A DNA stretch of 64,000 nucleotides from Pelosinus propionicus DSM 13327 (GTDB lineage Bacteria > Bacillota > Negativicutes > DSM-13327): NCBI RefSeq assembly GCF_900114615.1, contig NZ_FOTS01000020.1:1-64000 (forward strand), written 5' to 3'. The position numbers and the translations under genes were made by a program. The notes below the pieces were generated by a model, which saw nothing but the letters and a program-made list of their open reading frames with translations, was not told the origin of the DNA and did not search any database. This document shows, piece after piece, positions 1 through 64,000 of the stretch. Numbering within the stretch: position 1 is the first letter of the stretch; every line of letters begins with the position of its first letter.

Positions 1-68
1 CACCCGCGGCTCGAACGCGGGACACCCTGATTAAAAGTCAGGTGCTCTACCAACTGAGCTAGTGGATC
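1..68 (-). tRNA. tRNA-Lys (anticodon TTT), 3' end cut by window edge
   Basis: Read on the minus strand, the 5' acceptor strand GATCCAC is at 68-62, followed by the D-stem GCTC/GAGC, the anticodon stem CCTGA/TCAGG around CTTTTAA (anticodon TTT), and the T-stem CCGCG/CGCGG with loop TTCGAGC. Only the first three bases of the 3' acceptor strand (GTG) lie inside the window, so the last acceptor bases, discriminator and CCA are missing. It is the last visible gene of the leftward block after hprK and has its own promoter. Confidence 0.95.
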
Positions 69-89
69 ATCTCGCTCTCACAAGATATG

Positions 90-118
90 ATTATATAGGA
101 ATATTGGATTACTGTCAA
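90..118 (-). promoter_or_regulatory. Sigma-A promoter of tRNA-Lys
   Basis: On the minus strand TTGACA (118-113), a 17-base spacer and TATAAT (95-90) form a perfect consensus promoter. Transcription should start near position 83, about 15 bases before the tRNA. The -35 is followed by GT, the same TTGACAGT core seen upstream of the liv and glutamate synthase genes. Confidence 0.85.
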
Positions 119-179
119 CTTCTTTTTATTGTTAAATTCATCTATTACGTCAAATAGACTATATTTTCGACAAATCATA

Positions 180-1121
180 TCATACTATTACGTCATCTGA
201 AGTGTCTCCTAAACAAAACTTTCTCTGTTTTTCAATAAAATCTTCCACAGCATTATATCCAGATCGATTGAGTCGGTAATTCATTGCTGCTACTTCAATA
301 ATATTGGATAAATTCCGCCCAGGACGTACAGGAATAGTTTTACAAGGTAATCCTACGCCTAGAATATTATAATGTTCCTCATCAAGACCTAGACGATCAT
401 AGGCTTTAGTTTGATCCCATTCTTCTAACTGAATGACAAGATGAATTTTTTGATTCGGTCTAACAGCGCCAATACCAAACAGCGCCTTAACATTTAAAAT
501 TCCAAGTCCCCTAACTTCCATAACATGACGCAATACTTCTGGCGCGGTCCCCGTCAATACATTCTCTTCTGTACATGTAACTTCTACAGCATCATCTGCT
601 ACCAGACGGTGCCCTCTTTTAATCAGATCAAGGGCCGTTTCGCTTTTTCCAATTCCACTTTCTCCAATAATCAGCGTTCCTACACCGTGCACATCTACTA
701 GAACTGCATGAAGAGTCGTACTTGGCGCGAGTTTATGCTCTAGATAATTAGTAAGCTGAGCAATAAAACGAGTCGTAGCTAAACGGGTGCGAAAAACTGG
801 CAATTGACGGCTCGCCGCCAATTGCAGCCATCGTTCGGGCAGAACAATATTGCGTGTGATCACTAGACAGGGAAAATGCAAGGAGATAAATGACAGCCAC
901 CGCTCAGTTGCCAAATCTTCACTTAGAGTATTTAGAAATGCTGATTCTGCTGTTCCAATTACCTGAATGCGCTGTTCATCAAAATGCTGTAAATAACCAG
1001 CTAAAGCTAGTCCCGGACGATTAATATCAGATACTTCTACTGGAACGTCTAGATTACAATTTTCATCAACGACAGTAAGACAAAAAGAATCAACAATTTC
1101 TTTCAACAACAAGGCTGCCAT
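180..1121 (-). CDS. hprK: HPr kinase/phosphorylase
   Basis: Bifunctional enzyme that phosphorylates HPr on its regulatory serine and removes the phosphate again; in Firmicutes it links sugar uptake by the PTS to CcpA-dependent catabolite control. The 313-residue protein has the usual length. The N-terminal domain (about 1-130) is followed by the kinase domain with P-loop GESGIGKS at 153-160 and the family signature MEVRGLGILN near 202-211. The ATG at 1121 is preceded by a modest ribosome site (TAGGTGA). It lies 38 bases after purA on the same strand and may be cotranscribed with it. The lgt partner often seen with hprK is absent here. Confidence 0.95.
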   Translation of the reverse strand: MAALLLKEIVDSFCLTVVDENCNLDVPVEVSDINRPGLALAGYLQHFDEQRIQVIGTAESAFLNTLSEDLATERWLSFISLHFPCLVITRNIVLPERWLQLAASRQLPVFRTRLATTRFIAQLTNYLEHKLAPSTTLHAVLVDVHGVGTLIIGESGIGKSETALDLIKRGHRLVADDAVEVTCTEENVLTGTAPEVLRHVMEVRGLGILNVKALFGIGAVRPNQKIHLVIQLEEWDQTKAYDRLGLDEEHYNILGVGLPCKTIPVRPGRNLSNIIEVAAMNYRLNRSGYNAVEDFIEKQRKFCLGDTSDDVIV

Positions 1122-1159
1122 TTATATATCACCTACACGTAAATTATTCTCTTGTCATA

Positions 1160-2446
1160 TTATCCAAAAATCTCATGCATTACAATCGTCTGATCTCGAC
1201 CAGGACCAACTGATACAATACCAAGCTTAATATCAGCGACCTCACTTAAGCGCTCTAAATAACGACGTGCATTCAAAGGCAGATCAGCATAATTACGGAC
1301 ACCAGTCGTATCACTTTGCCAGCCTGGCAGTTCCTCATAGATAGGTTCTACCTCAGCCAACACCTTTAAACTGGCAGGAAACTCTTCTAATAACTGACCT
1401 TTATATTTATAGCCAACACATAACTTCACTGCTTCTAGTTCATCTAGAATATCCAAACGAGTGATCGCCATATAATCAATTCCACTTAATCGACCAGCAT
1501 ATCCTACTACGCTAGCATCCAGCCAACCACAACGGCGAGGGCGACCAGTAACCGTCCCATACTCATGACCTCTGTCTCTAATATGATTGCCAACTTCATC
1601 AAATAATTCTGTAGGAAATGGCCCTTCCCCTACACGAGTCGTATAAGCTTTTACTACACCAATTACTTTATCAATTTTAGTAGGTCCAATACCTGCACCT
1701 ACGCATACTCCACCAGCAATTGGATTGGATGAGGTAACATATGGATAGGTTCCATGATCCAAATCCAATAAAGTTGCCTGAGCACCTTCAAACAATACCT
1801 TTTGACCATTTTTTAATGCTTTATTTATAGCTGTCGATGTATCGCAGACATAAGCACGTAATTCATCTGCATAACCTAAATACTCTTTTTTCACGGTTTC
1901 ATAGTCAAAGCCATCTAGACCATATACATCTTTTAACAAATGATTTTTAGCTTCTATGTTGCGTTTTAATTTATCTGAGAACTCTTCCTCATCCATTAAG
2001 TCTACAATACGAATTCCACATCTAGAGTTTTTATCCATATAGCATGGACCAATCCCTCTTTTTGTTGTTCCTATCTTATGATCACCACGATAAGTTTCTT
2101 CTGCTTCGTCTAATAAACGATGATATGGCATAATAACATGAGCTCTATTAGAAATCTTTAGGCCCGAAGTATCAATGCCCTGCTCCTGCATTCCTTTTAT
2201 TTCCTTAAGTATGACGCCTGGATCAACCACTACACCATTACCAACCACACAAGTTTTGCCTTTATATAAAATTCCTGATGGCAATAGCTGCAACTTAAAT
2301 TGTTTTCCCTCTACTACCACTGTATGACCTGCGTTATTGCCACCTTGATAACGAGCAACAACATCTGCTTTTTCTGCTAAATAATCTACAATCTTTCCTT
2401 TTCCTTCATCGCCCCACTGAGTTCCCATTACTACTACTGCTGGCAT
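1160..2446 (-). CDS. purA: Adenylosuccinate synthetase
   Basis: Catalyses GTP-dependent conversion of IMP and aspartate to adenylosuccinate, the first committed step to AMP. The GTP-binding loop QWGDEGKGK stands at the N-terminus, and segments such as [19 protein letters not shown] and [12 protein letters not shown] are typical. I start at the ATG at 2446 (protein begins MPAVVVMG) because AAGGGTGA lies 5-7 bases upstream; an in-frame ATG six codons earlier has no ribosome site. The length, 428 residues, is normal. It is transcribed from the same gap that holds a cluster of DnaA-box-like sites, so those sites may overlap its promoter. hprK follows 38 bases downstream. Confidence 0.96.
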
Positions 2447-2545
2447 AACATTCACCCTTCCCATCTTTTTAGAATACTTTTCCCAAAGACTTTTATCTCT
2501 TCTTTAAACCTTTGGTACTATTTTACTTCAAAAATCTATTTCTAT

Positions 2546-2617
2546 TTATAAACAAGCCAATGTAATTAACCAGTTATCAACAAACTGTGGATAACTTTGT
2601 TAATAAGTTGTTTATAA
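2546..2617. other. Cluster of DnaA-box-like 9-mers between purA and dnaB
   Basis: Five DnaA-box-like sequences lie within 72 bases: TTATAAACA (2546-2554), TTATCAACA (2574-2582), the perfect box TGTGGATAA (2586-2594), TGTTAATAA (2598-2606) and TGTTTATAA (2609-2617). The first two are in one orientation and the last three in the other. They sit about 100-170 bases upstream of the purA start, some 52 kb from oriC. The rest of the 430-base gap is AT-rich with no gene that I can see. Confidence 0.6.
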
Positions 2618-2844
2618 TTAGGTATGCTTATTTTATCCCCAGACTGCAATATTCACTCGTACTTCGATACTTAGATATTTTCTTTATTTAAAGTCTAGAT
2701 TTTTTCCCTCGTATAGCATAGCACTAAGTGCTAAAAGTGTCAATCCTTTTTCGAATGTTTTTTATTTTTATCCTTTCATTGTTCGGGTTTTGTTCAAAAA
2801 ATACTCTTACTTCTTAGCAAAATGATACTTTTTCTATAAAATCT

Positions 2845-2880
2845 CATAAAAATAGAGGAGATAACATCTACCTCCTCTAT
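2845..2880 (-). terminator. Terminator of dnaB
   Basis: Minus strand: ATAGAGGAG (2880-2872), an 11-base loop, CTCCTCTAT (2860-2852), then TTTTTAT. The first arm contains the dnaB stop codon. Confidence 0.85.
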
Positions 2881-4211
2881 CCTGGCAATTTTGATAAATC
2901 GCTAAACTTCGTAAATTGTTTGTGAAAAAATAATTGAACGGTATCTACCGGACCATTACGATGTTTGGCAATAATAACTTCCGTAATATTTTTCTGCTCA
3001 CTATCAGGATTATAATAGTCATCCCGATAAAGAAAAGCAACAATATCGGCATCCTGCTCTAGGGAACCAGATTCCCTAAGATCGCTCAGCATCGGTTTTT
3101 TTACCTGTCTGGACTCTACGCTGCGACTTAACTGCGATAAAGCAATAACAGGTACATTAATCTCCCTGGCTAACGCCTTTAGAGAACGGGATATTTCAGA
3201 GATCTCCTGCTGGCGATTCTCACTCCCTTTGCCCTTGCCGCTGCCTTGCATAAGCTGTAGATAATCAATAATAATCAAACTCAAGTTATGTTCGATCTTT
3301 AGCCGTCTTGCCTTGGAGCGCATTTCCATTACGGTAATCCCTGCTGTATCATCGATAAAAATAGGGGCTGCAGACAATCGATCTGCACCACTGACAAGTT
3401 TCGTCCAATCTTTCGCTTCTAGCTCGCCAATTCGCAAACGCTGAGAATCAATGGCAGATTCTGCACATAGCATACGTTGAACTAATTGCTCTTTAGACAT
3501 TTCAAGACTGAAAAAAGCCACTGCCTTTTTCTCAGCTATTCCGATATGCTGGGCAATATTTAGCACAAACGCTGTTTTCCCCATACTAGGACGAGCTGCA
3601 ATTAAAATTAGATCAGAAGGCTGCAAACCTGAAGTCAGCTTATCTAAGTCTTTAAATCCAGTAGATAGACCGGTGATACTTCCTTTTGAAGCATATAACT
3701 GTTCGATCTTATTAAATGCATCAAAAATGATACTCTTAATGGGAGTAAACTCTCCTCCCATTTTTCGACTGGATACAGATAATATCGCTTTTTCAGCGCT
3801 ATCTAAAATAGTGGATACTTCTTCGCTGCCTTCATACCCCATGCCGGCAATATTGGTAGCAGCATTAATCAATTGGCGCAGCAGCGCTTTTTCTTCTACA
3901 ATCCTTGCATGATACAAAACATTAGCGGCAGTGGGCACGCTATTAGCCAGGGAGGTTACATAAGCAATCCCGCCCGCAGCTTCCAATTTATCTTCCTTAC
4001 GCAGAAACTCGATCACAGTAACCATATCCACTGCATCATTTTTATTGAAAAGTTCCAGCATAGCATTATAGATCAGGCGATGAGCCTCGCGATAGCAATC
4101 TTCCGGCCGCAACAATTCAGCAACTTTGGAAATTGCCTCACGCTCGATCAGCATGGCCCCAAGTACTGCCTGCTCAGCTTCCATACTCTGTGGTGGTATT
4201 CTATCTAACAA
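2877..4211 (-). CDS. dnaB: Replicative DNA helicase DnaB (DnaC in Bacillus naming)
   Basis: Hexameric 5'-3' helicase that unwinds the chromosome at the fork and recruits primase. The N-terminal domain begins RIPPQSMEAEQAVLGAML; the RecA-like domain carries Walker A ARPSMGKTAF near residue 206 and Walker B LIIIDYLQLM, then SQLSRSVESR and DLRESGSLEQDAD, all typical of the family. At 444 residues it is full length. The start is TTG at 4211 with a strong GGGGAGGAGG about nine bases upstream; no ATG fits. It follows lonC by 24 bases, in the conserved rplI-(lon)-dnaB order near the origin of Firmicutes. Confidence 0.97.
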   Translation of the reverse strand: MLDRIPPQSMEAEQAVLGAMLIEREAISKVAELLRPEDCYREAHRLIYNAMLELFNKNDAVDMVTVIEFLRKEDKLEAAGGIAYVTSLANSVPTAANVLYHARIVEEKALLRQLINAATNIAGMGYEGSEEVSTILDSAEKAILSVSSRKMGGEFTPIKSIIFDAFNKIEQLYASKGSITGLSTGFKDLDKLTSGLQPSDLILIAARPSMGKTAFVLNIAQHIGIAEKKAVAFFSLEMSKEQLVQRMLCAESAIDSQRLRIGELEAKDWTKLVSGADRLSAAPIFIDDTAGITVMEMRSKARRLKIEHNLSLIIIDYLQLMQGSGKGKGSENRQQEISEISRSLKALAREINVPVIALSQLSRSVESRQVKKPMLSDLRESGSLEQDADIVAFLYRDDYYNPDSEQKNITEVIIAKHRNGPVDTVQLFFHKQFTKFSDLSKLPG

Positions 4212-4235
4212 TCAACTTGCCTCCTCCCCATTTAG

Positions 4236-6164
4236 CTATGCACTTTTTTGCTCTGTATCACATAGTAGGATAGCTAACGCTTCTTCTACACTATCTACAG
4301 GACAAATTTCTAAGCCTAAATGCCCTTGGGGAATATCCTTTTCATTTTCTTTTGGAATAATCATAGTCGTAATACCTGCTTGTTTGGCACCATAGGCTTT
4401 CTCAAAGACACCACCAACAGCTTTTACTTTACCTTGAATGGAAATTTCACCTGTCACTGCAACATCCTGGCGAATGGCCCGCTGGGTAATAGCGGAAATT
4501 ATAGCAGCTAAAATGCCTGTGCCAGCGGAAGGACCATCGATACGCCCTCCGCCAATAATATTAATGTGAATGTCATAGTTATTTAAATCTTCACCTGTTA
4601 TCTTTCTAACTACAGCCGCAGCATTAAAAACCGAATCTTTAGCCATACTGCCCGCTGTATCGTTGAAACGTATACGCCCTTTACCTTTTTCTCCTGCTGC
4701 AAAGGATACAGCTTCAATCTCTAATACAGAACCAAGATAACCAGCAACACCTAGACCAAATACTTTTCCGACTTCACCAATGTTTGCTGCTTTAAGATTT
4801 ACAAAAGGAGTGAGACGGCTAACCTGTACTACTTTATATACATCCTCATGAGTAATGACTACCTTTTCCTGATCATTGGAGCGATATAAAGCAATGCCAA
4901 AGGCATCAGATAAAATATTAACGGCCTTACGACCTTCAATAGTATATTCACTAATCAAAGCAGCTACATCTGATTCTAAAGCCACACCTAATTTCACTGC
5001 TGCATTATAAACAATTTCTTCTATATGTTTTGGGGTCAAAGGTTCAAAGTAAATTTCGGCACAACGTGACCGTATCGCAGGATTAATTTCAGAGGCCTCT
5101 CTTGTTGTCGCACCAATCAAAATAAAATCAGCAGGTGCACCATCTTCAAAAAGCTTTTTAATATACTTGGGAACATTCGGATCAGAAGGATCATAATAGG
5201 CAGATTCAAAAGATACCCGTTTGTCTTCTAGTACCTTTAGAAGCTTATTCTGCAGCATTGCATCCATTTCACCAATCTCATCAATAAATAAAATACCACC
5301 ATGGGCATCTGTTGCTAAACCCGGTTTTGGCTCTGGTACACCTGTCTCAGCTAAATCTCGCCGCGCTCCTTGGTAAATCGGATCATGCACAGAACCCAAC
5401 AAAGGATTCGTCATTCCTCGGGAATCCCACCGCAATGTGGTTCCATCCACTTCTATAAATGGAGCCTCTTGGGCAAAGGGGGTAAATTTAAGCGCCTTCG
5501 CCGCTTCTAGCACCAAACGAGCAGCAGTTGTTTTACCAACCCCTGGCGGACCATAGAGAATCAGATGCTGCGGATAAGGTGATGCCAATTTAGAACGAAG
5601 AGCTTCTACGGCCCTTTCTTGTCCTACAATTTCACTTAAGTTTCCTGGACGCGTAATCTCCATAGCTGACTTGGTCAGTTTTTTCTGCTCTAACACTTCC
5701 AGCATAGCATATTTCTTTAAAGTTTGAGGATTCTCAACATTATTTTCTTCTTCTTTAAGAACCTGCATCTTTATTTCTCTTACATATTCTTGATGGCGTT
5801 CTTCCATCTTTTCATTAATCTTCTTTTCTAACCGATCTTCCAGCGACCGACGAGCCATTAAACTAGCTATCTCTTCTTCAATCGTAACCAAGATATCCGG
5901 TACCTCTTCCAATGCAGGTACTTTTTCCATTGTTGGATCTTCAAATACCAGTTTTTGCAAAGCTAATACTCGTTCCCCTGCGTTTTCAGAATTCATTAAA
6001 GATAAGGCATCCAGTTTGACTGCTTTTAGCACCACTTTATCCGGGCCGAAAATACCTGCGTACATATCATATAAGGCAGTTATTTGATGCTTAAGCTGCT
6101 CATTAGCCCTTACACCTCTCGGCAACGGCCGTCTAGGAATAAATTTGTTAAAAAAGTTTTTCAT
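4236..6164 (-). CDS. lonC: ATP-dependent Lon-family protease LonC
   Basis: AAA+ serine protease of the spore-lineage Lon branch. An N-terminal region with charged coiled-coil-like segments (about 95-145) precedes Walker A GPPGVGKT at 205-212 and Walker B GGILFIDEIGEMD. The C-terminal protease domain has the catalytic serine in GPSAGTG (Ser546) and lysine in GGVFEK (Lys589), the 43-residue spacing known for Lon. It lacks the long Lon substrate-binding N-domain, which separates it from LonA. The family is confined to endospore formers (established knowledge), so this supports a sporulating host. It lies between rplI and dnaB, a housekeeping context; its substrate cannot be read from the sequence. 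Confidence 0.88.
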   Translation of the reverse strand: MKNFFNKFIPRRPLPRGVRANEQLKHQITALYDMYAGIFGPDKVVLKAVKLDALSLMNSENAGERVLALQKLVFEDPTMEKVPALEEVPDILVTIEEEIASLMARRSLEDRLEKKINEKMEERHQEYVREIKMQVLKEEENNVENPQTLKKYAMLEVLEQKKLTKSAMEITRPGNLSEIVGQERAVEALRSKLASPYPQHLILYGPPGVGKTTAARLVLEAAKALKFTPFAQEAPFIEVDGTTLRWDSRGMTNPLLGSVHDPIYQGARRDLAETGVPEPKPGLATDAHGGILFIDEIGEMDAMLQNKLLKVLEDKRVSFESAYYDPSDPNVPKYIKKLFEDGAPADFILIGATTREASEINPAIRSRCAEIYFEPLTPKHIEEIVYNAAVKLGVALESDVAALISEYTIEGRKAVNILSDAFGIALYRSNDQEKVVITHEDVYKVVQVSRLTPFVNLKAANIGEVGKVFGLGVAGYLGSVLEIEAVSFAAGEKGKGRIRFNDTAGSMAKDSVFNAAAVVRKITGEDLNNYDIHINIIGGGRIDGPSAGTGILAAIISAITQRAIRQDVAVTGEISIQGKVKAVGGVFEKAYGAKQAGITTMIIPKENEKDIPQGHLGLEICPVDSVEEALAILLCDTEQKSA

Positions 6165-6198
6165 ATCATAGTCCTTTCTATATCCCAGCTAGGGGACG

Positions 6199-6227
6199 GC
6201 AAAAGCATACATCACCAATGCTTTTGC
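6199..6227 (-). other. Hairpin directly after rplI
   Basis: A 10-base perfect inverted repeat (GCAAAAGCAT at 6199-6208 and ATGCTTTTGC at 6218-6227) touches the rplI stop codon. No U-tract follows on the minus strand, so it may protect or process the mRNA 3' end rather than terminate it. Confidence 0.5.
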
Positions 6228-6673
6228 TATTTAGCAATAATGTGTACCTGTATCTTTGCACTAATTTCAGGGTGCAACTTTATGGATACAGGGTATGTAC
6301 CTAATACTTTAATTGCATCTTTTAAATCAATCTTACGTTTATCCATTTCGATTTTATGTTGGGCTAGCAATGCATCAGCAATATCTTTACTAGCAACAGA
6401 ACCGAACAATTTACCGCCTTCGCCCATCTTCACACCAATGGTGACTTCGACTTTTGACATTTGGGCCGCTAACAAATTTGCTTCATCCAGTGCTCTTTGC
6501 TGCTTACGTTCTTCTGATGCCTTTTGCTGGCTTGCTTGATTGACATTAGAAGCGGTTGCAGGAATCGCTAACTTCTGAGCCAATAAGTAATTGCGCGCGT
6601 ATCCTTCTGAAACCTCTATAATATCGCCTTTTTTGCCTAATTTTTTAACCTCTTGCTGTAGAATTACCTTCAT
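6227..6673 (-). CDS. rplI: 50S ribosomal protein L9
   Basis: Binds 23S rRNA at the base of the L1 stalk of the large subunit. The protein begins MKVILQQEVKKLGKKGDIIEVSEGYARNYL, the classic L9 N-terminal domain, then a long connecting helix rich in K, Q and E, and a C-terminal domain. I choose the ATG at 6673 because GAGGAG lies ten bases before it; a GTG three codons earlier would sit on top of that site. The 148-residue length is normal. Its start overlaps the end of gdpP by 29 bases, so translation is probably coupled, as in the yybS-yybT-rplI order of Bacillus. Confidence 0.97.
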   Translation of the reverse strand: MKVILQQEVKKLGKKGDIIEVSEGYARNYLLAQKLAIPATASNVNQASQQKASEERKQQRALDEANLLAAQMSKVEVTIGVKMGEGGKLFGSVASKDIADALLAQHKIEMDKRKIDLKDAIKVLGTYPVSIKLHPEISAKIQVHIIAK

Positions 6674-8651
6674 TTTCCGCACTCTCCTCTATGTATTTTG
6701 CGCTCAGTTCTATCACTTGGCGCTTTACTTCTTCCATTGTTCCTTTTTTAACCTGCGCACCAGCTACTGTCTGATGTCCGCCACCGCCCAATTCTTCCAT
6801 AATGACTTGTACATTGAAAGCTCCATTGGAACGTGCGCTGACACCAATTCCGCCATCTTCTAGAAAAAATAAGACAAAGCTGATTTGTACTCCTTCAACT
6901 CCTAAAAGCATGTCAGCAACTTGCGCTGCTACAATTTGTGCATTTTTTATATTATCGGGACATCCTGCCACGACTACTCCACCTGGCAACATAATTGCCT
7001 GATTTAAGATTTCAGCCCGTGACTTCACCGTCTCAAAATCTAAGCGGAACATTTGACGAACCAAGGCCGGATCAGCTCCCGACCGCCTTAAATAAGCTGC
7101 AGCGTCAAAAGTACGCACTCCACTTTGTACCGAAAACTGTTTTGTATCCACAACGATACCAGCATACAAAGCCGTCGCATCCATTTTATTAAACTCTAAG
7201 TAATCGTCAAAGTACATTAAAAGCTCCGTAACTAATTCACAAGTAGAAGATGCCGATGGCTCAAGATATACTAACAGCGGATTTGCAATAAATTTCTCTG
7301 AGCGTCGATGATGATCAATAACAACCACTCGATCAACTCGATTTAATAATTCTGGCGCTGCGGATAATTCAGGATGGTGAACATCTACCACAAACAATAA
7401 CGTTTGTGGAGTGATCAAAGGCACCGCCTGAGCTGACGTGATAAATAAATCCTGATATTCTTCATAGTCAACTAATAGCTCTTGCAATTTGCTTAATGAA
7501 ACCCCTGGCTGGCTAACAACAATGTGCAATTTTTTCCCTAAATGGCGAGCCATAATTCCTACACCAATAGCAGCACCTAAGCTGTCAAAATCTTCATTGG
7601 TATGACCCATCACCAGAACCACATCGGCATCGTCGATAATTTCCCGTAATGCCTGGGCTACAATTCGCGCCTTTACTCTTGTATTTTTTTCTACAGCCTT
7701 GGCTTTACCTCCGTAAAACTGAAGTTTGCCCCCTACGTGAACTGCGACCTGATCACCGCCTCGACCTAATGCTAAGTCCAATCCGGCTTGAGCTCGTTCT
7801 CCTAATATAGCTACAGAATCTTCATCAGCTGCAACTCCCATACTGAGTGTTACAGGAATTTTATTGCCAATATGAATGGCACGTACGCGATCTAGTATGT
7901 CAAATTTTTCTTGTAGACATTTATTTAAGTTCTGACGATTAAATACCGCAAGATACATATCATCTGCATATTTCTTTAATACAGCCTCGTTCTCTGCCAC
8001 CCACTCTGCTAGAAGCTTATTGACTTCTGCGACAACAGACGTTCGCTGTCCTTCACTTAGTCCTTGCAGCACATCATCATAATTATCAATCTGGATGTAA
8101 ACCATAACTGGTACAGAGTTTACGCATTCAGCTCTTACTTTTTCACTGGCAGTAATGTCATTAAGATAAGCAATTGTTAATTCTTCATGTTCCATTGCAT
8201 GGGTTACAGGTTCATGAATCACATCATAATATTTTTCCTCAGTAGAGAATACTTCCCGACCAGATTTCCCCCATACCTTATCCAAAGGAAATTCAGGACA
8301 AATATCCATAATCGACTGCCCAATCTCAACTTCATCACCAAACCAGTCAATAAGAACATCATTATGCCAATACAACTTCCCCTCTTTATCAATAATCATC
8401 ATTACCAAAGGTAAGCTCTTTAACGCATAAGATGCTCCTTCTTCAATACAATTACTCATGGTATATAAATAGCTATCTAATGCTTTTTGCCGTTCTTTAT
8501 GGCGTTCACGGCCATATAAATACAAAGAACACAGCAAAATTGCCCCTAATACGGCTACATAAGGATTATAAAAAACAATTACCACTAATAAAGCTGTGGC
8601 AACAGCAAGATAAATTCTGGTATCAAACCAAAAAGACGGACCTTGCGGCAT
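6645..8651 (-). CDS. gdpP: c-di-AMP phosphodiesterase GdpP
   Basis: Membrane enzyme that hydrolyses cyclic di-AMP and so sets potassium and cell-wall homeostasis. Two N-terminal membrane segments (about 10-50) are followed by a PAS-like domain (MMIIDKEGKLYWHND), a degenerate GGDEF domain in which the signature is replaced by YADDMYLAVF, and the DHH/DHHA1 catalytic part with VMGHTNEDFDSLGAAIG, VVIDHHRRSEK and the terminal GGGGHQTVAGA. The start ATG at 8651 (MPQGPSFWF) has AAGGAGGAG upstream; longer in-frame versions lack one and add a non-native leader. It follows the yybS-like gene by 37 bases and overlaps rplI. Confidence 0.95.
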   Translation of the reverse strand: MPQGPSFWFDTRIYLAVATALLVVIVFYNPYVAVLGAILLCSLYLYGRERHKERQKALDSYLYTMSNCIEEGASYALKSLPLVMMIIDKEGKLYWHNDVLIDWFGDEVEIGQSIMDICPEFPLDKVWGKSGREVFSTEEKYYDVIHEPVTHAMEHEELTIAYLNDITASEKVRAECVNSVPVMVYIQIDNYDDVLQGLSEGQRTSVVAEVNKLLAEWVAENEAVLKKYADDMYLAVFNRQNLNKCLQEKFDILDRVRAIHIGNKIPVTLSMGVAADEDSVAILGERAQAGLDLALGRGGDQVAVHVGGKLQFYGGKAKAVEKNTRVKARIVAQALREIIDDADVVLVMGHTNEDFDSLGAAIGVGIMARHLGKKLHIVVSQPGVSLSKLQELLVDYEEYQDLFITSAQAVPLITPQTLLFVVDVHHPELSAAPELLNRVDRVVVIDHHRRSEKFIANPLLVYLEPSASSTCELVTELLMYFDDYLEFNKMDATALYAGIVVDTKQFSVQSGVRTFDAAAYLRRSGADPALVRQMFRLDFETVKSRAEILNQAIMLPGGVVVAGCPDNIKNAQIVAAQVADMLLGVEGVQISFVLFFLEDGGIGVSARSNGAFNVQVIMEELGGGGHQTVAGAQVKKGTMEEVKRQVIELSAKYIEESAENEGNSTARG

Positions 8652-8688
8652 AAACAACTCCTCCTTGAAGGCTAGTCTCAATCCTATT

Positions 8689-9651
8689 TTAATCTTTGAA
8701 TTGAGCCCCTCGCAAACGTCGGTAATCCATAACCATATCAATTGCACCCGCAACTATCAAGATTTGCGCAAAGAAACCATTTGTCAATATCAAGAACAGT
8801 ATAAGTCCTTTAACCATTTTTGACAAATTGTATTTATCGGCAAAGTAGTTAAATAACGCCAACCCTTGCACTAAAATAAGAGTACTCGTGATCACTTGCA
8901 GATTCATTCCAACCTGAGTCAACAACGTAATCTCCCTGCTATTGCCCCAGTAGATCATTACTAAAGATAATGCAAAAAGATATACGATATGGTACGGCAG
9001 GGACCATTCTTTAAATGCTGGGAAATTAGGAACCGTATGACCAAGCTTTCGCAATACTGTTTTAGCGATTAAAAAATTGATCCACGTATCAAGCACCGAT
9101 GCCATTATAAAACCTGCTGGTAAAATAATCTTCATTAATTGAAGCATGGACTGCATAGATTCTGACATTTTCGCCAACTCTTGTTCTGCCATACCGAAAT
9201 CCCTGTATACTTCAATCGCCTGGGCTATCGCATTACTCATTACATCAGTTTGCATAGCAAGAGGATTCACGCCAAGCACCACAGCACTAATTGCTAGTAA
9301 CGCAGCTTTAGAAATCAAGGAAGCTGCCGTTCCCCACAACATCGTTTTACCAGCACTAAAATTCATACGAAAGGCATAACCTAATACAATGCCAATCAGG
9401 CCAAATCCAACAACTACACTAAGAGATTGCAGTGGATGCATGAGCATCGCGATTACGGCACCAGATACTACTGTTGCCATAATACTCCATTTATAACCAT
9501 GACGAACACCTAACAAAATAATGGGCACTGGCCACATTAAATTTACAAAAGGTCCAATTAGAGGCAGATAAGCACTAATCAAGGCAAATAGTATGGCTAT
9601 TCCCGACAATACTCCACCCTCTACCATAGGTCTGAGCCGATTCTGTCTCAT
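8689..9651 (-). CDS. YybS-type DUF2232 membrane protein
   Basis: 320-residue integral membrane protein with about eight hydrophobic segments and the opening MRQNRLRPMVEGGVLSGIAILFALIS typical of the DUF2232/YybS family. The fold resembles ECF S-components and small-molecule transporters, but no substrate is established. It sits directly upstream of gdpP, the order conserved in Bacillus (yybS-yybT-rplI), and only four bases after the MazG-like gene, so these form one operon. A role in the same membrane or envelope process as GdpP is an inference from context only. Confidence 0.85.
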   Translation of the reverse strand: MRQNRLRPMVEGGVLSGIAILFALISAYLPLIGPFVNLMWPVPIILLGVRHGYKWSIMATVVSGAVIAMLMHPLQSLSVVVGFGLIGIVLGYAFRMNFSAGKTMLWGTAASLISKAALLAISAVVLGVNPLAMQTDVMSNAIAQAIEVYRDFGMAEQELAKMSESMQSMLQLMKIILPAGFIMASVLDTWINFLIAKTVLRKLGHTVPNFPAFKEWSLPYHIVYLFALSLVMIYWGNSREITLLTQVGMNLQVITSTLILVQGLALFNYFADKYNLSKMVKGLILFLILTNGFFAQILIVAGAIDMVMDYRRLRGAQFKD

Positions 9652-9655
9652 TTAT

Positions 9656-9973
9656 TCACCCCTTTTGGCGGAGATGACGCTGGAACTCACTAGAGTCACC
9701 AAACCATTTCTCCACTTCTCGCTCTTTTTTTATATCTTGTTCTACTTGCATTAAAACTGACTTATCTAATGATTCAAAACTAATACCTAGACGTCTTCCT
9801 AGCATGTAGCAAGAAACAACTACAGATGCTAGTCCTTCGCCGATGGCCTGTTCACTATTCTTTGCCATGGCCTGGTACAGTTGCCCAATATGGGTAATCA
9901 ACTCCGCCTTTAGCCACTCTATCAAACGCATTTTGCGTAAAATATCCGATTCATTCGAAAACAAAACAGCCAC
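9656..9973 (-). CDS. MazG-like family protein
   Basis: Small helical 105-residue protein. The pattern RLIEWLKAELITHIGQLYQAM then LASVVVSCYMLGRRLGISFESLDKSV resembles the all-alpha MazG-like NTP pyrophosphatase fold, but the full set of acidic metal-binding residues of true MazG is not obvious, so catalytic activity is unproven. The ATG at 9973 follows AGGGGGGAG. It heads the MazG-like/yybS/gdpP/rplI run. Alternatives such as a structural, non-catalytic homologue cannot be excluded. Confidence 0.75.
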   Translation of the reverse strand: MAVLFSNESDILRKMRLIEWLKAELITHIGQLYQAMAKNSEQAIGEGLASVVVSCYMLGRRLGISFESLDKSVLMQVEQDIKKEREVEKWFGDSSEFQRHLRQKG

Positions 9974-10079
9974 TCCCCCCCTTTTTACTATATCTAATAT
10001 AGTATTCGCAAATCAATAGTCTGTTTCCTGCTTTATCATAAAGTATATCCCAGATAAGAAGATACGATCATCCATTCTT

Positions 10080-10132
10080 AGCAGAATAAAACAAAAGAGA
10101 GGTACGTAACCTCTCTTTTGTTTTATTCTGCT
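10080..10132 (-). terminator. Terminator of rpsF-ssb-rpsR
   Basis: A perfect 23-base inverted repeat (10080-10102 against 10110-10132, seven-base loop). The last codons and stop of rpsR are inside one arm. The 3' arm itself is U-rich (TTTTGTTTTATT). Confidence 0.8.
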
Positions 10133-10353
10133 GTGAATGGCAACAATGCAACAATACGTGCACGTTTAATCGCCAAAGTAACACTACGTTGATGTTTTGC
10201 GCAGTTACCAGAAATACGGCGAGGCAATATTTTGCCGCGTTCCGTAGTGTAACGACGGATTTTACCAACTTCTTTATAATCGATCGTTTCTACTTTATCC
10301 ACGCAGAAACTACAAATCTTTTTCTTAGGTTTTCTTCCTCTTTCACGTTTCAC
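10123..10353 (-). CDS. rpsR: 30S ribosomal protein S18
   Basis: Binds S6 and 16S rRNA on the platform of the small subunit. The 76-residue sequence has the S18 core [22 protein letters not shown] and [22 protein letters not shown]. Two N-terminal cysteines (CSFC) occur; they are kept in many Firmicute S18 proteins, with His/Cys further on, and may bind zinc. The start is GTG at 10353 with GGGAGGT eight bases upstream. It is the last gene of the rpsF-ssb-rpsR operon and ends in a long terminator. Confidence 0.97.
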
Positions 10354-10368
10354 CGATAATACCTCCCT

Positions 10369-10779
10369 TTAAAATGGAATCTCTTCTTCAGGGAAGACCT
10401 CTGTACCAAAGGAGCTGACATCATATCCGGATGATTTTGCAGGACTAGCAGCAGTGCTGCTACCGCTAACAGCTTGTTTTGTATCCAAAAACTCAATATT
10501 TTGGGCTACTACATCAGCCGCACGCCGTTTTTGTCCATCTTTCTCATAATCACGAATTTGCAAACGTCCTTCAACTAGTACACGACGACCCTTGGTAAGA
10601 TTGTTGCCACAAACTTCGGCCAGCTTATCCCATACTACTACAGGAATAAAATCAGCTCGCTTATTCTCACCATAACCGGTATCAACTGCTACACTGAAAG
10701 ATGCTACTGCCTTACCAGTCTGTGTATATCGAACTTCCGGATCACGAGTTAAACGACCGACTATTATAACCTTATTCAT
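10369..10779 (-). CDS. ssb: Single-stranded DNA-binding protein
   Basis: Coats single-stranded DNA at forks and repair sites. The OB-fold begins MNKVIIVGRLTRDPEVRYTQ and covers about residues 1-105; a short Ser/Ala-rich linker leads to the acidic tip EEEIPF, the interaction peptide that recruits partner proteins. The 136-residue length is at the short end of the family. It lies between rpsF and rpsR with 15-19 base gaps, the conserved Firmicute operon, so its synthesis is tied to the ribosomal proteins. Confidence 0.97.
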   Translation of the reverse strand: MNKVIIVGRLTRDPEVRYTQTGKAVASFSVAVDTGYGENKRADFIPVVVWDKLAEVCGNNLTKGRRVLVEGRLQIRDYEKDGQKRRAADVVAQNIEFLDTKQAVSGSSTAASPAKSSGYDVSSFGTEVFPEEEIPF

Positions 10780-10798
10780 GGTATTAATTCCCCCTGGT

Positions 10799-11083
10799 CT
10801 ATTCGTCTACTTTAATAATCATAAATTTCAAGATATCTTCAGTAATCTTCATTATACGATCAAGCTCAAGAATGGTCGCTGGTACAGCTGTAAAGCTAGT
10901 CAAGCAGTAAAAACCCTCAGTAAAGTCTTTTACTACATAAGCCAAACGCTTTTTGCCCCAACGGTCAATTTTTTCTACTTGACCACCGTTGTTATTAATC
11001 AGGTTTTCAAATTTGGTAATTACCGCATTTGTCGCTTCTTCATCCAACGGTTTAACAATAAACATGACTTCGTACTTTCTCAC
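10799..11083 (-). CDS. rpsF: 30S ribosomal protein S6
   Basis: Small-subunit protein that dimerises with S18. 94 residues, beginning MRKYEVMFIVKPLDEEA with the core KIDRWGKKRLAYVVKDFTEGFYCL. The start is GTG at 11083 after an excellent GGAGGAGGTGAT. First gene of rpsF-ssb-rpsR. In many bacteria the S6:S18 complex binds its own leader to repress the operon; the leader here has several hairpins (see the promoter and leader entry), but I cannot confirm the CCG bulge that defines that element. Confidence 0.97.
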   Translation of the reverse strand: MRKYEVMFIVKPLDEEATNAVITKFENLINNNGGQVEKIDRWGKKRLAYVVKDFTEGFYCLTSFTAVPATILELDRIMKITEDILKFMIIKVDE

Positions 11084-11221
11084 GAAATCACCTCCTCCTG
11101 TGGACTAATGGCTCCCTTAAGGGAGCAGGGAAGGTTTGTAAACATTTATAAACATTTTCTCAAACCTCTCTAGGCTACCCTAGACTGACATATTATATCA
11201 CTAATAGTAATACAAATGCAA
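11084..11221 (-). promoter_or_regulatory. Promoter and structured leader of rpsF-ssb-rpsR
   Basis: Minus strand TTGCAT (11221-11216), 18-base spacer and TATAAT (11197-11192) form a promoter with expected start near 11185. The roughly 100-base leader then holds three hairpins: TCTAGG/CCTAGA (11169-11184), AGGTTTG/CAAACCT (about 11132-11167) and the palindrome GCTCCCTTAAGGGAGC (11111-11126). This architecture suggests autoregulation by S6:S18, which is inference. Confidence 0.6.
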
Positions 11222-11241
11222 CTTATATGTTGAAAGAAATA

Positions 11242-12348
11242 TTATACATTAAACCTAAAGTACGTAACATCCCCATCTTGCATAATATATTCTTTTCCTT
11301 CCAATCGAACTAATCCTTTTTCGCGAGCTGCATTAGAGCTGCCTGTCAGCACAAGGTCATTGTAGGAAACAATTTCTGCACGTATAAAGCCACGCTCAAT
11401 ATCAGAATGGATTTTTCCTCCAGCCTGAGGTGCTTTGGTACCTTTCTTTATTGTCCAAGCACGTACTTCTTGCTCACCAGCCGTTAAGAACGTCACTAAA
11501 CCTAAAAGTTTATAAGAGGCTTTAATAAGCTTATCCAATCCCGACTCTTTTAGGCCAAGCTCTGCTAAAAACTCCTTAGCATCCTCCGCTGGAAGTTCAG
11601 CAATCTCTGACTCAACCTTCGCCGACACTGCAATGACTTCTGCGCCTTCTTCTACTGCATATTTTTTCACAATTTTAACATACTCATTATCTTCTGCATT
11701 CGCTACTTCGTCTTCGCTAACATTGGCAATGAACAATACTGGTTTTAACGTCATCAAGTTTAGATCGCCAATGAGTCCAGCCTCATCCTCTGTCATATCA
11801 ACGCGCCGCGCAGGCAACGCTTGCTCTAAAAGTTCTTTAATTTTTACCAGTACAGCCATTTCGTTTGGTGCTTTCTTATCACCAGTTTTGATTAGTTTCT
11901 GTACACGCTCCATACGCTTTTCCAATGTATCTAAATCAGCTAAGCATAGTTCTGTATTAATGATCTCAATATCACGCAAAGGATTTAATGCCCCCTCAAC
12001 GTGAGTAATATTTTCATCTTCAAAACAGCGTACAACTTGAGCCACAGCATCTACTTGGCGAATGTGAGCTAAAAATTTATTGCCTAAGCCTTCTCCTTTA
12101 GATGCTCCTTTAACCAATCCAGCAATATCTACAAAACGCATAGCCGTCGGGATACAGCGTTTTGTTTTATACATTTCCACCAAATGAGGCAAACGCTCAT
12201 CAGGAACATCCACTACACCCACATTTGGCTCTATGGTGCAAAAAGGATAATTAGCAGCCTCTGCGCCTGCTTTTGTAATTGCATTAAATAATGTACTTTT
12301 CCCTACATTAGGTAAACCAACAATACCCACTTCTAAATTTGTGCTCAT
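11242..12348 (-). CDS. ychF: Ribosome-binding ATPase YchF (Obg-family, OLA1-like)
   Basis: Conserved Obg-family P-loop protein that binds ribosomes and prefers ATP over GTP. 368 residues, full length: Walker A GLPNVGKSTLFNAIT at about 10-24, switch region PNVGVVDVPDERL, G3 DIAGLVKGASKGEGLGN, then the coiled-coil insert and C-terminal TGS domain ending KEYIMQDGDVTYFRFNV. Start ATG at 12348 with GGTGGA upstream. It follows the DUF951 and small membrane genes in the order familiar from Bacillus (rpsF-ychF-yyzM). Confidence 0.97.
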   Translation of the reverse strand: MSTNLEVGIVGLPNVGKSTLFNAITKAGAEAANYPFCTIEPNVGVVDVPDERLPHLVEMYKTKRCIPTAMRFVDIAGLVKGASKGEGLGNKFLAHIRQVDAVAQVVRCFEDENITHVEGALNPLRDIEIINTELCLADLDTLEKRMERVQKLIKTGDKKAPNEMAVLVKIKELLEQALPARRVDMTEDEAGLIGDLNLMTLKPVLFIANVSEDEVANAEDNEYVKIVKKYAVEEGAEVIAVSAKVESEIAELPAEDAKEFLAELGLKESGLDKLIKASYKLLGLVTFLTAGEQEVRAWTIKKGTKAPQAGGKIHSDIERGFIRAEIVSYNDLVLTGSSNAAREKGLVRLEGKEYIMQDGDVTYFRFNV

Positions 12349-12429
12349 TCATCTATTCCACCTTACTTACAATTTCTTTTTAGTATGTCTTATTGTAGAT
12401 GATTCTTCCCTTATTTTCAAGCGTACACT

Positions 12430-12618
12430 TCACTCATCTCCGTGTTCACGACGATAAGCAATGGCATTTTTCAATCTGGCTGTACCTAATAACAACATGA
12501 TAGAGCCCATGATAACACCAACTGTTAGATTAATATGATTACCGAAATCGGTTCCCATTGCAATGAGTACAATCCCCGTCACCAAGGTCATGCCTCCTAC
12601 AATAAATTGGTATTTCAC
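12430..12618 (-). CDS. Small two-helix membrane protein, function unknown
   Basis: 62 residues with two hydrophobic segments (about 5-25 and 32-48) and a charged tail RLKNAIAYRREHGDE. I do not recognise a named family. The GTG start at 12618 overlaps the stop of the DUF951 gene in the sequence ATGTGA, and a good GAGGAGGGAG lies just upstream, so it is translationally coupled to DUF951. A short gap of about 80 bases separates it from ychF. Confidence 0.7.
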   Translation of the reverse strand: MKYQFIVGGMTLVTGIVLIAMGTDFGNHINLTVGVIMGSIMLLLGTARLKNAIAYRREHGDE

Positions 12619-12827
12619 ATTTCTCCCTCCTCTTGTGTACCTTTGCGTGTTACGATTTCTTTTACACCTTTTTCAAACTTTACGCGTGGCACTAGGACAA
12701 AACGCCCACATCCCTGGCATTTTAAACCAAAATCAATTCCAGTACGCGTAATTTCCCACAAAGCAACTCCACAAGGATGGTTCTTTTTCATTCTCACAAT
12801 ATCGCCAATCTGATAACGTACCATCAT
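12615..12827 (-). CDS. DUF951 family protein (YyzM-like)
   Basis: 70-residue basic protein beginning MMVRYQIGDIVRMKKNHPCG, with the motif KCQGCGRFVLVPRVKFEKGVKEI. The cysteines in CGxxx and CQGC look like a possible metal site or RNA contact, but the family has no established function. It is found beside ychF in many Firmicutes, as here. It follows mscS by 12 bases and overlaps the small membrane gene downstream. Confidence 0.88.
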   Translation of the reverse strand: MMVRYQIGDIVRMKKNHPCGVALWEITRTGIDFGLKCQGCGRFVLVPRVKFEKGVKEIVTRKGTQEEGEM

Positions 12828-12839
12828 CTAACCACCTTC

Positions 12840-13658
12840 TTACCTTCTAAAGTTATCGACTACTGGATGAGGAATCTTTGCTTCATTAAATAAACGCTTT
12901 ATTTCATAGCGAAGAGCATTCTCCACTTTTCCCTGCTGCAGGGGCACTGTCTTGGCCACAATACGTACCATTAGCATCTGAGCACCAAGATCTACTATAC
13001 CTAACACCTTTGGTCCCTCTAAGACTTCTTCCAGCTCTTTTCCTATGGAAATGCAGGCCTGTTCCAACAATAGAAGTACCTCATCCAAATTAGCCTCATA
13101 AGCAACTGGTACATTGACAACAGCCTGCATATGCCCTCTGGTATGATTACTAATTCTAGATATTGCACCATGAGGAATAATGTGCAGCACACCATTGCCA
13201 TCTCGTAACTTAGTCACCCGTAAACCAATATCCTCCACAGTGCCTGCCATATCACCACTAACAATATAATCCCCTACGGCAAACTGATTTTCCAATACAA
13301 TAAAAAATCCAGTTACAAAATCACGAATTAAACTCTGAGAACCAACGCCAAGAGCCAGTCCTATAATGCCAGCTCCAGCTACAAGCGAGGTGGTGTCAAT
13401 TTGAAACTCCTGCAATATCATAATAATCGTAATAAAATAAATAATGTATCGAATTATGCTTTGCAGTAGTCCTCCCAATGTCCTGGCACGCCCTTCATCA
13501 AAATGAAAGGCACTAATACCGACTTTAGGAATAAACATCTTGTTCACCATAATTGAAAATAATCGCAATATGAAGATCGATCCTAGCAAAATAGCTACAA
13601 GACGTACGATTTTATTACCCGCTAGCAATAAGAATTCCGGTGTAAGCAACATGGGCAT
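12840..13658 (-). CDS. MscS-family mechanosensitive channel
   Basis: Small-conductance tension-gated channel that releases solutes on osmotic downshock. 272 residues with three to four membrane helices; the pore helix region reads GAGIIGLALGVGSQSLIRDFVTGFFIVLENQFAVGDYI, the MscS hallmark, followed by the beta domain VEDIGLRVTKLRDGNGVLHIIPHGAI and a cytoplasmic alpha/beta domain. Start ATG at 13658 after AAAGGA. It lies at the head of the mscS-DUF951-small protein-ychF run. Confidence 0.92.
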   Translation of the reverse strand: MPMLLTPEFLLLAGNKIVRLVAILLGSIFILRLFSIMVNKMFIPKVGISAFHFDEGRARTLGGLLQSIIRYIIYFITIIMILQEFQIDTTSLVAGAGIIGLALGVGSQSLIRDFVTGFFIVLENQFAVGDYIVSGDMAGTVEDIGLRVTKLRDGNGVLHIIPHGAISRISNHTRGHMQAVVNVPVAYEANLDEVLLLLEQACISIGKELEEVLEGPKVLGIVDLGAQMLMVRIVAKTVPLQQGKVENALRYEIKRLFNEAKIPHPVVDNFRR

Positions 13659-13847
13659 CGTTCAGTTCCTTTCACAATCATACATTTTACTTTTTATGAT
13701 CCTACTGTCTCCAGCTTTCTATAATTGCATATATATTATACGCTATTCTAAAAAAATCCTCCTAATTAAGTCTTTCTTGCTAAAGAATAGCAAATGCACA
13801 GCCTCCAGCATATGATGTTGCACCAATGCTAAAGTGAGGCGATTATC

Positions 13848-14591
13848 ATGTCAGATACCACTCAAAATCCGCAGCCTATTATTGACCTGATATTGGCTGA
13901 TATAAATGCCGTCATTCCTAATCTTTCTTCTTTAGTAGCCTCTTATCGCCTGCTAGTAGGTGCGTCTGAAGAAATTCACCGTACACCGGAAATTTGCCCT
14001 GAAGTTTTTGAGAGAGCCGTAAGACGTGCCGATAATGCCGGAATATTAATTGACATTTTTTTAGAATTACTTTGCTGCAAAGTAGCTTTTAGCAGTGATT
14101 TCCTAAAGATTTCTTGCGCTCCAGTTGACTTATTTCGATTATTAGCCAATAAGTCACCTACTACAGATATTCCTCTTAAGACAGCAGAGCAAGTCGTTGA
14201 AATGGAGGCCTTGAGGCGCCTCCTGGAATGCTGCCAGCACAAGGGTTCTTGCCTTCCAGACCAAAAGGTAGTCTGCCCTAAACCCCCAGCACCTCCTGGT
14301 TCACCACCCGCACCAAAGCCCCCAGTACAAAATTCTGATATACAAGAAGTAGAAGCCGTTGCTCTGCAGCAATTAATCAATACATTTAGTGCAAGAACTG
14401 ACGAGGAAGTATTTCCAGAAACAACATCCTCTCCGGAAAATACCGATTCTTTAGAAATCCAAAATACTCCTAACAGCAATAATAATTCGGAGAATCTTGA
14501 CAATGAAAGCCAAAGTCGTGTCCGATGTAAACACTTATATACATTTCATAATAAAAAAGGTAATTCTAAAGAAAAAGACAAAAAAAAATAG
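13848..14591 (+). CDS. Unrecognised protein with proline-rich linker and basic tail
   Basis: 247 residues that I cannot assign. Residues 1-140 look helical and globular, with cysteines in ICPEVF, ELLCCKVA, SCAPVD and ECCQHKGSCL. A proline-rich segment (about 146-163, PPAPPGSPPAPKPP) leads to a second helical patch and a low-complexity Asn/Ser/Glu tail ending KGNSKEKDKKK. There is no signal peptide or membrane segment. The ATG has GTGAGG about 11 bases upstream. It runs head-on to replication between leftward mscS and the leftward efflux gene and has its own terminator. Spore or surface association is only a guess from composition. Confidence 0.75.
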   Translation: MSDTTQNPQPIIDLILADINAVIPNLSSLVASYRLLVGASEEIHRTPEICPEVFERAVRRADNAGILIDIFLELLCCKVAFSSDFLKISCAPVDLFRLLANKSPTTDIPLKTAEQVVEMEALRRLLECCQHKGSCLPDQKVVCPKPPAPPGSPPAPKPPVQNSDIQEVEAVALQQLINTFSARTDEEVFPETTSSPENTDSLEIQNTPNSNNNSENLDNESQSRVRCKHLYTFHNKKGNSKEKDKKK

Positions 14592-14626
14592 GCAAGAACC
14601 CCAAATGGCTCTTGCTTCTTTTTTCT
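14592..14626 (+). terminator. Terminator of the gene at 13848-14591
   Basis: GCAAGA-A-CC, loop CCAAAT, GG-C-TCTTGC, then TTCTTTTTT on the plus strand. It also abuts the end of the convergent cation efflux gene. Confidence 0.8.
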
Positions 14627-15530
14627 ATTCATCAAGAGGACATGACTCCAGTCCTTCAAGGTGATCACATGGTTCTAAATGAATGACAACATCACATGAA
14701 CCTAGCATTTGTTTAATTTCAGCTTCAATTTGATCACAGATATCATGAGCCTTATTTAAATGCATATCTTTATATAAAATAAGATGCATGTCAATTAGTC
14801 GCCAGCTGCCGGAACGCCGAGTACGGAGTTGATGAAAAGAAATGACCTCTTTGTGACTCTTAATAATGTCAACAATCAGCTGCTCTTCATGCGCCGGTAA
14901 ACTAATATCGGTTAGCTCATATAGACTCTTTTTGGTCATGCCATAACCAGCTTTAAACACAATACCAGCTACAATGATTGCAATCACAGGATCAAGCCAT
15001 GCAAGACCAGTTACATGAATAACCACCAATCCAACCAACACACCAACAGAAGTCCAAATATCGGCCCTAAGATGTAAGCCGTCTGCTTCTAAGGCATGGG
15101 AACCAGTCTGTTTAGCTACCGTGAACAATCTTTCGGATACCCAGTAATTAATTGCAATCGAAATGATCATAAGAGCAATACCGTACTCCAAAAAACCTGG
15201 GACCGCAGCTGAATTCATTTTACTTCCAGCTTCATATACAATCCATATTGCTGCTCCGATAATCAATATCGCTTCAATCGCACCTGATAAATTTTCAAAT
15301 TTACCATGCCCATAGGCATGATTTTCATCTGGAGGGGTATCTGCTTTACGTACCGCATAAAAAGCAATCACAGATGCAAGTAGATCAAAGCCAGAATGAG
15401 CAGCTTCCGAAATAATACTTACGGCCCCAGTATAAAATCCCACGATCAATTTCAATACAACCAAAACCGTATTAGAAATAACGGACAGCCTAGCAGTACG
15501 CTCTTTTACATTACTATCCACATATCCCAA
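14625..15530 (-). CDS. Cation diffusion facilitator (metal efflux) transporter
   Basis: Proton-coupled exporter of divalent metals. 301 residues: six membrane helices in the first two thirds, with the paired metal-site patterns HSGFD (TM2) and HLRAD (TM5), each H-x3-D, and a cytoplasmic C-terminal domain with RTRRSGSWRLIDMHL and HDICDQIE. The H/D sites suggest Zn, Co or Ni rather than Mn. The start is TTG at 15530, eight bases after AGGAGG. A NiCo riboswitch with terminator precedes it, so Co2+/Ni2+ are the likely physiological cargo (inference from the switch). Confidence 0.92.
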   Translation of the reverse strand: MGYVDSNVKERTARLSVISNTVLVVLKLIVGFYTGAVSIISEAAHSGFDLLASVIAFYAVRKADTPPDENHAYGHGKFENLSGAIEAILIIGAAIWIVYEAGSKMNSAAVPGFLEYGIALMIISIAINYWVSERLFTVAKQTGSHALEADGLHLRADIWTSVGVLVGLVVIHVTGLAWLDPVIAIIVAGIVFKAGYGMTKKSLYELTDISLPAHEEQLIVDIIKSHKEVISFHQLRTRRSGSWRLIDMHLILYKDMHLNKAHDICDQIEAEIKQMLGSCDVVIHLEPCDHLEGLESCPLDE

Positions 15531-15684
15531 TCATACTACCTCCTACCTTTTGCTCAGCAGCTCTATTCTTTGTTATAACCTTCAATAGCCTACACTATTC
15601 ACGTTCCTTGTAAAAGGTACCAAATTCTATCTTATTTAGAAATGAATCAGTCCATGTATTCATATAAAACTATGATGGCATAAC

Positions 15685-15719
15685 AAAAAAGCCTGCAGTC
15701 CCTCTAAGGTCCCGCAGGC
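15685..15719 (-). terminator. Riboswitch-controlled terminator before the efflux gene
   Basis: Minus strand GCCTGC (15719-15714) pairs with GCAGGC (15696-15691), with an inner CCT/AGG, followed by TTTTTT (15690-15685). The 5' arm overlaps the 3' strands of the aptamer stems, so metal binding should prevent terminator formation. Confidence 0.8.
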
Positions 15720-15780
15720 ACATACATTCCTGCTGCTTTACGCCCGGCTGCGCCATACTGTGACCGCCTGTTCCTAGCTA
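15694..15780 (-). ncRNA. NiCo riboswitch (czcD motif)
   Basis: On the minus strand the leader shows the conserved NiCo landmarks in order: AACAGGCGGTCA, GCGCAGCCGGGCG, AAAGCAGCAGG and GCCTGCGGGACC, enclosing a four-way junction. P1 is CTAGG (near 15775) with CCTTAG (near 15704); P4 is CAGG with CCTG. The class senses Co2+ and Ni2+ and typically controls CDF exporters, exactly the gene downstream. The overlap of the aptamer 3' side with the terminator indicates an ON switch. Recognition is from memory of the consensus; a covariance-model search would settle it. Confidence 0.85.
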
Positions 15781-15784
15781 TTCT

Positions 15785-15814
15785 ATAGTATCACACCCAG
15801 AATTTGCTTGTAAA
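15785..15814 (-). promoter_or_regulatory. Promoter of the NiCo riboswitch / efflux gene
   Basis: Minus strand TTTACA (15814-15809), 18-base spacer, TACTAT (15790-15785). The predicted start near 15778 coincides with the first base of the aptamer P1 stem. Confidence 0.75.
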
Positions 15815-15863
15815 TATCCTTTAAATTTGATTTCTAAGAACAACATCACAATTACAGCATAAG

Positions 15864-16511
15864 TCATGATTTAATATGTACTACGTGACTAATAGGATAC
15901 CCTTTGGCTGCAAGAGCTCTTTCTAATTCTTCCGTATCAATAATATCGGCTCGAATAATCATCTCAATCTTTCCATCAGGTAAAGCATAGCTAACCATAC
16001 TAGTTATATTGATATTCATAGCCAAAAACACTTCCGAAATTTCATGAAGCAATCCAATTTTGTCTGTTACATCAAGGGTGATACGAGTTTTACCATCCAC
16101 CAGCCCCATAATATCAACGAAACTTTTAAAAATATCCGTTTCTGTAATGATACCGACAACTGCCTCTTGTTCATCTACTACTACCAATCCGCCAATACGG
16201 TGGTTGTACATTAAAATGGCAGCTTCTTCAACTGTAGCTCCTGTAGTAATGCTAACCACTTCTTTTTGCATAATATCTTTAATTTTCATCTTCGCTAATA
16301 AGTAATTAAGTTCAAAAATAGAAAGAGCAGTTGCTGGCGATGCCGATACCGCTCGAAGATCTCTATCAGTTACAATGCCAACTAGCTTTCCACTTTCAAC
16401 CACTGGCAGGCGGCGGAATTTATTATTGCGCATAATCTCCGATGCATCAGCAATTGTTGTAGTTGAACTGATAGTGATTGGATTTGCTGTCATCCTGCTT
16501 TCTACAAACAT
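15864..16511 (-). CDS. CBS-pair plus ACT domain protein (AcuB-like)
   Basis: 215 residues with two CBS motifs (about 1-60 and 75-135, e.g. RRLPVVESGKLVGIVTDRDL and GGLVVVDEQEAVVGIITETDIF) and a C-terminal ACT-like domain (ITLDVTDKIGLLHEISEVFLAMNINITSMVSY). CBS pairs bind adenyl nucleotides; ACT domains often bind amino acids. This architecture is called AcuB in Bacillus, though the acetoin context is missing here. It follows livF on the same strand after a 140-base gap holding a long imperfect hairpin. A role in sensing branched-chain amino acids or energy state for the transporter is inference from position. Confidence 0.85.
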   Translation of the reverse strand: MFVESRMTANPITISSTTTIADASEIMRNNKFRRLPVVESGKLVGIVTDRDLRAVSASPATALSIFELNYLLAKMKIKDIMQKEVVSITTGATVEEAAILMYNHRIGGLVVVDEQEAVVGIITETDIFKSFVDIMGLVDGKTRITLDVTDKIGLLHEISEVFLAMNINITSMVSYALPDGKIEMIIRADIIDTEELERALAAKGYPISHVVHIKS

Positions 16512-16546
16512 ATTATCATCTCCATTGATTTTTTTATTAAAGAAAA

Positions 16547-16642
16547 CACACTAAAGATTTTCCCATGTCAGAAATTATGAATAATACAATCCAGGAATTC
16601 ACCTTTTGCTTTTCATAACAATCTGTCACTATCTTTAGTGCG
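16547..16642 (-). other. Long imperfect hairpin between livF and the CBS-ACT gene
   Basis: Outer arms 16547-16558 and 16631-16642 are complementary over 12 bases with one G-U pair when read on the minus strand. Inside, TTATGAA (minus, 16618-16612) pairs with TTCATAA (16581-16575), and CAGA with TCTG one helical turn out. The whole forms a 96-base stem with bulges. The G-U pair favours a transcript in the liv direction. It matches no RNA family I know. Confidence 0.5.
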
Positions 16643-16651
16643 TCTCATCGA

Positions 16652-17359
16652 TTAACCGCCCAAATAGGCTTTTCGTATTTCTTCACTCGCGGCCAACTCT
16701 TTCGCATCGCCTGAAAGAGTGATGCGACCTGTTTCCAGTACATAGGCTCTATGAGCAATGGATAATGCCATATGAGCGTTTTGCTCTACAAGCAAAACAG
16801 TAGTGCCGCTAGCATTAATTTCTTTTATAATAGAAAAAATCTCTTTTACCAGCAATGGCGCAAGCCCCATCGAAGGCTCATCTAAGAGCAATAATCTTGG
16901 ACGACTCATTAAGGCACGCCCCATAGCCAGCATCTGCTGCTCACCACCTGACAAGGTACCAGCTAATTGGCTGCGACGTTCTGACAAGCGAGGGAACTTT
17001 ACAAAGACATTCTCCATATCTTCCTGAATCCCTTTTTTGTCATTACGGATATAAGCACCTAATTCTAGGTTTTCTAGAACAGACATATTCGCAAAAACCC
17101 TACGTCCTTCTGGTACTTGAGAAATCCCAAGCTTTACAATATCTTGAGCAACAACGCCAGCAATACTTTTTCCTTCAAAATTGATTTGACCTGCTTTTGG
17201 TTTTAACAGTCCCGAAATGGTACGTAAAATAGTACTTTTACCAGCACCATTTGCACCAATCAAGGTAACAATTTCTCCTTCATTGACCTCAGCGCTAATA
17301 CCTTTTAAGGCATGTATCGCACCATAGTAAACATCAATATTTTCAATTTTTAACATCAT
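16652..17359 (-). CDS. livF: Branched-chain amino acid ABC transporter, ATP-binding protein LivF
   Basis: One of two ATPases energising uptake of leucine, isoleucine, valine or related amino acids. 235 residues: Walker A GANGAGKST, Q-loop, signature LSGGEQQMLAMGRALMSRPRLLLLDEPSMGL with Walker B, and the H-loop VEQNAHMAL. MMLKIENIDVYYGAIHALKGIS is the classic LivF opening. Its ATG overlaps the livG stop (ATGA), so the two are coupled. It is the last gene of livHMGF. Confidence 0.95.
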   Translation of the reverse strand: MMLKIENIDVYYGAIHALKGISAEVNEGEIVTLIGANGAGKSTILRTISGLLKPKAGQINFEGKSIAGVVAQDIVKLGISQVPEGRRVFANMSVLENLELGAYIRNDKKGIQEDMENVFVKFPRLSERRSQLAGTLSGGEQQMLAMGRALMSRPRLLLLDEPSMGLAPLLVKEIFSIIKEINASGTTVLLVEQNAHMALSIAHRAYVLETGRITLSGDAKELAASEEIRKAYLGG

Positions 17360-18123
17360 TCAACCTCCTCTCCGAGGTAGGCCTCAATAACCCGTGGGTT
17401 ATTCTTGATTTCCTCAGGTGTTCCTTGGGCAATTATACTGCCATATTCTAATACGTAAATACGTTCGCATACATTCATAACCAATTGCATGTCATGTTCT
17501 ATTAATAAAATAGTTAAATCAAACTCTTTTTTTATCCATTTTATCATTTGCATTAACTGTTGAGTTTCCTGTGGATTCATACCAGCTGCAGGTTCATCTA
17601 ACAAAAGTAATTTAGGCTGTGCTGCTAAAGCTCTGGCAATCTCCAAACGACGCTGCTCACCATAAGGCAAGTTTTTAGCAATTTCATCTTTTTTATCACT
17701 TAATTTAAAGATTTCTAATAGTTTGATCGCTCTTTCTTCAATTTCTTTTTCTTCTTGATGATATCTTCCCATACGTAAGACAGATTCCAAAATACCATAT
17801 TTTACATGAAAATGATAAGCAATTTTAACATTATCTAGAACCGATAGTTCAGAAAAGAGACGAATATTTTGGAAGGTTCTAGCTACTCCTTTTTGGGTAA
17901 TTTGAAAAGGTTTAAGACCAATAGTACTTTTACCATCAAAATCGATTTCACCAGATGTCGGTTGATACACACCAGTTAATAAGTTAAAAGCGGTTGTTTT
18001 CCCAGCTCCATTGGGACCAATTAATCCAATCAACTCACCTTTACCAAGCTCGATAGAAAAATCAGATACGGCCTTAAGTCCGCCAAAGACTTTGGAGAGT
18101 TTAGTTGCCTTGAGTATTGCCAC
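17356..18123 (-). CDS. livG: Branched-chain amino acid ABC transporter, ATP-binding protein LivG
   Basis: Second ATPase of the transporter. 255 residues with Walker A GPNGAGKTTAF, the LivG marker GVARTFQNIRLF, the signature LPYGEQRRLEIARALAAQPKLLLLDEPAAGMNP and the H-loop LIEHDMQLVMNVCERIYVLEYG. The start is GTG at 18123, overlapping the end of livM by 23 bases, with GGAGGT seven bases upstream. Overlaps on both sides show tight operon coupling. Confidence 0.95.
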   Translation of the reverse strand: MAILKATKLSKVFGGLKAVSDFSIELGKGELIGLIGPNGAGKTTAFNLLTGVYQPTSGEIDFDGKSTIGLKPFQITQKGVARTFQNIRLFSELSVLDNVKIAYHFHVKYGILESVLRMGRYHQEEKEIEERAIKLLEIFKLSDKKDEIAKNLPYGEQRRLEIARALAAQPKLLLLDEPAAGMNPQETQQLMQMIKWIKKEFDLTILLIEHDMQLVMNVCERIYVLEYGSIIAQGTPEEIKNNPRVIEAYLGEEVE

Positions 18124-19060
18124 GCTTATTACCTCCCATCAAACGGCCAAAGATTTTAAGACTGATTTCTTTATTGCCAAATAAGCCTTGAGGACGATAT
18201 AACATTAATACAATCAACATCAAAGAGTAAATGATCATACGCCACTCAGGATAACTAGCCAGCGCTGCAGATACAAAAGTCAATAATATCGCTGCAGTGA
18301 TCGATCCGCTAATACTACCTAAGCCACCTAATACTACAATCGTCAAAATATCAAAGGACTTCATAAAAGTAAAGGATGCAGGGTGAGCAATATAAAAGTA
18401 ATGGGAAAATAATGTTCCTGCAATACCTGCAAATGCAGCTCCAATCGTAAAAGCCATCACTTTATATTTTGTTGTATCAATTCCCATTGCCTCAGCTGCA
18501 ATTTGATTTTCTCGAATCGAAATACACGCCCGACCATGTGTAGAATTAATAAAATTTCTAATAAAAAATACGGTGAAAACTGTTGCTATAAATACCCACG
18601 TAAAATTACTATAGCGAGGTATTCCCATAAAACCAGATGCGCCGCCTACATAAGGAATATTCAGTATGGTAATTCTGATGATTTCTCCCAATCCTAAAGT
18701 AGCAATAGCTAGATAATCACCATCTAAACGCAAAGTAGGTAAGCCAATAATAAATCCTAAGAAGCCCGCAGCCGCTGCTCCGCCTAAAATAGCAACAATG
18801 AAGGGCAATTGCAGTTTAACGGTAAGCACAGCGCCAAGATAAGCCCCCACAGCCATAAATCCAGCATGACCGATAGAAAATTGACCTGTAAAGCCATTAA
18901 TTAGGTTTAAGCTTACTGCCAAAATTACATTGATACAGATTAAAATCAAATTTAGTTCCCAAAACGGTCCAATAACATCTAACATAAGCAAGCCTTGAAC
19001 AACCGCATAAAATGCTATACATGCCACAAACGCCAGTAATTCCTTTTTATTGTTTCCCAT
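18101..19060 (-). CDS. livM: Branched-chain amino acid ABC transporter permease LivM
   Basis: Membrane-spanning subunit, 319 residues with about nine helices. Recognisable LivM segments are LNLINGFTGQFSIGHAGFMAVGAYLGA, GLPTLRLDGDYLAIATLGLGEIIRI and the cytoplasmic loop GRACISIRENQIAAEAMGID that contacts the ATPases. It starts 14 bases after livH ends and overlaps livG. No separate regulatory signal is seen within the run. Confidence 0.94.
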   Translation of the reverse strand: MGNNKKELLAFVACIAFYAVVQGLLMLDVIGPFWELNLILICINVILAVSLNLINGFTGQFSIGHAGFMAVGAYLGAVLTVKLQLPFIVAILGGAAAAGFLGFIIGLPTLRLDGDYLAIATLGLGEIIRITILNIPYVGGASGFMGIPRYSNFTWVFIATVFTVFFIRNFINSTHGRACISIRENQIAAEAMGIDTTKYKVMAFTIGAAFAGIAGTLFSHYFYIAHPASFTFMKSFDILTIVVLGGLGSISGSITAAILLTFVSAALASYPEWRMIIYSLMLIVLMLYRPQGLFGNKEISLKIFGRLMGGNKRGNTQGN

Positions 19061-19074
19061 AATTATTTTGCCAC

Positions 19075-19968
19075 CTACACTTTCTCACGAACGTTTTTAC
19101 CCAATAAGCCTGAAGGCTTAAACAGTAAAATGATAATTAAAATGGCAAATGCTGCAGCATCACGGAACGTAGATGAAATAAAGCCACTTACCATCGCTTC
19201 GATGACGCCCATGATAATACCACCAAGCATCGCCCCTGGAATTACTCCAATTCCCCCCAGAACTGCAGCGACGAATGCTTTAAGTCCTGGCATAATACCC
19301 ATTAAAGGATCAATGGAATTATAATATACACCAACTAACATGCCTGCGGCAGCTGCTAATGCAGAACCAATGGCAAATGTAATTGAAATAACACGGTCAA
19401 CATCAATACCCATTAATCTCGCTGCATCGGTATCGAAAGATACAGCCCGCATTGCTTTACCAATTTTGGTACGCTGCACGACGAAGGTTAAAATAATCAT
19501 TAAAACTACAGATATTGCAAGGATAATAACCTGTTGACTATTCACTACAATATTACCAAAGTTATAAACTTGAGATTCAAATAAGGCTGGAAATGTTCTC
19601 GGCTGTGGTGTAACAAGAAGCATTCCGCCATACTCTAATAATAAAGATACACCAATTGCCGTAATTAATATCGCGATTCTGGGCGCCTTTCGAAGTGGGC
19701 GATAAGCTAATCTTTCAATTGTCATCCCAACTATGGCTGCCACGACCATGGACACAACTAGTGCTGGCAAAAAAGAAAGTTTGAGGGTTGTCGTCGCAAA
19801 GAATGCTACATAAGCACCCACCATATAAATATCACCATGCGCAAAATTAATCAACTTAATAATTCCATACACCATTGTGTAACCTAAAGCAATGAGTGCA
19901 TAAATACTGCCAAGAGATATACCATTTATTAATTGCTGTAAAAATTGCTGAGTAACTGAAAAATCCAT
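19075..19968 (-). CDS. livH: Branched-chain amino acid ABC transporter permease LivH
   Basis: Partner permease, 297 residues, about eight helices. LivH markers include GSIYALIALGYTMVYGIIKLINFAHGD and GKAMRAVSFDTDAARLMGID (ATPase contact), and GGIGVIPGAMLGGIIMGVIEA. The ATG at 19968 follows AGGAGGCG. It is the first gene of livHMGF, with a 310-base leader from a consensus promoter near 20290 that carries a tiny open frame. The binding-protein genes lie upstream as separate units, not in this operon. Confidence 0.95.
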   Translation of the reverse strand: MDFSVTQQFLQQLINGISLGSIYALIALGYTMVYGIIKLINFAHGDIYMVGAYVAFFATTTLKLSFLPALVVSMVVAAIVGMTIERLAYRPLRKAPRIAILITAIGVSLLLEYGGMLLVTPQPRTFPALFESQVYNFGNIVVNSQQVIILAISVVLMIILTFVVQRTKIGKAMRAVSFDTDAARLMGIDVDRVISITFAIGSALAAAAGMLVGVYYNSIDPLMGIMPGLKAFVAAVLGGIGVIPGAMLGGIIMGVIEAMVSGFISSTFRDAAAFAILIIILLFKPSGLLGKNVREKV

Positions 19969-20210
19969 GATTTCGCCTCCTACATTTTTTTATTTTTAAG
20001 GGTTAAAGCGATGCCTTTTCCCTATTTTTTTCAGGTTAGAAAGTAGAACTGGAATAAAGTCTAATAGAGTCTACTTCAAAATTCCCATTTACCATTATTG
20101 TCCCTGTGCGTTTTCACTAAACATACGTCTTTGTACGTCTCGTTCAAATGCTCGTAAGGACTAGCATCTGGATATTTTAAAACAGCCTCTCAACAGGTTA
20201 TATGTGCTTT

Positions 20211-20234
20211 TTAGCTCTTATAAGGATTCCTCAT
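20211..20234 (-). CDS. Possible seven-codon leader peptide upstream of livH
   Basis: Minus strand: AGAGGAG, then ATG at 20234 reading M-R-N-P-Y-K-S and TAA. The ribosome site is good and the frame lies about 45 bases after the predicted livH transcript start. It contains no run of Leu, Ile or Val codons, so classical branched-chain attenuation is not supported. Could be chance. Confidence 0.35.
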   Translation of the reverse strand: MRNPYKS

Positions 20235-20283
20235 AACTCCTCTTAAAATCTTTGTGTGGACATTTCCCTATAATATATACGTA

Positions 20284-20312
20284 ATTATAGATACATTGTC
20301 TTCTACTGTCAA
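20284..20312 (-). promoter_or_regulatory. Promoter of livHMGF
   Basis: Minus strand TTGACA (20312-20307), 17-base spacer, TATAAT (20289-20284). It gives a leader of about 310 bases before livH. I saw no T-box or known riboswitch in that leader. The stretch 20320-20670 upstream of it is AT-rich and shows nothing I can name. Confidence 0.85.
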
Positions 20313-20675
20313 TACTTTTATCTTTGATTTCCTCGGTTAATCTCTTCCATAAATACAATCAATTATTTGTAGAATACTTTTTTCGTTGTTTTGCAAGTTA
20401 GGATCGTATTGCTTTATACTTATGCAAGTATTATGCCATTTATGTTCTAGCATTAGCACTTATTCATTCCTTATGGTTCTGCAGCCTTTATATTATATGT
20501 TCTGACATGTGATCAGCCTTTTTTAAACGATGTTATGAAACGCTAACAATTTCTAATAGATTGATTATCCTGTACAGCTATATACGTCTGTAATTTGACA
20601 TATTCGTCGGTGGATTGACAGTATCTATTATAACTACACTTTATGATCAGGTAATTTTTACCATTCATTTTCAAA

Positions 20676-20725
20676 AAACCACAAAAGCGCAATGCCACGC
20701 CAGTAGCATTGCGCTTTTGTGGTTT
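20676..20725 (-). terminator. Terminator of the first livJ gene
   Basis: A perfect 20-base inverted repeat (20676-20695 and 20706-20725, 10-base loop) about 90 bases after the gene, with TTTTTTGA on the minus side. Confidence 0.85.
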
Positions 20726-20815
20726 AAACTAAATCTTATGCTTTTTGCTTCAGAAAGAGTTTAGAGATACTCTTTCTTATGAATGTCAATATGTTGACAC
20801 TTATCCTATTAATGA

Positions 20816-21982
20816 TTAAGGATTTATTTTTTCTTTAAAAGTTTGCTTGCCATCTTTCATCTCAATAATTACAGCACTTTTTACAGCATCATGAGTTTCA
20901 TTTAACGTAATTAATCCCGATACGGCATTATAATCTTTTGTCTTTGCCAATTCATCTTTGATCTTCACAGTATCAACACCATTGGCACGTTTAATAGACT
21001 CAATAACCATCATAGTGGCATCATAAGCTAATGCAGCAAAAGCATCCGGAGTCTCTTTATATTCTGCTTTATAAGCTTCAACAAAAGTCTTAATTGCTGG
21101 GCTATTATCATCCGGTGAATAATGATTTGCAAAGAATGTATTATTCAGCGCTTGAGCTCCAGCAATTTCTGGAAGTTTCGCAGAATCCCAGCCGTCACCA
21201 CCGAGCAGCGGCATAGTTAAGCCAATTTCTCGAGCTTGTTTCGCAATCATGCCGACTTCTTGATAATACCCTGGAACAAATACGACATCCACATTTGCAG
21301 CTTTAATCTTTGTTAATGTTGCTTTAAAATCTGTATCTTTTGCTAGGTACGCTTCTTCCACTGCAATTGTACCACCATTTTTAATAAAGGTTTCTTTAAA
21401 GAACTGACCCAAACCTTTAGCATAGTCACTGGAATTATCAATGTATATTGCTGCAGTCTTAGCCTTTAAGGTTTTCGTAGCAAAATTCGCCATTACTGAG
21501 CCTTGGAAAGGATCAATAAATGCTGCTCGGAATAAATAATCTCGAACCTTATTAGTCGTAGGATCTACTGTCACTTTAGGGTTAGATGCAGTTGGGCTAA
21601 TTGCTAAAACTTTATTATCTTGGTTGACTTGAGCTCCAGCAATTACACTAGAAGATGCAATTGGTGCAATAACAGCTACTACCTTATCCTGCGTAATTAA
21701 TTTCTGCATTGCATTTGCAGCTTCTGCTGCTTCACTCTTATTATCTGCAACCACTAAACTCAGCTGTTTACCTAAAACACCACCATTAGCATTGATTTGC
21801 TTAATTGCTAAATTAGCACCATTGCTTGCAGATTTACCGAAAGTTGCATTCCCGCCTGTCATTTCTAAATTAGCACCAAGTTTAATAACGTTACTATCTT
21901 GTTTACCGCTGCATCCCGCTGCCATTAAACCTAACATGGCGATAACAATAAGAACACCGATCCACTTGTTTCTTTTTCTCAT
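20816..21982 (-). CDS. livJ: Branched-chain amino acid binding lipoprotein (copy 1)
   Basis: Extracytoplasmic solute receptor of the Liv family that delivers amino acids to LivHM. 388 residues: a lipoprotein signal with lipobox LMAAGC (Cys24), then a two-lobed periplasmic-binding fold beginning KLGANLEMTGGNATFGKSASNGANLAIKQINANGGVLGKQ. It ends KDGKQTFKEKINP, like its two neighbours. ATG at 21982 follows AAGGAG. It has its own promoter and terminator, so expression can differ from livHMGF. It is visibly the most diverged of the three copies. Confidence 0.93.
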   Translation of the reverse strand: MRKRNKWIGVLIVIAMLGLMAAGCSGKQDSNVIKLGANLEMTGGNATFGKSASNGANLAIKQINANGGVLGKQLSLVVADNKSEAAEAANAMQKLITQDKVVAVIAPIASSSVIAGAQVNQDNKVLAISPTASNPKVTVDPTTNKVRDYLFRAAFIDPFQGSVMANFATKTLKAKTAAIYIDNSSDYAKGLGQFFKETFIKNGGTIAVEEAYLAKDTDFKATLTKIKAANVDVVFVPGYYQEVGMIAKQAREIGLTMPLLGGDGWDSAKLPEIAGAQALNNTFFANHYSPDDNSPAIKTFVEAYKAEYKETPDAFAALAYDATMMVIESIKRANGVDTVKIKDELAKTKDYNAVSGLITLNETHDAVKSAVIIEMKDGKQTFKEKINP

Positions 21983-22095
21983 AAATGCTCATTCTCCTTC
22001 TAAATATGTATTTTCTTAACTTAAAAGTCCGTATCCACTGTTCGAAATGCGCCCAAGTCCTCCTCAGACGGATATTCGTACTTATCACAAGCTGT

Positions 22096-22124
22096 ATTAT
22101 AGACATATTGTTCTTCACTGTCAA
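22096..22124 (-). promoter_or_regulatory. Promoter of livJ copy 1
   Basis: Minus strand TTGACA (22124-22119), 17-base spacer, TATAAT (22101-22096); the leader is about 107 bases. The sequence from GTATTGACAGT to CTATAAT closely resembles the livH promoter. The rest of the 357-base gap upstream holds only the terminator of copy 2. Confidence 0.85.
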
Positions 22125-22294
22125 TACTCATACAAAGGACTTTCGACGAATTGTCCTCTCTCAATAGATATGTTCATTTTTTTCAAAAAAATCTTGCTAT
22201 TTATTTGCAATACGAATGCTGTAAATAAAATCCATCTTTTTTTATTTTATCCAATAAAAAGAATTTGACTCATTAAAGAGATATAAACCAACTG

Positions 22295-22347
22295 ATCCAT
22301 AAATAAAAAAGAACTTGGCATAGCCAAGTTCTTTTTTATTTATGGAT
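22295..22347 (-). terminator. Terminator of livJ copy 2
   Basis: A perfect 25-base inverted repeat (22295-22319 and 22323-22347, three-base loop), rich in T on the 3' side. It includes the stop codon and last codons of copy 2. Confidence 0.85.
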
Positions 22348-23515
22348 TAATTTTTTCTTTAAAGGTTTGTTTTCCATCTTTCATTTCGATAACAACACCA
22401 CTCTTAACAGGGTCATGATTTGCATCCAGAGTGATTACTCCTGTTACGACTTGCAAGTCTTTTGTTTTTTCTAATGCATCTCTAATTTTATCAGGTTCCG
22501 TGCTATTTGCCCGTTTAATCGCGTCAATAACCATTAAGCCCGCATCATACCCCAATGCAGCTAAAGCATTTGGCTCTTGACCATACTCTTTCTTATATGC
22601 TTCTACAAATTTTACAATACGAGGATCTGTATCTTGTGAAGAATAGTGATTACTAAAGAATGTATTATTCATTGCCTCTGCCCCTGCAACTTCTACTACC
22701 TTAGGGTCATCCCAGCCATCTGTACCGATAAGAGGAATGGTAATGCCTAATTCTCGAGCTTGCTTTGCAATTTTGCCTACTTCTTCATAGTATGCAGGGA
22801 TAAAAATAGTATCTGCATTCATTACTTTTATTTTCGTAAGCGTCGACTTAAAGTCCTGATCTTTTTGCAAGAAGGCCTCCTTACCTACAATCACGCCACC
22901 ATTTTTAACAAACTGAGTCTCAAAAGATTCGGCCAGCCCTTTAGAATAATCAGAACTATTATCAATATAAATCACAGCTGTTTTTGCTTTTAATGATTTG
23001 CTTGCGAAGTTCGCCATAACAGTTCCTTGAAACGGATCTATAAAGCAGCTACGGAAGGCATACGGTCTTACTTTACCATTATCTACAGTAATCTTTGAAT
23101 TCGTACCAGTGGCTGTAATGACTGGAATTTTATTATCTTGTGATACCTGCAAGGTCGCTAACACATTAGAACTAGCAACAGGTCCCATAACAAGAGGAAC
23201 CTTATCTTGGGTAATCAATTTCGTGATTGCATTAGTGGCCTCAGATGGTTCTGATTTATTGTCCGCTAAAATTAACTTTATTTGCTTGCCAAGAACACCG
23301 CCTGAAGCATTAGCTTCTTTAAAAGCAAGCTGAATACCATTTGTTGTCATCTTGCCAAAATTAGCTACTCCACCAGTTAACTCAAAATTTCCACCGATTT
23401 TTATTTCTTTGGAATCACTCACAGCTGGAGTAGAGCTGCATCCCGCCAACATCAAACCGAACATGGCTACCGTAACGAATAAACCAATAAGTGAAAAGCC
23501 TTTCTTTGACATCAT
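22340..23515 (-). CDS. livJ: Branched-chain amino acid binding lipoprotein (copy 2)
   Basis: 391 residues, same family as copies 1 and 3: lipobox LMLAGC (Cys26), opening KIGGNFELTGGVANFGKMTTNGIQLAFKEANASGGVLGKQ. It is very similar to copy 3 across the whole length (for example KNGGVIVGKEAFLQKDQDFKSTLTKIK), so these two look like a recent duplication. Two adjacent ATG codons (23515 and 23512) follow GAGGAGGAG; the second has the better spacing. Own promoter and terminator. Differences in the ligand pocket could give different amino acid preference; that is untested. Confidence 0.93.
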   Translation of the reverse strand: MMSKKGFSLIGLFVTVAMFGLMLAGCSSTPAVSDSKEIKIGGNFELTGGVANFGKMTTNGIQLAFKEANASGGVLGKQIKLILADNKSEPSEATNAITKLITQDKVPLVMGPVASSNVLATLQVSQDNKIPVITATGTNSKITVDNGKVRPYAFRSCFIDPFQGTVMANFASKSLKAKTAVIYIDNSSDYSKGLAESFETQFVKNGGVIVGKEAFLQKDQDFKSTLTKIKVMNADTIFIPAYYEEVGKIAKQARELGITIPLIGTDGWDDPKVVEVAGAEAMNNTFFSNHYSSQDTDPRIVKFVEAYKKEYGQEPNALAALGYDAGLMVIDAIKRANSTEPDKIRDALEKTKDLQVVTGVITLDANHDPVKSGVVIEMKDGKQTFKEKINP

Positions 23516-23725
23516 TACTCCTCCTCATATTTTAACATGTATTATAAAATCGATACTCCCTATTCCTACCGCTAAAACCTAAAAGCGTCTAAGTAACATT
23601 TGGTTTGATTTTTTCCTTCACACAAAATTGCGACTTTTACCTGCCCCCTTATGTTACACTTTACACTTTTATTAATACATTCTGTTTTCAAGTACTCCAC
23701 CAGAATATATTTGTGTATGTATGCT

Positions 23726-23754
23726 ATTATATTTACTCCTAACTTTACTGTCAA
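23726..23754 (-). promoter_or_regulatory. Promoter of livJ copy 2
   Basis: Minus strand TTGACA (23754-23749), 17-base spacer, TATAAT (23731-23726). The leader is about 200 bases, with no structure I could name. Confidence 0.85.
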
Positions 23755-23823
23755 TACTTTTTATTAAGACTTATGTTTTAAAATTGTCCTTATATATAAC
23801 ATCTTAACGAACCGTGACTTTCA

Positions 23824-23880
23824 CCCATAAATAAAAAAAATGGACTCGGCTTAAGCCGAGTCCATTTTTTTATTTATGGG
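23824..23880 (-). terminator. Terminator of livJ copy 3
   Basis: Inverted repeat of about 28 bases with one unpaired A (23824-23852 and 23853-23880). It contains the stop codon of copy 3 and long A/T tracts on both sides. Confidence 0.85.
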
Positions 23881-25046
23881 TTGATTTTTTCTTTAAATGT
23901 TTGCTTGCCATCTTTCATTTCGATTACTACACCGCTCTTAATTGGATCGTGATTTGCATCCAACGTAATTTTTCCTGTTACAACTTGTAAATCCTTAATC
24001 TTTTCCAAGGCTTCTCTTATTTTTTCAGGTTCAGCGCTATTGGCTCTTTTTATTGAATCAACAACCATTAGTGCTGCGTCATATCCTAAAGCTGCGAAAG
24101 CATTTGGCTCCTGCCCATATTCTTTTTTATAGGCCTCAACAAATTTCACAATATTAGGATCTGTATCTTGAGAAGAATAATGATTACTAAAGAATGTATT
24201 ATTTAGTGCGGCAGCACCAGCAACTTCTGCTATTTTAGGATCATCCCATCCGTCTGTACCAATAAAAGGTACGGTAATTCCCATCTCGCGAGCTTGCTTT
24301 GCAATTTTACCTACTTCCTCATAATATGCAGGAATGAAGATAGTCTCAGGATTTAGTGCTTTTATTTTGGTCAAAGTGGATTTAAAATCTTGGTCTTTCT
24401 GTAAAAATGCTTCTTTTCCTATAACAGTTCCACCATTTTTAACAAACTGAGCTTCAAAGGATTCCGCCAAATTCTTGGAATAATCTGAGCTATTATCAAT
24501 ATAAATAACTGCAGTTTTGGCCTTTAGTGTTGTCGCAGCAAAATTAGCCATTACAATACCTTGAAACGGATCAATAAAACAGCTGCGGAAAACATAGGGT
24601 CTTACTTTACCATTATCTACAGTAATTTTAGCATTTGTACCTGTTGGAGTAATAACAGGAATTTTATTATCTTGTGCCACCTGTAATGCAGCTATTGCAT
24701 TGGAGCTTGTAATCGGTCCCATGATAAGAGAGACCTTATCTTGTGTGATTAGCTTCGTCATCGCATTAGTAGCTTCCGATGCTTCTGACTTATTATCTGC
24801 TTGAATAATTTTAATCTGCTTGCCCAGAACGCCCCCAGCGGCGTTAACCTCTTTAAATGCCAATTGGATGCCATTAAAAGCGGATTTACCATAATTGGCA
24901 ACACTACCTGTCATTTCAATATTTGCACCTATTTTTATTTCTTTCGAATCGGAAGCTGATGGAGTTGAGCTACATCCTGCCACCATCATTCCTAACATAG
25001 ACAGTGCCGCTATTAAACCTGTGTACAATAATCTTCTTTTTCCCAT
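23874..25046 (-). CDS. livJ: Branched-chain amino acid binding lipoprotein (copy 3)
   Basis: 390 residues from the ATG at 25046, chosen because GGAGGAATT lies just upstream and the signal peptide then begins MGKRRLLYTGLIAALSMLG with lipobox MMVAGC (Cys25). A longer in-frame start would place non-signal residues first. Opening KIGANIEMTGSVANYGKSAFNGIQLAFKEVNAAGG; C-terminal KDGKQTFKEKINP. Nearly the same as copy 2 through most of its length. It is the most upstream gene of the liv cluster. Confidence 0.93.
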   Translation of the reverse strand: MGKRRLLYTGLIAALSMLGMMVAGCSSTPSASDSKEIKIGANIEMTGSVANYGKSAFNGIQLAFKEVNAAGGVLGKQIKIIQADNKSEASEATNAMTKLITQDKVSLIMGPITSSNAIAALQVAQDNKIPVITPTGTNAKITVDNGKVRPYVFRSCFIDPFQGIVMANFAATTLKAKTAVIYIDNSSDYSKNLAESFEAQFVKNGGTVIGKEAFLQKDQDFKSTLTKIKALNPETIFIPAYYEEVGKIAKQAREMGITVPFIGTDGWDDPKIAEVAGAAALNNTFFSNHYSSQDTDPNIVKFVEAYKKEYGQEPNAFAALGYDAALMVVDSIKRANSAEPEKIREALEKIKDLQVVTGKITLDANHDPIKSGVVIEMKDGKQTFKEKINP

Positions 25047-25219
25047 GATAATTCCTCCATTCTTAATGATATTGGGCGTCCTAATCAAGAAAACGCCTTT
25101 CTTAAAAATATAGCAGTTACTTTTCTAAGTTTTCATCCTATTTTATTACATGTTTACATCTTTTAAAAAGACATTTGTTAGGAAAGTACACAACTGCAAC
25201 ATATTTGTATCTGTAGGCT

Positions 25220-25248
25220 ATTATATTTACTTCGTTACCTACTGTCAA
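25220..25248 (-). promoter_or_regulatory. Promoter of livJ copy 3
   Basis: Minus strand TTGACA (25248-25243), 17-base spacer, TATAAT (25225-25220). The last half of the spacer (AGTAAATATAATAGC) matches copy 2, so the promoter was probably duplicated with the gene. The remaining 150 bases to the amidase gene show nothing else. Confidence 0.85.
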
Positions 25249-25405
25249 GGCTTTTGTTAGTTTTTTTTATTACTTTATAAACGTATGTCTTCTGTTAATG
25301 AACATCTATTTTTTTATAAAAAAGAAAAGATCCGTATAAAGCAACGTCAATCCTAGACTTTTGCCTTTTACGAATCTCCTCATTTTTGTAACCTAACCGA
25401 ATTTA

Positions 25406-26263
25406 TTATACGAAAGTAGTTTCCCCTTTTTTCTGACAAAGCTCATATACATCTGCTCTGCGGTGCTGTAATAATGGCAACTCCCGACGAACCGTATTTA
25501 GGATTTCAAGATCAATTTCTACGATAAGCAGTTCTTCTTTATCGCCAGCTGCTGATACGATTTGTCCCCATGGATTAACTACCATGGAATGCCCATATAC
25601 TTGATATGATGATTCTCGAAAATTAGCCGGTGCTGCTCCTGCTACAAAAACTTGATTGTCAACAGCCCTAGCTCGCATTAATAACTCCCAATGGGCTGGG
25701 CCTGTTGTCATGCCAAAAACACCTGGAAATATAAGTAGCTTAGCGCCAGCAAGAGTCATTAAACGTGATAACTCTGGAAATCGTATATCATAACAAATAC
25801 CAATTCCCAACATCAATCCTGCGGCCTTGACTACTGTTATATCTTGCCCCGCTGATAAGATGCTTGATTCCTTAAATACAGTACCACCTGCTATTTCCAC
25901 ATCAAATAAGTGTACTTTTCTGTGCCGTTCTAGTAAATCTCCCCGTTCATCAAAGATAAAACTGGTATTAAAGATATTACCGTATTCATCTCTTTCAGGT
26001 ACAGATCCGCCTACTACTACCATATGCTCTTGTGCTGCTGTTTGAGACAACATGGTAAAGGTCTCACCCTTGGGATAGGATTCGGCATACTCTGAGAAAA
26101 ATTTTGCATCATAAGGGCAATTGAACATTTCAGGTAATATAGCAATCTTGCATTTTTTTTCAGCTGCTGCTTTTAACATCTTTTCCGCATTGCGTATGTT
26201 TAATGATTTATCTGATGTAACAGGTAATTGACAAATTCCTAAGGTGATAGAATTGGATTTCAC
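25406..26263 (-). CDS. Carbon-nitrogen hydrolase (nitrilase family, omega-amidase-like)
   Basis: Hydrolyses amide or nitrile-type C-N bonds with a Glu-Lys-Cys triad. All three are visible: Glu45 in ILPEMFNCPYD, Lys in ERHRKVHLFDV and Cys in GIGICYDIRFPELSR. The sequence resembles Nit2/omega-amidases that deaminate alpha-keto glutaramate or succinamate, but the substrate is not provable. I choose GTG at 26263 because AGGAGGG ends seven bases before it; the ATG at 26269 is only one base from that site. About 285 residues, normal for the family. Confidence 0.88.
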   Translation of the reverse strand: MKSNSITLGICQLPVTSDKSLNIRNAEKMLKAAAEKKCKIAILPEMFNCPYDAKFFSEYAESYPKGETFTMLSQTAAQEHMVVVGGSVPERDEYGNIFNTSFIFDERGDLLERHRKVHLFDVEIAGGTVFKESSILSAGQDITVVKAAGLMLGIGICYDIRFPELSRLMTLAGAKLLIFPGVFGMTTGPAHWELLMRARAVDNQVFVAGAAPANFRESSYQVYGHSMVVNPWGQIVSAAGDKEELLIVEIDLEILNTVRRELPLLQHRRADVYELCQKKGETTFV

Positions 26264-26314
26264 TTTCATTCCCTCCTTGACTATATACAAAAATAGCGTC
26301 GTCTACACCCTGCA

Positions 26315-27394
26315 TTACATTACTCTTAGCAATGAAGTTAAATCCGAAGTACAGATTTCACCATTGGGACAGCCAATTAAATTTCTGCCGCTATCTTTCG
26401 CATTATATAAAGCTTCATCTGCGATTTTAAAGAGTTCTTCTGCTGTTTTGATTTTTTCATTGCCAATTCCGTAACCAATACTAACCGTAACATGTAGTTC
26501 AGTTTCTTCTCCAAACTGAAAGGCATGCTGCTCTATATTATTGGAAATCCTCAAAGCAGCTGCTTGTATTTCCTGTTCATTATTGCACTGCAATATAACT
26601 GCGAACTCTTCACCGCCATAACGAAAAACCATATCCCTTTCCCTCAAACTATTTTTCAGCACAATGGCAATATCTCGCAATACAGCATCACCACATAAAT
26701 GCCCATAAGAGTCATTAAATACCTTAAAATAATCTACGTCAAGAAGTAGTATTGCTATATTACTTGGCTGCATTTCGTTGAGCCTTTTCCGAAAAGATCG
26801 ATAATTATATAAAGTTGTCAACTCATCTTTTTCTGCTAGACTGCTAACCATTTTATAAGAAGATTCCATCTGATTTAACAATTGATTGACCTTTTCATTT
26901 TGAGAAATAGCACGCCCCTCTAGTTGAGATAAGTGTAGAACCAATACATTCATGTTAACAATAAGCAACGAATGCATGTATATAGATAACCTATTTTCTA
27001 CAATTCCATCCGCTTGACTCAAGCTAACTGCAGCATACACACAAGAGATAAGCATGGATCCGATTAACGAATATCTAGGACTATACTGTAGTGCAATCTG
27101 TACTGCATAGAAATAAAATAATATCATTGCCATAGAATCGGGCGTATACCAATATAAGTATCCCAATGCAGCATTTGTAACAATAAAAGAAAAAATCTGA
27201 TAATACAGGTTTCGTCTGCCGATTGATAAGGTAATTAGCACACCATATACTATTATTACCATGCTGTAGAGAGGAAGCTGCTCATTGGACTCATCCGGTG
27301 CTTTTGCAAGGACTAAAGCCAAACAAAAAGCTAATGCAATAACATTTGCAATAAATACAATCCGTACCTTTCTATACGTTTTTTCTTCAAACAT
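26315..27394 (-). CDS. Membrane-bound diguanylate cyclase (GGDEF)
   Basis: Synthesises the second messenger c-di-GMP from two GTP. 359 residues: about six membrane helices in the first 180 residues, a short coiled linker (LLNQMESSYKMVSSLAEKDELTTLYNYRSF) and a GGDEF domain with the active-site variant RYGGEEF and an intact inhibitory site RERD five residues before it, so product inhibition is likely. No EAL or HD-GYP domain. The signal sensed by the membrane part is unknown. ATG at 27394 follows AGAGGG. It stands alone between two terminator-like hairpins. Confidence 0.93.
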   Translation of the reverse strand: MFEEKTYRKVRIVFIANVIALAFCLALVLAKAPDESNEQLPLYSMVIIVYGVLITLSIGRRNLYYQIFSFIVTNAALGYLYWYTPDSMAMILFYFYAVQIALQYSPRYSLIGSMLISCVYAAVSLSQADGIVENRLSIYMHSLLIVNMNVLVLHLSQLEGRAISQNEKVNQLLNQMESSYKMVSSLAEKDELTTLYNYRSFRKRLNEMQPSNIAILLLDVDYFKVFNDSYGHLCGDAVLRDIAIVLKNSLRERDMVFRYGGEEFAVILQCNNEQEIQAAALRISNNIEQHAFQFGEETELHVTVSIGYGIGNEKIKTAEELFKIADEALYNAKDSGRNLIGCPNGEICTSDLTSLLRVM

Positions 27395-27430
27395 GCCAAA
27401 CCCTCTTTTATACTTATTAACTGATAAAGA

Positions 27431-27449
27431 GCGACTTAATCTAAGTCGC
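27431..27449. repeat. Short perfect hairpin upstream of the diguanylate cyclase
   Basis: GCGACTTA / TAAGTCGC around ATC; on the plus strand TTTTT follows. On the minus strand it lies in the leader of the diguanylate cyclase gene. A second A/T-rich inverted repeat (CTTTTATCAT / ATGATAAAAG) follows at about 27468-27499. No c-di-GMP riboswitch pattern was seen. Confidence 0.4.
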
Positions 27450-27616
27450 TTTTTAACTTTATTTTGCTTTTATCATCCTCCTAAGAAAATGATAAAAGAC
27501 CAGCTTAAATAAAACTATCTTTTTTAGCATTGTGAAATCAAATTTATCTCTATTGCTGGGTTCTCCACTTTTTTCCAAATTCCTGCCTAAAATTTGATCT
27601 TTATTATATTTAAAAA

Positions 27617-27656
27617 CGCATTTTTGAGACCAATATTAATTGGTCTCAAAAATGCG
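27617..27656 (-). terminator. Terminator after the glutamate synthase operon
   Basis: A perfect 18-base inverted repeat (27617-27634 and 27639-27656, loop of four) followed on the minus strand by TTTTTA. It lies about 140 bases past the operon end. Confidence 0.7.
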
Positions 27657-27742
27657 CTTAATTTAATTATCCGATGACTTATCCCGTTTTATAAACTCTT
27701 TTTAAATAATCAACAGTAAGAGGGCCGAACTTTCCAAACTAT

Positions 27743-27786
27743 AGCTAAGATTCAGACGGCGTCGAACTACCGTCTGAATCTTAGCT
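27743..27786 (-). terminator. Second perfect hairpin after the glutamate synthase operon
   Basis: A perfect 17-base inverted repeat (27743-27759 and 27770-27786, loop of 10), eight bases from the last stop codon. No U-tract follows on either strand, so it may stabilise the mRNA 3' end rather than terminate. Confidence 0.55.
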
Positions 27787-27793
27787 TCTTTAT

Positions 27794-30100
27794 CTAGGCA
27801 TGAATCGGTTGCTTATTCGCATGCATTGACCAAATACCACAAGGGCAAATTCCTGCACAAATACCGCAGCCTATACATTTATTAGCATTAGAAGCATATT
27901 CAAAATTTCCATCTGATCCCAATGTACGAGTAATTGCGTTTTCTGGACATGACCTTTCGCACATGTGACAATCACGGCATGTGCCACAGCTAATACAACG
28001 TAAATGATCATCATCTGCCTTAGGAACATCACAGGAATGACATTTTTTAAAATATGCCGTACTTAATCTATTTTTATCGATTTTAGTTTTTGGCTGCATT
28101 TGATAGGCAGTTCCTGTCAGATAAGCATCCACCGCTGCCGCTGCATGACGTGCCGCACAGATGGCATCTACCATACGTCCCGGCTTTATAGCATCGCCGG
28201 CCGTATACACCCCTTCTGCAATACGACAATCTCCAGTAACCTTCAAATGTCCTTTTTCAATTATAATTTCTTCTGGTAAGAACTCAAGTTCAGGCACTTC
28301 TCCAATTGCAATTATAATGGTATCCCCTTTAATAAATTCATTATCTTGCGTAATAATGCCTTCAGCTGTAACCTCTTTTGTGATAACCGGCCACATTAAA
28401 GTCGCTCCTAGATCTTCTACATGGGCAATTTCTTTCGCATCAGCAGCTGGTCTTTGTACATCAATACAGGTAACATATTCTGCTCCCATTTCATAAGCAC
28501 CGACCGCTGCATCCATTCCGGAATTACCACAACCAATTACAATTACATGTTTACCGACTTTGGGAGATTTTCCTTTATTGATTCCTTTTAGAAAATCAAT
28601 TCCTTTAATAATACGTTCATGCCCTGGCCACGGAATGACTCTGCCTTTGTGACCGCCGGTAGCTACCACCACTGCATCATGATTTGCTCTTATTTCAGAA
28701 AACTTTTCTTTATCTACCTTCGTATTATTTTTAAATATCACACCCATGTCTTCAATACGTTTTAATTCTGCTGACAGCGTTTGCTGAGGCAGCCGTGAAC
28801 GAGGTATAACCTGCTCTAGCTTCCCTCCCATTTTTGAATCGCTTTCAAAAACTGTTACATCATAACCTTGGCGAATTAACTGCCATGCTACAGTCAAACC
28901 TGCAGCACCACCTCCAATAATAGCTACACTCTTTCCTTTAGGTACGGCTGCTTTATCTAACGTAACATCTTTGGAATAGGTACCAAGCTCACCAATTTGT
29001 ACAGAAATATCAAGATTTTTACGTGTACAGTCTTCCATACAAACGTTAGGGCACACTGCTCCACAAACAGAGCCAGGAAACGGGGTATACTCCAATACCA
29101 ATTTATAAGCTTCTTCCACTTTTCCTTCTCGCAACAAATTATAGCGGCGTTGAGATGGAATTGAAGCCGTACAATTAAATTCACATGGAGATGCATAATA
29201 CGCATTTTCCCAAACTGGAACGCGTTGCCGATATACACCTGTCGTAACTAAACCAATTACAGAAAAATCATCCTTTAAAACATCACTAAAAATACCATTT
29301 GGAACCCACTCTTCTGTACGAAAAGGAAGGATTTTCGTTTGAGATGTTTTGCTGCGTTCCTCATATCGTAATGGTACTACTTTATACCATTCGGACCAAT
29401 TACTTAATTCATCCCTTATTTCCGAACGCGCAATGGATGTCACAAAATCATCCATTTTGCCATCCAAATAGGCAATATCCTCTTGATCAAGAGGCTTAAT
29501 TTTGACATCTTTCTTGGAAATTCCTGAAGCATTTCCCCGGAAATATAAAGTTCCCCCTACCATTCCTACACAAGAACGATCGCCTAACACAGACTCAAAC
29601 TTTTCACTGTCATATCCGCAAACTACAGCAATACCACCGGACATAAATTCAAAGGAAAAACTGCCGCAATTTTTTAAAACCCAAAATTCGGGTGGTGCAT
29701 ATAAAGGATCATGTTTCATCAAGGAACCTGAACGAGTACCCGCCCTACCGCCAATATAAATATTGCCTGATGCTGCGCAGTGAGCAGCCGTATCACCCGC
29801 ATCACCACGAACTACAATTTTACCACCAGCATTCAGCCAACCTACATCAGCAGAAGCAGAGCCTTCTACAATAATTTCTGTACCTTCCAAACACATAGAT
29901 CCTACACGTTGACCAGGGTTTTTTACTAAAAATTTGAGGTCTTTTCCTTCCGGATGCCATAAAGGTCCTCCAATATCATGTTGGCCAGAGGCTTCAATAT
30001 GAAATTCCGTCTCCCCTGCTGCCACTGCTTCATTAATTACTTGCAGCAAATCCTGAGTGGACATCCGCTGACTTCCGTCAAGACTTTTTAACTTAAACAT
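27794..30100 (-). CDS. Glutamate synthase: GXGXG domain fused to FAD/NAD(P)H oxidoreductase with ferredoxin tail
   Basis: 768 residues in three parts. Residues 1-230 are the glutamate synthase GXGXG beta-helix domain (GGKIVVRGDAGDTAAHCAASGNIYIGGRAGT). About 330-690 is a GltD-like flavoprotein with two cysteine clusters (CEFNCTASIPSQRR, CGAVCPNVCMEDCTR), FAD motif GGGAAGLTVAWQL and NAD(P)H motif IGCGNSGMDAAVG. The C-terminus has Cys-rich ferredoxin motifs (CISCGTCRDCHMCERSCP and CIGCGICAGICPCG). It should feed electrons from NAD(P)H to the FMN subunit encoded next upstream. The C-terminal ferredoxin adds a possible second electron entry. In bacterial GltB the GXGXG domain belongs to the large subunit; here it is on the small one. 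Confidence 0.9.
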   Translation of the reverse strand: MFKLKSLDGSQRMSTQDLLQVINEAVAAGETEFHIEASGQHDIGGPLWHPEGKDLKFLVKNPGQRVGSMCLEGTEIIVEGSASADVGWLNAGGKIVVRGDAGDTAAHCAASGNIYIGGRAGTRSGSLMKHDPLYAPPEFWVLKNCGSFSFEFMSGGIAVVCGYDSEKFESVLGDRSCVGMVGGTLYFRGNASGISKKDVKIKPLDQEDIAYLDGKMDDFVTSIARSEIRDELSNWSEWYKVVPLRYEERSKTSQTKILPFRTEEWVPNGIFSDVLKDDFSVIGLVTTGVYRQRVPVWENAYYASPCEFNCTASIPSQRRYNLLREGKVEEAYKLVLEYTPFPGSVCGAVCPNVCMEDCTRKNLDISVQIGELGTYSKDVTLDKAAVPKGKSVAIIGGGAAGLTVAWQLIRQGYDVTVFESDSKMGGKLEQVIPRSRLPQQTLSAELKRIEDMGVIFKNNTKVDKEKFSEIRANHDAVVVATGGHKGRVIPWPGHERIIKGIDFLKGINKGKSPKVGKHVIVIGCGNSGMDAAVGAYEMGAEYVTCIDVQRPAADAKEIAHVEDLGATLMWPVITKEVTAEGIITQDNEFIKGDTIIIAIGEVPELEFLPEEIIIEKGHLKVTGDCRIAEGVYTAGDAIKPGRMVDAICAARHAAAAVDAYLTGTAYQMQPKTKIDKNRLSTAYFKKCHSCDVPKADDDHLRCISCGTCRDCHMCERSCPENAITRTLGSDGNFEYASNANKCIGCGICAGICPCGIWSMHANKQPIHA

Positions 30101-30112
30101 ATTGGTTTCCTC

Positions 30113-31747
30113 CTAACACACATACTGAATTGCCAATTTCTCAGCAATGGCTTGATCTGTTGTTACTAAAGCATCCGAGCGCCCCACCGGCAAAGAACTA
30201 TTGCCTATTGGTGCCATTAATTTTCTTAATTCACTGTCAAGGGCCAGCATATATTCCACAATATTTTGTGCCCCTTTATCAATATCTAATCGCTCAACAA
30301 GACGAGGATCTTGTGTACAAATACCTGCTGGGCACTTGCCTGTATTGCAGGCGTTGCATCTGCCATGTTCATTCCCTACACAGCCTAACAGCTGAATCAA
30401 TATTTTGCCTAGAAATACCCCATTGGCACCTAAACAAATAACCTTAAACGCATCAGCTGCTGCATTTCCAGTAAGTCCGATACCGCCGCCAGCCCATAAA
30501 GGTATCTGTCCTTGTCGCCCTTGTTTTACTGCAGACAAATAACATTCTCGTGTTTTAGAAACTACTGGGTGTCCTGTATGATCAAGAGAGATTTCATTAG
30601 CGGCCCCTGTACCACCTTGAATACCGTCTATGAAAAATCCACCGCAGATTCGATAAGGATCACGCAACAAATTATTATATACAGACACAGATGTTGCAGA
30701 AGCAGCACATTTAATCGCTACTGGAACCCTAAATTTAAACGCTGCATTCATTGATAAAAACATTTTCTGTACAGATTCTTCTATTGAATACAAACCTTGG
30801 TGATTCGGTGGCGACATCAAGTCGGCTTTTGGTACACCACGAATCGCTTGCACATGATCAGCGACTTTAGCTGCAGGTAAAAGCCCTCCATCACCAGGCT
30901 TTGCTCCTTGACCTATTTTTATTAATATTCCAGCTGGATCTACTTTCATTTTAGGTATTGCTTTCACGATTCGGTTCCAGCCAAAATGTCCTGATGCAAT
31001 TTGCAATATCATATATTTAAGCTGTTCTGATTCTAGAAGTTTAACAGGCATTCCGCCTTCACCGGAGGACATACGCACAGGCATGTTATGCTTTTCATTC
31101 AAATAGGCTGTAGCCATAGCGATAGCTTCCCATGCTCTAGTAGACAAAGCCCCAATTGACATATCACTAAAAATAATAGGATAAATCCAGTTTACAGGCG
31201 GTAATTTAGCTGTCAAATTCAATGTACCATTTACCGAACTCAAAGGTAGTTCGTGAGGCATTAGTACCCTTCCAAAAGGCGCTAAGATATCAAATGTATG
31301 ACGCTCTGAATCCAAAGCAGGGTCAGTCATCTGTGATATACGCCCTACAATAATATTATCCAATGTGCGTCCACTATTTAAGCTGGTACGCCCTCCCCGC
31401 TTAATTGGCGATCCACCCTTTCTTGCTAATAGACTAAAACGAGAGTCAGGATTTCGGACTGGTTTAATAGCTTGGTTGGGACATATCTTCTCACACATTC
31501 CACAACCCGTACAGGCATTTTCTATGCTATTTTGTTGTTTAATCATAAGTACCGCGCTATGTCTTTGGCTTGGTTCTGGACGATGACCAGTAGAGACTGT
31601 AACAGAACGTCGCTCTACTGCAGGCATGATTGCCTGAAAGGTACAAGCTGCAACACAGCTACCGCACATAGTACAGCGGTCAGTCTTATATTCAATTTTC
31701 CAAGGTAAATCATTTACTGTGATATCCTGAGTATTTACTGTTTCCAT
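30113..31747 (-). CDS. Glutamate synthase FMN-binding central subunit with N-terminal ferredoxins
   Basis: 544 residues. The first ~90 carry two 4Fe-4S motifs (CTMCGSCVAACTF and CTGCGMCEKICPN). The rest is the glutamate synthase TIM-barrel with IGQGAKPGDGGLLP, LMSPPNHQGLYSIEE, FIDGIQGGTGAA and the CVGNEHGRCNACNTGKCPAGICTQDP cluster region. It converts 2-oxoglutarate plus ammonia (from the amidotransferase subunit) to glutamate. It is the archaeal-type layout, with separate amidotransferase. ATG at 31747 follows GGAGGTAGAGAG and overlaps the gltA-like gene by 13 bases. Confidence 0.92.
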   Translation of the reverse strand: METVNTQDITVNDLPWKIEYKTDRCTMCGSCVAACTFQAIMPAVERRSVTVSTGHRPEPSQRHSAVLMIKQQNSIENACTGCGMCEKICPNQAIKPVRNPDSRFSLLARKGGSPIKRGGRTSLNSGRTLDNIIVGRISQMTDPALDSERHTFDILAPFGRVLMPHELPLSSVNGTLNLTAKLPPVNWIYPIIFSDMSIGALSTRAWEAIAMATAYLNEKHNMPVRMSSGEGGMPVKLLESEQLKYMILQIASGHFGWNRIVKAIPKMKVDPAGILIKIGQGAKPGDGGLLPAAKVADHVQAIRGVPKADLMSPPNHQGLYSIEESVQKMFLSMNAAFKFRVPVAIKCAASATSVSVYNNLLRDPYRICGGFFIDGIQGGTGAANEISLDHTGHPVVSKTRECYLSAVKQGRQGQIPLWAGGGIGLTGNAAADAFKVICLGANGVFLGKILIQLLGCVGNEHGRCNACNTGKCPAGICTQDPRLVERLDIDKGAQNIVEYMLALDSELRKLMAPIGNSSLPVGRSDALVTTDQAIAEKLAIQYVC

Positions 31748-32841
31748 CTCTCTACCTCCAATGCGTCATTAATAATAACCACTTCACGTTCATTTGGATA
31801 TACATCTAGTTCTTGATTGCGATGAGGCAAAATAGCATTTAAACCACATACTTCGGAAGCAATAGCTACCATTGTATCATCCCCGCCTACAACTACGGGT
31901 CGTAATTTCTTAGAATCGCAACAGGTCATAATACTACCATTAGGCAACATACCAATCACTGTATTCGGTCCATTAATTTCTAAAGAGCCTAATGATTGTC
32001 TGATTGCCCTCAGTTCAGCACCATCGGAACGAGAACTAAGCTCATTAAATGGAAGAGGAGTAATCACGTGTTTATAATATTTAATAGGCCATTTTAATTC
32101 TTGTAGTACATAGTGCAAGGTATACAGAAAGTTCTGGGAATCAGACTCAAAACCAATATACCCACGATGTAAGGATTTTTGATATTCTTTATTCTTGGTA
32201 TAAAAAGTGTTTTCTCCATTAGCACACAAAGTATAACCTTGCAAGAAAAAAGGATGAGCCGCATAACGCACAATATCATAATTTGTGTTTTGCCTGCATT
32301 GGACAACTACATTTTTTGCCATCAAGTCACCATTATTGTCCCACAGCTTAAAGTAGGTAGCAATGTCCCAAGGATCACCAATTTCTTTTAAAGTCAAAAC
32401 ATCTGGCCAAAAAGAATAAACATAGCCTTGATCTTGCTTTTCCAACAATTCACGCAGCGCCAGTCTAGTATCTAGCAATAACTCGCCTTTTGCCTCTTCT
32501 GAAGCATCACGATAATATTCAGGGTAATCATAATTGCGAAAAATATAATAAGGCATAGCCTTAATATCAAGTTTTACGTTTTTAACTCCACGAGGAATCC
32601 ATTCTGCCAATTGGCGAAAATCATTGGCCTCCATATAGTCTTCAACCAGCTTTGCTCCCTTTTGCGTACAGGCCAATGATAATAAAGGCTTATCCTTATG
32701 TTTTGAAAAAACTCCTGCCAGGTCCTGCATAACCATCGCAAAACCTGAATTATCATGTCCCTCTTGCTGCGGTAACATTAAATGCAACGCTGCTGATGGA
32801 TGGAAAAACTCTTTACTTTTAATGGCGCCAATTCTACACAT
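31735..32841 (-). CDS. Glutamate synthase class II glutamine amidotransferase subunit
   Basis: 368 residues of the Ntn-hydrolase amidotransferase fold. The ATG at 32841 puts Cys at position 2 (M-C-R-I-G-A-I), which after Met removal is the catalytic nucleophile; a GTG four codons earlier would bury it and is rejected. GHDNSGFAMV and the later YAAHPFFLQGYTLCANGENTFY resemble the GltB N-terminal domain. It releases ammonia from glutamine for the FMN subunit. It is the first gene of the three-gene operon and has a 340-base leader with a ykkC-family aptamer. Confidence 0.88.
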   Translation of the reverse strand: MCRIGAIKSKEFFHPSAALHLMLPQQEGHDNSGFAMVMQDLAGVFSKHKDKPLLSLACTQKGAKLVEDYMEANDFRQLAEWIPRGVKNVKLDIKAMPYYIFRNYDYPEYYRDASEEAKGELLLDTRLALRELLEKQDQGYVYSFWPDVLTLKEIGDPWDIATYFKLWDNNGDLMAKNVVVQCRQNTNYDIVRYAAHPFFLQGYTLCANGENTFYTKNKEYQKSLHRGYIGFESDSQNFLYTLHYVLQELKWPIKYYKHVITPLPFNELSSRSDGAELRAIRQSLGSLEINGPNTVIGMLPNGSIMTCCDSKKLRPVVVGGDDTMVAIASEVCGLNAILPHRNQELDVYPNEREVVIINDALEVERWKQ

Positions 32842-33036
32842 ATCTTCCCCCACTCCTTCATACCAAGCTAAATTTTAAATTTATACAACTATCTTTTCTT
32901 AGACCAGGGCAGCACTCTCAATGAGCGATCGTGAAAAAAGCAACTTATATCATTGCAACAGAAAAGACCCGGGAAACCACTGGATAGTGAAGTTGGTTCT
33001 AAGTAGAAAATGCCTACCAGCAAACCTTACTTATCC

Positions 33037-33138
33037 AGGACTTTCCGCAGGGCCTTTTTTACCCACGGTGTTGTGCGATCTGCACCTGTACCGCTTGGAC
33101 CAGACCACTAAATAGCGCGGAACCCTAGGTACACTCCT
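33037..33138 (-). ncRNA. ykkC-family riboswitch, subtype 2 (ppGpp candidate)
   Basis: On the minus strand the leader shows CCTAGGGTTCCG, CTGGTCCAAG, ACACCG and GGGTAAAAAAGGCCC in the order and spacing of the ykkC fold. GGTCCAAG and the 3' GCGGAAAG are unlike the guanidine-I type (GGTCCGAGAG, CCCGGGAGA), so it belongs to subtype 2, whose members sense ppGpp, PRPP or nucleotides. P1 is AGGA (33138-33135) with TCCT (33040-33037). Because the gene is an amino acid (glutamate) enzyme, ppGpp is the more likely ligand; this is inference. Just downstream, CTGGATA (overlapping the 3' side of P1) can pair with TATCCAG, a possible switch. Confidence 0.75.
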
Positions 33139-33186
33139 AAAAACCTTTTGTCTTATTACAGGAAACGTTTTTGTTTCACTTACTAC

Positions 33187-33215
33187 ATTATAAAAACGAA
33201 AGCTTTCACTGTCAA
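33187..33215 (-). promoter_or_regulatory. Promoter of the glutamate synthase operon
   Basis: Minus strand TTGACA (33215-33210), 17-base spacer, TATAAT (33192-33187); predicted start near 33180, 40 bases before the aptamer. The rest of the gap (33220-33600) is AT-rich and shows nothing I can name. Confidence 0.85.
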
Positions 33216-33602
33216 TATGTATAAAAAATAATACATTATACACTTTATATACATGAAAAATATTATTTTTTTCTGAAAAATCCTACAGTTATTACTGATA
33301 ATCACTCTCTTTCAGGTATCGATTTTGTATAATTATTCACATATTTCTTTTCTATTTCAGCCTATATTTCTATTCGCACATTCATTGTTCCTTTACATTC
33401 CTACTCTTTGCGAAATTGACAAAATATTAATAGCTCATTATGTATTGCATTGTTTTTCAGTATACAAAATAATTCCGTTATCAAATCAAAATACGTAAGC
33501 TTTAACCCTGTGTATAATTTAGTAAATATTTACATATACTACTTCTATCTTATATTAATTTAACAAAGCCCATAAACTATTTTGCTAGATAGGAGCTATC
33601 AA

Positions 33603-34178
33603 ATGTTAAAAAACCTTTTTAGTTTCCCCAAACTAAACTCTGAGCTAAAATTAAATATTAACCAACCGACTGCAATGTATGACATTGCCAGCCATTTACG
33701 CACGATTATGCAAGAAGCAACTGCAACAAATGTTTCTCTTGTTATCTTGTGTATTGGGACAGATCGCTCCACAGGTGATTCTCTTGGTCCTCTTACAGGT
33801 ACTAAGCTGCGCTCATTTAATCCGTATCCACATATTTATGGCACCCTTGACGAACCAATTCATGCCTCAAACTTAAAAGATAGTATCTGCTCCATCCAGT
33901 CAAACATCTCTAATCCTTTTATTATAGCTGTAGATGCTTGCCTTGGACGTTTAGAAAACGTAGGTTGTGTGTCTCTTGGTAAAGGATCTCTAAAACCAGG
34001 TGCTGCAGTACATAAAGATCTCCCTTCCGTAGGTGATGCCTATATTACTGGCATTGTAAATGTAAGTGGTTTTATGGAGCATCTTGTATTACAAAGCACA
34101 AGATTAAACTTAGTTATGAAAATGTCTGATACCATAGCTCATGCCATCTCTTACGGTTTGCGAACCTATGCAAAATAA
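33603..34178 (+). CDS. yyaC: YyaC-family spore protein (DUF1256)
   Basis: 191 residues from the ATG at 33603, eight bases after AGGAG; a TTG 21 bases upstream is in frame but has no site. The core CIGTDRSTGDSLGPLTGTKL and NPFIIAVDACLGRLENVGCVSLGKGSLKPGAAVHKDLPSVGDAYITG identifies the YyaC family, related in fold to the germination protease Gpr and hydrogenase-maturation proteases, with conserved Asp residues. In Bacillus it lies near spo0J close to oriC and is linked to sporulation. Its activity is not established. It is transcribed against its neighbours and against replication. Confidence 0.9.
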   Translation: MLKNLFSFPKLNSELKLNINQPTAMYDIASHLRTIMQEATATNVSLVILCIGTDRSTGDSLGPLTGTKLRSFNPYPHIYGTLDEPIHASNLKDSICSIQSNISNPFIIAVDACLGRLENVGCVSLGKGSLKPGAAVHKDLPSVGDAYITGIVNVSGFMEHLVLQSTRLNLVMKMSDTIAHAISYGLRTYAK

Positions 34179-34202
34179 ACAAAAGTTGGAATTAAAACAG
34201 CA

Positions 34203-34238
34203 AGAAAGCTAGAGGCATAATCTCTAGCTTTCTTTTTG
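34203..34238 (+). terminator. Terminator of yyaC
   Basis: AGAAAGCTAGAGG / CTCTAGCTTTCT around CATAAT-like loop, followed by TTTTT. Confidence 0.85.
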
Positions 34239-34310
34239 GCGTAAACAATTTTCAATTAAAATGATCCTAACAAGAGGGAATCAACTGCCACTTGAATCCA
34301 CTCCTTAGGA

Positions 34311-34541
34311 TTACACACGTCCTAATTCTTCAATAATTTCATTAAATGTTTTATCAGCAGCATTAATAACAGGAACATCTGCAAGTGAGTCTGACATTGC
34401 ATTTACGTCTGTTCCACCTACGATAATAGCATCGACTCCGCTAAGATTGCTTTCACTTAAATCTACGATCTCATATCCTTTTGTTTCTAACATATCCGCT
34501 AAAATAGTCAACGATTTCTCTACTGCAATAATGCCTTGCAT
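34311..34541 (-). CDS. YkuS-family protein (UPF0180)
   Basis: 76 residues from the ATG at 34541, chosen because GGAGG lies eight bases before it; a GTG three codons earlier overlaps that site. The pattern MQGIIAVEKSLTILADMLETKGYEIVDL and DAIIVGGTDVNAMSD is a typical UPF0180 small alpha/beta fold. Function is not known for the family. It stands alone between yyaC (convergent) and the aldolase gene. Confidence 0.85.
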   Translation of the reverse strand: MQGIIAVEKSLTILADMLETKGYEIVDLSESNLSGVDAIIVGGTDVNAMSDSLADVPVINAADKTFNEIIEELGRV

Positions 34542-34636
34542 TGCATCCACCTCCGGCTATAGGGTTAGCAAAAGATCCGGAGATTATTCCACTTTTTTAA
34601 ATTTATTCTATTTTTTATCATCATTATATGTTCTGT

Positions 34637-35284
34637 TTATACATTTTTTTTACCATAAGGCTTAAATTTTCTTAAAAATTCATCCATTTCATCAGAGGAT
34701 AATAAAATAGGATCTCCTACGCACCTTGCTTTATAATAAATTTGCGCAACAAATTCAATTTCTTCTGCTGTGTCAAATGCATACTCAATGGTTTCGCCAA
34801 TGGTCAATAATCCATGATTTGCAAGTAATACTGCATATCGATCCCGTATGTATTCAAAAGCTACCTGGGACAATTCCTCGCTGCCAAATAATTTATAAGG
34901 TGCACATCGTACATCTTTTCCAGCATATCCAATTAAATAATGTACTGGCTCAATCTTCCAATGAAGAGCTGCTAAAATACTACAGTAAATTGAATGAGCA
35001 TGCAAAACTGCACCAACTTCCTCCCTTTTCTGATAAAAAATACGATGCATAGAATATTCACTAGAAGGATTGCGATCTCCATCTATCTTGTTCCCATGGA
35101 GATCTAAAACCACAATATCTTTCGGTGTCGTTTTAAAATAATCCAACCCACTAGGGCTGATCGCCATAAGCCCTTCTGCTTTATTAAAAAGACTAATATT
35201 GCCTCCTGTTCCTTTTGTTAAGCCATGAGTAATAAGCCTTTGTCCATATTCCACAATAAGCTCTCTTTCTTTTTCTAAAATCAT
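34637..35284 (-). CDS. Class II aldolase/adducin family protein (fuculose-phosphate aldolase-like)
   Basis: 215 residues from the ATG at 35284, following GGGAGGAAAAA. The zinc-binding set is visible: Glu in SSEYSMH, HAHSIYC, and NHGLL. GNISLFNKAEGLMAISPSGLDY is the phosphate-binding part of the family. It probably cleaves a sugar phosphate such as L-fuculose-1-phosphate or a methylthioribulose derivative; other members are decarboxylases or epimerases, so the substrate is open. No sugar-pathway neighbours help to decide. Confidence 0.85.
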   Translation of the reverse strand: MILEKERELIVEYGQRLITHGLTKGTGGNISLFNKAEGLMAISPSGLDYFKTTPKDIVVLDLHGNKIDGDRNPSSEYSMHRIFYQKREEVGAVLHAHSIYCSILAALHWKIEPVHYLIGYAGKDVRCAPYKLFGSEELSQVAFEYIRDRYAVLLANHGLLTIGETIEYAFDTAEEIEFVAQIYYKARCVGDPILLSSDEMDEFLRKFKPYGKKNV

Positions 35285-35459
35285 AATTTTTCCTCCCATA
35301 ATAATAATTTTATGACTTTCAAAAAAACACCTCTATAGTATACTCAGGCAAAGGATCAATTGTATGCGCATGTTAAGTAAAAAGCTGTATACCGCTCCTT
35401 GCCGTCTTAAATGAGACTTGCTTGAGACCGCATGTCAATCTATTAATGAAGTTCTTATA

Positions 35460-35499
35460 AAAATGGAGCGCCACAATGATTTTGTATGGCACTCCATTT
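35460..35499 (-). terminator. Terminator of the bactofilin gene
   Basis: AAAATGGAG-x-GCCA ... TGGC-x-CTCCATTTT directly after the stop codon, with A/T ends on both strands. Confidence 0.75.
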
Positions 35500-35500
35500 T

Positions 35501-35899
35501 CTACTGTTTTTTCACTATATTCTTCTTATTGGCAGGATCTTCCGCTCCAGCATGCATTTCACATGCTCCTTTAAAAATTGCCCCTTCGCCAACACTTAAT
35601 ATTCCTGCTTTAATATCTCCATAAATTTGCGAAGTCGGTAGTAGCTCTAACTTTTCGCTAATATCAATATTACCATATACAACACCAGCAATAGTAGCAT
35701 TCATACCTTTGCATTGAGCTGTTACCTTTGCATTTTCTCCTATAACGATGCTGCCTGTGGTATTAATATCGCCTTCAAATTGTCCATCAATACGCAATGC
35801 CCCTTTACCGGTGATCGTTCCCTTCATCATCGTGTCCTTACCAATAATGGTTTCAATCTCACCTGCAAAGCTAGCTACTTTTTTATTACTGCCAAACAT
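35501..35899 (-). CDS. Bactofilin-family cytoskeletal protein
   Basis: 132 residues. The centre is the bactofilin beta-helix with short rungs (GKGALRIDGQFEGDI, GSIVIGENAKVTAQ, VVYGNIDISEKLELLPTSQIYGDI, KAGILSVGEGAIFKG), flanked by short polar tails. Bactofilins polymerise without nucleotide at the inner membrane and place cell-wall enzymes or morphogens. The gene lies 55 bases after an M23 peptidase, a pairing also seen with other bactofilins, which suggests joint work on local wall remodelling. Confidence 0.9.
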   Translation of the reverse strand: MFGSNKKVASFAGEIETIIGKDTMMKGTITGKGALRIDGQFEGDINTTGSIVIGENAKVTAQCKGMNATIAGVVYGNIDISEKLELLPTSQIYGDIKAGILSVGEGAIFKGACEMHAGAEDPANKKNIVKKQ

Positions 35900-35954
35900 A
35901 TTGCACGCTCCTGTAAAATAGTATCTACTTCATTTTTAAATACCATTATTAAAT

Positions 35955-36878
35955 TTAATTTAAGAAAGTAGTAGGATTAACAGCAGTACCATTGACCCTG
36001 ACTTCATAATGGCAATGAGGCCCTGTACTTGCTCCTGTATTACCTAGATAAGCGATGACTTCGCCTTTCTTTACCGTTTGTCCAACACGTACTAATAATC
36101 TGGAGTTATGCCCATACACAGTTGAAATTCCATTTCCATGGCTAATCTGCACCATATTACCATATCCACCATACCATTCACTCTGCACAACTTCACCGTC
36201 AGCAGTTGCAACAATGGGTGTTCCTACACTATTCGCAATATCAATTCCAGGATGAAAATCGCTCCCTCCTCCAAACGGAGAATTACGCCAGCCAAAACGA
36301 GATGTAACTTCGCCACCTGTAGGCCAAATAGAGGGAGTAATCGCTATTCTGGACTGCTTGTCCAGCAAAGCCTGCTTTAATTCAGTTAAGCTTTGCTCTC
36401 TAACGGAAATAGCTGCCTGCAAATCATTCACAGTACTCTTTATGGTATCAATATCAGGCTGTATTGGTCCTCCTTGTCCAGTATAAGTGGCTGAAGGACG
36501 CACCAAACCGGCACGGGATGTAGCTGCTGTATCTTCATTGTTAACAATCCGCCTTATTTCAGCATCCAAAGAATTTAGTCTTTCCATATCTGATTTTAAA
36601 CTGGCAGTAGTCTTGGCCAGCTCTTCAATTTCCTTACTTTGTAATCCATTATCTTGACGTAACGTCTCTAGCTCCGCTTTCTCCACATTAGCTGTATGAA
36701 TTGTATAACGATAATTGATAAAACTTCCTATCGCAAAAACAATAAGCAAACTTAAAAAAGAAACAGCATATTTTATTGCTACAATAGGTATCCTGATCCT
36801 ACGTACTGCTTGTCCCTGATGAGGTACAATCATTAAAGTATACTCTCTTCTATCTGGCTTACGTTCTTTTTTAATCAA
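35955..36878 (-). CDS. M23-family peptidoglycan endopeptidase (membrane-anchored)
   Basis: 307 residues: a short cytoplasmic N-terminus, one membrane segment (about 34-54), a coiled-coil region (about 60-180, with ELETLRQDNGLQSKEIEEL and DLQAAISVREQSLTELKQAL) and an M23 domain with the zinc ligands HPGID and HCHYEV and the surrounding GGYGNMVQISHGNGISTVYGH. The metal set is complete, so it should be active (unlike EnvC-type activators). It probably cuts peptide bridges of peptidoglycan outside the membrane. It is paired with the bactofilin gene downstream. Confidence 0.92.
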   Translation of the reverse strand: MIKKERKPDRREYTLMIVPHQGQAVRRIRIPIVAIKYAVSFLSLLIVFAIGSFINYRYTIHTANVEKAELETLRQDNGLQSKEIEELAKTTASLKSDMERLNSLDAEIRRIVNNEDTAATSRAGLVRPSATYTGQGGPIQPDIDTIKSTVNDLQAAISVREQSLTELKQALLDKQSRIAITPSIWPTGGEVTSRFGWRNSPFGGGSDFHPGIDIANSVGTPIVATADGEVVQSEWYGGYGNMVQISHGNGISTVYGHNSRLLVRVGQTVKKGEVIAYLGNTGASTGPHCHYEVRVNGTAVNPTTFLN

Positions 36879-36965
36879 AAATCTTGGCTCCTTTTCTGGA
36901 AAATATTACTATATATTTTAAACATATTTTATATTCGCCTTTAATCTAAGAAGTCCTGCCTATTT

Positions 36966-37478
36966 TTAATTTTTAATTTTGATAGCTTGAGCTAAAGCTT
37001 GTTTTTCTTCTTCAGTAAGTAAATAGGAAGAAACGCCTGAAACAATTGGTTTGGAATATGTACGAAATTCATTACGCCCATAAATGCTGGAAATTACAAT
37101 ACCATTGTTATATGAATCTAAAAGTGCAATAGCAAAACTCAGGTCGCTGCCTACATCTTCAAATGCATTAAATCGAACAAGGGCGACCTTTTGTACACAA
37201 TCCTTTGCGATTCTTTCTAATCGCTTGCAGTCTTCAGAAAGAATATCCACTTTCCCTACAACTTGCTTGACTTCTTCAATATGTGAAATTAGCAGCTTTT
37301 CTAAATTTTCTCCATCCACGCCCTGCATCATCTTACGATATTTTTTATTCATTTTACCAAGTCTTATATTAATACTTATAAAAACAACTAGCGCTAATAA
37401 AATCATTGCGGTCATACCTAGTAACACATACTGTAAATTATTCATTACCATATTTGATATTTGCGTTGCATAATCCAT
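36966..37478 (-). CDS. DUF4446 family protein
   Basis: 170 residues: an N-terminal membrane segment (about 15-35), a basic helix (RLGKMNKKYRKMMQGVDGENLEKLL), a long helix and a compact end with FNAFEDVGSDLSFAIALLDSYNNGIVISSIYGRNEFRTYSKP, the DUF4446 hallmark. The family is often found next to parB/soj near the origin in Firmicutes; its function is not established. It lies in the envelope block between DUF554 and the M23 gene. Confidence 0.88.
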   Translation of the reverse strand: MDYATQISNMVMNNLQYVLLGMTAMILLALVVFISINIRLGKMNKKYRKMMQGVDGENLEKLLISHIEEVKQVVGKVDILSEDCKRLERIAKDCVQKVALVRFNAFEDVGSDLSFAIALLDSYNNGIVISSIYGRNEFRTYSKPIVSGVSSYLLTEEEKQALAQAIKIKN

Positions 37479-37519
37479 TTCATCATACCTTTCAACTTAC
37501 ACTTAATTTTTTATACTGG

Positions 37520-38191
37520 TCATAAAAATGCAAGAATTGCAGCAACCGGAATTGCAGGCAATAAATTAGCTACTTTTATCACCTTTATTTCTAACATTAG
37601 TAAACTAATGCCCATGATAAGTAAACCACCCACTGCTGACATTTCAACAATCATCGTATCAGCTATCATACCACTAAGGCTACTTGCTAATAAAGTAATT
37701 GATCCTTGGTACAGTAAAATAGAAATGCTGGATAATGCTACACCTACTCCTAGTCCTGATGCGAATACAGCCGAAGAAACAGCATCTAACATGGACTTTG
37801 CATATAAAGTACTAGCATCTCCCGTTAGCCCTTCTTGTATTGATCCAACAATTGCCATTGCTCCCACACAAAAAACCAGACTCCCTGTAATAAAACCTTC
37901 TCCAACACTGCCATGTTTTGTCCCTGCTTTTAATGTCAACCATTCACCAAACTTAGACAACCATTTATCAATGTTTAAAAACTCACCAAGTAATCCTCCA
38001 ATCACTATACTCAATATAACAACAAGTAAATTTTGCGTTTTTAAAGCCATTTGTAAACCAATTAAGCCTACAGCTAAGCCTAGCCCCTGCATTAATGTAT
38101 GTTGAAAGCGCTGAGAGAGTTTTTGCTTTAACGCTAAACCAATAATTGCCCCACCAAGTACAGCTGCGGCATTCACTAAGGTTCCCTTCAT
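37520..38191 (-). CDS. DUF554 membrane protein
   Basis: 223 residues with about six hydrophobic segments and the opening MKGTLVNAAAVLGGAIIGLALK, a DUF554 signature. The middle VGEGFITGSLVFCVGAMAIVGSIQEGL is also typical. The family is a putative transporter or channel of unknown substrate. It lies 40 bases before the DUF4446 gene, so the two may be cotranscribed. Confidence 0.88.
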   Translation of the reverse strand: MKGTLVNAAAVLGGAIIGLALKQKLSQRFQHTLMQGLGLAVGLIGLQMALKTQNLLVVILSIVIGGLLGEFLNIDKWLSKFGEWLTLKAGTKHGSVGEGFITGSLVFCVGAMAIVGSIQEGLTGDASTLYAKSMLDAVSSAVFASGLGVGVALSSISILLYQGSITLLASSLSGMIADTMIVEMSAVGGLLIMGISLLMLEIKVIKVANLLPAIPVAAILAFL

Positions 38192-38339
38192 TTTCCTTTT
38201 CCCTCCCTTCCAGTATCTTTACTGTTAATTATTCACCAAGAATTAAAAAGCACGACATGTCTTTTAAAAGCAATTTCTATATTTTTCTAACTTTTGTGTT
38301 TAATCATTCCTGTACCATACACGTTCCAATCTGTAAAAA

Positions 38340-38402
38340 AAGAGCGAAGGACGCAAAAGATACGCAAGGTAATAATCCTTAAGCGTTCCCTTTGCGCCAT
38401 TT
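38340..38402 (-). terminator. Terminator of hydF
   Basis: Minus strand CGCAAAG with CTTTTGCG, CGC with GCG and AAGG with CCTT form a branched stem, followed by seven T residues. It lies about 60 bases after the hydF stop. Confidence 0.7.
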
Positions 38403-38458
38403 TATTATTATTTGCTATTACTTTAATACAAAATGCAATTCATATTTTAACATATTAT

Positions 38459-39688
38459 TTAACTTAATTCATTCAAAATTCTTTGTATTTGAGGAAATGG
38501 CTCTAAAGCTTGTTCTAAAATTCCAGTTATATAAGCAATTAAAATTCCATAATTGACTACAGGAACTTCTTTGTTTGAAACTTCTGAAAGGCGATGAAGC
38601 ATTTCCTTACGGTTAAGCATGCAAGCGCCACAATGTACAATCAAGTCATATCTACTTAGATCTTCCGGAAAATGACTACCTGTTGACCACTCAAATTCCA
38701 ATTCTCCACCCACTTTTTTCTGCAGCCAACGAGGAATTTTAACGGTTCCAATATCATCAGCCTGCTGATGATGGGTACACGCTTCCGCAATCAACACTTT
38801 ATCTCCTGGTTTTAACTTTTCGATGCTTTTCACACCCGATACTAACGTTTCTAAATCACCTTTATGTCTTGCAAATAGTATAGAAAAAGATGTTAACATA
38901 ACTCCCTGTGGTGTTTCGTTCGAAACTCTTTCAAAAGCCTGTGAATCTGTAACGATTAGGCGAGGAAGTTGACGTAAATTTTCAATTGCTTGCTTTAGTT
39001 CTGTTTCTTTAACTACAATTGCAACACCATCATGATCAAGAATATCACGGATAGTTTGAACTTGCGGTAAAATGAGCCGTCCTTTCGGTGCTGCGGAATC
39101 GATAGGAGTCACTAAGATAATTGTATCTTTTGCTTTAATAAGATCTCCAATTACTGGTGGTCCCTGCCATTCTGACGGAGCATAGGTAATTATTAATTGC
39201 TTAAGTTCTTCGATTCCCTGACCGTTCTTTACACTGGTTGGCAGCAAGGGAATATTAAATTCCTTACTCCACTTTAGTACTAATTCTGAATCTACCATAA
39301 TTTTATCAGTTTTGTTTATGACTCCAACAATAGGTATTTTCTTTACCTTAATACCTTCTATTAAAGCCTTTTCATACTGGGTTATACCGCTTTCAGCTTC
39401 CAATACAATTATGACTAAATCCGCCTTATTTAATACGCTCATGGTGCGTTCTACACGTAATGTGCCTAAGCAACCGCTATCATCGATACCAGCAGTATCA
39501 ATAATCATAACTGGACCAATTGGTAAAATCTCCATTGCCTTATATACAGGATCCGTCGTTGTCCCTGGAACATCTGAGACTAAAGCGACTTTTTGGTTGG
39601 TCAGTGCATTAATTAAACTAGATTTTCCTGCATTACGTCGTCCTAATATTGCAATATGCAGACGCGATGCCTTTGGTGTTTCCTGCAT
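38459..39688 (-). CDS. hydF: [FeFe]-hydrogenase H-cluster maturation GTPase HydF
   Basis: Scaffold that carries the diiron subcluster to apo-hydrogenase HydA. 409 residues: Walker A GRRNAGKSSLIN, G3 DTAGIDD, NKTD, a dimerisation domain, and the 4Fe-4S ligands ACTHHQQ (C-x-H) and VHCGACM (HC-x2-C) in the C-terminal part. The ATG follows GGAGAATTA. Its partners HydE and HydG are not in this window, so it stands alone between the parB and DUF554 genes. It supports an anaerobic, hydrogen-metabolising host. Confidence 0.94.
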   Translation of the reverse strand: MQETPKASRLHIAILGRRNAGKSSLINALTNQKVALVSDVPGTTTDPVYKAMEILPIGPVMIIDTAGIDDSGCLGTLRVERTMSVLNKADLVIIVLEAESGITQYEKALIEGIKVKKIPIVGVINKTDKIMVDSELVLKWSKEFNIPLLPTSVKNGQGIEELKQLIITYAPSEWQGPPVIGDLIKAKDTIILVTPIDSAAPKGRLILPQVQTIRDILDHDGVAIVVKETELKQAIENLRQLPRLIVTDSQAFERVSNETPQGVMLTSFSILFARHKGDLETLVSGVKSIEKLKPGDKVLIAEACTHHQQADDIGTVKIPRWLQKKVGGELEFEWSTGSHFPEDLSRYDLIVHCGACMLNRKEMLHRLSEVSNKEVPVVNYGILIAYITGILEQALEPFPQIQRILNELS

Positions 39689-39748
39689 GTTAATTCTCCT
39701 TTATTCACAATATGTGACTAATCTATATTGCTCATATTTATGTTCTAC

Positions 39749-39796
39749 AAAAAGTGTCAAATTATGTTTCACGTGAAACATAATTTGACACTTTTT
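39749..39796. repeat. Palindrome with parS at its centre (also terminator of parB)
   Basis: The perfect parS TGTTTCACGTGAAACA (39765-39780) is embedded in a 48-base perfect palindrome: AAAAAGTGTCAAATTA precedes it and the complement TAATTTGACACTTTTT follows. Read on the minus strand it is an intrinsic terminator just after parB, ending in T residues; read on the plus strand it also ends in TTTTT. So one element serves as centromere-like ParB site and probably as transcription stop. Confidence 0.9.
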
Positions 39797-39800
39797 ATTC

Positions 39801-40712
39801 TTACACTGCAAAGGTGCCTCGAGACTTATTGGAAACCGGTGTTTCATCTCCACTTAAAACTTCAAGAATACGTTCTAGATCTTCAGAAGAAGAAAATTCA
39901 ATTTCTATTTTACTCTTGAATTTTCCTTCTTTAATTTTGACTTGTGTACCTAATATCATTTTGAGACGATCCTCAGCTTCTGTTACAAAAAAATTTTTTT
40001 CTTCAATAGTCCTCGGCTGTTGTTTACCAGGTCCTCCTTTATCGGATAATCGTTTGACTAATTCTTCCGCATCTCTAGCAGACAAATCATTATCAATAAT
40101 TATCTCGGCTGCTTCTACTTGACTTTCAGGAGCTTCTAAAGCTAATAGAGGTCTAGATTGCCCCATAGATAATGTTCCACGTGAAACATACTCTTGAACC
40201 TTTGGATGTAAATTCAGTAAACGTACCATATTTGCGATTACTGAGCGACTACGACCAATTCTTTTTGCAACTTCTTCTTGTGTTAATCTAAATTCATCCA
40301 TTAAACGACGATATGCAAGAGCTTCCTCAATTGCGTTTAAATCTTCTCTTTGTATATTTTCAATTAAGGAGATTTCCATCATTTCTCTATCTGTATACTC
40401 TTTGATAATAACAGGAATCTCTTTTAAACCTGCTTGCTGAGAAGCACGCAATCGGCGCTCGCCTGCTACCAATTCATAAATATCATTATTTTTGCGCACG
40501 ACGAGGGGTTGCAATACGCCATATTGACTAATGGAAGATACTAATTCCTGTAAAACCTCTTCATCAAAGATGCGACGAGGCTGAAATTTATTAGGAATAA
40601 TTTTGGAGATCAAAACACTCCTTATAAGAGGTTCTTCATCTCCCCCTTTTGTACTAGAAAACAATGCATCCAATCCTCTTCCTAGCCCTCTCTGAGAATT
40701 ACTATTCATCAT
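39801..40712 (-). CDS. parB: Chromosome partitioning protein ParB (Spo0J)
   Basis: CTP-dependent clamp that loads at parS and spreads on DNA to organise the origin. 303 residues: N-terminal LGRGLDALFSS (ParA-interaction region), CTP-binding motifs GVLQPLVVR, VAGERRLRAS and IENIQREDLNAIEEA, the HTH LTQEEVAKRIGRSRSVIANMVRLL, and a C-terminal dimer domain. Two adjacent ATGs (40712, 40709) overlap the end of parA by about 10 bases. A parS site lies within its own coding sequence, as in Bacillus spo0J, and a second follows the gene. Confidence 0.96.
   Translation of the reverse strand: MMNSNSQRGLGRGLDALFSSTKGGDEEPLIRSVLISKIIPNKFQPRRIFDEEVLQELVSSISQYGVLQPLVVRKNNDIYELVAGERRLRASQQAGLKEIPVIIKEYTDREMMEISLIENIQREDLNAIEEALAYRRLMDEFRLTQEEVAKRIGRSRSVIANMVRLLNLHPKVQEYVSRGTLSMGQSRPLLALEAPESQVEAAEIIIDNDLSARDAEELVKRLSDKGGPGKQQPRTIEEKNFFVTEAEDRLKMILGTQVKIKEGKFKSKIEIEFSSSEDLERILEVLSGDETPVSNKSRGTFAV
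40173..40188. promoter_or_regulatory. parS site inside parB
   Basis: TGTTCCACGTGAAACA matches the consensus TGTTNCACGTGAAACA at every fixed base. It lies in the HTH-to-C-terminal coding part of parB and is the second of two parS sites 400 bases apart. Confidence 0.9.
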
Positions 40713-41460
40713 CTATCACCTCTTTAGCTAAATCAAGATAAACTTCTGCCCCTTTAGATTTAGGATCATAGCGTGTAATAGGCTGTCCATGACTAGGTGC
40801 TTCACTAAGACGAACATTCCGGGGAATAATGGTCTGGTACACCTTATGGCGAAAATGATTCTTCACCTCATCTACCACTTGAATCGATAAGTTGGTTCGA
40901 GCATCAAACATGGTCAAAACTACGCCTTCCAATGACAACGCCGGATTCAAATTCTTTTGAACAAGAGTAATTGTATTCATGAGCTGTGATAACCCTTCCA
41001 ATGCATAAAATTCGCATTGAATAGGTACTAATACTGAATTAGCTGCGGTTAATGAGTTAATCGTCAATAATCCTAATGAAGGGGGGCAATCAATAATTAC
41101 ATAATCATAACTATACTTCACTTTATCCAAAACTCGTTTCAGTTTAGTCTCCCTCGACATGATAGATACCAATTCAATTTCCGCTCCTGCCAGCTGAATT
41201 GTTGCTGGCAATAACATCAGATTTTCAACTTTAGTATGTAAAATAACACCTTCAACGGGTACATCGTTAACTAATACATCATAAACCGACTGCTTTATCT
41301 TCGTTTTGTCGAAGCCAAAACCACTAGTAGAATTCCCTTGTGGGTCAAGATCGACTAATAATACCTTCTTCCCTAAATCAGCCAGACAAGCACTTAAATT
41401 AACAGAAGTTGTTGTCTTTCCAACGCCTCCTTTTTGGTTGGCAATTGCAATTACCTTCAC
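40702..41460 (-). CDS. parA: Chromosome partitioning ATPase ParA (Soj)
   Basis: Deviant-Walker ATPase that works with ParB in origin segregation and, in Bacillus, controls DnaA. 252 residues: KGGVGKTTTSVNLSACLA at the N-terminus, VDLDPQGNSTSGF, and IIDCPPSLGLLTINSL. I choose GTG at 41460 (protein begins MKVIAIANQ, the standard start) with GGGGTGA about eight bases upstream; a GTG four codons earlier overlaps that site. It overlaps parB. Upstream lies an unexplained structured leader. Confidence 0.96.
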   Translation of the reverse strand: MKVIAIANQKGGVGKTTTSVNLSACLADLGKKVLLVDLDPQGNSTSGFGFDKTKIKQSVYDVLVNDVPVEGVILHTKVENLMLLPATIQLAGAEIELVSIMSRETKLKRVLDKVKYSYDYVIIDCPPSLGLLTINSLTAANSVLVPIQCEFYALEGLSQLMNTITLVQKNLNPALSLEGVVLTMFDARTNLSIQVVDEVKNHFRHKVYQTIIPRNVRLSEAPSHGQPITRYDPKSKGAEVYLDLAKEVIDDE

Positions 41461-41501
41461 CAAGTAGTTCACCCCATATCCTCATTCATATTTTAAGAAA
41501 G

Positions 41502-41546
41502 ACTAAGGCAGATGCCAGGTCTTTAGAATCCAGGGCAAGCCTTAGC
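41502..41546 (-). other. Hairpin in the parA leader
   Basis: Minus strand GCTAAGGC pairs with GCCTTAGT over eight positions, with inner GCC/GGC; CTTTCTT follows. It lies about 45 bases upstream of parA and could be an attenuator or terminator of a short RNA. The sequence further upstream (41560-41640) contains GGCAGGAGATAGTCTCTAC-like short repeats; no known family. Confidence 0.45.
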
Positions 41547-41689
41547 CTTCTACTTACGAACTTTCCTCTCGATTCTAATTTCTATAAGCTAATTCATTCC
41601 ACACTGTAGAGACTATCTCCTGCCAGAAATCCAGCCAGCCTTCGTAAATATACCATTATTTAACCAATTATATATTAATATAAAACATA

Positions 41690-41718
41690 TTGACAATCAG
41701 GTGGTTTTATATTATCAT
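41690..41718 (+). promoter_or_regulatory. Promoter of the methionine operon
   Basis: TTGACA (41690-41695), 17-base spacer, TATCAT (41713-41718). It starts about 20 bases before the SAM aptamer. Confidence 0.75.
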
Positions 41719-41740
41719 AAATTCCAATTTAATAAATACT

Positions 41741-41840
41741 CTTATCTAGAGTGGTCGAGGGACTGGCCCTATGACACCCAGCAACCGGCAGCAATGCAAA
41801 TGGTGCTAAATCCAGCAGAATTCAGGTTCTGAAAGATAAG
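41741..41840 (+). ncRNA. SAM-I riboswitch (S-box)
   Basis: P1 strands CTTATCT (41741-41747) and AGATAAG (41834-41840) enclose the S-box core AGAGTGGTCGAGGGACTGGCCC, ATGACACCCAGCAACC and GGTGCTAAATCCAGCAG. The class binds S-adenosylmethionine and shuts off methionine genes by termination. It precedes metF, metH-activation and metH, an ideal context. Confidence 0.97.
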
Positions 41841-41857
41841 AGGAAAGAACGGATGAT

Positions 41858-41893
41858 AAAACAGCCTCTTTCCTCAAGGAAAGAGGCTGTTTT
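41858..41893 (+). terminator. SAM riboswitch terminator
   Basis: AAAACAGCCTCTTTCC, loop TCAA, GGAAAGAGGCTGTTTT. Upstream AGGAAAG (near 41841) can pair with CTTTCC of the 5' arm to make the competing antiterminator when SAM is scarce. Confidence 0.92.
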
Positions 41894-41949
41894 ATTCATT
41901 AATTTTTAGTGCCGAATGAACGAATAAATTATAATAATGTGAGGTTATC

Positions 41950-42816
41950 ATGAAACTTTCTGATCTATTTATTAAAGGAAAAACCCTTGTCTCTTTTGAG
42001 ATTTTTCCTCCAAAACAATCTGTCACCTTAGAATCTATTTTTAAAACAACAGAAGGCTTACAAACCCTGAATCCTGATTTTACTAGTATTACCTATGGCG
42101 CTGGAGGGAGTGCCTCAGACCGTACTATTGAAACGGCAGATAAAATTAAAAATACGTACGGTGTCGAGGCCTTAGCTCATTTAACGTGTATCAACTCTCA
42201 CAAAGATGATATTGATCTAATGCTAAATCAGCTGCAAGCTCATAATATAGAAAATATATTAGCCATGCGTGGCGATTATCCTATAAATAAAAACAATAAT
42301 AAAGGAACAGAAAATACCTATCAATATGCAAAAGATTTAATAGCCCATATTAAATCCAATCATGATTTTTGTATTGCTGCTGCCGCTTATCCAGAAGGAC
42401 ATCCAGAGTGCCCTGATTTGAATACAGATCTTTTTCACTTAAAAGAGAAAGTAAATAGCGGCACAGATTTTCTAATTACGCAAATGTTCTTTGATAATGC
42501 GATCCTATATGATTTTCTTGACCGCATTAAACAAGTTAATATCACAATTCCTGTAAGTGCTGGTATTATGCCATTGCTAAATACCAAGCAGGTTGGCAGA
42601 ATAAAAGGATTATGTGGTGCTACGATCCCTAAACCCCTACAAAATATCATTGAAAAATATGAACATTCCCCTTTAGATTTTGAAAAAGCAGGGATTGAAT
42701 ATGCTTGCAGCCAAATTACAGATTTGGTAGCAAATCAGGTAGATGGTATACATCTATATACAATGAACAAACTAGAACAATCCAAAACCATTATTCAACA
42801 AACAAATTTACGTTAA
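41950..42816 (+). CDS. metF: 5,10-methylenetetrahydrofolate reductase
   Basis: FAD enzyme that makes 5-methyl-tetrahydrofolate, the methyl donor for MetH. 288 residues, a TIM barrel with KGKTLVSFEIFPPK (N-terminus), ITYGAGGSASDRT, ALAHLTCI and GHPECPD. The ATG lies 10 bases after GTGAGG. It is the first gene of a metF-activation-metH operon, 55 bases after the terminator of the SAM riboswitch, and so is repressed when S-adenosylmethionine is plentiful. In acetogenic relatives MetF can also be part of the Wood-Ljungdahl pathway; the S-box argues for methionine synthesis here. Confidence 0.95.
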   Translation: MKLSDLFIKGKTLVSFEIFPPKQSVTLESIFKTTEGLQTLNPDFTSITYGAGGSASDRTIETADKIKNTYGVEALAHLTCINSHKDDIDLMLNQLQAHNIENILAMRGDYPINKNNNKGTENTYQYAKDLIAHIKSNHDFCIAAAAYPEGHPECPDLNTDLFHLKEKVNSGTDFLITQMFFDNAILYDFLDRIKQVNITIPVSAGIMPLLNTKQVGRIKGLCGATIPKPLQNIIEKYEHSPLDFEKAGIEYACSQITDLVANQVDGIHLYTMNKLEQSKTIIQQTNLR

Positions 42817-42859
42817 AGCTTATACATTAAATTTCTCGAGAAATTAAAGGAGGGATACT

Positions 42860-43540
42860 GTGCCAATTTACAATCCAACAATCCAAAGGCTAGATATGAG
42901 CGAATTAAAACGTTATTCAGGCCTTACGAAATGTACTGAATTTCCCCAGCGCTTGCTTGATCAAGCTTGTACAGAAGCACAGATCATATCCCAACCAAAA
43001 GCAAGCTGGCAGATCTATGACTATGATGCAAGTACTTCTACTATTTTAAGCCCCGATCCTTTATCACTTCCTCCGACGGTAATTAGTAAACACCTCGCCA
43101 ACTCATTAAAAGTTGCCGTCATTGCAGTTACCATAGGAGATAATTTAGAAGAACTCGTAAGTGAGTATTTCATTAAAGATGAATATACCTTAGGCTTGCT
43201 ATTAGATGCAGCAGGCACAACGGCCGTAGAGCTGGCTGCCGATCAAGCATGTGAGCTTATTAAGCAGGAGGCAAATAAACAAGGTTATACCACCCTATTC
43301 CGTTTCAGCCCTGGCTATGGACAATGGGATATTAGAGTTCAACCGCAAATCTTAGCTTTAGCACATGGCCATGAAATTAACATAACAGCCACTTCAACAT
43401 GTATGCTTCTCCCCCGTAAATCAATTACAGCCGTAATTGGATTAACACCAACGGTATCAAGCCTCCCCGATAAAGAAGCGGTTGAAAGGTCTAAATGTGA
43501 ACAATGTCAGCAAATAAATTGTTTATCTAGAAAGGATTGA
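42860..43540 (+). CDS. Methionine synthase activation (reactivation) domain protein
   Basis: 226 residues, the start GTG at 42860 after AGGAGG. It corresponds to the C-terminal domain of large MetH, which binds S-adenosylmethionine and reductively remethylates oxidised B12. The motif RFSPGYGQWDI matches the RxxPGY region, and the middle DEYTLGLLLDAAGTTAVELAADQACE is typical. Here it is a separate protein upstream of metH, whose product lacks this domain. The C-terminus carries a CEQCQQINC cysteine cluster. Confidence 0.9.
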   Translation: MPIYNPTIQRLDMSELKRYSGLTKCTEFPQRLLDQACTEAQIISQPKASWQIYDYDASTSTILSPDPLSLPPTVISKHLANSLKVAVIAVTIGDNLEELVSEYFIKDEYTLGLLLDAAGTTAVELAADQACELIKQEANKQGYTTLFRFSPGYGQWDIRVQPQILALAHGHEINITATSTCMLLPRKSITAVIGLTPTVSSLPDKEAVERSKCEQCQQINCLSRKD

Positions 43541-43544
43541 AATT

Positions 43545-45932
43545 ATGATTTATATTTTTGACGGTGCTATGGGAACGATGTTACAAAATGCAGGATTACC
43601 ACCAGGCTATTGTCCTGAATTATGGAATCAAGAACAGCCAGCTGTGATTACGGCTATACATAAAAGTTATATCGATAGCGGATCCGACATTATTGAAACA
43701 AATACCTTTGGAGCAAATCGAATAAAATTAACTCATTATGGCTTAGAAAAAAAAGTCGCTCTGCTTAATACTGCTGCTGTTCAGGCTGCCCGGGCTGCTT
43801 GCGGTCCTAATACAAAAATAGCAGGTTCTGTAGGCCCTACTGGTAAGTTAATAGTTCCTTTAGGAGATTTATCTTTTGATGACGCTTACGACGTTTTCTT
43901 TGAGCAAATTTCTGCCTTAGATCAAGCTGGCGTAGATATGATTTTAATTGAAACAATTATTGATATTCAAGAAATGCGTGCTGCTTTGCTTGCCGCAAAA
44001 GCTGCTTCTAAAAAACCTGTTATTTGCCAAATGTCATTTGGTGCAGATGAAAGAACTGTAACTGGTACTGATCCAGTTACAGCAACGATCATTTTAGAAG
44101 CAATGGGTGCTGATATCATTGGTGTGAATTGTTCCTTAGGCCCTGCACAATTACTGCCAATTGTAGAAAAAATAGCACAAACTACAAATTGTCCAATCAG
44201 TGTTCAAGCCAACGCAGGAATGCCTAGCCTAATTAATAAACAAACTGTTTTTCCTATGCAGCCAGAAGAAATGGGACTTTGGGCTAAAAAATTAGTTACT
44301 GCAGGTGCTCGTTATATTGGTGGCTGCTGTGGTACTACTCCTAAGCATATTAAATCGATCTACCAAGCAGTAAAGAATCTCAATATCTCCGCTTTACCTG
44401 CTGTTCAATTAGCCAAAAAGTCTACCGCCTTAACTAGCCGCAGCAAAACCATTTACCTTGGCGCTGATCATCCCACTGTCATTATTGGCGAACGGATCAA
44501 TCCTACAGGCCGTAAACAGTTAGCAGCTGATATTGCCTCTGGACAGTTTATTTCCGTAAAAAAAGAAGCCCTATCACAAGTTCGTGCAGGAGCACAACTT
44601 TTAGATGTAAATATGGGTGTCCCAGGAATTGATCAGGCCAAAGCCATGCAATATGTAATTCAAGAATTATCGATGCTGGTAGATACTCCTCTAGTAATTG
44701 ATACAACAGATGTAAATGCATTAGAAGCAGGATTGAAGGCGTATCCTGGCAGGGCACTGATTAACTCAGTAAGTGCAGAATCAGAAAGATTAGATTCTTT
44801 TTTACCTTTGGCGAAAAAATATGGCGCTGCAATTCTTTGTTTACCTATTAGTCCAACTGGAGTGCCTAAAACGGCTCAAGACCGTTTACTTGTAACACAA
44901 AGTATTATTCATAGAGCATTTGATATTGGTCTTAAACCCGGAGACTTTGTACTAGATGCCCTAATACTAACAGCAGCAGCAGATGCTAGTGCAGGCCTCG
45001 AAGCGCTTGCGACATTGAAGCTGTATCGTCAGCACCTTGGTTACCCAACTACAATGGGTCTTAGCAATATTTCATTTGGACTGCCTAGAAGAGATCTCAT
45101 CAATGCAACCTTTTGTGCAATGGCATTAAACGCAGGACTTGATGCACCTATTTTAAATCCATATGATCCTCTAATGCAACAGACTTTAGCAGCTTCTGCA
45201 TTACTTTTGGGTCACGACCCCAGCGGCAGATCCTACAGTGTGAATTATGCCCCTACTAATCAGTCCGAAGAAAGAGCTGCCCCTCTTACGCCTAAAAACA
45301 TTATCGAAGAAATCCATCTTGCCATTGTCTCTGGAGAAAAAGAAGCTGTTGTTCCTCTAGTTGAACAGGCATTAAAAGAAGGACATAGCTCTATTGAGAT
45401 TAGTGAACAAGCATTGACAACAGCTATGAATAAAGTCGGTATCGCGTTTGGAAGTGGTCAATGTTTTCTCCCTCAAGTATTATTGGCTGCTGAAAGCATG
45501 CGCGCAGCTTTCCTTACTATAAAAAAAGAATTGCCAGCTCATACAACAACCAGCTTGGGTACTGTTATCTTAGCAACTGTCAAAGGTGATATTCACGATT
45601 TGGGGAAAAATATCGTAGCTGCATTACTAGAAAATAACGGCTTTACGGTAATTGACTTAGGAAAAGATATTTCACCTGAAAAAATTGTGGAAAAAACCAT
45701 AGAACATCAAGCTGATATTGTGGGTCTATGTGCCCTTATGACAACAACAATGCCACAGATTGATCAAACAATTGCAGCATTAAAAGCTGCAGGATGCTCT
45801 GCTCAAACGATCGTCGGCGGAGCTGTCCTAACCCAAGAATATGCAAATCAAGCAAACGCCGATTCTTATGCTGCAAATGGTGTGGATGCAGTAACAATTG
45901 CCAAAGGCTTTATGGCTGATAAAGTACATTAA
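43545..45932 (+). CDS. metH: B12-dependent methionine synthase (without activation domain)
   Basis: 795 residues in three modules. 1-300: homocysteine-binding barrel with zinc ligands in GVNCSLGP and GGCCGTTP. 310-570: pterin (methyl-tetrahydrofolate) binding barrel with IIGERINPTGRKQL. 585-795: B12-binding cap and Rossmann domains with the cobalt-ligand motif GDIHDLGKN (DxHxxG). The activation domain is missing and is supplied by the preceding gene. It transfers methyl from folate to homocysteine. Spacing to the activation gene is only four bases; ATG follows AGAAAGGATTG. Confidence 0.95.
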   Translation: MIYIFDGAMGTMLQNAGLPPGYCPELWNQEQPAVITAIHKSYIDSGSDIIETNTFGANRIKLTHYGLEKKVALLNTAAVQAARAACGPNTKIAGSVGPTGKLIVPLGDLSFDDAYDVFFEQISALDQAGVDMILIETIIDIQEMRAALLAAKAASKKPVICQMSFGADERTVTGTDPVTATIILEAMGADIIGVNCSLGPAQLLPIVEKIAQTTNCPISVQANAGMPSLINKQTVFPMQPEEMGLWAKKLVTAGARYIGGCCGTTPKHIKSIYQAVKNLNISALPAVQLAKKSTALTSRSKTIYLGADHPTVIIGERINPTGRKQLAADIASGQFISVKKEALSQVRAGAQLLDVNMGVPGIDQAKAMQYVIQELSMLVDTPLVIDTTDVNALEAGLKAYPGRALINSVSAESERLDSFLPLAKKYGAAILCLPISPTGVPKTAQDRLLVTQSIIHRAFDIGLKPGDFVLDALILTAAADASAGLEALATLKLYRQHLGYPTTMGLSNISFGLPRRDLINATFCAMALNAGLDAPILNPYDPLMQQTLAASALLLGHDPSGRSYSVNYAPTNQSEERAAPLTPKNIIEEIHLAIVSGEKEAVVPLVEQALKEGHSSIEISEQALTTAMNKVGIAFGSGQCFLPQVLLAAESMRAAFLTIKKELPAHTTTSLGTVILATVKGDIHDLGKNIVAALLENNGFTVIDLGKDISPEKIVEKTIEHQADIVGLCALMTTTMPQIDQTIAALKAAGCSAQTIVGGAVLTQEYANQANADSYAANGVDAVTIAKGFMADKVH

Positions 45933-45955
45933 TATCCATTGCCTATTCATTTTTT

Positions 45956-46016
45956 TAAAAATAGGCTTGCATGAAACTGCAATTCGTTGCTAATTTTATA
46001 CAAGCTTATTTTTTTT
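45956..46016 (+). terminator. Terminator of the methionine operon
   Basis: AATAGGCTTG pairs with CAAGCTTATT, with an inner GCAA-TTCG-TTGC tetraloop hairpin, followed by eight T residues. Confidence 0.8.
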
Positions 46017-46108
46017 ATCAAAAATGCAGGATTTATGACAAATTATATGGAATTTTATATAAATATGTCAAATTTTATTTAGATTATTAAAGATGGGTGA
46101 TAAAAGCA

Positions 46109-47386
46109 ATGGATGAAGAGGGAGTAATGAATGAGGCAGCGATTGATGAGTTATTAGCTGTTGCAAATAAAGAATTATTCGCTCCAGAATCAACTTCTGC
46201 TAACAACGAAAAAATTGATCCGTTATCAACAATTGAAGATAATTTGGTTAAAGAAATACCGCCCACACAAAAGTTACCTTTTTTATCACAGCTATTACAA
46301 GATGCTCAAATAAAAAAAAGATTCATTACTATTCTTCTGCTATTATGCACCTGCATTTTGACTGGTGGATTTTGGGGTTATCAAGCAGCGCAGCAAACAG
46401 TAGAGGATACACTTTCCCTTGATAAAATGATCCAGCAAGGAATTACTTTTGAAGGGAAAAATCTCATTACGTATGCCGGGCGTGGCAATAAACCTATTGT
46501 AGTGGCTTTTCTCGATGCAGGTATGGACATTAATGCAACACGAAACACTGATGGCTGGACAGCTTTGACAGCAGCCTCTTTTTATAAACAACCCGAAATA
46601 GTTAAGCTGCTACTGGAAAAGCAGGCACTTGTTAACACACAAGACCGATCTGGCAGGACTCCTTTAATGTATGCTGCTGCAGTGGGAACAGAAGAAATTA
46701 CAACCATGTTGCTAGAGGCTGGAGCAAACCCTAATATGCAAGACAAAAATGGGCGAACTGCTCTTATGGAAGCTTACTCTAAGAAAGAAGTAACAATAGC
46801 CGAAATCCTCAAAAATTCTGGTGCCGATCCTTCTTTTTCTACTATCATAGAAAAAGAAGCTGCTTCAGATACTTTAACTTCTTCAACAAAGAAATCTTCA
46901 CCAACCTCTTCCTCTATTCCTAATGAAATCCGAATGACTGCTCACAAGGTGGGACTGATATCAATTGGCATGCCTTTGGAAGATATTAAGAAAATATATC
47001 CGACTCTTACTCTTAATGAAAAATATATTGACGGCAATAAAAAAACGATTGCAGCTATATATTTTGAAAATAACAGTGCTCCGTCCTTAATACTAGAACT
47101 TTCAAAAGGAAAATCGCAATTAGTTTCAATCATAAACGTCTATGATCCCAAATTCAAAACGGATAGGAATATTACACTTGATTCAACAGTTGGCGATATA
47201 CGAAATCAATACTCGATAAGTGAGGTCCAAGTCATTGACCATTCCTTGTATCTTCTTGTTAGAAGTACGAAAATGCTATTTGAACTTGATATCAACGATC
47301 CTATGATACCAATTAACTGGACAGAGAACGGCAGCCCAAATTCAATTCCTTCTGATACAAAAATAAAAAGAGTTATAATGTATTAA
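46109..47386 (+). CDS. Membrane-anchored ankyrin-repeat protein
   Basis: 425 residues from the ATG at 46109, about 10 bases after GGGTGA. A polar N-terminus (about 70 residues) precedes one membrane segment (KRFITILLLLCTCILTGGFWGYQ), then about four ankyrin repeats (DGWTALTAASFYKQPEIVKLLLEKQA, GRTPLMYAAAVGTEEITTMLLEAGANP, GRTALMEAYSKKEVTIAEIL), a Ser/Thr linker and a 150-residue C-terminal domain I do not recognise. The repeats are outside the cytoplasm if the N-terminus is inside. Its binding partner is unknown. It is head-on to replication between metH and noc. Confidence 0.85.
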   Translation: MDEEGVMNEAAIDELLAVANKELFAPESTSANNEKIDPLSTIEDNLVKEIPPTQKLPFLSQLLQDAQIKKRFITILLLLCTCILTGGFWGYQAAQQTVEDTLSLDKMIQQGITFEGKNLITYAGRGNKPIVVAFLDAGMDINATRNTDGWTALTAASFYKQPEIVKLLLEKQALVNTQDRSGRTPLMYAAAVGTEEITTMLLEAGANPNMQDKNGRTALMEAYSKKEVTIAEILKNSGADPSFSTIIEKEAASDTLTSSTKKSSPTSSSIPNEIRMTAHKVGLISIGMPLEDIKKIYPTLTLNEKYIDGNKKTIAAIYFENNSAPSLILELSKGKSQLVSIINVYDPKFKTDRNITLDSTVGDIRNQYSISEVQVIDHSLYLLVRSTKMLFELDINDPMIPINWTENGSPNSIPSDTKIKRVIMY

Positions 47387-47431
47387 AAAAGCTAACAATA
47401 AATTGTTAGCTTTTTTAATACATTATAACTC
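47370..47431. terminator. Bidirectional terminator between the ankyrin gene and noc
   Basis: Two perfect 30-base arms (47370-47399 and 47402-47431) make a near-complete palindrome. It contains AAAAAAGCTAAC...GTTAGCTTTTTT at the core, plus the ankyrin stop codon. It lies 17 bases from the noc stop. Confidence 0.88.
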
Positions 47432-47447
47432 TATATATCATATTGCC

Positions 47448-48383
47448 TTATTTTTTCTTTGGAATACGCAAATTAATATGAATAAATTCCTCATCTTGCT
47501 CTTGTTTTACTTTAATTTTAAGACCTGTTTTTTTCATTTCCCCCACTACATTATTAATGGTATTAATAAATATTCGCACATCGCGAATCACTTTTACAAC
47601 ATTGCGTTTAGGAGTATTTTTAGCCTCTACTTGCTTGGCGATATCTTCTAAAAATTCTTCAATAAGCTCTTCTGTCTCACGCACATTTAACTTCTTCTCA
47701 CTGATCATTTCCAAGACTTCTAATTGTAGTCTAGAATCTTCTAACTTTAGCAAAGAACGGGCATGTCGCTCTGTTAGCTTCTCCTTTGCAATTACCCCGC
47801 GAACTTCAGGTATCAGTTTTAGTAATCGCAACTTATTAGCAATAGTAGATTGATTCTTCCCCATACGTTTAGCAAGTTCCTCTTGAGTGAAAGCAAAACT
47901 TGTAATTAATTGCTGAAATCCCTCTGCCTCTTCTAAGAAATGTAAATCTTCTCGCTGTAAATTTTCAATCATAGCTAGTTCAGCCATTTCTTTATCAGTG
48001 AACTCTTTTATAATTACAGGAACCTGACTTAAACCTACTAACTTTGAAGCACGTAGGCGACGCTCTCCTGCTACTAATTCAAAACCATCAGGGATAAGAC
48101 GTACAATTAGGGGTTGTATAATGCCATATTCCTCAATGGATGATGCCAATTCCTGTAACGATTCTTCACTAAATATTTTTCTTGGCTGAAATGGATTGGG
48201 AACAATTTCTGTAATTTGTACATACTGTATATTTCCTTCACTCATCCCGCTTTCCACAATACTTAAGCTACTATCATCCTGCTTATTATCTATATTCTTA
48301 GCAATATTGGTTTGATCTTTAGCCTCTTTAGCATTTTCCGGACTTTCTGAAGTCAGGCCTAATAATCTGGCTAAATTTTTCAT
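47448..48383 (-). CDS. noc: Nucleoid occlusion protein Noc (ParB paralogue)
   Basis: ParB-like CTPase that coats DNA, anchors it to the membrane and blocks division over the nucleoid. 311 residues: the N-terminus MKNLARLLGL is a short amphipathic helix like the Bacillus Noc membrane anchor, followed by a polar spacer, VAGERRLRAS, MIENLQREDLHFLEEA and the HTH FTQEELAKRMGKNQSTIANKLRLLKL. It is upstream of nothing but follows rsmG, the order typical for noc. Its target sites (Noc-binding sites) were not found with confidence in the window. Confidence 0.9.
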   Translation of the reverse strand: MKNLARLLGLTSESPENAKEAKDQTNIAKNIDNKQDDSSLSIVESGMSEGNIQYVQITEIVPNPFQPRKIFSEESLQELASSIEEYGIIQPLIVRLIPDGFELVAGERRLRASKLVGLSQVPVIIKEFTDKEMAELAMIENLQREDLHFLEEAEGFQQLITSFAFTQEELAKRMGKNQSTIANKLRLLKLIPEVRGVIAKEKLTERHARSLLKLEDSRLQLEVLEMISEKKLNVRETEELIEEFLEDIAKQVEAKNTPKRNVVKVIRDVRIFINTINNVVGEMKKTGLKIKVKQEQDEEFIHINLRIPKKK

Positions 48384-48466
48384 CTATACACCGCCTTACC
48401 TATAATAGCCTTGTCAATAAGGTAATATTCGGCATTTCCACACAAGTTCCTTTTAACATGACTGTA

Positions 48467-49183
48467 TTATAATGGATTTTTTTCTGGAATACCTGGACGT
48501 CTAGGATATGTTGATAATGTTTTTTTTATTTTACGAATATAAACAATTGCTCTTATATCATCAAGACCTGGCAGCTTAATATTTTCAATTTTATCGATTT
48601 CGCCGCCAAGGGCTTTAATAGCCCTTGTAGACTCTTTTATCTCTTGACTGTACTGTGACCCCTTAAGGGCAATAAAAAAACCTCCTACGGCCACAAATGG
48701 CAGGCATAATTCAGAGAGTATACTCAATCTTGCCACTGCCCGGGACACGGCAATATCATATACCTCACGAAATTTCCTATTTTTCCCACCTTCTTCAGCT
48801 CGACTGTGAACAAATTCAATATCTGGTATTTCTAATTTTTCCGCTACTTCTTTTAAAAATAAAATTCTTTTATTTAAAGAATCAAATAACGTCAGTTTTA
48901 AATCAGGACGAAAAATCTTAAGAGGCAATCCAGGAAAACCCGCTCCAGTACCTACATCAATTATTTTTGCTCCATTTTTAAAAATAGCCTCATCGTAACA
49001 AGATAAGGAATCAATCATATGTTTGACAGCCACTTCTTTTGGATCTGTAATCGCTGTCAAATTGATCTTTTGATTCCAGTCAATCAATATTTCAAAATAA
49101 TGGGAAAATCTTACTATCTGTTCTTCAGTTAAGGATAAAGAATATTCCTCCGCTGATTTTATTAACATTTCACGAAAGATCAA
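48467..49183 (-). CDS. rsmG: 16S rRNA (guanine-N7) methyltransferase RsmG (GidB)
   Basis: Methylates 16S rRNA near position 527 using S-adenosylmethionine. 238 residues with [11 protein letters not shown], motif [18 protein letters not shown] and the later [18 protein letters not shown]. The end of mnmG overlaps the beginning. I choose TTG at 49183, eight bases after AGGAGGG; an ATG three codons earlier is only one base from that site. Either start gives a complete enzyme. Part of mnmE-mnmG-rsmG. Confidence 0.92.
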
Positions 49184-51059
49184 TTGCTTCATCCCTCCTA
49201 CGCCTTTGTTCCATATAAATTAGTAATATGGATATATCCGCTGGAGAAACACCGGAAATTCTTCCTGCTTGTCCTATGGATAACGGGCGAATTTCATTCA
49301 GTTTCTCTCTTGCTTCCACTGCTAAGCCGCTTAGCAGCATATAATCAATATCCTCAGGCAATAATTTTTCATCTAATCTGGCCGCTCGTTCCACTTGTTC
49401 TAGTTGTTTGTTAATATAACCTTCATATTTAGCAGATATTTCTACTTGCTGCTGTACCGCTGAATCCAAAATAGGAACATCAAAATGTTCTGAAATCATA
49501 CTGTAATTAATTTCAGTTCTCCGCAGTAAATCATATAGCATAATACCTGTACGCAGTTCTACTGTTCCCATAGCCTGCATCTTTGCCTGTATTTCAGGCG
49601 TGGGGGTAATCATTACACTGCGCAGCAGTTTTAAACTCTCTTCAATGGAATCACGCTTGCAAACAAATTTATCATATCGTTCATCAGTGACTAAGCCAAT
49701 TTTTCGTCCAATTTCCGTCAAGCGCAAGTCGGCGTTATCCTGACGCAAAATAAGGCGGAATTCAGCTCGAGAAGTCATAATGCGATAAGGCTCATTGGTT
49801 CCCTTTGTAACTAAATCATCAATCAATACTCCGATATATCCATCAGAACGAGACAAAATCAGGGGTTCTTGACCTTTAACCAATAGAGCCGCATTAATGC
49901 CAGCTACTAAACCTTGAGCTGCTGCTTCCTCATAGCCAGATGTACCATTTATCTGACCTGCTGAGAATAATCCTTGAACCATTTTAAATTCTAAAGTTGG
50001 CTTAAGCTGAGTAGAATCAATACAATCGTAATCGATTGCATAACCCGGACGCATAATTTTTACATTCTCCATGCCAGCAATGGTTCGTAAGAATTCATAT
50101 TGTACATCAATTGGCAGGCTTGTAGACATGCCTTGCACATACATTTCATTTGTATGATATCCTTCTGGCTCTATAAATAATTGATGTGCATTTTTATCAG
50201 CAAATCTTACAATTTTTGATTCAATCGATGGACAATAGCGCGGTCCGACTCCCTCTACAACTCCTGTATACATAGGAGCACGATGTAGATTATTTCGTAT
50301 GATTTCATGAGTCTTTTCATTCGTATATGTCAGCCAGCAGGGCAATTGTTTTCTATTCGTAATCTCACTTAAAAAAGAAAAATTATGAACCTCTTCATCA
50401 CCTGGCTGCTCAATCATCTTAGAAAAATCCAAAGAACGTTTATCTACCCTTGCCGGAGTGCCTGTCTTAAATCGCATGATACGAATATTTAACTCTTTTA
50501 AAGAAGATGTTAAATTTTCAGCAGCTCGCTGGCCATTAGGTCCGCCCTTATATGCGAGCTCTCCAATGATAATTTTTCCGCCTAAATAAGTCCCAGTTGC
50601 TAGTATTATACTTTTTGTATAATAAATTTCTCCAGTTTCTACTTCAATTCCATATACCTTCTGATCCTTCGATAAAATTCTTTCGACCAACACCTGTTTC
50701 ACATCTAAATTAGGCTGATTTTCAACTGTCTCTTTCATTGTGATATGGTATAAATCTTTATCCGCCTGCGCTCTTAATGCATGTACAGCTGGTCCTTTTC
50801 CCGTATTTAACATTCTCATTTGAAGGCTGGTTTTATCTGCATTAAGCCCCATTTGCCCGCCTAATGCATCTAGCTCTCTTACCAAATGTCCCTTAGCCGG
50901 ACCACCAACAGAAGGATTACATGGCATAAAGGCAATATTATCTAAATTAATAGTTGTTAACAACGTCTGGCAGCCCATACGCGCAGCAGCTAATGCCGCT
51001 TCGCATCCAGAATGACCAGACCCAATCACAATTACATCATACTCGCCTGCAATAAACAC
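49170..51059 (-). CDS. mnmG: tRNA uridine-5 carboxymethylaminomethyl modification enzyme MnmG (GidA)
   Basis: FAD protein that with MnmE modifies the wobble uridine of several tRNAs. 629 residues: FAD motif [39 protein letters not shown], and the C-terminal tRNA-binding helical part ending [12 protein letters not shown] choose GTG at 51059 (protein M-F-I-A-G-E-Y-D), nine bases after AGGGGAG; a longer TTG start has no site. Fourteen bases follow the mnmE stop. Confidence 0.95.
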
Positions 51060-51073
51060 AATTTGACACTCCC

Positions 51074-52459
51074 CTATTTCCCAATACAAAATTGAGTGAA
51101 TATCTGATCAATAATATCTTCCCCCAATGTATCTCCAGTTATCTCACCAAGCTTGTCCCAACTCTCTTTTAAATCAATCACAATGCAATCTGACGGCATT
51201 CCTTCATCAATTGTTGCAATCGTGGCTTCTAAATGATGTCTTGCCTGCTCTAATAAATTAGCTTGACGCAAATTAGTAATAAATGCTCCCTCTTTCTGAG
51301 CAACTCCACCATCGTATACCATGTTCACAATCATCTGCTCTAGTTCTGCTAAGCCAATACCTTCCATCACCGATATTTTTAATACTTTTGTATCTGCAAT
51401 ATAGGTGTATACCTCATCTAAATTTAAAAGCACTGGCAAATCGGTTTTATTAACTAAGATAATTGCCTTTTTACCTGAAAGCATCTTCAATACTTCTCTA
51501 TCTTCAGATGATAATGGCAGGGAAGCATCTAATAATAACAAGATTAGATCCGCTGTTACAACAAATTCTTTTGCCTTTTCCACACCCATTTGCTCGATAA
51601 TATCAGAAGTTTCCCTTATACCAGCAGTATCTACAACTTTTAATGGAACACCTGATATATTTACGAATTCTTCAATTATATCACGAGTTGTTCCTGGAAT
51701 ATCCGTTACAATTGCTCTTTTTTCTTTCAATAAAGCATTTAGCAAACTGGACTTACCCACATTGGGCTTACCAAGAATTACAGTTTCTAATCCTTCACGC
51801 AGTATACGGCCTGTTTCTTTTGTCGATAATAAATGATTTATATCTACCAATAAAAGATCTACTGCCGCCCTAACGTCCTGAGCAGCTAAAACCTCGATAT
51901 CTTCTTCTGGAAAATCAATAGTCGCTTCTAAATTAGCAATCATTCTTAATATTTCATATCTCATTTTGCGTATCTGATCTGATAAAGCTCCTGAAAGATG
52001 TCCTACAGCCATGCGAAGAGAAGCATCGGTCTTCGCTCTAATAATATCCATAACGGCTTCTGCTTGGGATAAATCCAGTCTTCCATTTAAAAATGCCCGC
52101 TTTGTAAATTCACCAGGTTCAGATAATCGCGCACCATACTCTAGTGTCAGTGCCAGAATTTTTTTTATAGGCACAGGTCCGCCATGGCAATGAATTTCCA
52201 CGACATCTTCACGCGTATAAGATTTAGGCCCATACATAATAAGCAACAAAACCTCATCAACAACTTGGCCGTTGTTCGGATCGATAATATGCCCATAGGC
52301 TACTTGCTGCGATGCGATTTGTTCTATATTCTTCCCCTTTATCCCCCGGAATAATGTTTCTGCTATCTTGATTGCCAAGGAGCCACTTATTCGTATAATT
52401 CCAATTGCCCCTTCACCTGGAGCAGTGGCAATTGTACTAATCGTATCCTCTACAAACAC
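51074..52459 (-). CDS. mnmE: tRNA modification GTPase MnmE (TrmE)
   Basis: GTPase partner of MnmG. 461 residues: N-terminal folate-binding domain ([21 protein letters not shown]), helical domain, inserted G domain ([25 protein letters not shown]) and the invariant C-terminal Cys in FCIGK. Potassium-activated in known homologues. It stands 200 bases after jag and leads the mnmE-mnmG-rsmG group. Confidence 0.96.
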
Positions 52460-52615
52460 CTTTATTCCCCCTTATTCTGAATACCAGTACACTTTAAAAG
52501 TACTAAAAAAATGACTTTTTAAGAAACTCACTATTCACTAGCTATTTTACCCATTCTCCAGAGAATATTTATTATGCTGAAATAATAATACCCATGACTA
52601 TCCTTTAGTAGTAGA

Positions 52616-52643
52616 ACCCAGTAATAATTAATTATTACTGGGT
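52616..52643. terminator. Hairpin after jag
   Basis: ACCCAGTAATAATTA / TAATTATTACTGGGT, a 14-base perfect palindrome 20 bases after the jag stop. No strong U-tract follows, so termination is only probable. The rest of the 200-base gap shows nothing else. Confidence 0.6.
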
Positions 52644-52662
52644 TCCTAAATATGTAAACTAT

Positions 52663-53286
52663 CTATCTTTTTAAGGCAATGACAATTTTGCGATAAGGTT
52701 CTTCCCCTTCACTGTAAGTAATAATTCGTTGATCATCTTGAAGAGCCATATGAATAATTTTTCGTTCGTTAGGACTCATCGGTTCCAGCACAACTTTTTC
52801 CCCACGCCGTTTAACAGAATCAGCTAGGCGAGCAGCTAAACGATTTAATGTATCCGTGCGGCGCTGGCGATAATCTTCAACATCAAGAACAATACGCACC
52901 TTGCCATCAATATCACGATTCGCTGTCAAATTAGTTAAATACTGTAATGCATCTAACGTTTGACCATGCTTCCCAATCAATATTCCTAAATCATTACCCC
53001 TAATATTAAAATTAATAGAATCTTCTTTTCCTACTTTTTCAATCTGTACCTCTAAATTCATTAAGTCAAAAACAGTTTTTAAAAAATCATGAGCCACTTG
53101 TACCGGATCAATTGGCTTAATAGTCACTCTCACTCTAGCAGGCTTACTGCCAATAAAGCCAAATAAACCTTTACTGGGCGCTTCTAACACTTCATACTCG
53201 ATGCGGTCTTCTCCAACTTGAAGTTCATTTAAAGCCAGCCGTACGGCTTCTTCAACAGTTTTACCAGTCATATCCACAGAAGTCAT
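52663..53286 (-). CDS. khpB: RNA-binding protein Jag/KhpB
   Basis: 207 residues: Jag_N domain (MTGKTVEEAVRLALNELQVGEDRIEYEVLE), a type II KH domain (NFNIRGNDLGILIGKHGQTLDALQYLTNL) and an R3H domain (NERKIIHMALQDDQRIITYSEGEEP with R-x3-H). In Firmicutes it binds many RNAs with KhpA and affects cell division. It follows yidC by 17 bases, the conserved spoIIIJ-jag pair. Confidence 0.94.
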   Translation of the reverse strand: MTSVDMTGKTVEEAVRLALNELQVGEDRIEYEVLEAPSKGLFGFIGSKPARVRVTIKPIDPVQVAHDFLKTVFDLMNLEVQIEKVGKEDSINFNIRGNDLGILIGKHGQTLDALQYLTNLTANRDIDGKVRIVLDVEDYRQRRTDTLNRLAARLADSVKRRGEKVVLEPMSPNERKIIHMALQDDQRIITYSEGEEPYRKIVIALKR

Positions 53287-53303
53287 CGTGTTAATTAGCC
53301 TCC

Positions 53304-53942
53304 TTATTTTTGAGCTTCACCACGGTACATCCACCACTGTTGAGCAATTTGGAATGCATTGCTCATTACCCAGTATAATACAAGTCCAGCAGGAAAAGTA
53401 ATACTAATATAACCTATAAATAATGGCATAAAAGTCATCATCATTTTTGCCTGTTGATTCATATCACTGCTTGTCTGTTTTTGTTGAATATAAGTAGTCA
53501 GTGCTGACAATACTGGTAAAATATACAAAGGATCAGGATGAGATAAATTAGCGATCCATAAAAAACTAGGTATTTGTGCATACTGATAATCACGAATAGC
53601 AAAGAAGATCCCCATAAGTATAGGCATCTGAACCAATAGAGGCAAACAACCTGATAACGGATTAACTCCTGACTCTTTATATAAAAGAGCCATTTCTTTA
53701 TTTAATTTTTCAGGATTCCCTTTGTATTTTTCTTGCAAATCTTTCATTTTAGGCTGCAAATCCTGCATAGCCTTCATACCTTTAACTTGTTTTACAGTTA
53801 AAGGATATAATAGCAACTTTATAATCAAAGTTACCAAAATAATAGCTATACCATAATTAGGTATGCCGATGCTAGCAGTCATATCATAGAAAAAAGTTAA
53901 TATATGCTGCAATAATGCAATTGCCGAATCAAACAAAGCCAA
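53304..53942 (-). CDS. yidC: Membrane protein insertase YidC (Oxa1/SpoIIIJ type)
   Basis: Inserts membrane proteins, alone or with SecYEG. 212 residues, the short Gram-positive type with five helices; core segments GIAIILVTLIIKLLLYPLTVKQVKGMKAMQDLQPKM and NPLSGCLPLLVQMPILMGIFFAI, and the pore Arg-type loop. Unlike Bacillus SpoIIIJ there is no lipoprotein signal. The start is TTG at 53942; GAGG occurs 12 bases upstream, only moderate, so start is less sure. Confidence 0.94.
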   Translation of the reverse strand: MALFDSAIALLQHILTFFYDMTASIGIPNYGIAIILVTLIIKLLLYPLTVKQVKGMKAMQDLQPKMKDLQEKYKGNPEKLNKEMALLYKESGVNPLSGCLPLLVQMPILMGIFFAIRDYQYAQIPSFLWIANLSHPDPLYILPVLSALTTYIQQKQTSSDMNQQAKMMMTFMPLFIGYISITFPAGLVLYWVMSNAFQIAQQWWMYRGEAQK

Positions 53943-53989
53943 TATCTCACGTCCTCAATATTAATTTGTAACAAATCAATCCTTATATC

Positions 53990-54202
53990 TCAAACAGGAT
54001 CATAGCCGCCAGGATGAAAAGGATGACAGCGCAATATACGCCGCATAGCCATGATACCCCCACGGAAAATCCCATATTTCTCAATTGCCTGTAATGCATA
54101 CTCTGAACAAGTCGGCACAAAACGGCAAGTAGGCGGTTTGAGCGGTGAAATAAATAAACGATAACCTTTAATTAGCATTATAGCTATTTTTTTCATTATC
54201 AA
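53990..54202 (-). CDS. yidD: Membrane protein insertion efficiency factor YidD
   Basis: 70 residues, with the family motif [57 protein letters not shown]. It is a membrane-associated small protein that aids YidC. It lies between rnpA and yidC with four- to 47-base gaps, the universal rpmH-rnpA-yidD-yidC order. The protein is complete. Confidence 0.95.
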
Positions 54203-54206
54203 CTAC

Positions 54207-54557
54207 CTACTTAGCCAAAATTTTTGCCATTTCACACAAATGAATAAACGCTTTACCCACTGCTATAGAATTTGAACTTACTGCTGCTTGTCTGCCAACT
54301 AATAGTAAATCAATTCCATTAATTAACTTATGCTGGTTTAACCGATAGGAATCTCGTAAAAGACGTTTTACTCGATTGCGTACTACCGCACCACCCAACC
54401 TTTTGCCTGCAGCAAATCCTACACGGCGAACAATGCTATTAGTAGACAGTACATAAAGTACTATCATACGATTTGCAAATGATCTGCCAGATTTATATAC
54501 AGTTTGAAAATTTTTATTTTTGTGTAAAATCCCTTGCTTAGATAACTTATATATCAC
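54207..54557 (-). CDS. rnpA: Ribonuclease P protein component
   Basis: Protein subunit of RNase P that matures tRNA 5' ends. 116 residues with RRVGFAAGKRLGGAVVRNRVKRLLRDSYRL, the RNR signature. It follows rpmH, four bases before yidD. Confidence 0.95.
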   Translation of the reverse strand: MIYKLSKQGILHKNKNFQTVYKSGRSFANRMIVLYVLSTNSIVRRVGFAAGKRLGGAVVRNRVKRLLRDSYRLNQHKLINGIDLLLVGRQAAVSSNSIAVGKAFIHLCEMAKILAK

Positions 54558-54604
54558 AGTTTATCATCCCGCCATATGGAAAATAGGCCTGTTCTGGCGC
54601 CCTA

Positions 54605-54739
54605 TTATGCAGATAATTTCTTTCTGCTTCTAGCACGTCTTCTTTTTAGGACTAATTGACCACCTCTGGTTTTCATACGTTCACGGAAACCATGAGTTCT
54701 TTTTTTCCATAAATTATTTGGTTGATAAGTACGTTTCAT
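54605..54739 (-). CDS. rpmH: 50S ribosomal protein L34
   Basis: 44 residues, highly basic: [18 protein letters not shown], then [29 protein letters not shown] at 54739 follows AGGAGGTG. First gene of the leftward operon at the origin (rpmH-rnpA-yidD-yidC-jag), transcribed away from dnaA. Confidence 0.97.
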
Positions 54740-54806
54740 TTATTTACACCTCCTTGCTAAAGTACCAAAAATATCACGTTAAAATGCCTATATTTTAACA
54801 CTAAAG

Positions 54807-54836
54807 ATTATAGACTAGTCAAGGCCTCAGTGTCAA
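54807..54836 (-). promoter_or_regulatory. Promoter of rpmH
   Basis: Minus strand TTGACA (54836-54831), 18-base spacer, TATAAT (54812-54807). It abuts the first DnaA boxes of oriC, so DnaA binding may influence it. Confidence 0.85.
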
Positions 54837-54846
54837 GAAATATACT

Positions 54847-55210
54847 TGTTGATAGTTTCTGAGTATTGTGGATAAATTTGTAGATAAAAGGTCCTGTTTG
54901 ATAAAAATCTGTTGATAACTTATATAGTTTTTGATAATATAAAACATGACAAGATATCCACATATTCTTTCTAATCTCTTTTTTATCTACATAAAGTAAA
55001 AGTTATTCACAAAAACATAGCTTTATGCACACTTTTATCCACACTACTTAATAACTCTATTATACTTGATAAATACAAGACTGCGAAATACTTTTTATTT
55101 TGCTGTTGTATTTTTTTTTCGTTAAAACTCTATTTTTATAAATAAGTTATTCACATCTGTTAATAAGTTTGTGGATAACTTGTTAGACTGTTAATTAAAT
55201 CTGTTGATAG
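54847..55210. other. oriC, upstream DnaA-box region (rpmH-dnaA)
   Basis: AT-rich, no gene. Perfect DnaA boxes TTATCCACA or its complement are at 54867-54875, 55035-55043 and 55170-55178. One-mismatch boxes occur at 54910-54918, 54954-54962, 55003-55011, 55023-55031, 55147-55155 and 55158-55166, with weaker TGTTGATAG at 54847 and 55202. The order rpmH-boxes-dnaA is the standard Firmicute origin. The remaining 55211-55381 is AT-rich and probably includes the dnaA promoter, which I did not pin down. Confidence 0.93.
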
Positions 55211-55381
55211 AGCATTTATTATTAAACGAATTCCCTTATTCATAGCCTTTATTTTATATTTGATAAAACATTTTCATTATTTATCACCCTTATTCCTTTA
55301 AGTAGTGTTTTATCTTTTTATATATTCCACATCATATTTTAATTTTTATATTATTTGTATAGCACAGAAAGGATTGAATGT

Positions 55382-56878
55382 ATGGACGATACCCTGCAAG
55401 CAACAATCGTATGGGAACAGGTATTAAAAAAATTAGAACAAGAACTATCGAAGCTAATGATTGATACTTGGCTAAAACCCACCATCCCACTAAAACTAAC
55501 TGATACCACATTAGAAATTGGAACTCCTAAGCAAATCATTAAAGAATGGCTTGAATCCCGCTATCTTCCTATCATTTCATCTACAGTCCAATATATTACG
55601 AATAAACCCTTAACGATAATTTTTATCAATTTAGATATAGATGATGAAACCGCTTCGCTTCCTGCATCACAAGAAATTACTCCGCCAATCGCTCCATCCC
55701 AGCTACTACTAGACACAGAAATCGATAAAAACGATAAAAAAGCTGACTTCGTGCAGACAAGTATGTCTACAGCCAAACAACCTCATATCTACAAACCCTC
55801 TTCTGAATCTGATCAAAGCTTTTCTTTAAATCAAAATCCAGCAGAAGAATCAATGGCAATACTAAACCCTAAATACATTTTTGAAACTTTTGTTATCGGT
55901 AATTCTAACCGTTTAGCTCATGCTGCATCCTTAGCTGTTGCCGAGGCACCAGCCAATGCATACAATCCTTTTTTTGTTTATGGCGGTGTTGGACTTGGAA
56001 AGACTCATCTTATGCACGCTATTGGCCACCGTATTTTAAAAAATCACCCACATTTAAAATTACTCTACATTTCTAGTGAAAAATTCACCAATGAGCTAAT
56101 CAATTCTATTCGAGATGGTAATCCTGAAAGTTTTCGCCAAAAATATCGTAATATTGACGTCCTCTTAGTTGACGATATTCAATTTCTAGCAAAAAAAGAA
56201 CATACACAGGAAGAATTTTTCCATACTTTTAATACATTACATGAGGCAAATAAACAAATTATCATGTCTAGCGATCGACCGCCCCGTGAGATTCAAACCT
56301 TAGAAGATCGACTGCGATCGCGTTTTGAAATGGGTCTTATTACTGATATTCAACCACCAGATCTAGAAACACGTATTGCCATTTTGCGTAAAAAAGCAAT
56401 TATGGAACATTTAAATGTATCTAATGATGTTATGGTATATATCGCAAGCCGTATTGACAACAATATTAGGGAACTGGAAGGTGCATTAATTAGAGTGATG
56501 GCCTATGCTTCTTTAACAAACCAGAATATTGATATCGACCTGGCAACAGAAGCATTAAAAGACATTTTTCCTCATGGAAAACCTAAGCAAATTACGGTAG
56601 AACTGATTCAAGAAACCATCGCTTCTTACTTCAAACTAAAAATTGATGAGTTGCTTGCCAAAAAAAGGACCCGTAATGTAGCATATCCTAGACAGATTGC
56701 TATGTATTTATCCAGAGAGCTAACAGAGACTTCACTTCCGAGACTTGGAGAAATGTTTGGCGGACGTGATCACACAACAGTTATTCACGCTTATGACAAA
56801 ATCAGCCGTGAACGTAACGCAGATATTAAGTTAAGCAATACAATTAAGGAATTAATTAAACGAATTGAAAATAATTAA
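55382..56878 (+). CDS. dnaA: Chromosomal replication initiator DnaA
   Basis: ATPase that binds oriC and opens it. 498 residues: domain I ([28 protein letters not shown]), variable domain II, domain III with Walker [10 protein letters not shown] and Walker [11 protein letters not shown], and DNA-binding domain IV with [39 protein letters not shown] choose the ATG at 55382 ([10 protein letters not shown]), preceded by AAAGGATTG; an ATG nine codons earlier lacks a better site. It lies between two DnaA-box clusters. Confidence 0.98.
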
Positions 56879-56994
56879 TATCTTTATTCGCTTCTATGTC
56901 ACCAAAAGTGCCATTTTACTCACATTATTCACTCTTTATTTGACGATACGTGTATAACTCTGTTAGTAACAGTAGGACTAGCCTGTATATTATT

Positions 56995-57180
56995 TGTTGA
57001 TAATTTATACACAGTAAAAATCTGTGGATTTGTGGATAACCTCTATAGTACTTACTGACACGTTATTAACAAGTGTTTTTTACTGTGTATAAGGCAAATT
57101 TAGAGTTATTAACATATCTACACCCCCTACTACTATTACGACTATTTTATTAATATATATATTATTTAGTATTAATATAC
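56995..57180. other. oriC, unwinding region with DnaA-trios (dnaA-dnaN)
   Basis: DnaA-like boxes lie at 56995-57003, 57005-57013, 57031-57039 (perfect TGTGGATAA), 57063-57071, 57084-57092 and 57106-57114. After the last box comes the C-rich CACCCCC, then six triplets CTA CTA CTA TTA CGA CTA (57127-57144), which on the bottom strand read 3'-GAT-type DnaA-trios, then an AT-only run to 57180. This matches the basal unwinding system known from Bacillus: box, GC-rich spacer, trios, DUE. Gap is 319 bases with no gene. Confidence 0.85.
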
Positions 57181-57197
57181 CGAATGGAGGACTAAAA

Positions 57198-58307
57198 ATG
57201 AAAATCTCCTGCACAAAGGAGCAATTAAACCATGCTGTACAAACAGTACAAAAGGCTCTTGCCACTAAAACCCCAATGCCTATCCTGACAGGGATCTATT
57301 TATCTGCCTTTGAAGATAAATTGGAATTACAAGCAACAAATTATGAAATTGGCATTAGCTGCATTATTGAAGCTACAATTAACGAACCAGGTACGGTAGT
57401 AATCTCTGGACGGTATTTCCAAGAGTTAGTTCGAAAATTACCAGGAGAGACTATTGAAATTTCTTCGAGTGCAGAAGACCGAACGATTCAAATTACTTCG
57501 AATCAAGCTCAATTTAATTTATTAAGCTTACCGGCAGAAGAATTCCCTGTACTAAAAAAGCCAACAAGTGATACAGTTATAACTGTTAAAGATAATATTT
57601 TAAGAGAACTAATCAAAAAAACTGTTTTTGCATGTTCTACTGATGAATCTCGTCCTATCTTTACCGGCGGTTTGTTAGAAATTAATCAATATGAAATAAA
57701 TATGGTAGCTACCAATACGCATCGCTTGGCAATAAAAAAAGACCACCTTGGCCATAATACAGATAGTATAAAAATGATAATACCTGCTAAAATATTGAAT
57801 GAATTAGCACGTATTATGATTTCTGATGTCCCTATGGATGTAACAATTTATTGTCAAAAGAATCAAGTATCTTTTGCATTTGATAATATCTATATCATCT
57901 CACGCCTGATTGAAGGGCAATTCCCCGACTATAATAAAGTAATACCTCCTAGTTTTGCTACTACTATAACGATTGATACACATGCATTTATGGATGCAGT
58001 AGAACGCGTCTCCTTATTAGCAAGAGATGGTGATTATAACATTATTAAATTGGCTTTTAAAAATGATTGTGTTATTATTACATCTAACAACCCTGATATC
58101 GGTAAAGCATGTGAAACAGTACCAACAATCGTTCAAGGTAATGAAGTTGAAATTGCTTTTAATGCAAAGTATGTTACAGATATCTTAAAAAACATTACCA
58201 GTGAACAACTTATATTCTCTCTGAATACACCTCTTAGTCCTGCAAGTATCAAACCGATTGATGATGCAACTTACAACTATATTATTACGCCTGTGAGGAC
58301 AAATTAA
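57198..58307 (+). CDS. dnaN: DNA polymerase III beta sliding clamp
   Basis: Ring-shaped processivity clamp. 369 residues with three similar domains; MKISCTKEQLNHAVQTVQKALATKTPMPILTGI opening and the terminal NYIITPVRTN are family-typical. ATG follows GGAGGAC. It lies downstream of the unwinding region and is directly followed by yaaA. Confidence 0.97.
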   Translation: MKISCTKEQLNHAVQTVQKALATKTPMPILTGIYLSAFEDKLELQATNYEIGISCIIEATINEPGTVVISGRYFQELVRKLPGETIEISSSAEDRTIQITSNQAQFNLLSLPAEEFPVLKKPTSDTVITVKDNILRELIKKTVFACSTDESRPIFTGGLLEINQYEINMVATNTHRLAIKKDHLGHNTDSIKMIIPAKILNELARIMISDVPMDVTIYCQKNQVSFAFDNIYIISRLIEGQFPDYNKVIPPSFATTITIDTHAFMDAVERVSLLARDGDYNIIKLAFKNDCVIITSNNPDIGKACETVPTIVQGNEVEIAFNAKYVTDILKNITSEQLIFSLNTPLSPASIKPIDDATYNYIITPVRTN

Positions 58308-58523
58308 ATGGATGAAATAGGAATAACTACAAATACCATTCAGCTCGATCAGTTTTTAAAATGGGCAGGAATCGTTGAATCTGGTGGACAAGCCAAACTA
58401 TTGATTGAAGATGGTATGGTCTTTATTAATGGTGCCCAAAGTTATGAACGACGCAAAAAAATAAAACCTGGTGATATTATTGAAATTACAAATATTGGTA
58501 AGTGGAAAGTAACGACTGAATAA
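58308..58523 (+). CDS. yaaA: S4-domain RNA-binding protein YaaA
   Basis: 71 residues with an S4 fold: IQLDQFLKWAGIVESGGQAKLLIEDGMVFINGAQSYERRKKIKPGDII. It starts on the base after the dnaN stop and precedes recF by 11 bases, the conserved dnaN-yaaA-recF order. Its RNA target is unknown; ribosome-related in some species. Confidence 0.92.
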   Translation: MDEIGITTNTIQLDQFLKWAGIVESGGQAKLLIEDGMVFINGAQSYERRKKIKPGDIIEITNIGKWKVTTE

Positions 58524-58534
58524 AAGGTGTTACC

Positions 58535-59632
58535 ATGAAAGTTAATAAAATAATTCTGAGAAACATACGAAATTATGTAAACCTTTCCTTAGATTTTACC
58601 CAGGGAATTAATATATTTATTGGACAGAATGCGCAAGGAAAAACCAACATCCTTGAATCTATTTATTATGGTGCAATGGGGCGCTCTCATCGTACGAATG
58701 TAGATGGGGAGCTTATTCGTTGGCAGCAGGAAGACGGTAGTATTACAATTTTATTTTCGCGTATGAATATTGAAAATAGCCTAATTATGAAGCTGAGTAA
58801 TAATCAGAAAAAGGAAATCATATCGAATCATTATGCAATTAAATCTCGAGAACTTATTGGTTTGCTCAATGTTGTACTGTTTTCTCCTGAAGATTTAATG
58901 CTAATCAAAGGGATGCCTGCTATGCGTAGGCGTTTTTTAGATGTAGAGATTTCACAAGCAAATCCAAGTTACTACCAGCAGCTATTAAAATATAATCGCA
59001 TTGTATCTCAACGTAATAATTTGTTAAAAAAAATCAGAGAAAATAAAGATAAACCCGATATGCTAGATGCTTGGGATGAACAAATGGCTATTGCAGCTAG
59101 TAAAATCGTTATGAAGAGGCAAGAGGCAGTTAAGAAATTAGCAATGCTTGCTAATTTAATGCATCGTAAAATAACTGCAAGTAAAGAAAATTTGACTCTT
59201 GTTTACCATAAGCATGAAATCATCGAAACGGGAATTGAAAATCTGATAAAAGAATATAAAGCTAAATTTTTGCAGCATCGACAAAATGATATTTGGCGTG
59301 GCAGTACAAGTATCGGACCTCATAAAGATGATTTAATCCTTACAGTAAATGGCATAAATTTAAGAACATTTGGCTCACAAGGTCAACAACGTACAGGAGT
59401 TTTGTCGTTAAAATTAGCAGAATTGGAATTTATAAAGTCGGAAACAGGAGAATATCCCATTTTGCTATTGGATGATGTGATGAGTGAATTGGATGCAACA
59501 CGCCGGGAACATTTATTAGTTTTTATCAAGGATCGTGTACAAACCATCATTACGGCGACGGAAGAAAAGTATTTTCCAGATTGGGAATTTGGAAAATATT
59601 TTCATGTAGAAAATGGTACTATAGTGGAGTGA
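58535..59632 (+). CDS. recF: DNA replication and repair protein RecF
   Basis: SMC-like ATPase that helps RecA load at gaps. 365 residues: Walker A GQNAQGKTNILES, signature SIGPHKDDL, FGSQGQQRTGVLSLKLAE and Walker B LLLDDVMSELD. It ends TGATG, overlapping the next gene. Confidence 0.96.
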   Translation: MKVNKIILRNIRNYVNLSLDFTQGINIFIGQNAQGKTNILESIYYGAMGRSHRTNVDGELIRWQQEDGSITILFSRMNIENSLIMKLSNNQKKEIISNHYAIKSRELIGLLNVVLFSPEDLMLIKGMPAMRRRFLDVEISQANPSYYQQLLKYNRIVSQRNNLLKKIRENKDKPDMLDAWDEQMAIAASKIVMKRQEAVKKLAMLANLMHRKITASKENLTLVYHKHEIIETGIENLIKEYKAKFLQHRQNDIWRGSTSIGPHKDDLILTVNGINLRTFGSQGQQRTGVLSLKLAELEFIKSETGEYPILLLDDVMSELDATRREHLLVFIKDRVQTIITATEEKYFPDWEFGKYFHVENGTIVE

Positions 59633-60474
59633 TGGCAATGCAAATAATGAAAGATATAGTATCGAATACGATCAGAAATTTAGGCTTACAGAAGCCGTAC
59701 AACGATCAATCTGTTATTGTACATTGGTCAGAAATCGTCGGCGATGATATCGCTGCTAATGCATACGCTCGCTCTGTTCAGCAAGGAACGCTTATGGTTA
59801 GTGTGAATAGTTCTGTTTGGTCTCATCATTTGTCGATGATGAAAGAAAGCATTATTGATAAAATAAATAAATTTATTGGCTATAAACTTATATTTGATAT
59901 TCGCTTTCAAGCAGGATATTTTAGTAATTCCAAGAATGAAGAAAATACTGATATAAATACAGTACCTAATATAAAATACCAATTAAGTAAGGTCACATTA
60001 GATGAAAATGATGTACAAACTATGCAGGAAACTAGTAATCATATAAGTGATAAATATTTAAAACAAAAGATATTGCGCATAATGCGCAAGGATTTTGCTT
60101 TAAAAAAAATAAAAAAACAGCATAACTGGCACCAGTGTGCCAGTTGTACTGTTTTATGTCCGCCGGAAGAAACGTATTGTACTGCTTGTACACTTAATAA
60201 AAAGCACAAATTACTGTATACTATTATAAATACTCTAAAAGAAATACCATGGATCCGCTATGCTGAATTATATGAACATATTGCTTGTACAGAAGAGGAA
60301 TTTCAGCAAGCTAAATATACATTAACCGCATTTATTAGCCGAGACATTCAAGAAGGAGATTACGATAAGTTTAAAATCATGAGTTTCATCATGCTAACTA
60401 CAGGAGCTAAAATTGAAGCTGTAAATGATGCGATTATTAATAAAACCTTAGAAAAATTCAGGAGGAAAAAGTAA
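59632..60474 (+). CDS. DUF721/DciA-like protein with C-terminal zinc-ribbon extension
   Basis: 280 residues. The first ~95 (VSNTIRNLGLQKPYNDQSVIVHWSEIVGDDIAANAYARSVQQGTLMVSVNSSVWSHHLSMMKESIIDKIN) are a DUF721 fold, the family of DciA, a loader of DnaB. A polar linker follows, then a second part with two CxxC pairs (CASCTVLCPPEETYCTACTL), a probable zinc ribbon, and a helical end of about 90 residues I do not recognise. Typical DUF721 proteins here are 100-180 residues, so the extension is unusual. ATG at 59632 overlaps the recF stop; 59638 is an alternative. Confidence 0.82.
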   Translation: MAMQIMKDIVSNTIRNLGLQKPYNDQSVIVHWSEIVGDDIAANAYARSVQQGTLMVSVNSSVWSHHLSMMKESIIDKINKFIGYKLIFDIRFQAGYFSNSKNEENTDINTVPNIKYQLSKVTLDENDVQTMQETSNHISDKYLKQKILRIMRKDFALKKIKKQHNWHQCASCTVLCPPEETYCTACTLNKKHKLLYTIINTLKEIPWIRYAELYEHIACTEEEFQQAKYTLTAFISRDIQEGDYDKFKIMSFIMLTTGAKIEAVNDAIINKTLEKFRRKK

Positions 60475-60728
60475 TGTTTTTACATCTTGGAGCCGATATG
60501 GTCGTTCCGTTGCGTGATGTTATTTCCATTACTGATCTAAAATCAACACGATCAGGTATTAATAAAGAATTTATTAATAAAATGCGCGATGAGAAAAAAG
60601 TTTTTGATGTTTCAGAAAATGATCCCAAGAGCTTTATTATTACTACAAATAAGGTATATCTATCTGCCATTTCATCTTTAACATTAAAGAAAAGAGCAAT
60701 TGATTTTCATATCTATGAAAATATTTAA
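60474..60728 (+). CDS. remB: RemB-like DUF370 regulator
   Basis: 84 residues, starting MFLHLGADMVVPLRDVISITDL and with a RemA/RemB-like single-domain fold. In Bacillus RemB (YaaB) lies in exactly this place between recF and gyrB and is linked to biofilm matrix regulation. The ATG overlaps the preceding stop (TAATG) and has GGAGGAAAAAG upstream. Confidence 0.85.
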   Translation: MFLHLGADMVVPLRDVISITDLKSTRSGINKEFINKMRDEKKVFDVSENDPKSFIITTNKVYLSAISSLTLKKRAIDFHIYENI

Positions 60729-60742
60729 GATAGATCATATAA

Positions 60743-62707
<1,965 letters not shown>

Positions 62708-62808
62708 TAGGTAAGTAAAAATCAGGAAGGCAAATTATCTATTTTTGATAATTAGCCTTCCTACTTTTAAAGTAATTGTTTTTTTATTGCGTTGTAAGGA
62801 GGAGTCAT

Positions 62809-63252
62809 ATGCGGATTATAGTAATTGATGGACAAGGCGGCGGTATGGGGAAAATCATTATAGAAAAAATAAGGAAAGAGTTTAAAGAACAAATTGAAAT
62901 ATTGGCGTTAGGCACAAATGCTCTGGCAACTTCAGCTATGCTAAAAGCAGGAGCAAATGAAGGTGCAACAGGAGAAAATGCAATCGTGCACAATTGCAAG
63001 GATATTGATTGTATCATAGGATCATTAAGTATTATTATGGCAAATTCAATGCTTGGAGAACTAACGCCTAAAATGGCTGAAGTGATTACATCTAGTAAGG
63101 CGCGTAAGATCTTAATACCTTTATATCGTGGTAATATTGATATTATTGGATTAAAAACAGAACCGCTGCCTCATTTAGTCGATGGAGTACTGCTTGAAAT
63201 TAAAAAGCATTTAGGAGGGGATAAAACATGTGTGAAGCTAACGTTTATGTAA
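62809..63252 (+). CDS. DUF3842 family protein
   Basis: 147 residues from the ATG at 62809, after AAGGAGGAG. The Rossmann-like opening MRIIVIDGQGGGMGKII and the conserved NALATSAMLKAGANEGATGENAIVHNC and GSLSIIMANSMLGE mark DUF3842. Function is unknown; a nucleotide or cofactor-binding fold is likely from the glycine motif. It overlaps cooT by 25 bases, so the two probably act together. Confidence 0.88.
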   Translation: MRIIVIDGQGGGMGKIIIEKIRKEFKEQIEILALGTNALATSAMLKAGANEGATGENAIVHNCKDIDCIIGSLSIIMANSMLGELTPKMAEVITSSKARKILIPLYRGNIDIIGLKTEPLPHLVDGVLLEIKKHLGGDKTCVKLTFM

Positions 63253-63425
63253 TAAATAAAAATGTGGAAGAATTACTCTTAGAAAGAGTCGATACCATTA
63301 TTCCTAAGGATGGAGAAATCTATCTTGAAAATATTTTTGGTGAACGTAAAACAGTAGAAGCACGTATTAAAGAATTACATTTAGTAGATCATAAAATTAT
63401 CCTAGAGCGCTTTTCGAAAGAATAA
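63228..63425 (+). CDS. cooT: CooT-family nickel-binding protein
   Basis: 65 residues starting M-C-E-A-N-V-Y-V. The Cys at position 2 is the nickel ligand in the CooT family, which supports nickel insertion into CO dehydrogenase. AGGAGGGG lies eight bases upstream, within DUF3842. No CO dehydrogenase genes are in the window, so its partner is elsewhere. Confidence 0.85.
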   Translation: MCEANVYVINKNVEELLLERVDTIIPKDGEIYLENIFGERKTVEARIKELHLVDHKIILERFSKE

Positions 63426-63516
63426 ATAAAGTTATATAGATCTGTCATTGTGAACAGAGTAAAGTAATGACAAAGAAATCTGAGATATTTTTAAAATATT
63501 GTATTCTTTTTGTTTT

Positions 63517-63576
63517 AAATTATAATGTGCATAAGCGGCTAGATACTATTCTAGCCGCTTATGCACATTATAATTT
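63517..63576. terminator. Long bidirectional terminator between cooT and queT
   Basis: A perfect inverted repeat of about 26 bases: 63517-63542 and 63551-63576, with an eight-base loop. The arms contain GTGCATAAGCGGCTAG and complement. One arm includes the queT stop codon. Confidence 0.85.
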
Positions 63577-64000
63577 ATACTTTTTTAGTACGGCAATAAG
63601 AGGATAACCGATAGCAAAGACAATAATTGCCTCACTAAATCCAATGGATAATATTGTAAACCAGAAAGGCATAGCATATAATATAGAAAGATAACCTCCA
63701 ACAATAAAAGCATTGACTATAATTGGCGACATATAAGCCCAGATAGTACTTTTAAATCGATAGGTAAGCCAAGCTGCAATAAGTGTAGCCAGACTACCAC
63801 CAAATATATCCCACACTCCCAATCCACCAAATATATTAGCAATTAATGTGCCTATAAATAAACCGTAGATAGCTTCAGGATATAAGATTGGTAAAACAGT
63901 AAGTGCCTCACTAAGGCGAAATTGTAAAGGACCATACGAGATGGGTGCTAATGCATATGTAAAGCTTATATATAAAGCAGCAATCATAGTAGCACGCACA
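63568..64000 (-). CDS. queT: QueT-family queuosine precursor transporter (partial)
   Basis: 143 residues visible, running off the right edge; the N-terminus is beyond the window, and the GTG near 63999 is probably an internal codon. The membrane helices with YALAPISYGPLQFRLSEALTVLPILYPEAIYGLFIGTLIANIFGG are the QueT S-component signature of ECF transporters that take up queuosine precursors. Leftward gene on the right arm, so head-on to replication. A preQ1 riboswitch might lie beyond the edge. Confidence 0.88.
   Translation of the reverse strand, partial: VRATMIAALYISFTYALAPISYGPLQFRLSEALTVLPILYPEAIYGLFIGTLIANIFGGLGVWDIFGGSLATLIAAWLTYRFKSTIWAYMSPIIVNAFIVGGYLSILYAMPFWFTILSIGFSEAIIVFAIGYPLIAVLKKYKL

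Follow-up and report, generated by a model that had tools for sequence, protein, structure and literature searches.

RNAs of ykkC subtype 2a sense ppGpp, act as ON switches and have been linked to glutamate synthases (PMC5912903, PMC7266159, PMC6031431), and the class activates genes for branched-chain amino acid (BCAA) and glutamate synthesis (PMC7266159). In the known structures the guanine of ppGpp pairs with C75 (PMC6031431, PMC10687018). In structures of the PRPP aptamer it is G96 that pairs with C75, and in a G96A mutant the ppGpp guanine takes the place of G96; the role of position 49 in ykkC RNAs has been described in the same work (PMC6031431). The locus analyzed here lies in a window of 64,000 nucleotides from Pelosinus propionicus DSM 13327. 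We read its leader as a single ykkC subtype 2a (ppGpp-type) riboswitch, working as a transcriptional ON switch in front of a glutamate synthase operon, and put the probability of this reading at about 85%. As glutamate synthases are already among the published 2a targets (PMC5912903, PMC7266159), the Pelosinus case is a clear new example and not a new kind; no published description of it was found in the open-access literature.

The promoter, aptamer, terminator and operon identified by computation are all located on the minus strand (Table 1); the original prediction had specified no strand. Its span, 32842-33215, is bounded precisely by the −35 box (33215) on one side and the start codon (ATG at 32841) on the other. 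The promoter is of a perfect sigma-70 type and is kept in nine related leaders that were aligned. Approximately 200 nt separate the aptamer from the ribosome-binding site and ATG of the gltS-like gene; this stretch (33037-32841) is variable among relatives, and no Rfam family scored there that could represent a tandem second aptamer. The divergent neighbor of the glt operon is a gene for a YyaC-type spore protease (33606-34178, plus strand), and the interval between this gene and the glt promoter is AT-rich and conserved in part only. Elsewhere in the window, a SAM riboswitch (41739-41842, plus strand, 88 bits) precedes a metF-like gene, and a NiCo riboswitch (15705-15786, minus strand) scores just over threshold (37.7 vs 37 bits).

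Table 1. Sequence features of the glt leader and operon, in window coordinates
Feature	Position	Strand	Details
Promoter	33187..33215	-	−35 TTGACA 33215-33210, 17-nt spacer, −10 TATAAT 33192-33187; 12/12 consensus matches
Predicted transcript start	near 33180	-	
ykkC subtype 2a aptamer, P0 to P0'	33037..33138	-	Rfam RF00442 and home-built 2a/2b covariance models
P0 5' strand AGGA	33135..33138	-	Pairs with 33040-33037; add-on helix, absent from guanidine-I
P1 5' strand UGUACC	33128..33133	-	Pairs with 33092-33087 GGUACA
G48 (33094) and C49 (33093)	33093..33094	-	Alignment with own-genome guanidine-I aptamer
C75 A76 C77 C78 equivalents	33067..33070	-	Sequence; C75 = 33070
UG between P3 strands	33048..33049	-	No G at position 96: U (33049) or missing
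P0 3' strand UCCU	33037..33040	-	Common to aptamer and terminator 5' arm
Terminator hairpin	32964..33056	-	5' arm is P3 3' strand plus P0 3' strand; 3' arm UAUCCAGUGGUUUCCCGGGUCUU; dG −36.0 kcal/mol
U-rich tail UUCUGUUG	32956..32963	-	After hairpin; UCUUUUCUG including stem end
Second weak hairpin GCAAU..GUUGC + U6	32934..32959	-	Leader alignment of relatives
Ribosome-binding site AAGGAG	32853..32858	-	Sequence; before ATG, seen in leader alignment
gltS-like gene, class II glutamine amidotransferase subunit (MCRIGAI...)	31735..32841	-	First gene of operon
Glutamate synthase FMN-domain subunit, 4Fe-4S motifs	30113..31747	-	PF01645, E 1e-62
GXGXG domain fused to GltD-like NAD(P)/FAD oxidoreductase, 4Fe-4S domains	27794..30100	-	PF01493, PF07992, PF14691

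A minus-strand ykkC fold was located by Rfam cmscan at 33139-33043, with 50.7 bits for RF00442 (E 1e-7) against a gathering score of 63. Our own model of ykkC subtype 2, which had the window sequence itself in its training set, gave 132 bits, while a 2a model trained on BCAA, transporter and similar loci and free of glt sequences gave 109.4 bits at an E-value of about 1e-29, a figure that, as for all our home-made covariance models, is rough by design. The match to the ykkC fold is far beyond chance and, together with the covariation, bears out the fold named in the original prediction. Among 22 gltS-linked relatives, in an alignment that was fitted to the structure model and is hence biased toward structure, 95% of the base-pair cells hold standard pairs, and 14 of 30 pairs are changed on both sides, compared with 7.6 in shuffles and at most four when the partner strand was slid. 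In the same relatives, P1 shows two-sided changes in three of its six pairs, with 94% of cells paired, and P0 covaries as well, its first pair being G-C in 15/22 and A-U in 7/22, with GGGA/UCCC occurring in relatives. By minimum free energy the leader as a whole is unremarkable (z −1.3), and a plain fold of the leader does not show the aptamer, as expected where tertiary contacts and ligand hold the fold. Since the one ykkC model that Rfam offers here is Guanidine-I, which falls below threshold, an annotation pipeline would miss or mislabel this aptamer.

The proposed pairing of CTGGATA with a downstream TATCCAG exists and constitutes the top of a much longer hairpin. The accompanying view that no strong terminator is present did not hold, as this hairpin is followed by a U-rich tail and its 5' arm is the P3/P0 3' strand of the aptamer. 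The two stems are mutually exclusive: the segment from 33056 to 33037, comprising the P3 3' strand, a linker and the P0 3' strand, pairs either within the aptamer or with the segment ending at 32964. The terminator fold has a z of −2.6, and equal stability was reached in 1 of 200 shuffles of a slightly longer stretch. In 38 of 39 glt/ilvN leaders, a T-followed hairpin recruits 12 or more nt from the aptamer 3' strand; after shuffling of the downstream sequence, 285 of 780 leaders did so. As the shuffles swap dinucleotide blocks and 37% of them still reach the threshold, the contrast is a genuine one without being extreme. When growing transcripts were folded by partition function, P0 stayed in use until the 3' arm of the terminator appeared, and 94% of the ligand-free full transcript was then in the terminator arm pairing. 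The second weak hairpin is seen in several Pelosinus relatives and is absent from two sister-genus leaders. Because the aptamer's own 3' strand serves as the terminator 5' arm, an ON switch is expected.

The archaeal-type glutamate synthase announced for the downstream region was recovered by profile and Pfam matches as a split three-gene operon, a layout that, as far as sequence can tell, fits this enzyme type. The single gltS-like protein had no Pfam or NCBIfam match, but a profile of eight relatives matched, among PDB sequences, the amidotransferase region of glutamate synthase (large chain 7mfm, E 1.1e-4) as well as PurF (E 0.009-0.01). The gene for the FMN-domain subunit overlaps the gltS-like gene by 13 bases. 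The closest named gltS relatives are from Pelosinus fermentans (98%).

In assigning the aptamer to a ligand class, two other ykkC identities had to be considered. Guanidine-I is the only ykkC-fold family in Rfam that matches, which could suggest a diverged guanidine-I aptamer, but this is most improbable given a score 12 bits short of the cut-off, where the real guanidine-I aptamer of the same genome reaches 84.1 bits, and a gene context unlike guanidine export. The C at position 49, a pyrimidine as in subtype 2 where guanidine-I has A, the score below the Rfam gathering score and the presence of P0 place the RNA in subtype 2, in agreement with the original prediction. A best match to guanidine-I, which had been named as counting against that prediction, was obtained in form only, RF00442 being the sole matching ykkC model in Rfam. 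The covariance comparison that had been called for gave 50.7 (below 63), 109.4 and 100.9 bits with the guanidine-I, ppGpp (2a) and PRPP (2b) models, respectively. The 2a model (R2, 29 BCAA/transporter-type loci) and the 2b model (R3, 29 purine-type loci), for both of which the training loci had been collected using a model that itself contained the window sequence, differ by 8.5 bits for the window aptamer, in favor of 2a. A PRPP (subtype 2b) riboswitch, coupling glutamate synthase to PRPP supply, could draw on the high absolute 2b score, on a fold and P0 common to 2a and 2b, and on the G found at the 96-like position in some Sporomusa-type glt aptamers (CCC-GG-CGG). We regard it as very unlikely, because held-out purine-linked aptamers behave in the opposite way, all 28 favoring 2b by 12 to 32 bits, because no purine aptamer adjoins and the genes concern amino acids and not purines, and because the genome's own PRPP-type aptamer sits at a different locus. 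The base said to separate ppGpp from PRPP aptamers also came out as the original prediction would have it: the conserved G of 2b at position 96 is absent, with U there or the nucleotide missing in a register that is inexact because the strand is one nucleotide shorter than usual. Position 49 is C in 34/34 BCAA/natA-type aptamers, as in the window, and mostly U in purine-linked ones. With both models scored, 13 of 13 held-out gltS-annotated leaders favor 2a, by 2.0 to 10.6 bits, as do all Negativicutes gltS loci scored; for two transporter-linked 2a aptamers the 2a margin is 27 and 30 bits, larger than that of the window. Assignment to 2a within subtype 2 is thus supported by the 8.5-bit margin, a position 96 that is not G, C at 49 and the single U opposite in the P3 internal loop, all of which suggest an aptamer of the ppGpp type. 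Guanidine-I and PRPP identities were rejected on the basis of covariance models and residue diagnostics. Three further aptamers of the genome were classed as expected, namely the guanidine-I aptamer, a PRPP-type ykkC RNA with G at 96, in tandem behind a guanine aptamer (Rfam Purine, 85.9 bits) and followed by an NCS2 permease gene, and a 2a-type aptamer before ilvN-ilvC.

Several ykkC RNAs in other genomes depart from these residue rules. Two loci of G371, the ilvB-linked L107 (401-530) and the gltS-linked L093, fit 2a by 24 and 10 bits, respectively, yet have AGG before CGG, which puts a G at the 96-like position; taken by itself, the G96 rule would class both as PRPP. A subtype-2-like RNA before an MFS transporter (L031, 1497-1624, G001) has G at 49 and a changed core (CTAGGGATCCG), and L142, before an M20-type peptidase, also has G at 49, so that neither fits the rule of a pyrimidine at this position. 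L038 (1700-1480, minus strand, G006) has a Purine riboswitch ahead of a degenerate PRPP-type ykkC RNA, before an apparent xanthine phosphoribosyltransferase gene; its purine part coincides with an odd candidate listed at 1401846 for Pelosinus sp. UFO1 (PMC4521916).

The binding pocket and the terminator leave further readings to be weighed. In usual 2a RNAs, N-A-G stands between the P3 apical strand and CGG, whereas most glt aptamers are one nucleotide short at this S-turn strand; in Negativicutes the strand is mostly down to two nucleotides (UG or GG), and in clostridial glt aptamers it is altered further (UU or a single U), a pattern spread over several families. The glt-linked RNAs might accordingly form a separate pocket variant, perhaps for another nucleotide or with a preference for pppGpp, and hence an alarmone sensor of glutamate synthesis in its own right, which we consider unlikely; that they are 2a pocket variants with a shifted ligand such as pppGpp, GTP, GDP or another nucleotide is likewise unlikely. 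The shortened strand is not exclusive to glt: UG recurs in the ilvN aptamer of Pelosinus and a two-nucleotide AG in some ilvE aptamers, and L162 keeps the usual UAG before gltS. Moreover, loss of position 96 is compatible with ppGpp, as the lost nucleotide is the one whose place the ligand guanine fills, and binding tolerates its absence (PMC6031431). The shortened pocket is nevertheless the sole part of the locus that could prove surprising, leaving room for a shifted ligand, and the shortened glt pockets are a natural set for testing ligand tuning in ykkC RNAs. A regulatory relic, in which the aptamer persists while the leader no longer terminates and expression is constitutive, would accord with the interrupted U-tract of Pelosinus (UCUUUUCUG) and with a classical-terminator scan of the leader that returned none. 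The scan missed the terminator because its loop exceeds the limit of 8, and the aptamer core and both hairpin arms are conserved across the genus and a sister genus, in which a perfect U-tract occurs (L013, UUUUUUUU), so that a relic is highly improbable. Compact stems, often with a good U-tract, are found in Sporomusa and Anaerospora relatives and in glt leaders of clostridia. In view of the interrupted U-tract, termination by the window version may be incomplete.

The glt aptamer leader was identified in nine of ten genomes of the family; in the tenth (G009, 85% complete), ilvN and NCS2 aptamers were found but no glt match. Among 80 Negativicutes gltS loci, 22 carry the aptamer (21 strong and one degenerate, L166, 33 bits), and where named these are all on the Sporomusa/Pelosinus side. 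None of the listed gltS loci from Selenomonas, Mitsuokella, Megamonas, Pectinatus and Anaerovibrio has it. Elsewhere in the phylum, such aptamers also stand before more distant gltS genes of other families, at about 25% identity (G030, G185, G350, G390, and G371), and L070 and L082 have the aptamer before a glutamate-synthase-like FMN-domain gene, identified by sequence only. Phylum-wide, most gltS genes are without an aptamer, which was present for 4 of the 30 best distant relatives. At L093 (3134-2660, minus strand, contig 132 of G371), a 2a-type ykkC aptamer that has a terminator-like hairpin of its own stands ahead of an Rfam Lysine riboswitch (125 bits), and an archaeal-type gltS comes next, possibly a ppGpp and lysine tandem; no second member of the family is among the genomes examined.

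With a 2a riboswitch as the preferred reading, the locus would operate as follows. The leader would be transcribed from the promoter and, without ligand, the 3' strands of P3 and P0 would pair downstream into the terminator, at which RNA polymerase would stop near 32960. Upon amino-acid starvation, ppGpp (or pppGpp) would rise and its guanine pair with C75, locking P3 and P0. This would block the terminator and allow transcription of the three operon genes (31735-32841, 30113-31747, and 27794-30100). Fold, subtype, promoter, exclusive stems, gene and conservation come from the computation, and we infer which ligand acts, that the switch is ON in the cell and how efficiently the leader terminates. 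The coupling of the alarmone to glutamate synthesis put forward in the original prediction is thereby supported, with ppGpp as presumed ligand, and in its general form is already published (PMC5912903, PMC7266159). If the ligand is as presumed, the locus gives an anaerobic genus a direct RNA link between the starvation alarmone and the point at which nitrogen enters amino acids. At glt this link is conserved in many bacteria related to Sporomusa, and the gltS loci examined on the Selenomonas side lack it.

Compared with the known systems, the aptamer shares the core fold and the CUAGGGUUCCG motif with Guanidine-I (RF00442), which differs in having A at 49, no P0 and a conserved S-turn G. Fold and P0 are also those of the 2b PRPP riboswitch, but 2b RNAs carry G at 96, have U at 49 in most cases and have a P3 loop that is longer on its 5' side; they precede purine genes, often with an upstream guanine aptamer, whereas the gene here is a glutamate synthase. 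Subtypes 2c (nucleoside diphosphates) and 2d (orphan) use the same scaffold and are set apart by their gene context of NUDIX/HAD hydrolases and EamA/TauE transporters. From 2a RNAs in general the locus differs by the very large terminator loop and the weak U-tract in Pelosinus, and from most BCAA-linked ones by a P3 internal loop that is one nucleotide shorter on its 3' side. With the ykkC 2a ppGpp riboswitch it has in common the fold, P0, C at 49, C75, a position 96 that is not G, an amino-acid biosynthesis gene downstream and a terminator overlapping the 3' strand of the aptamer.
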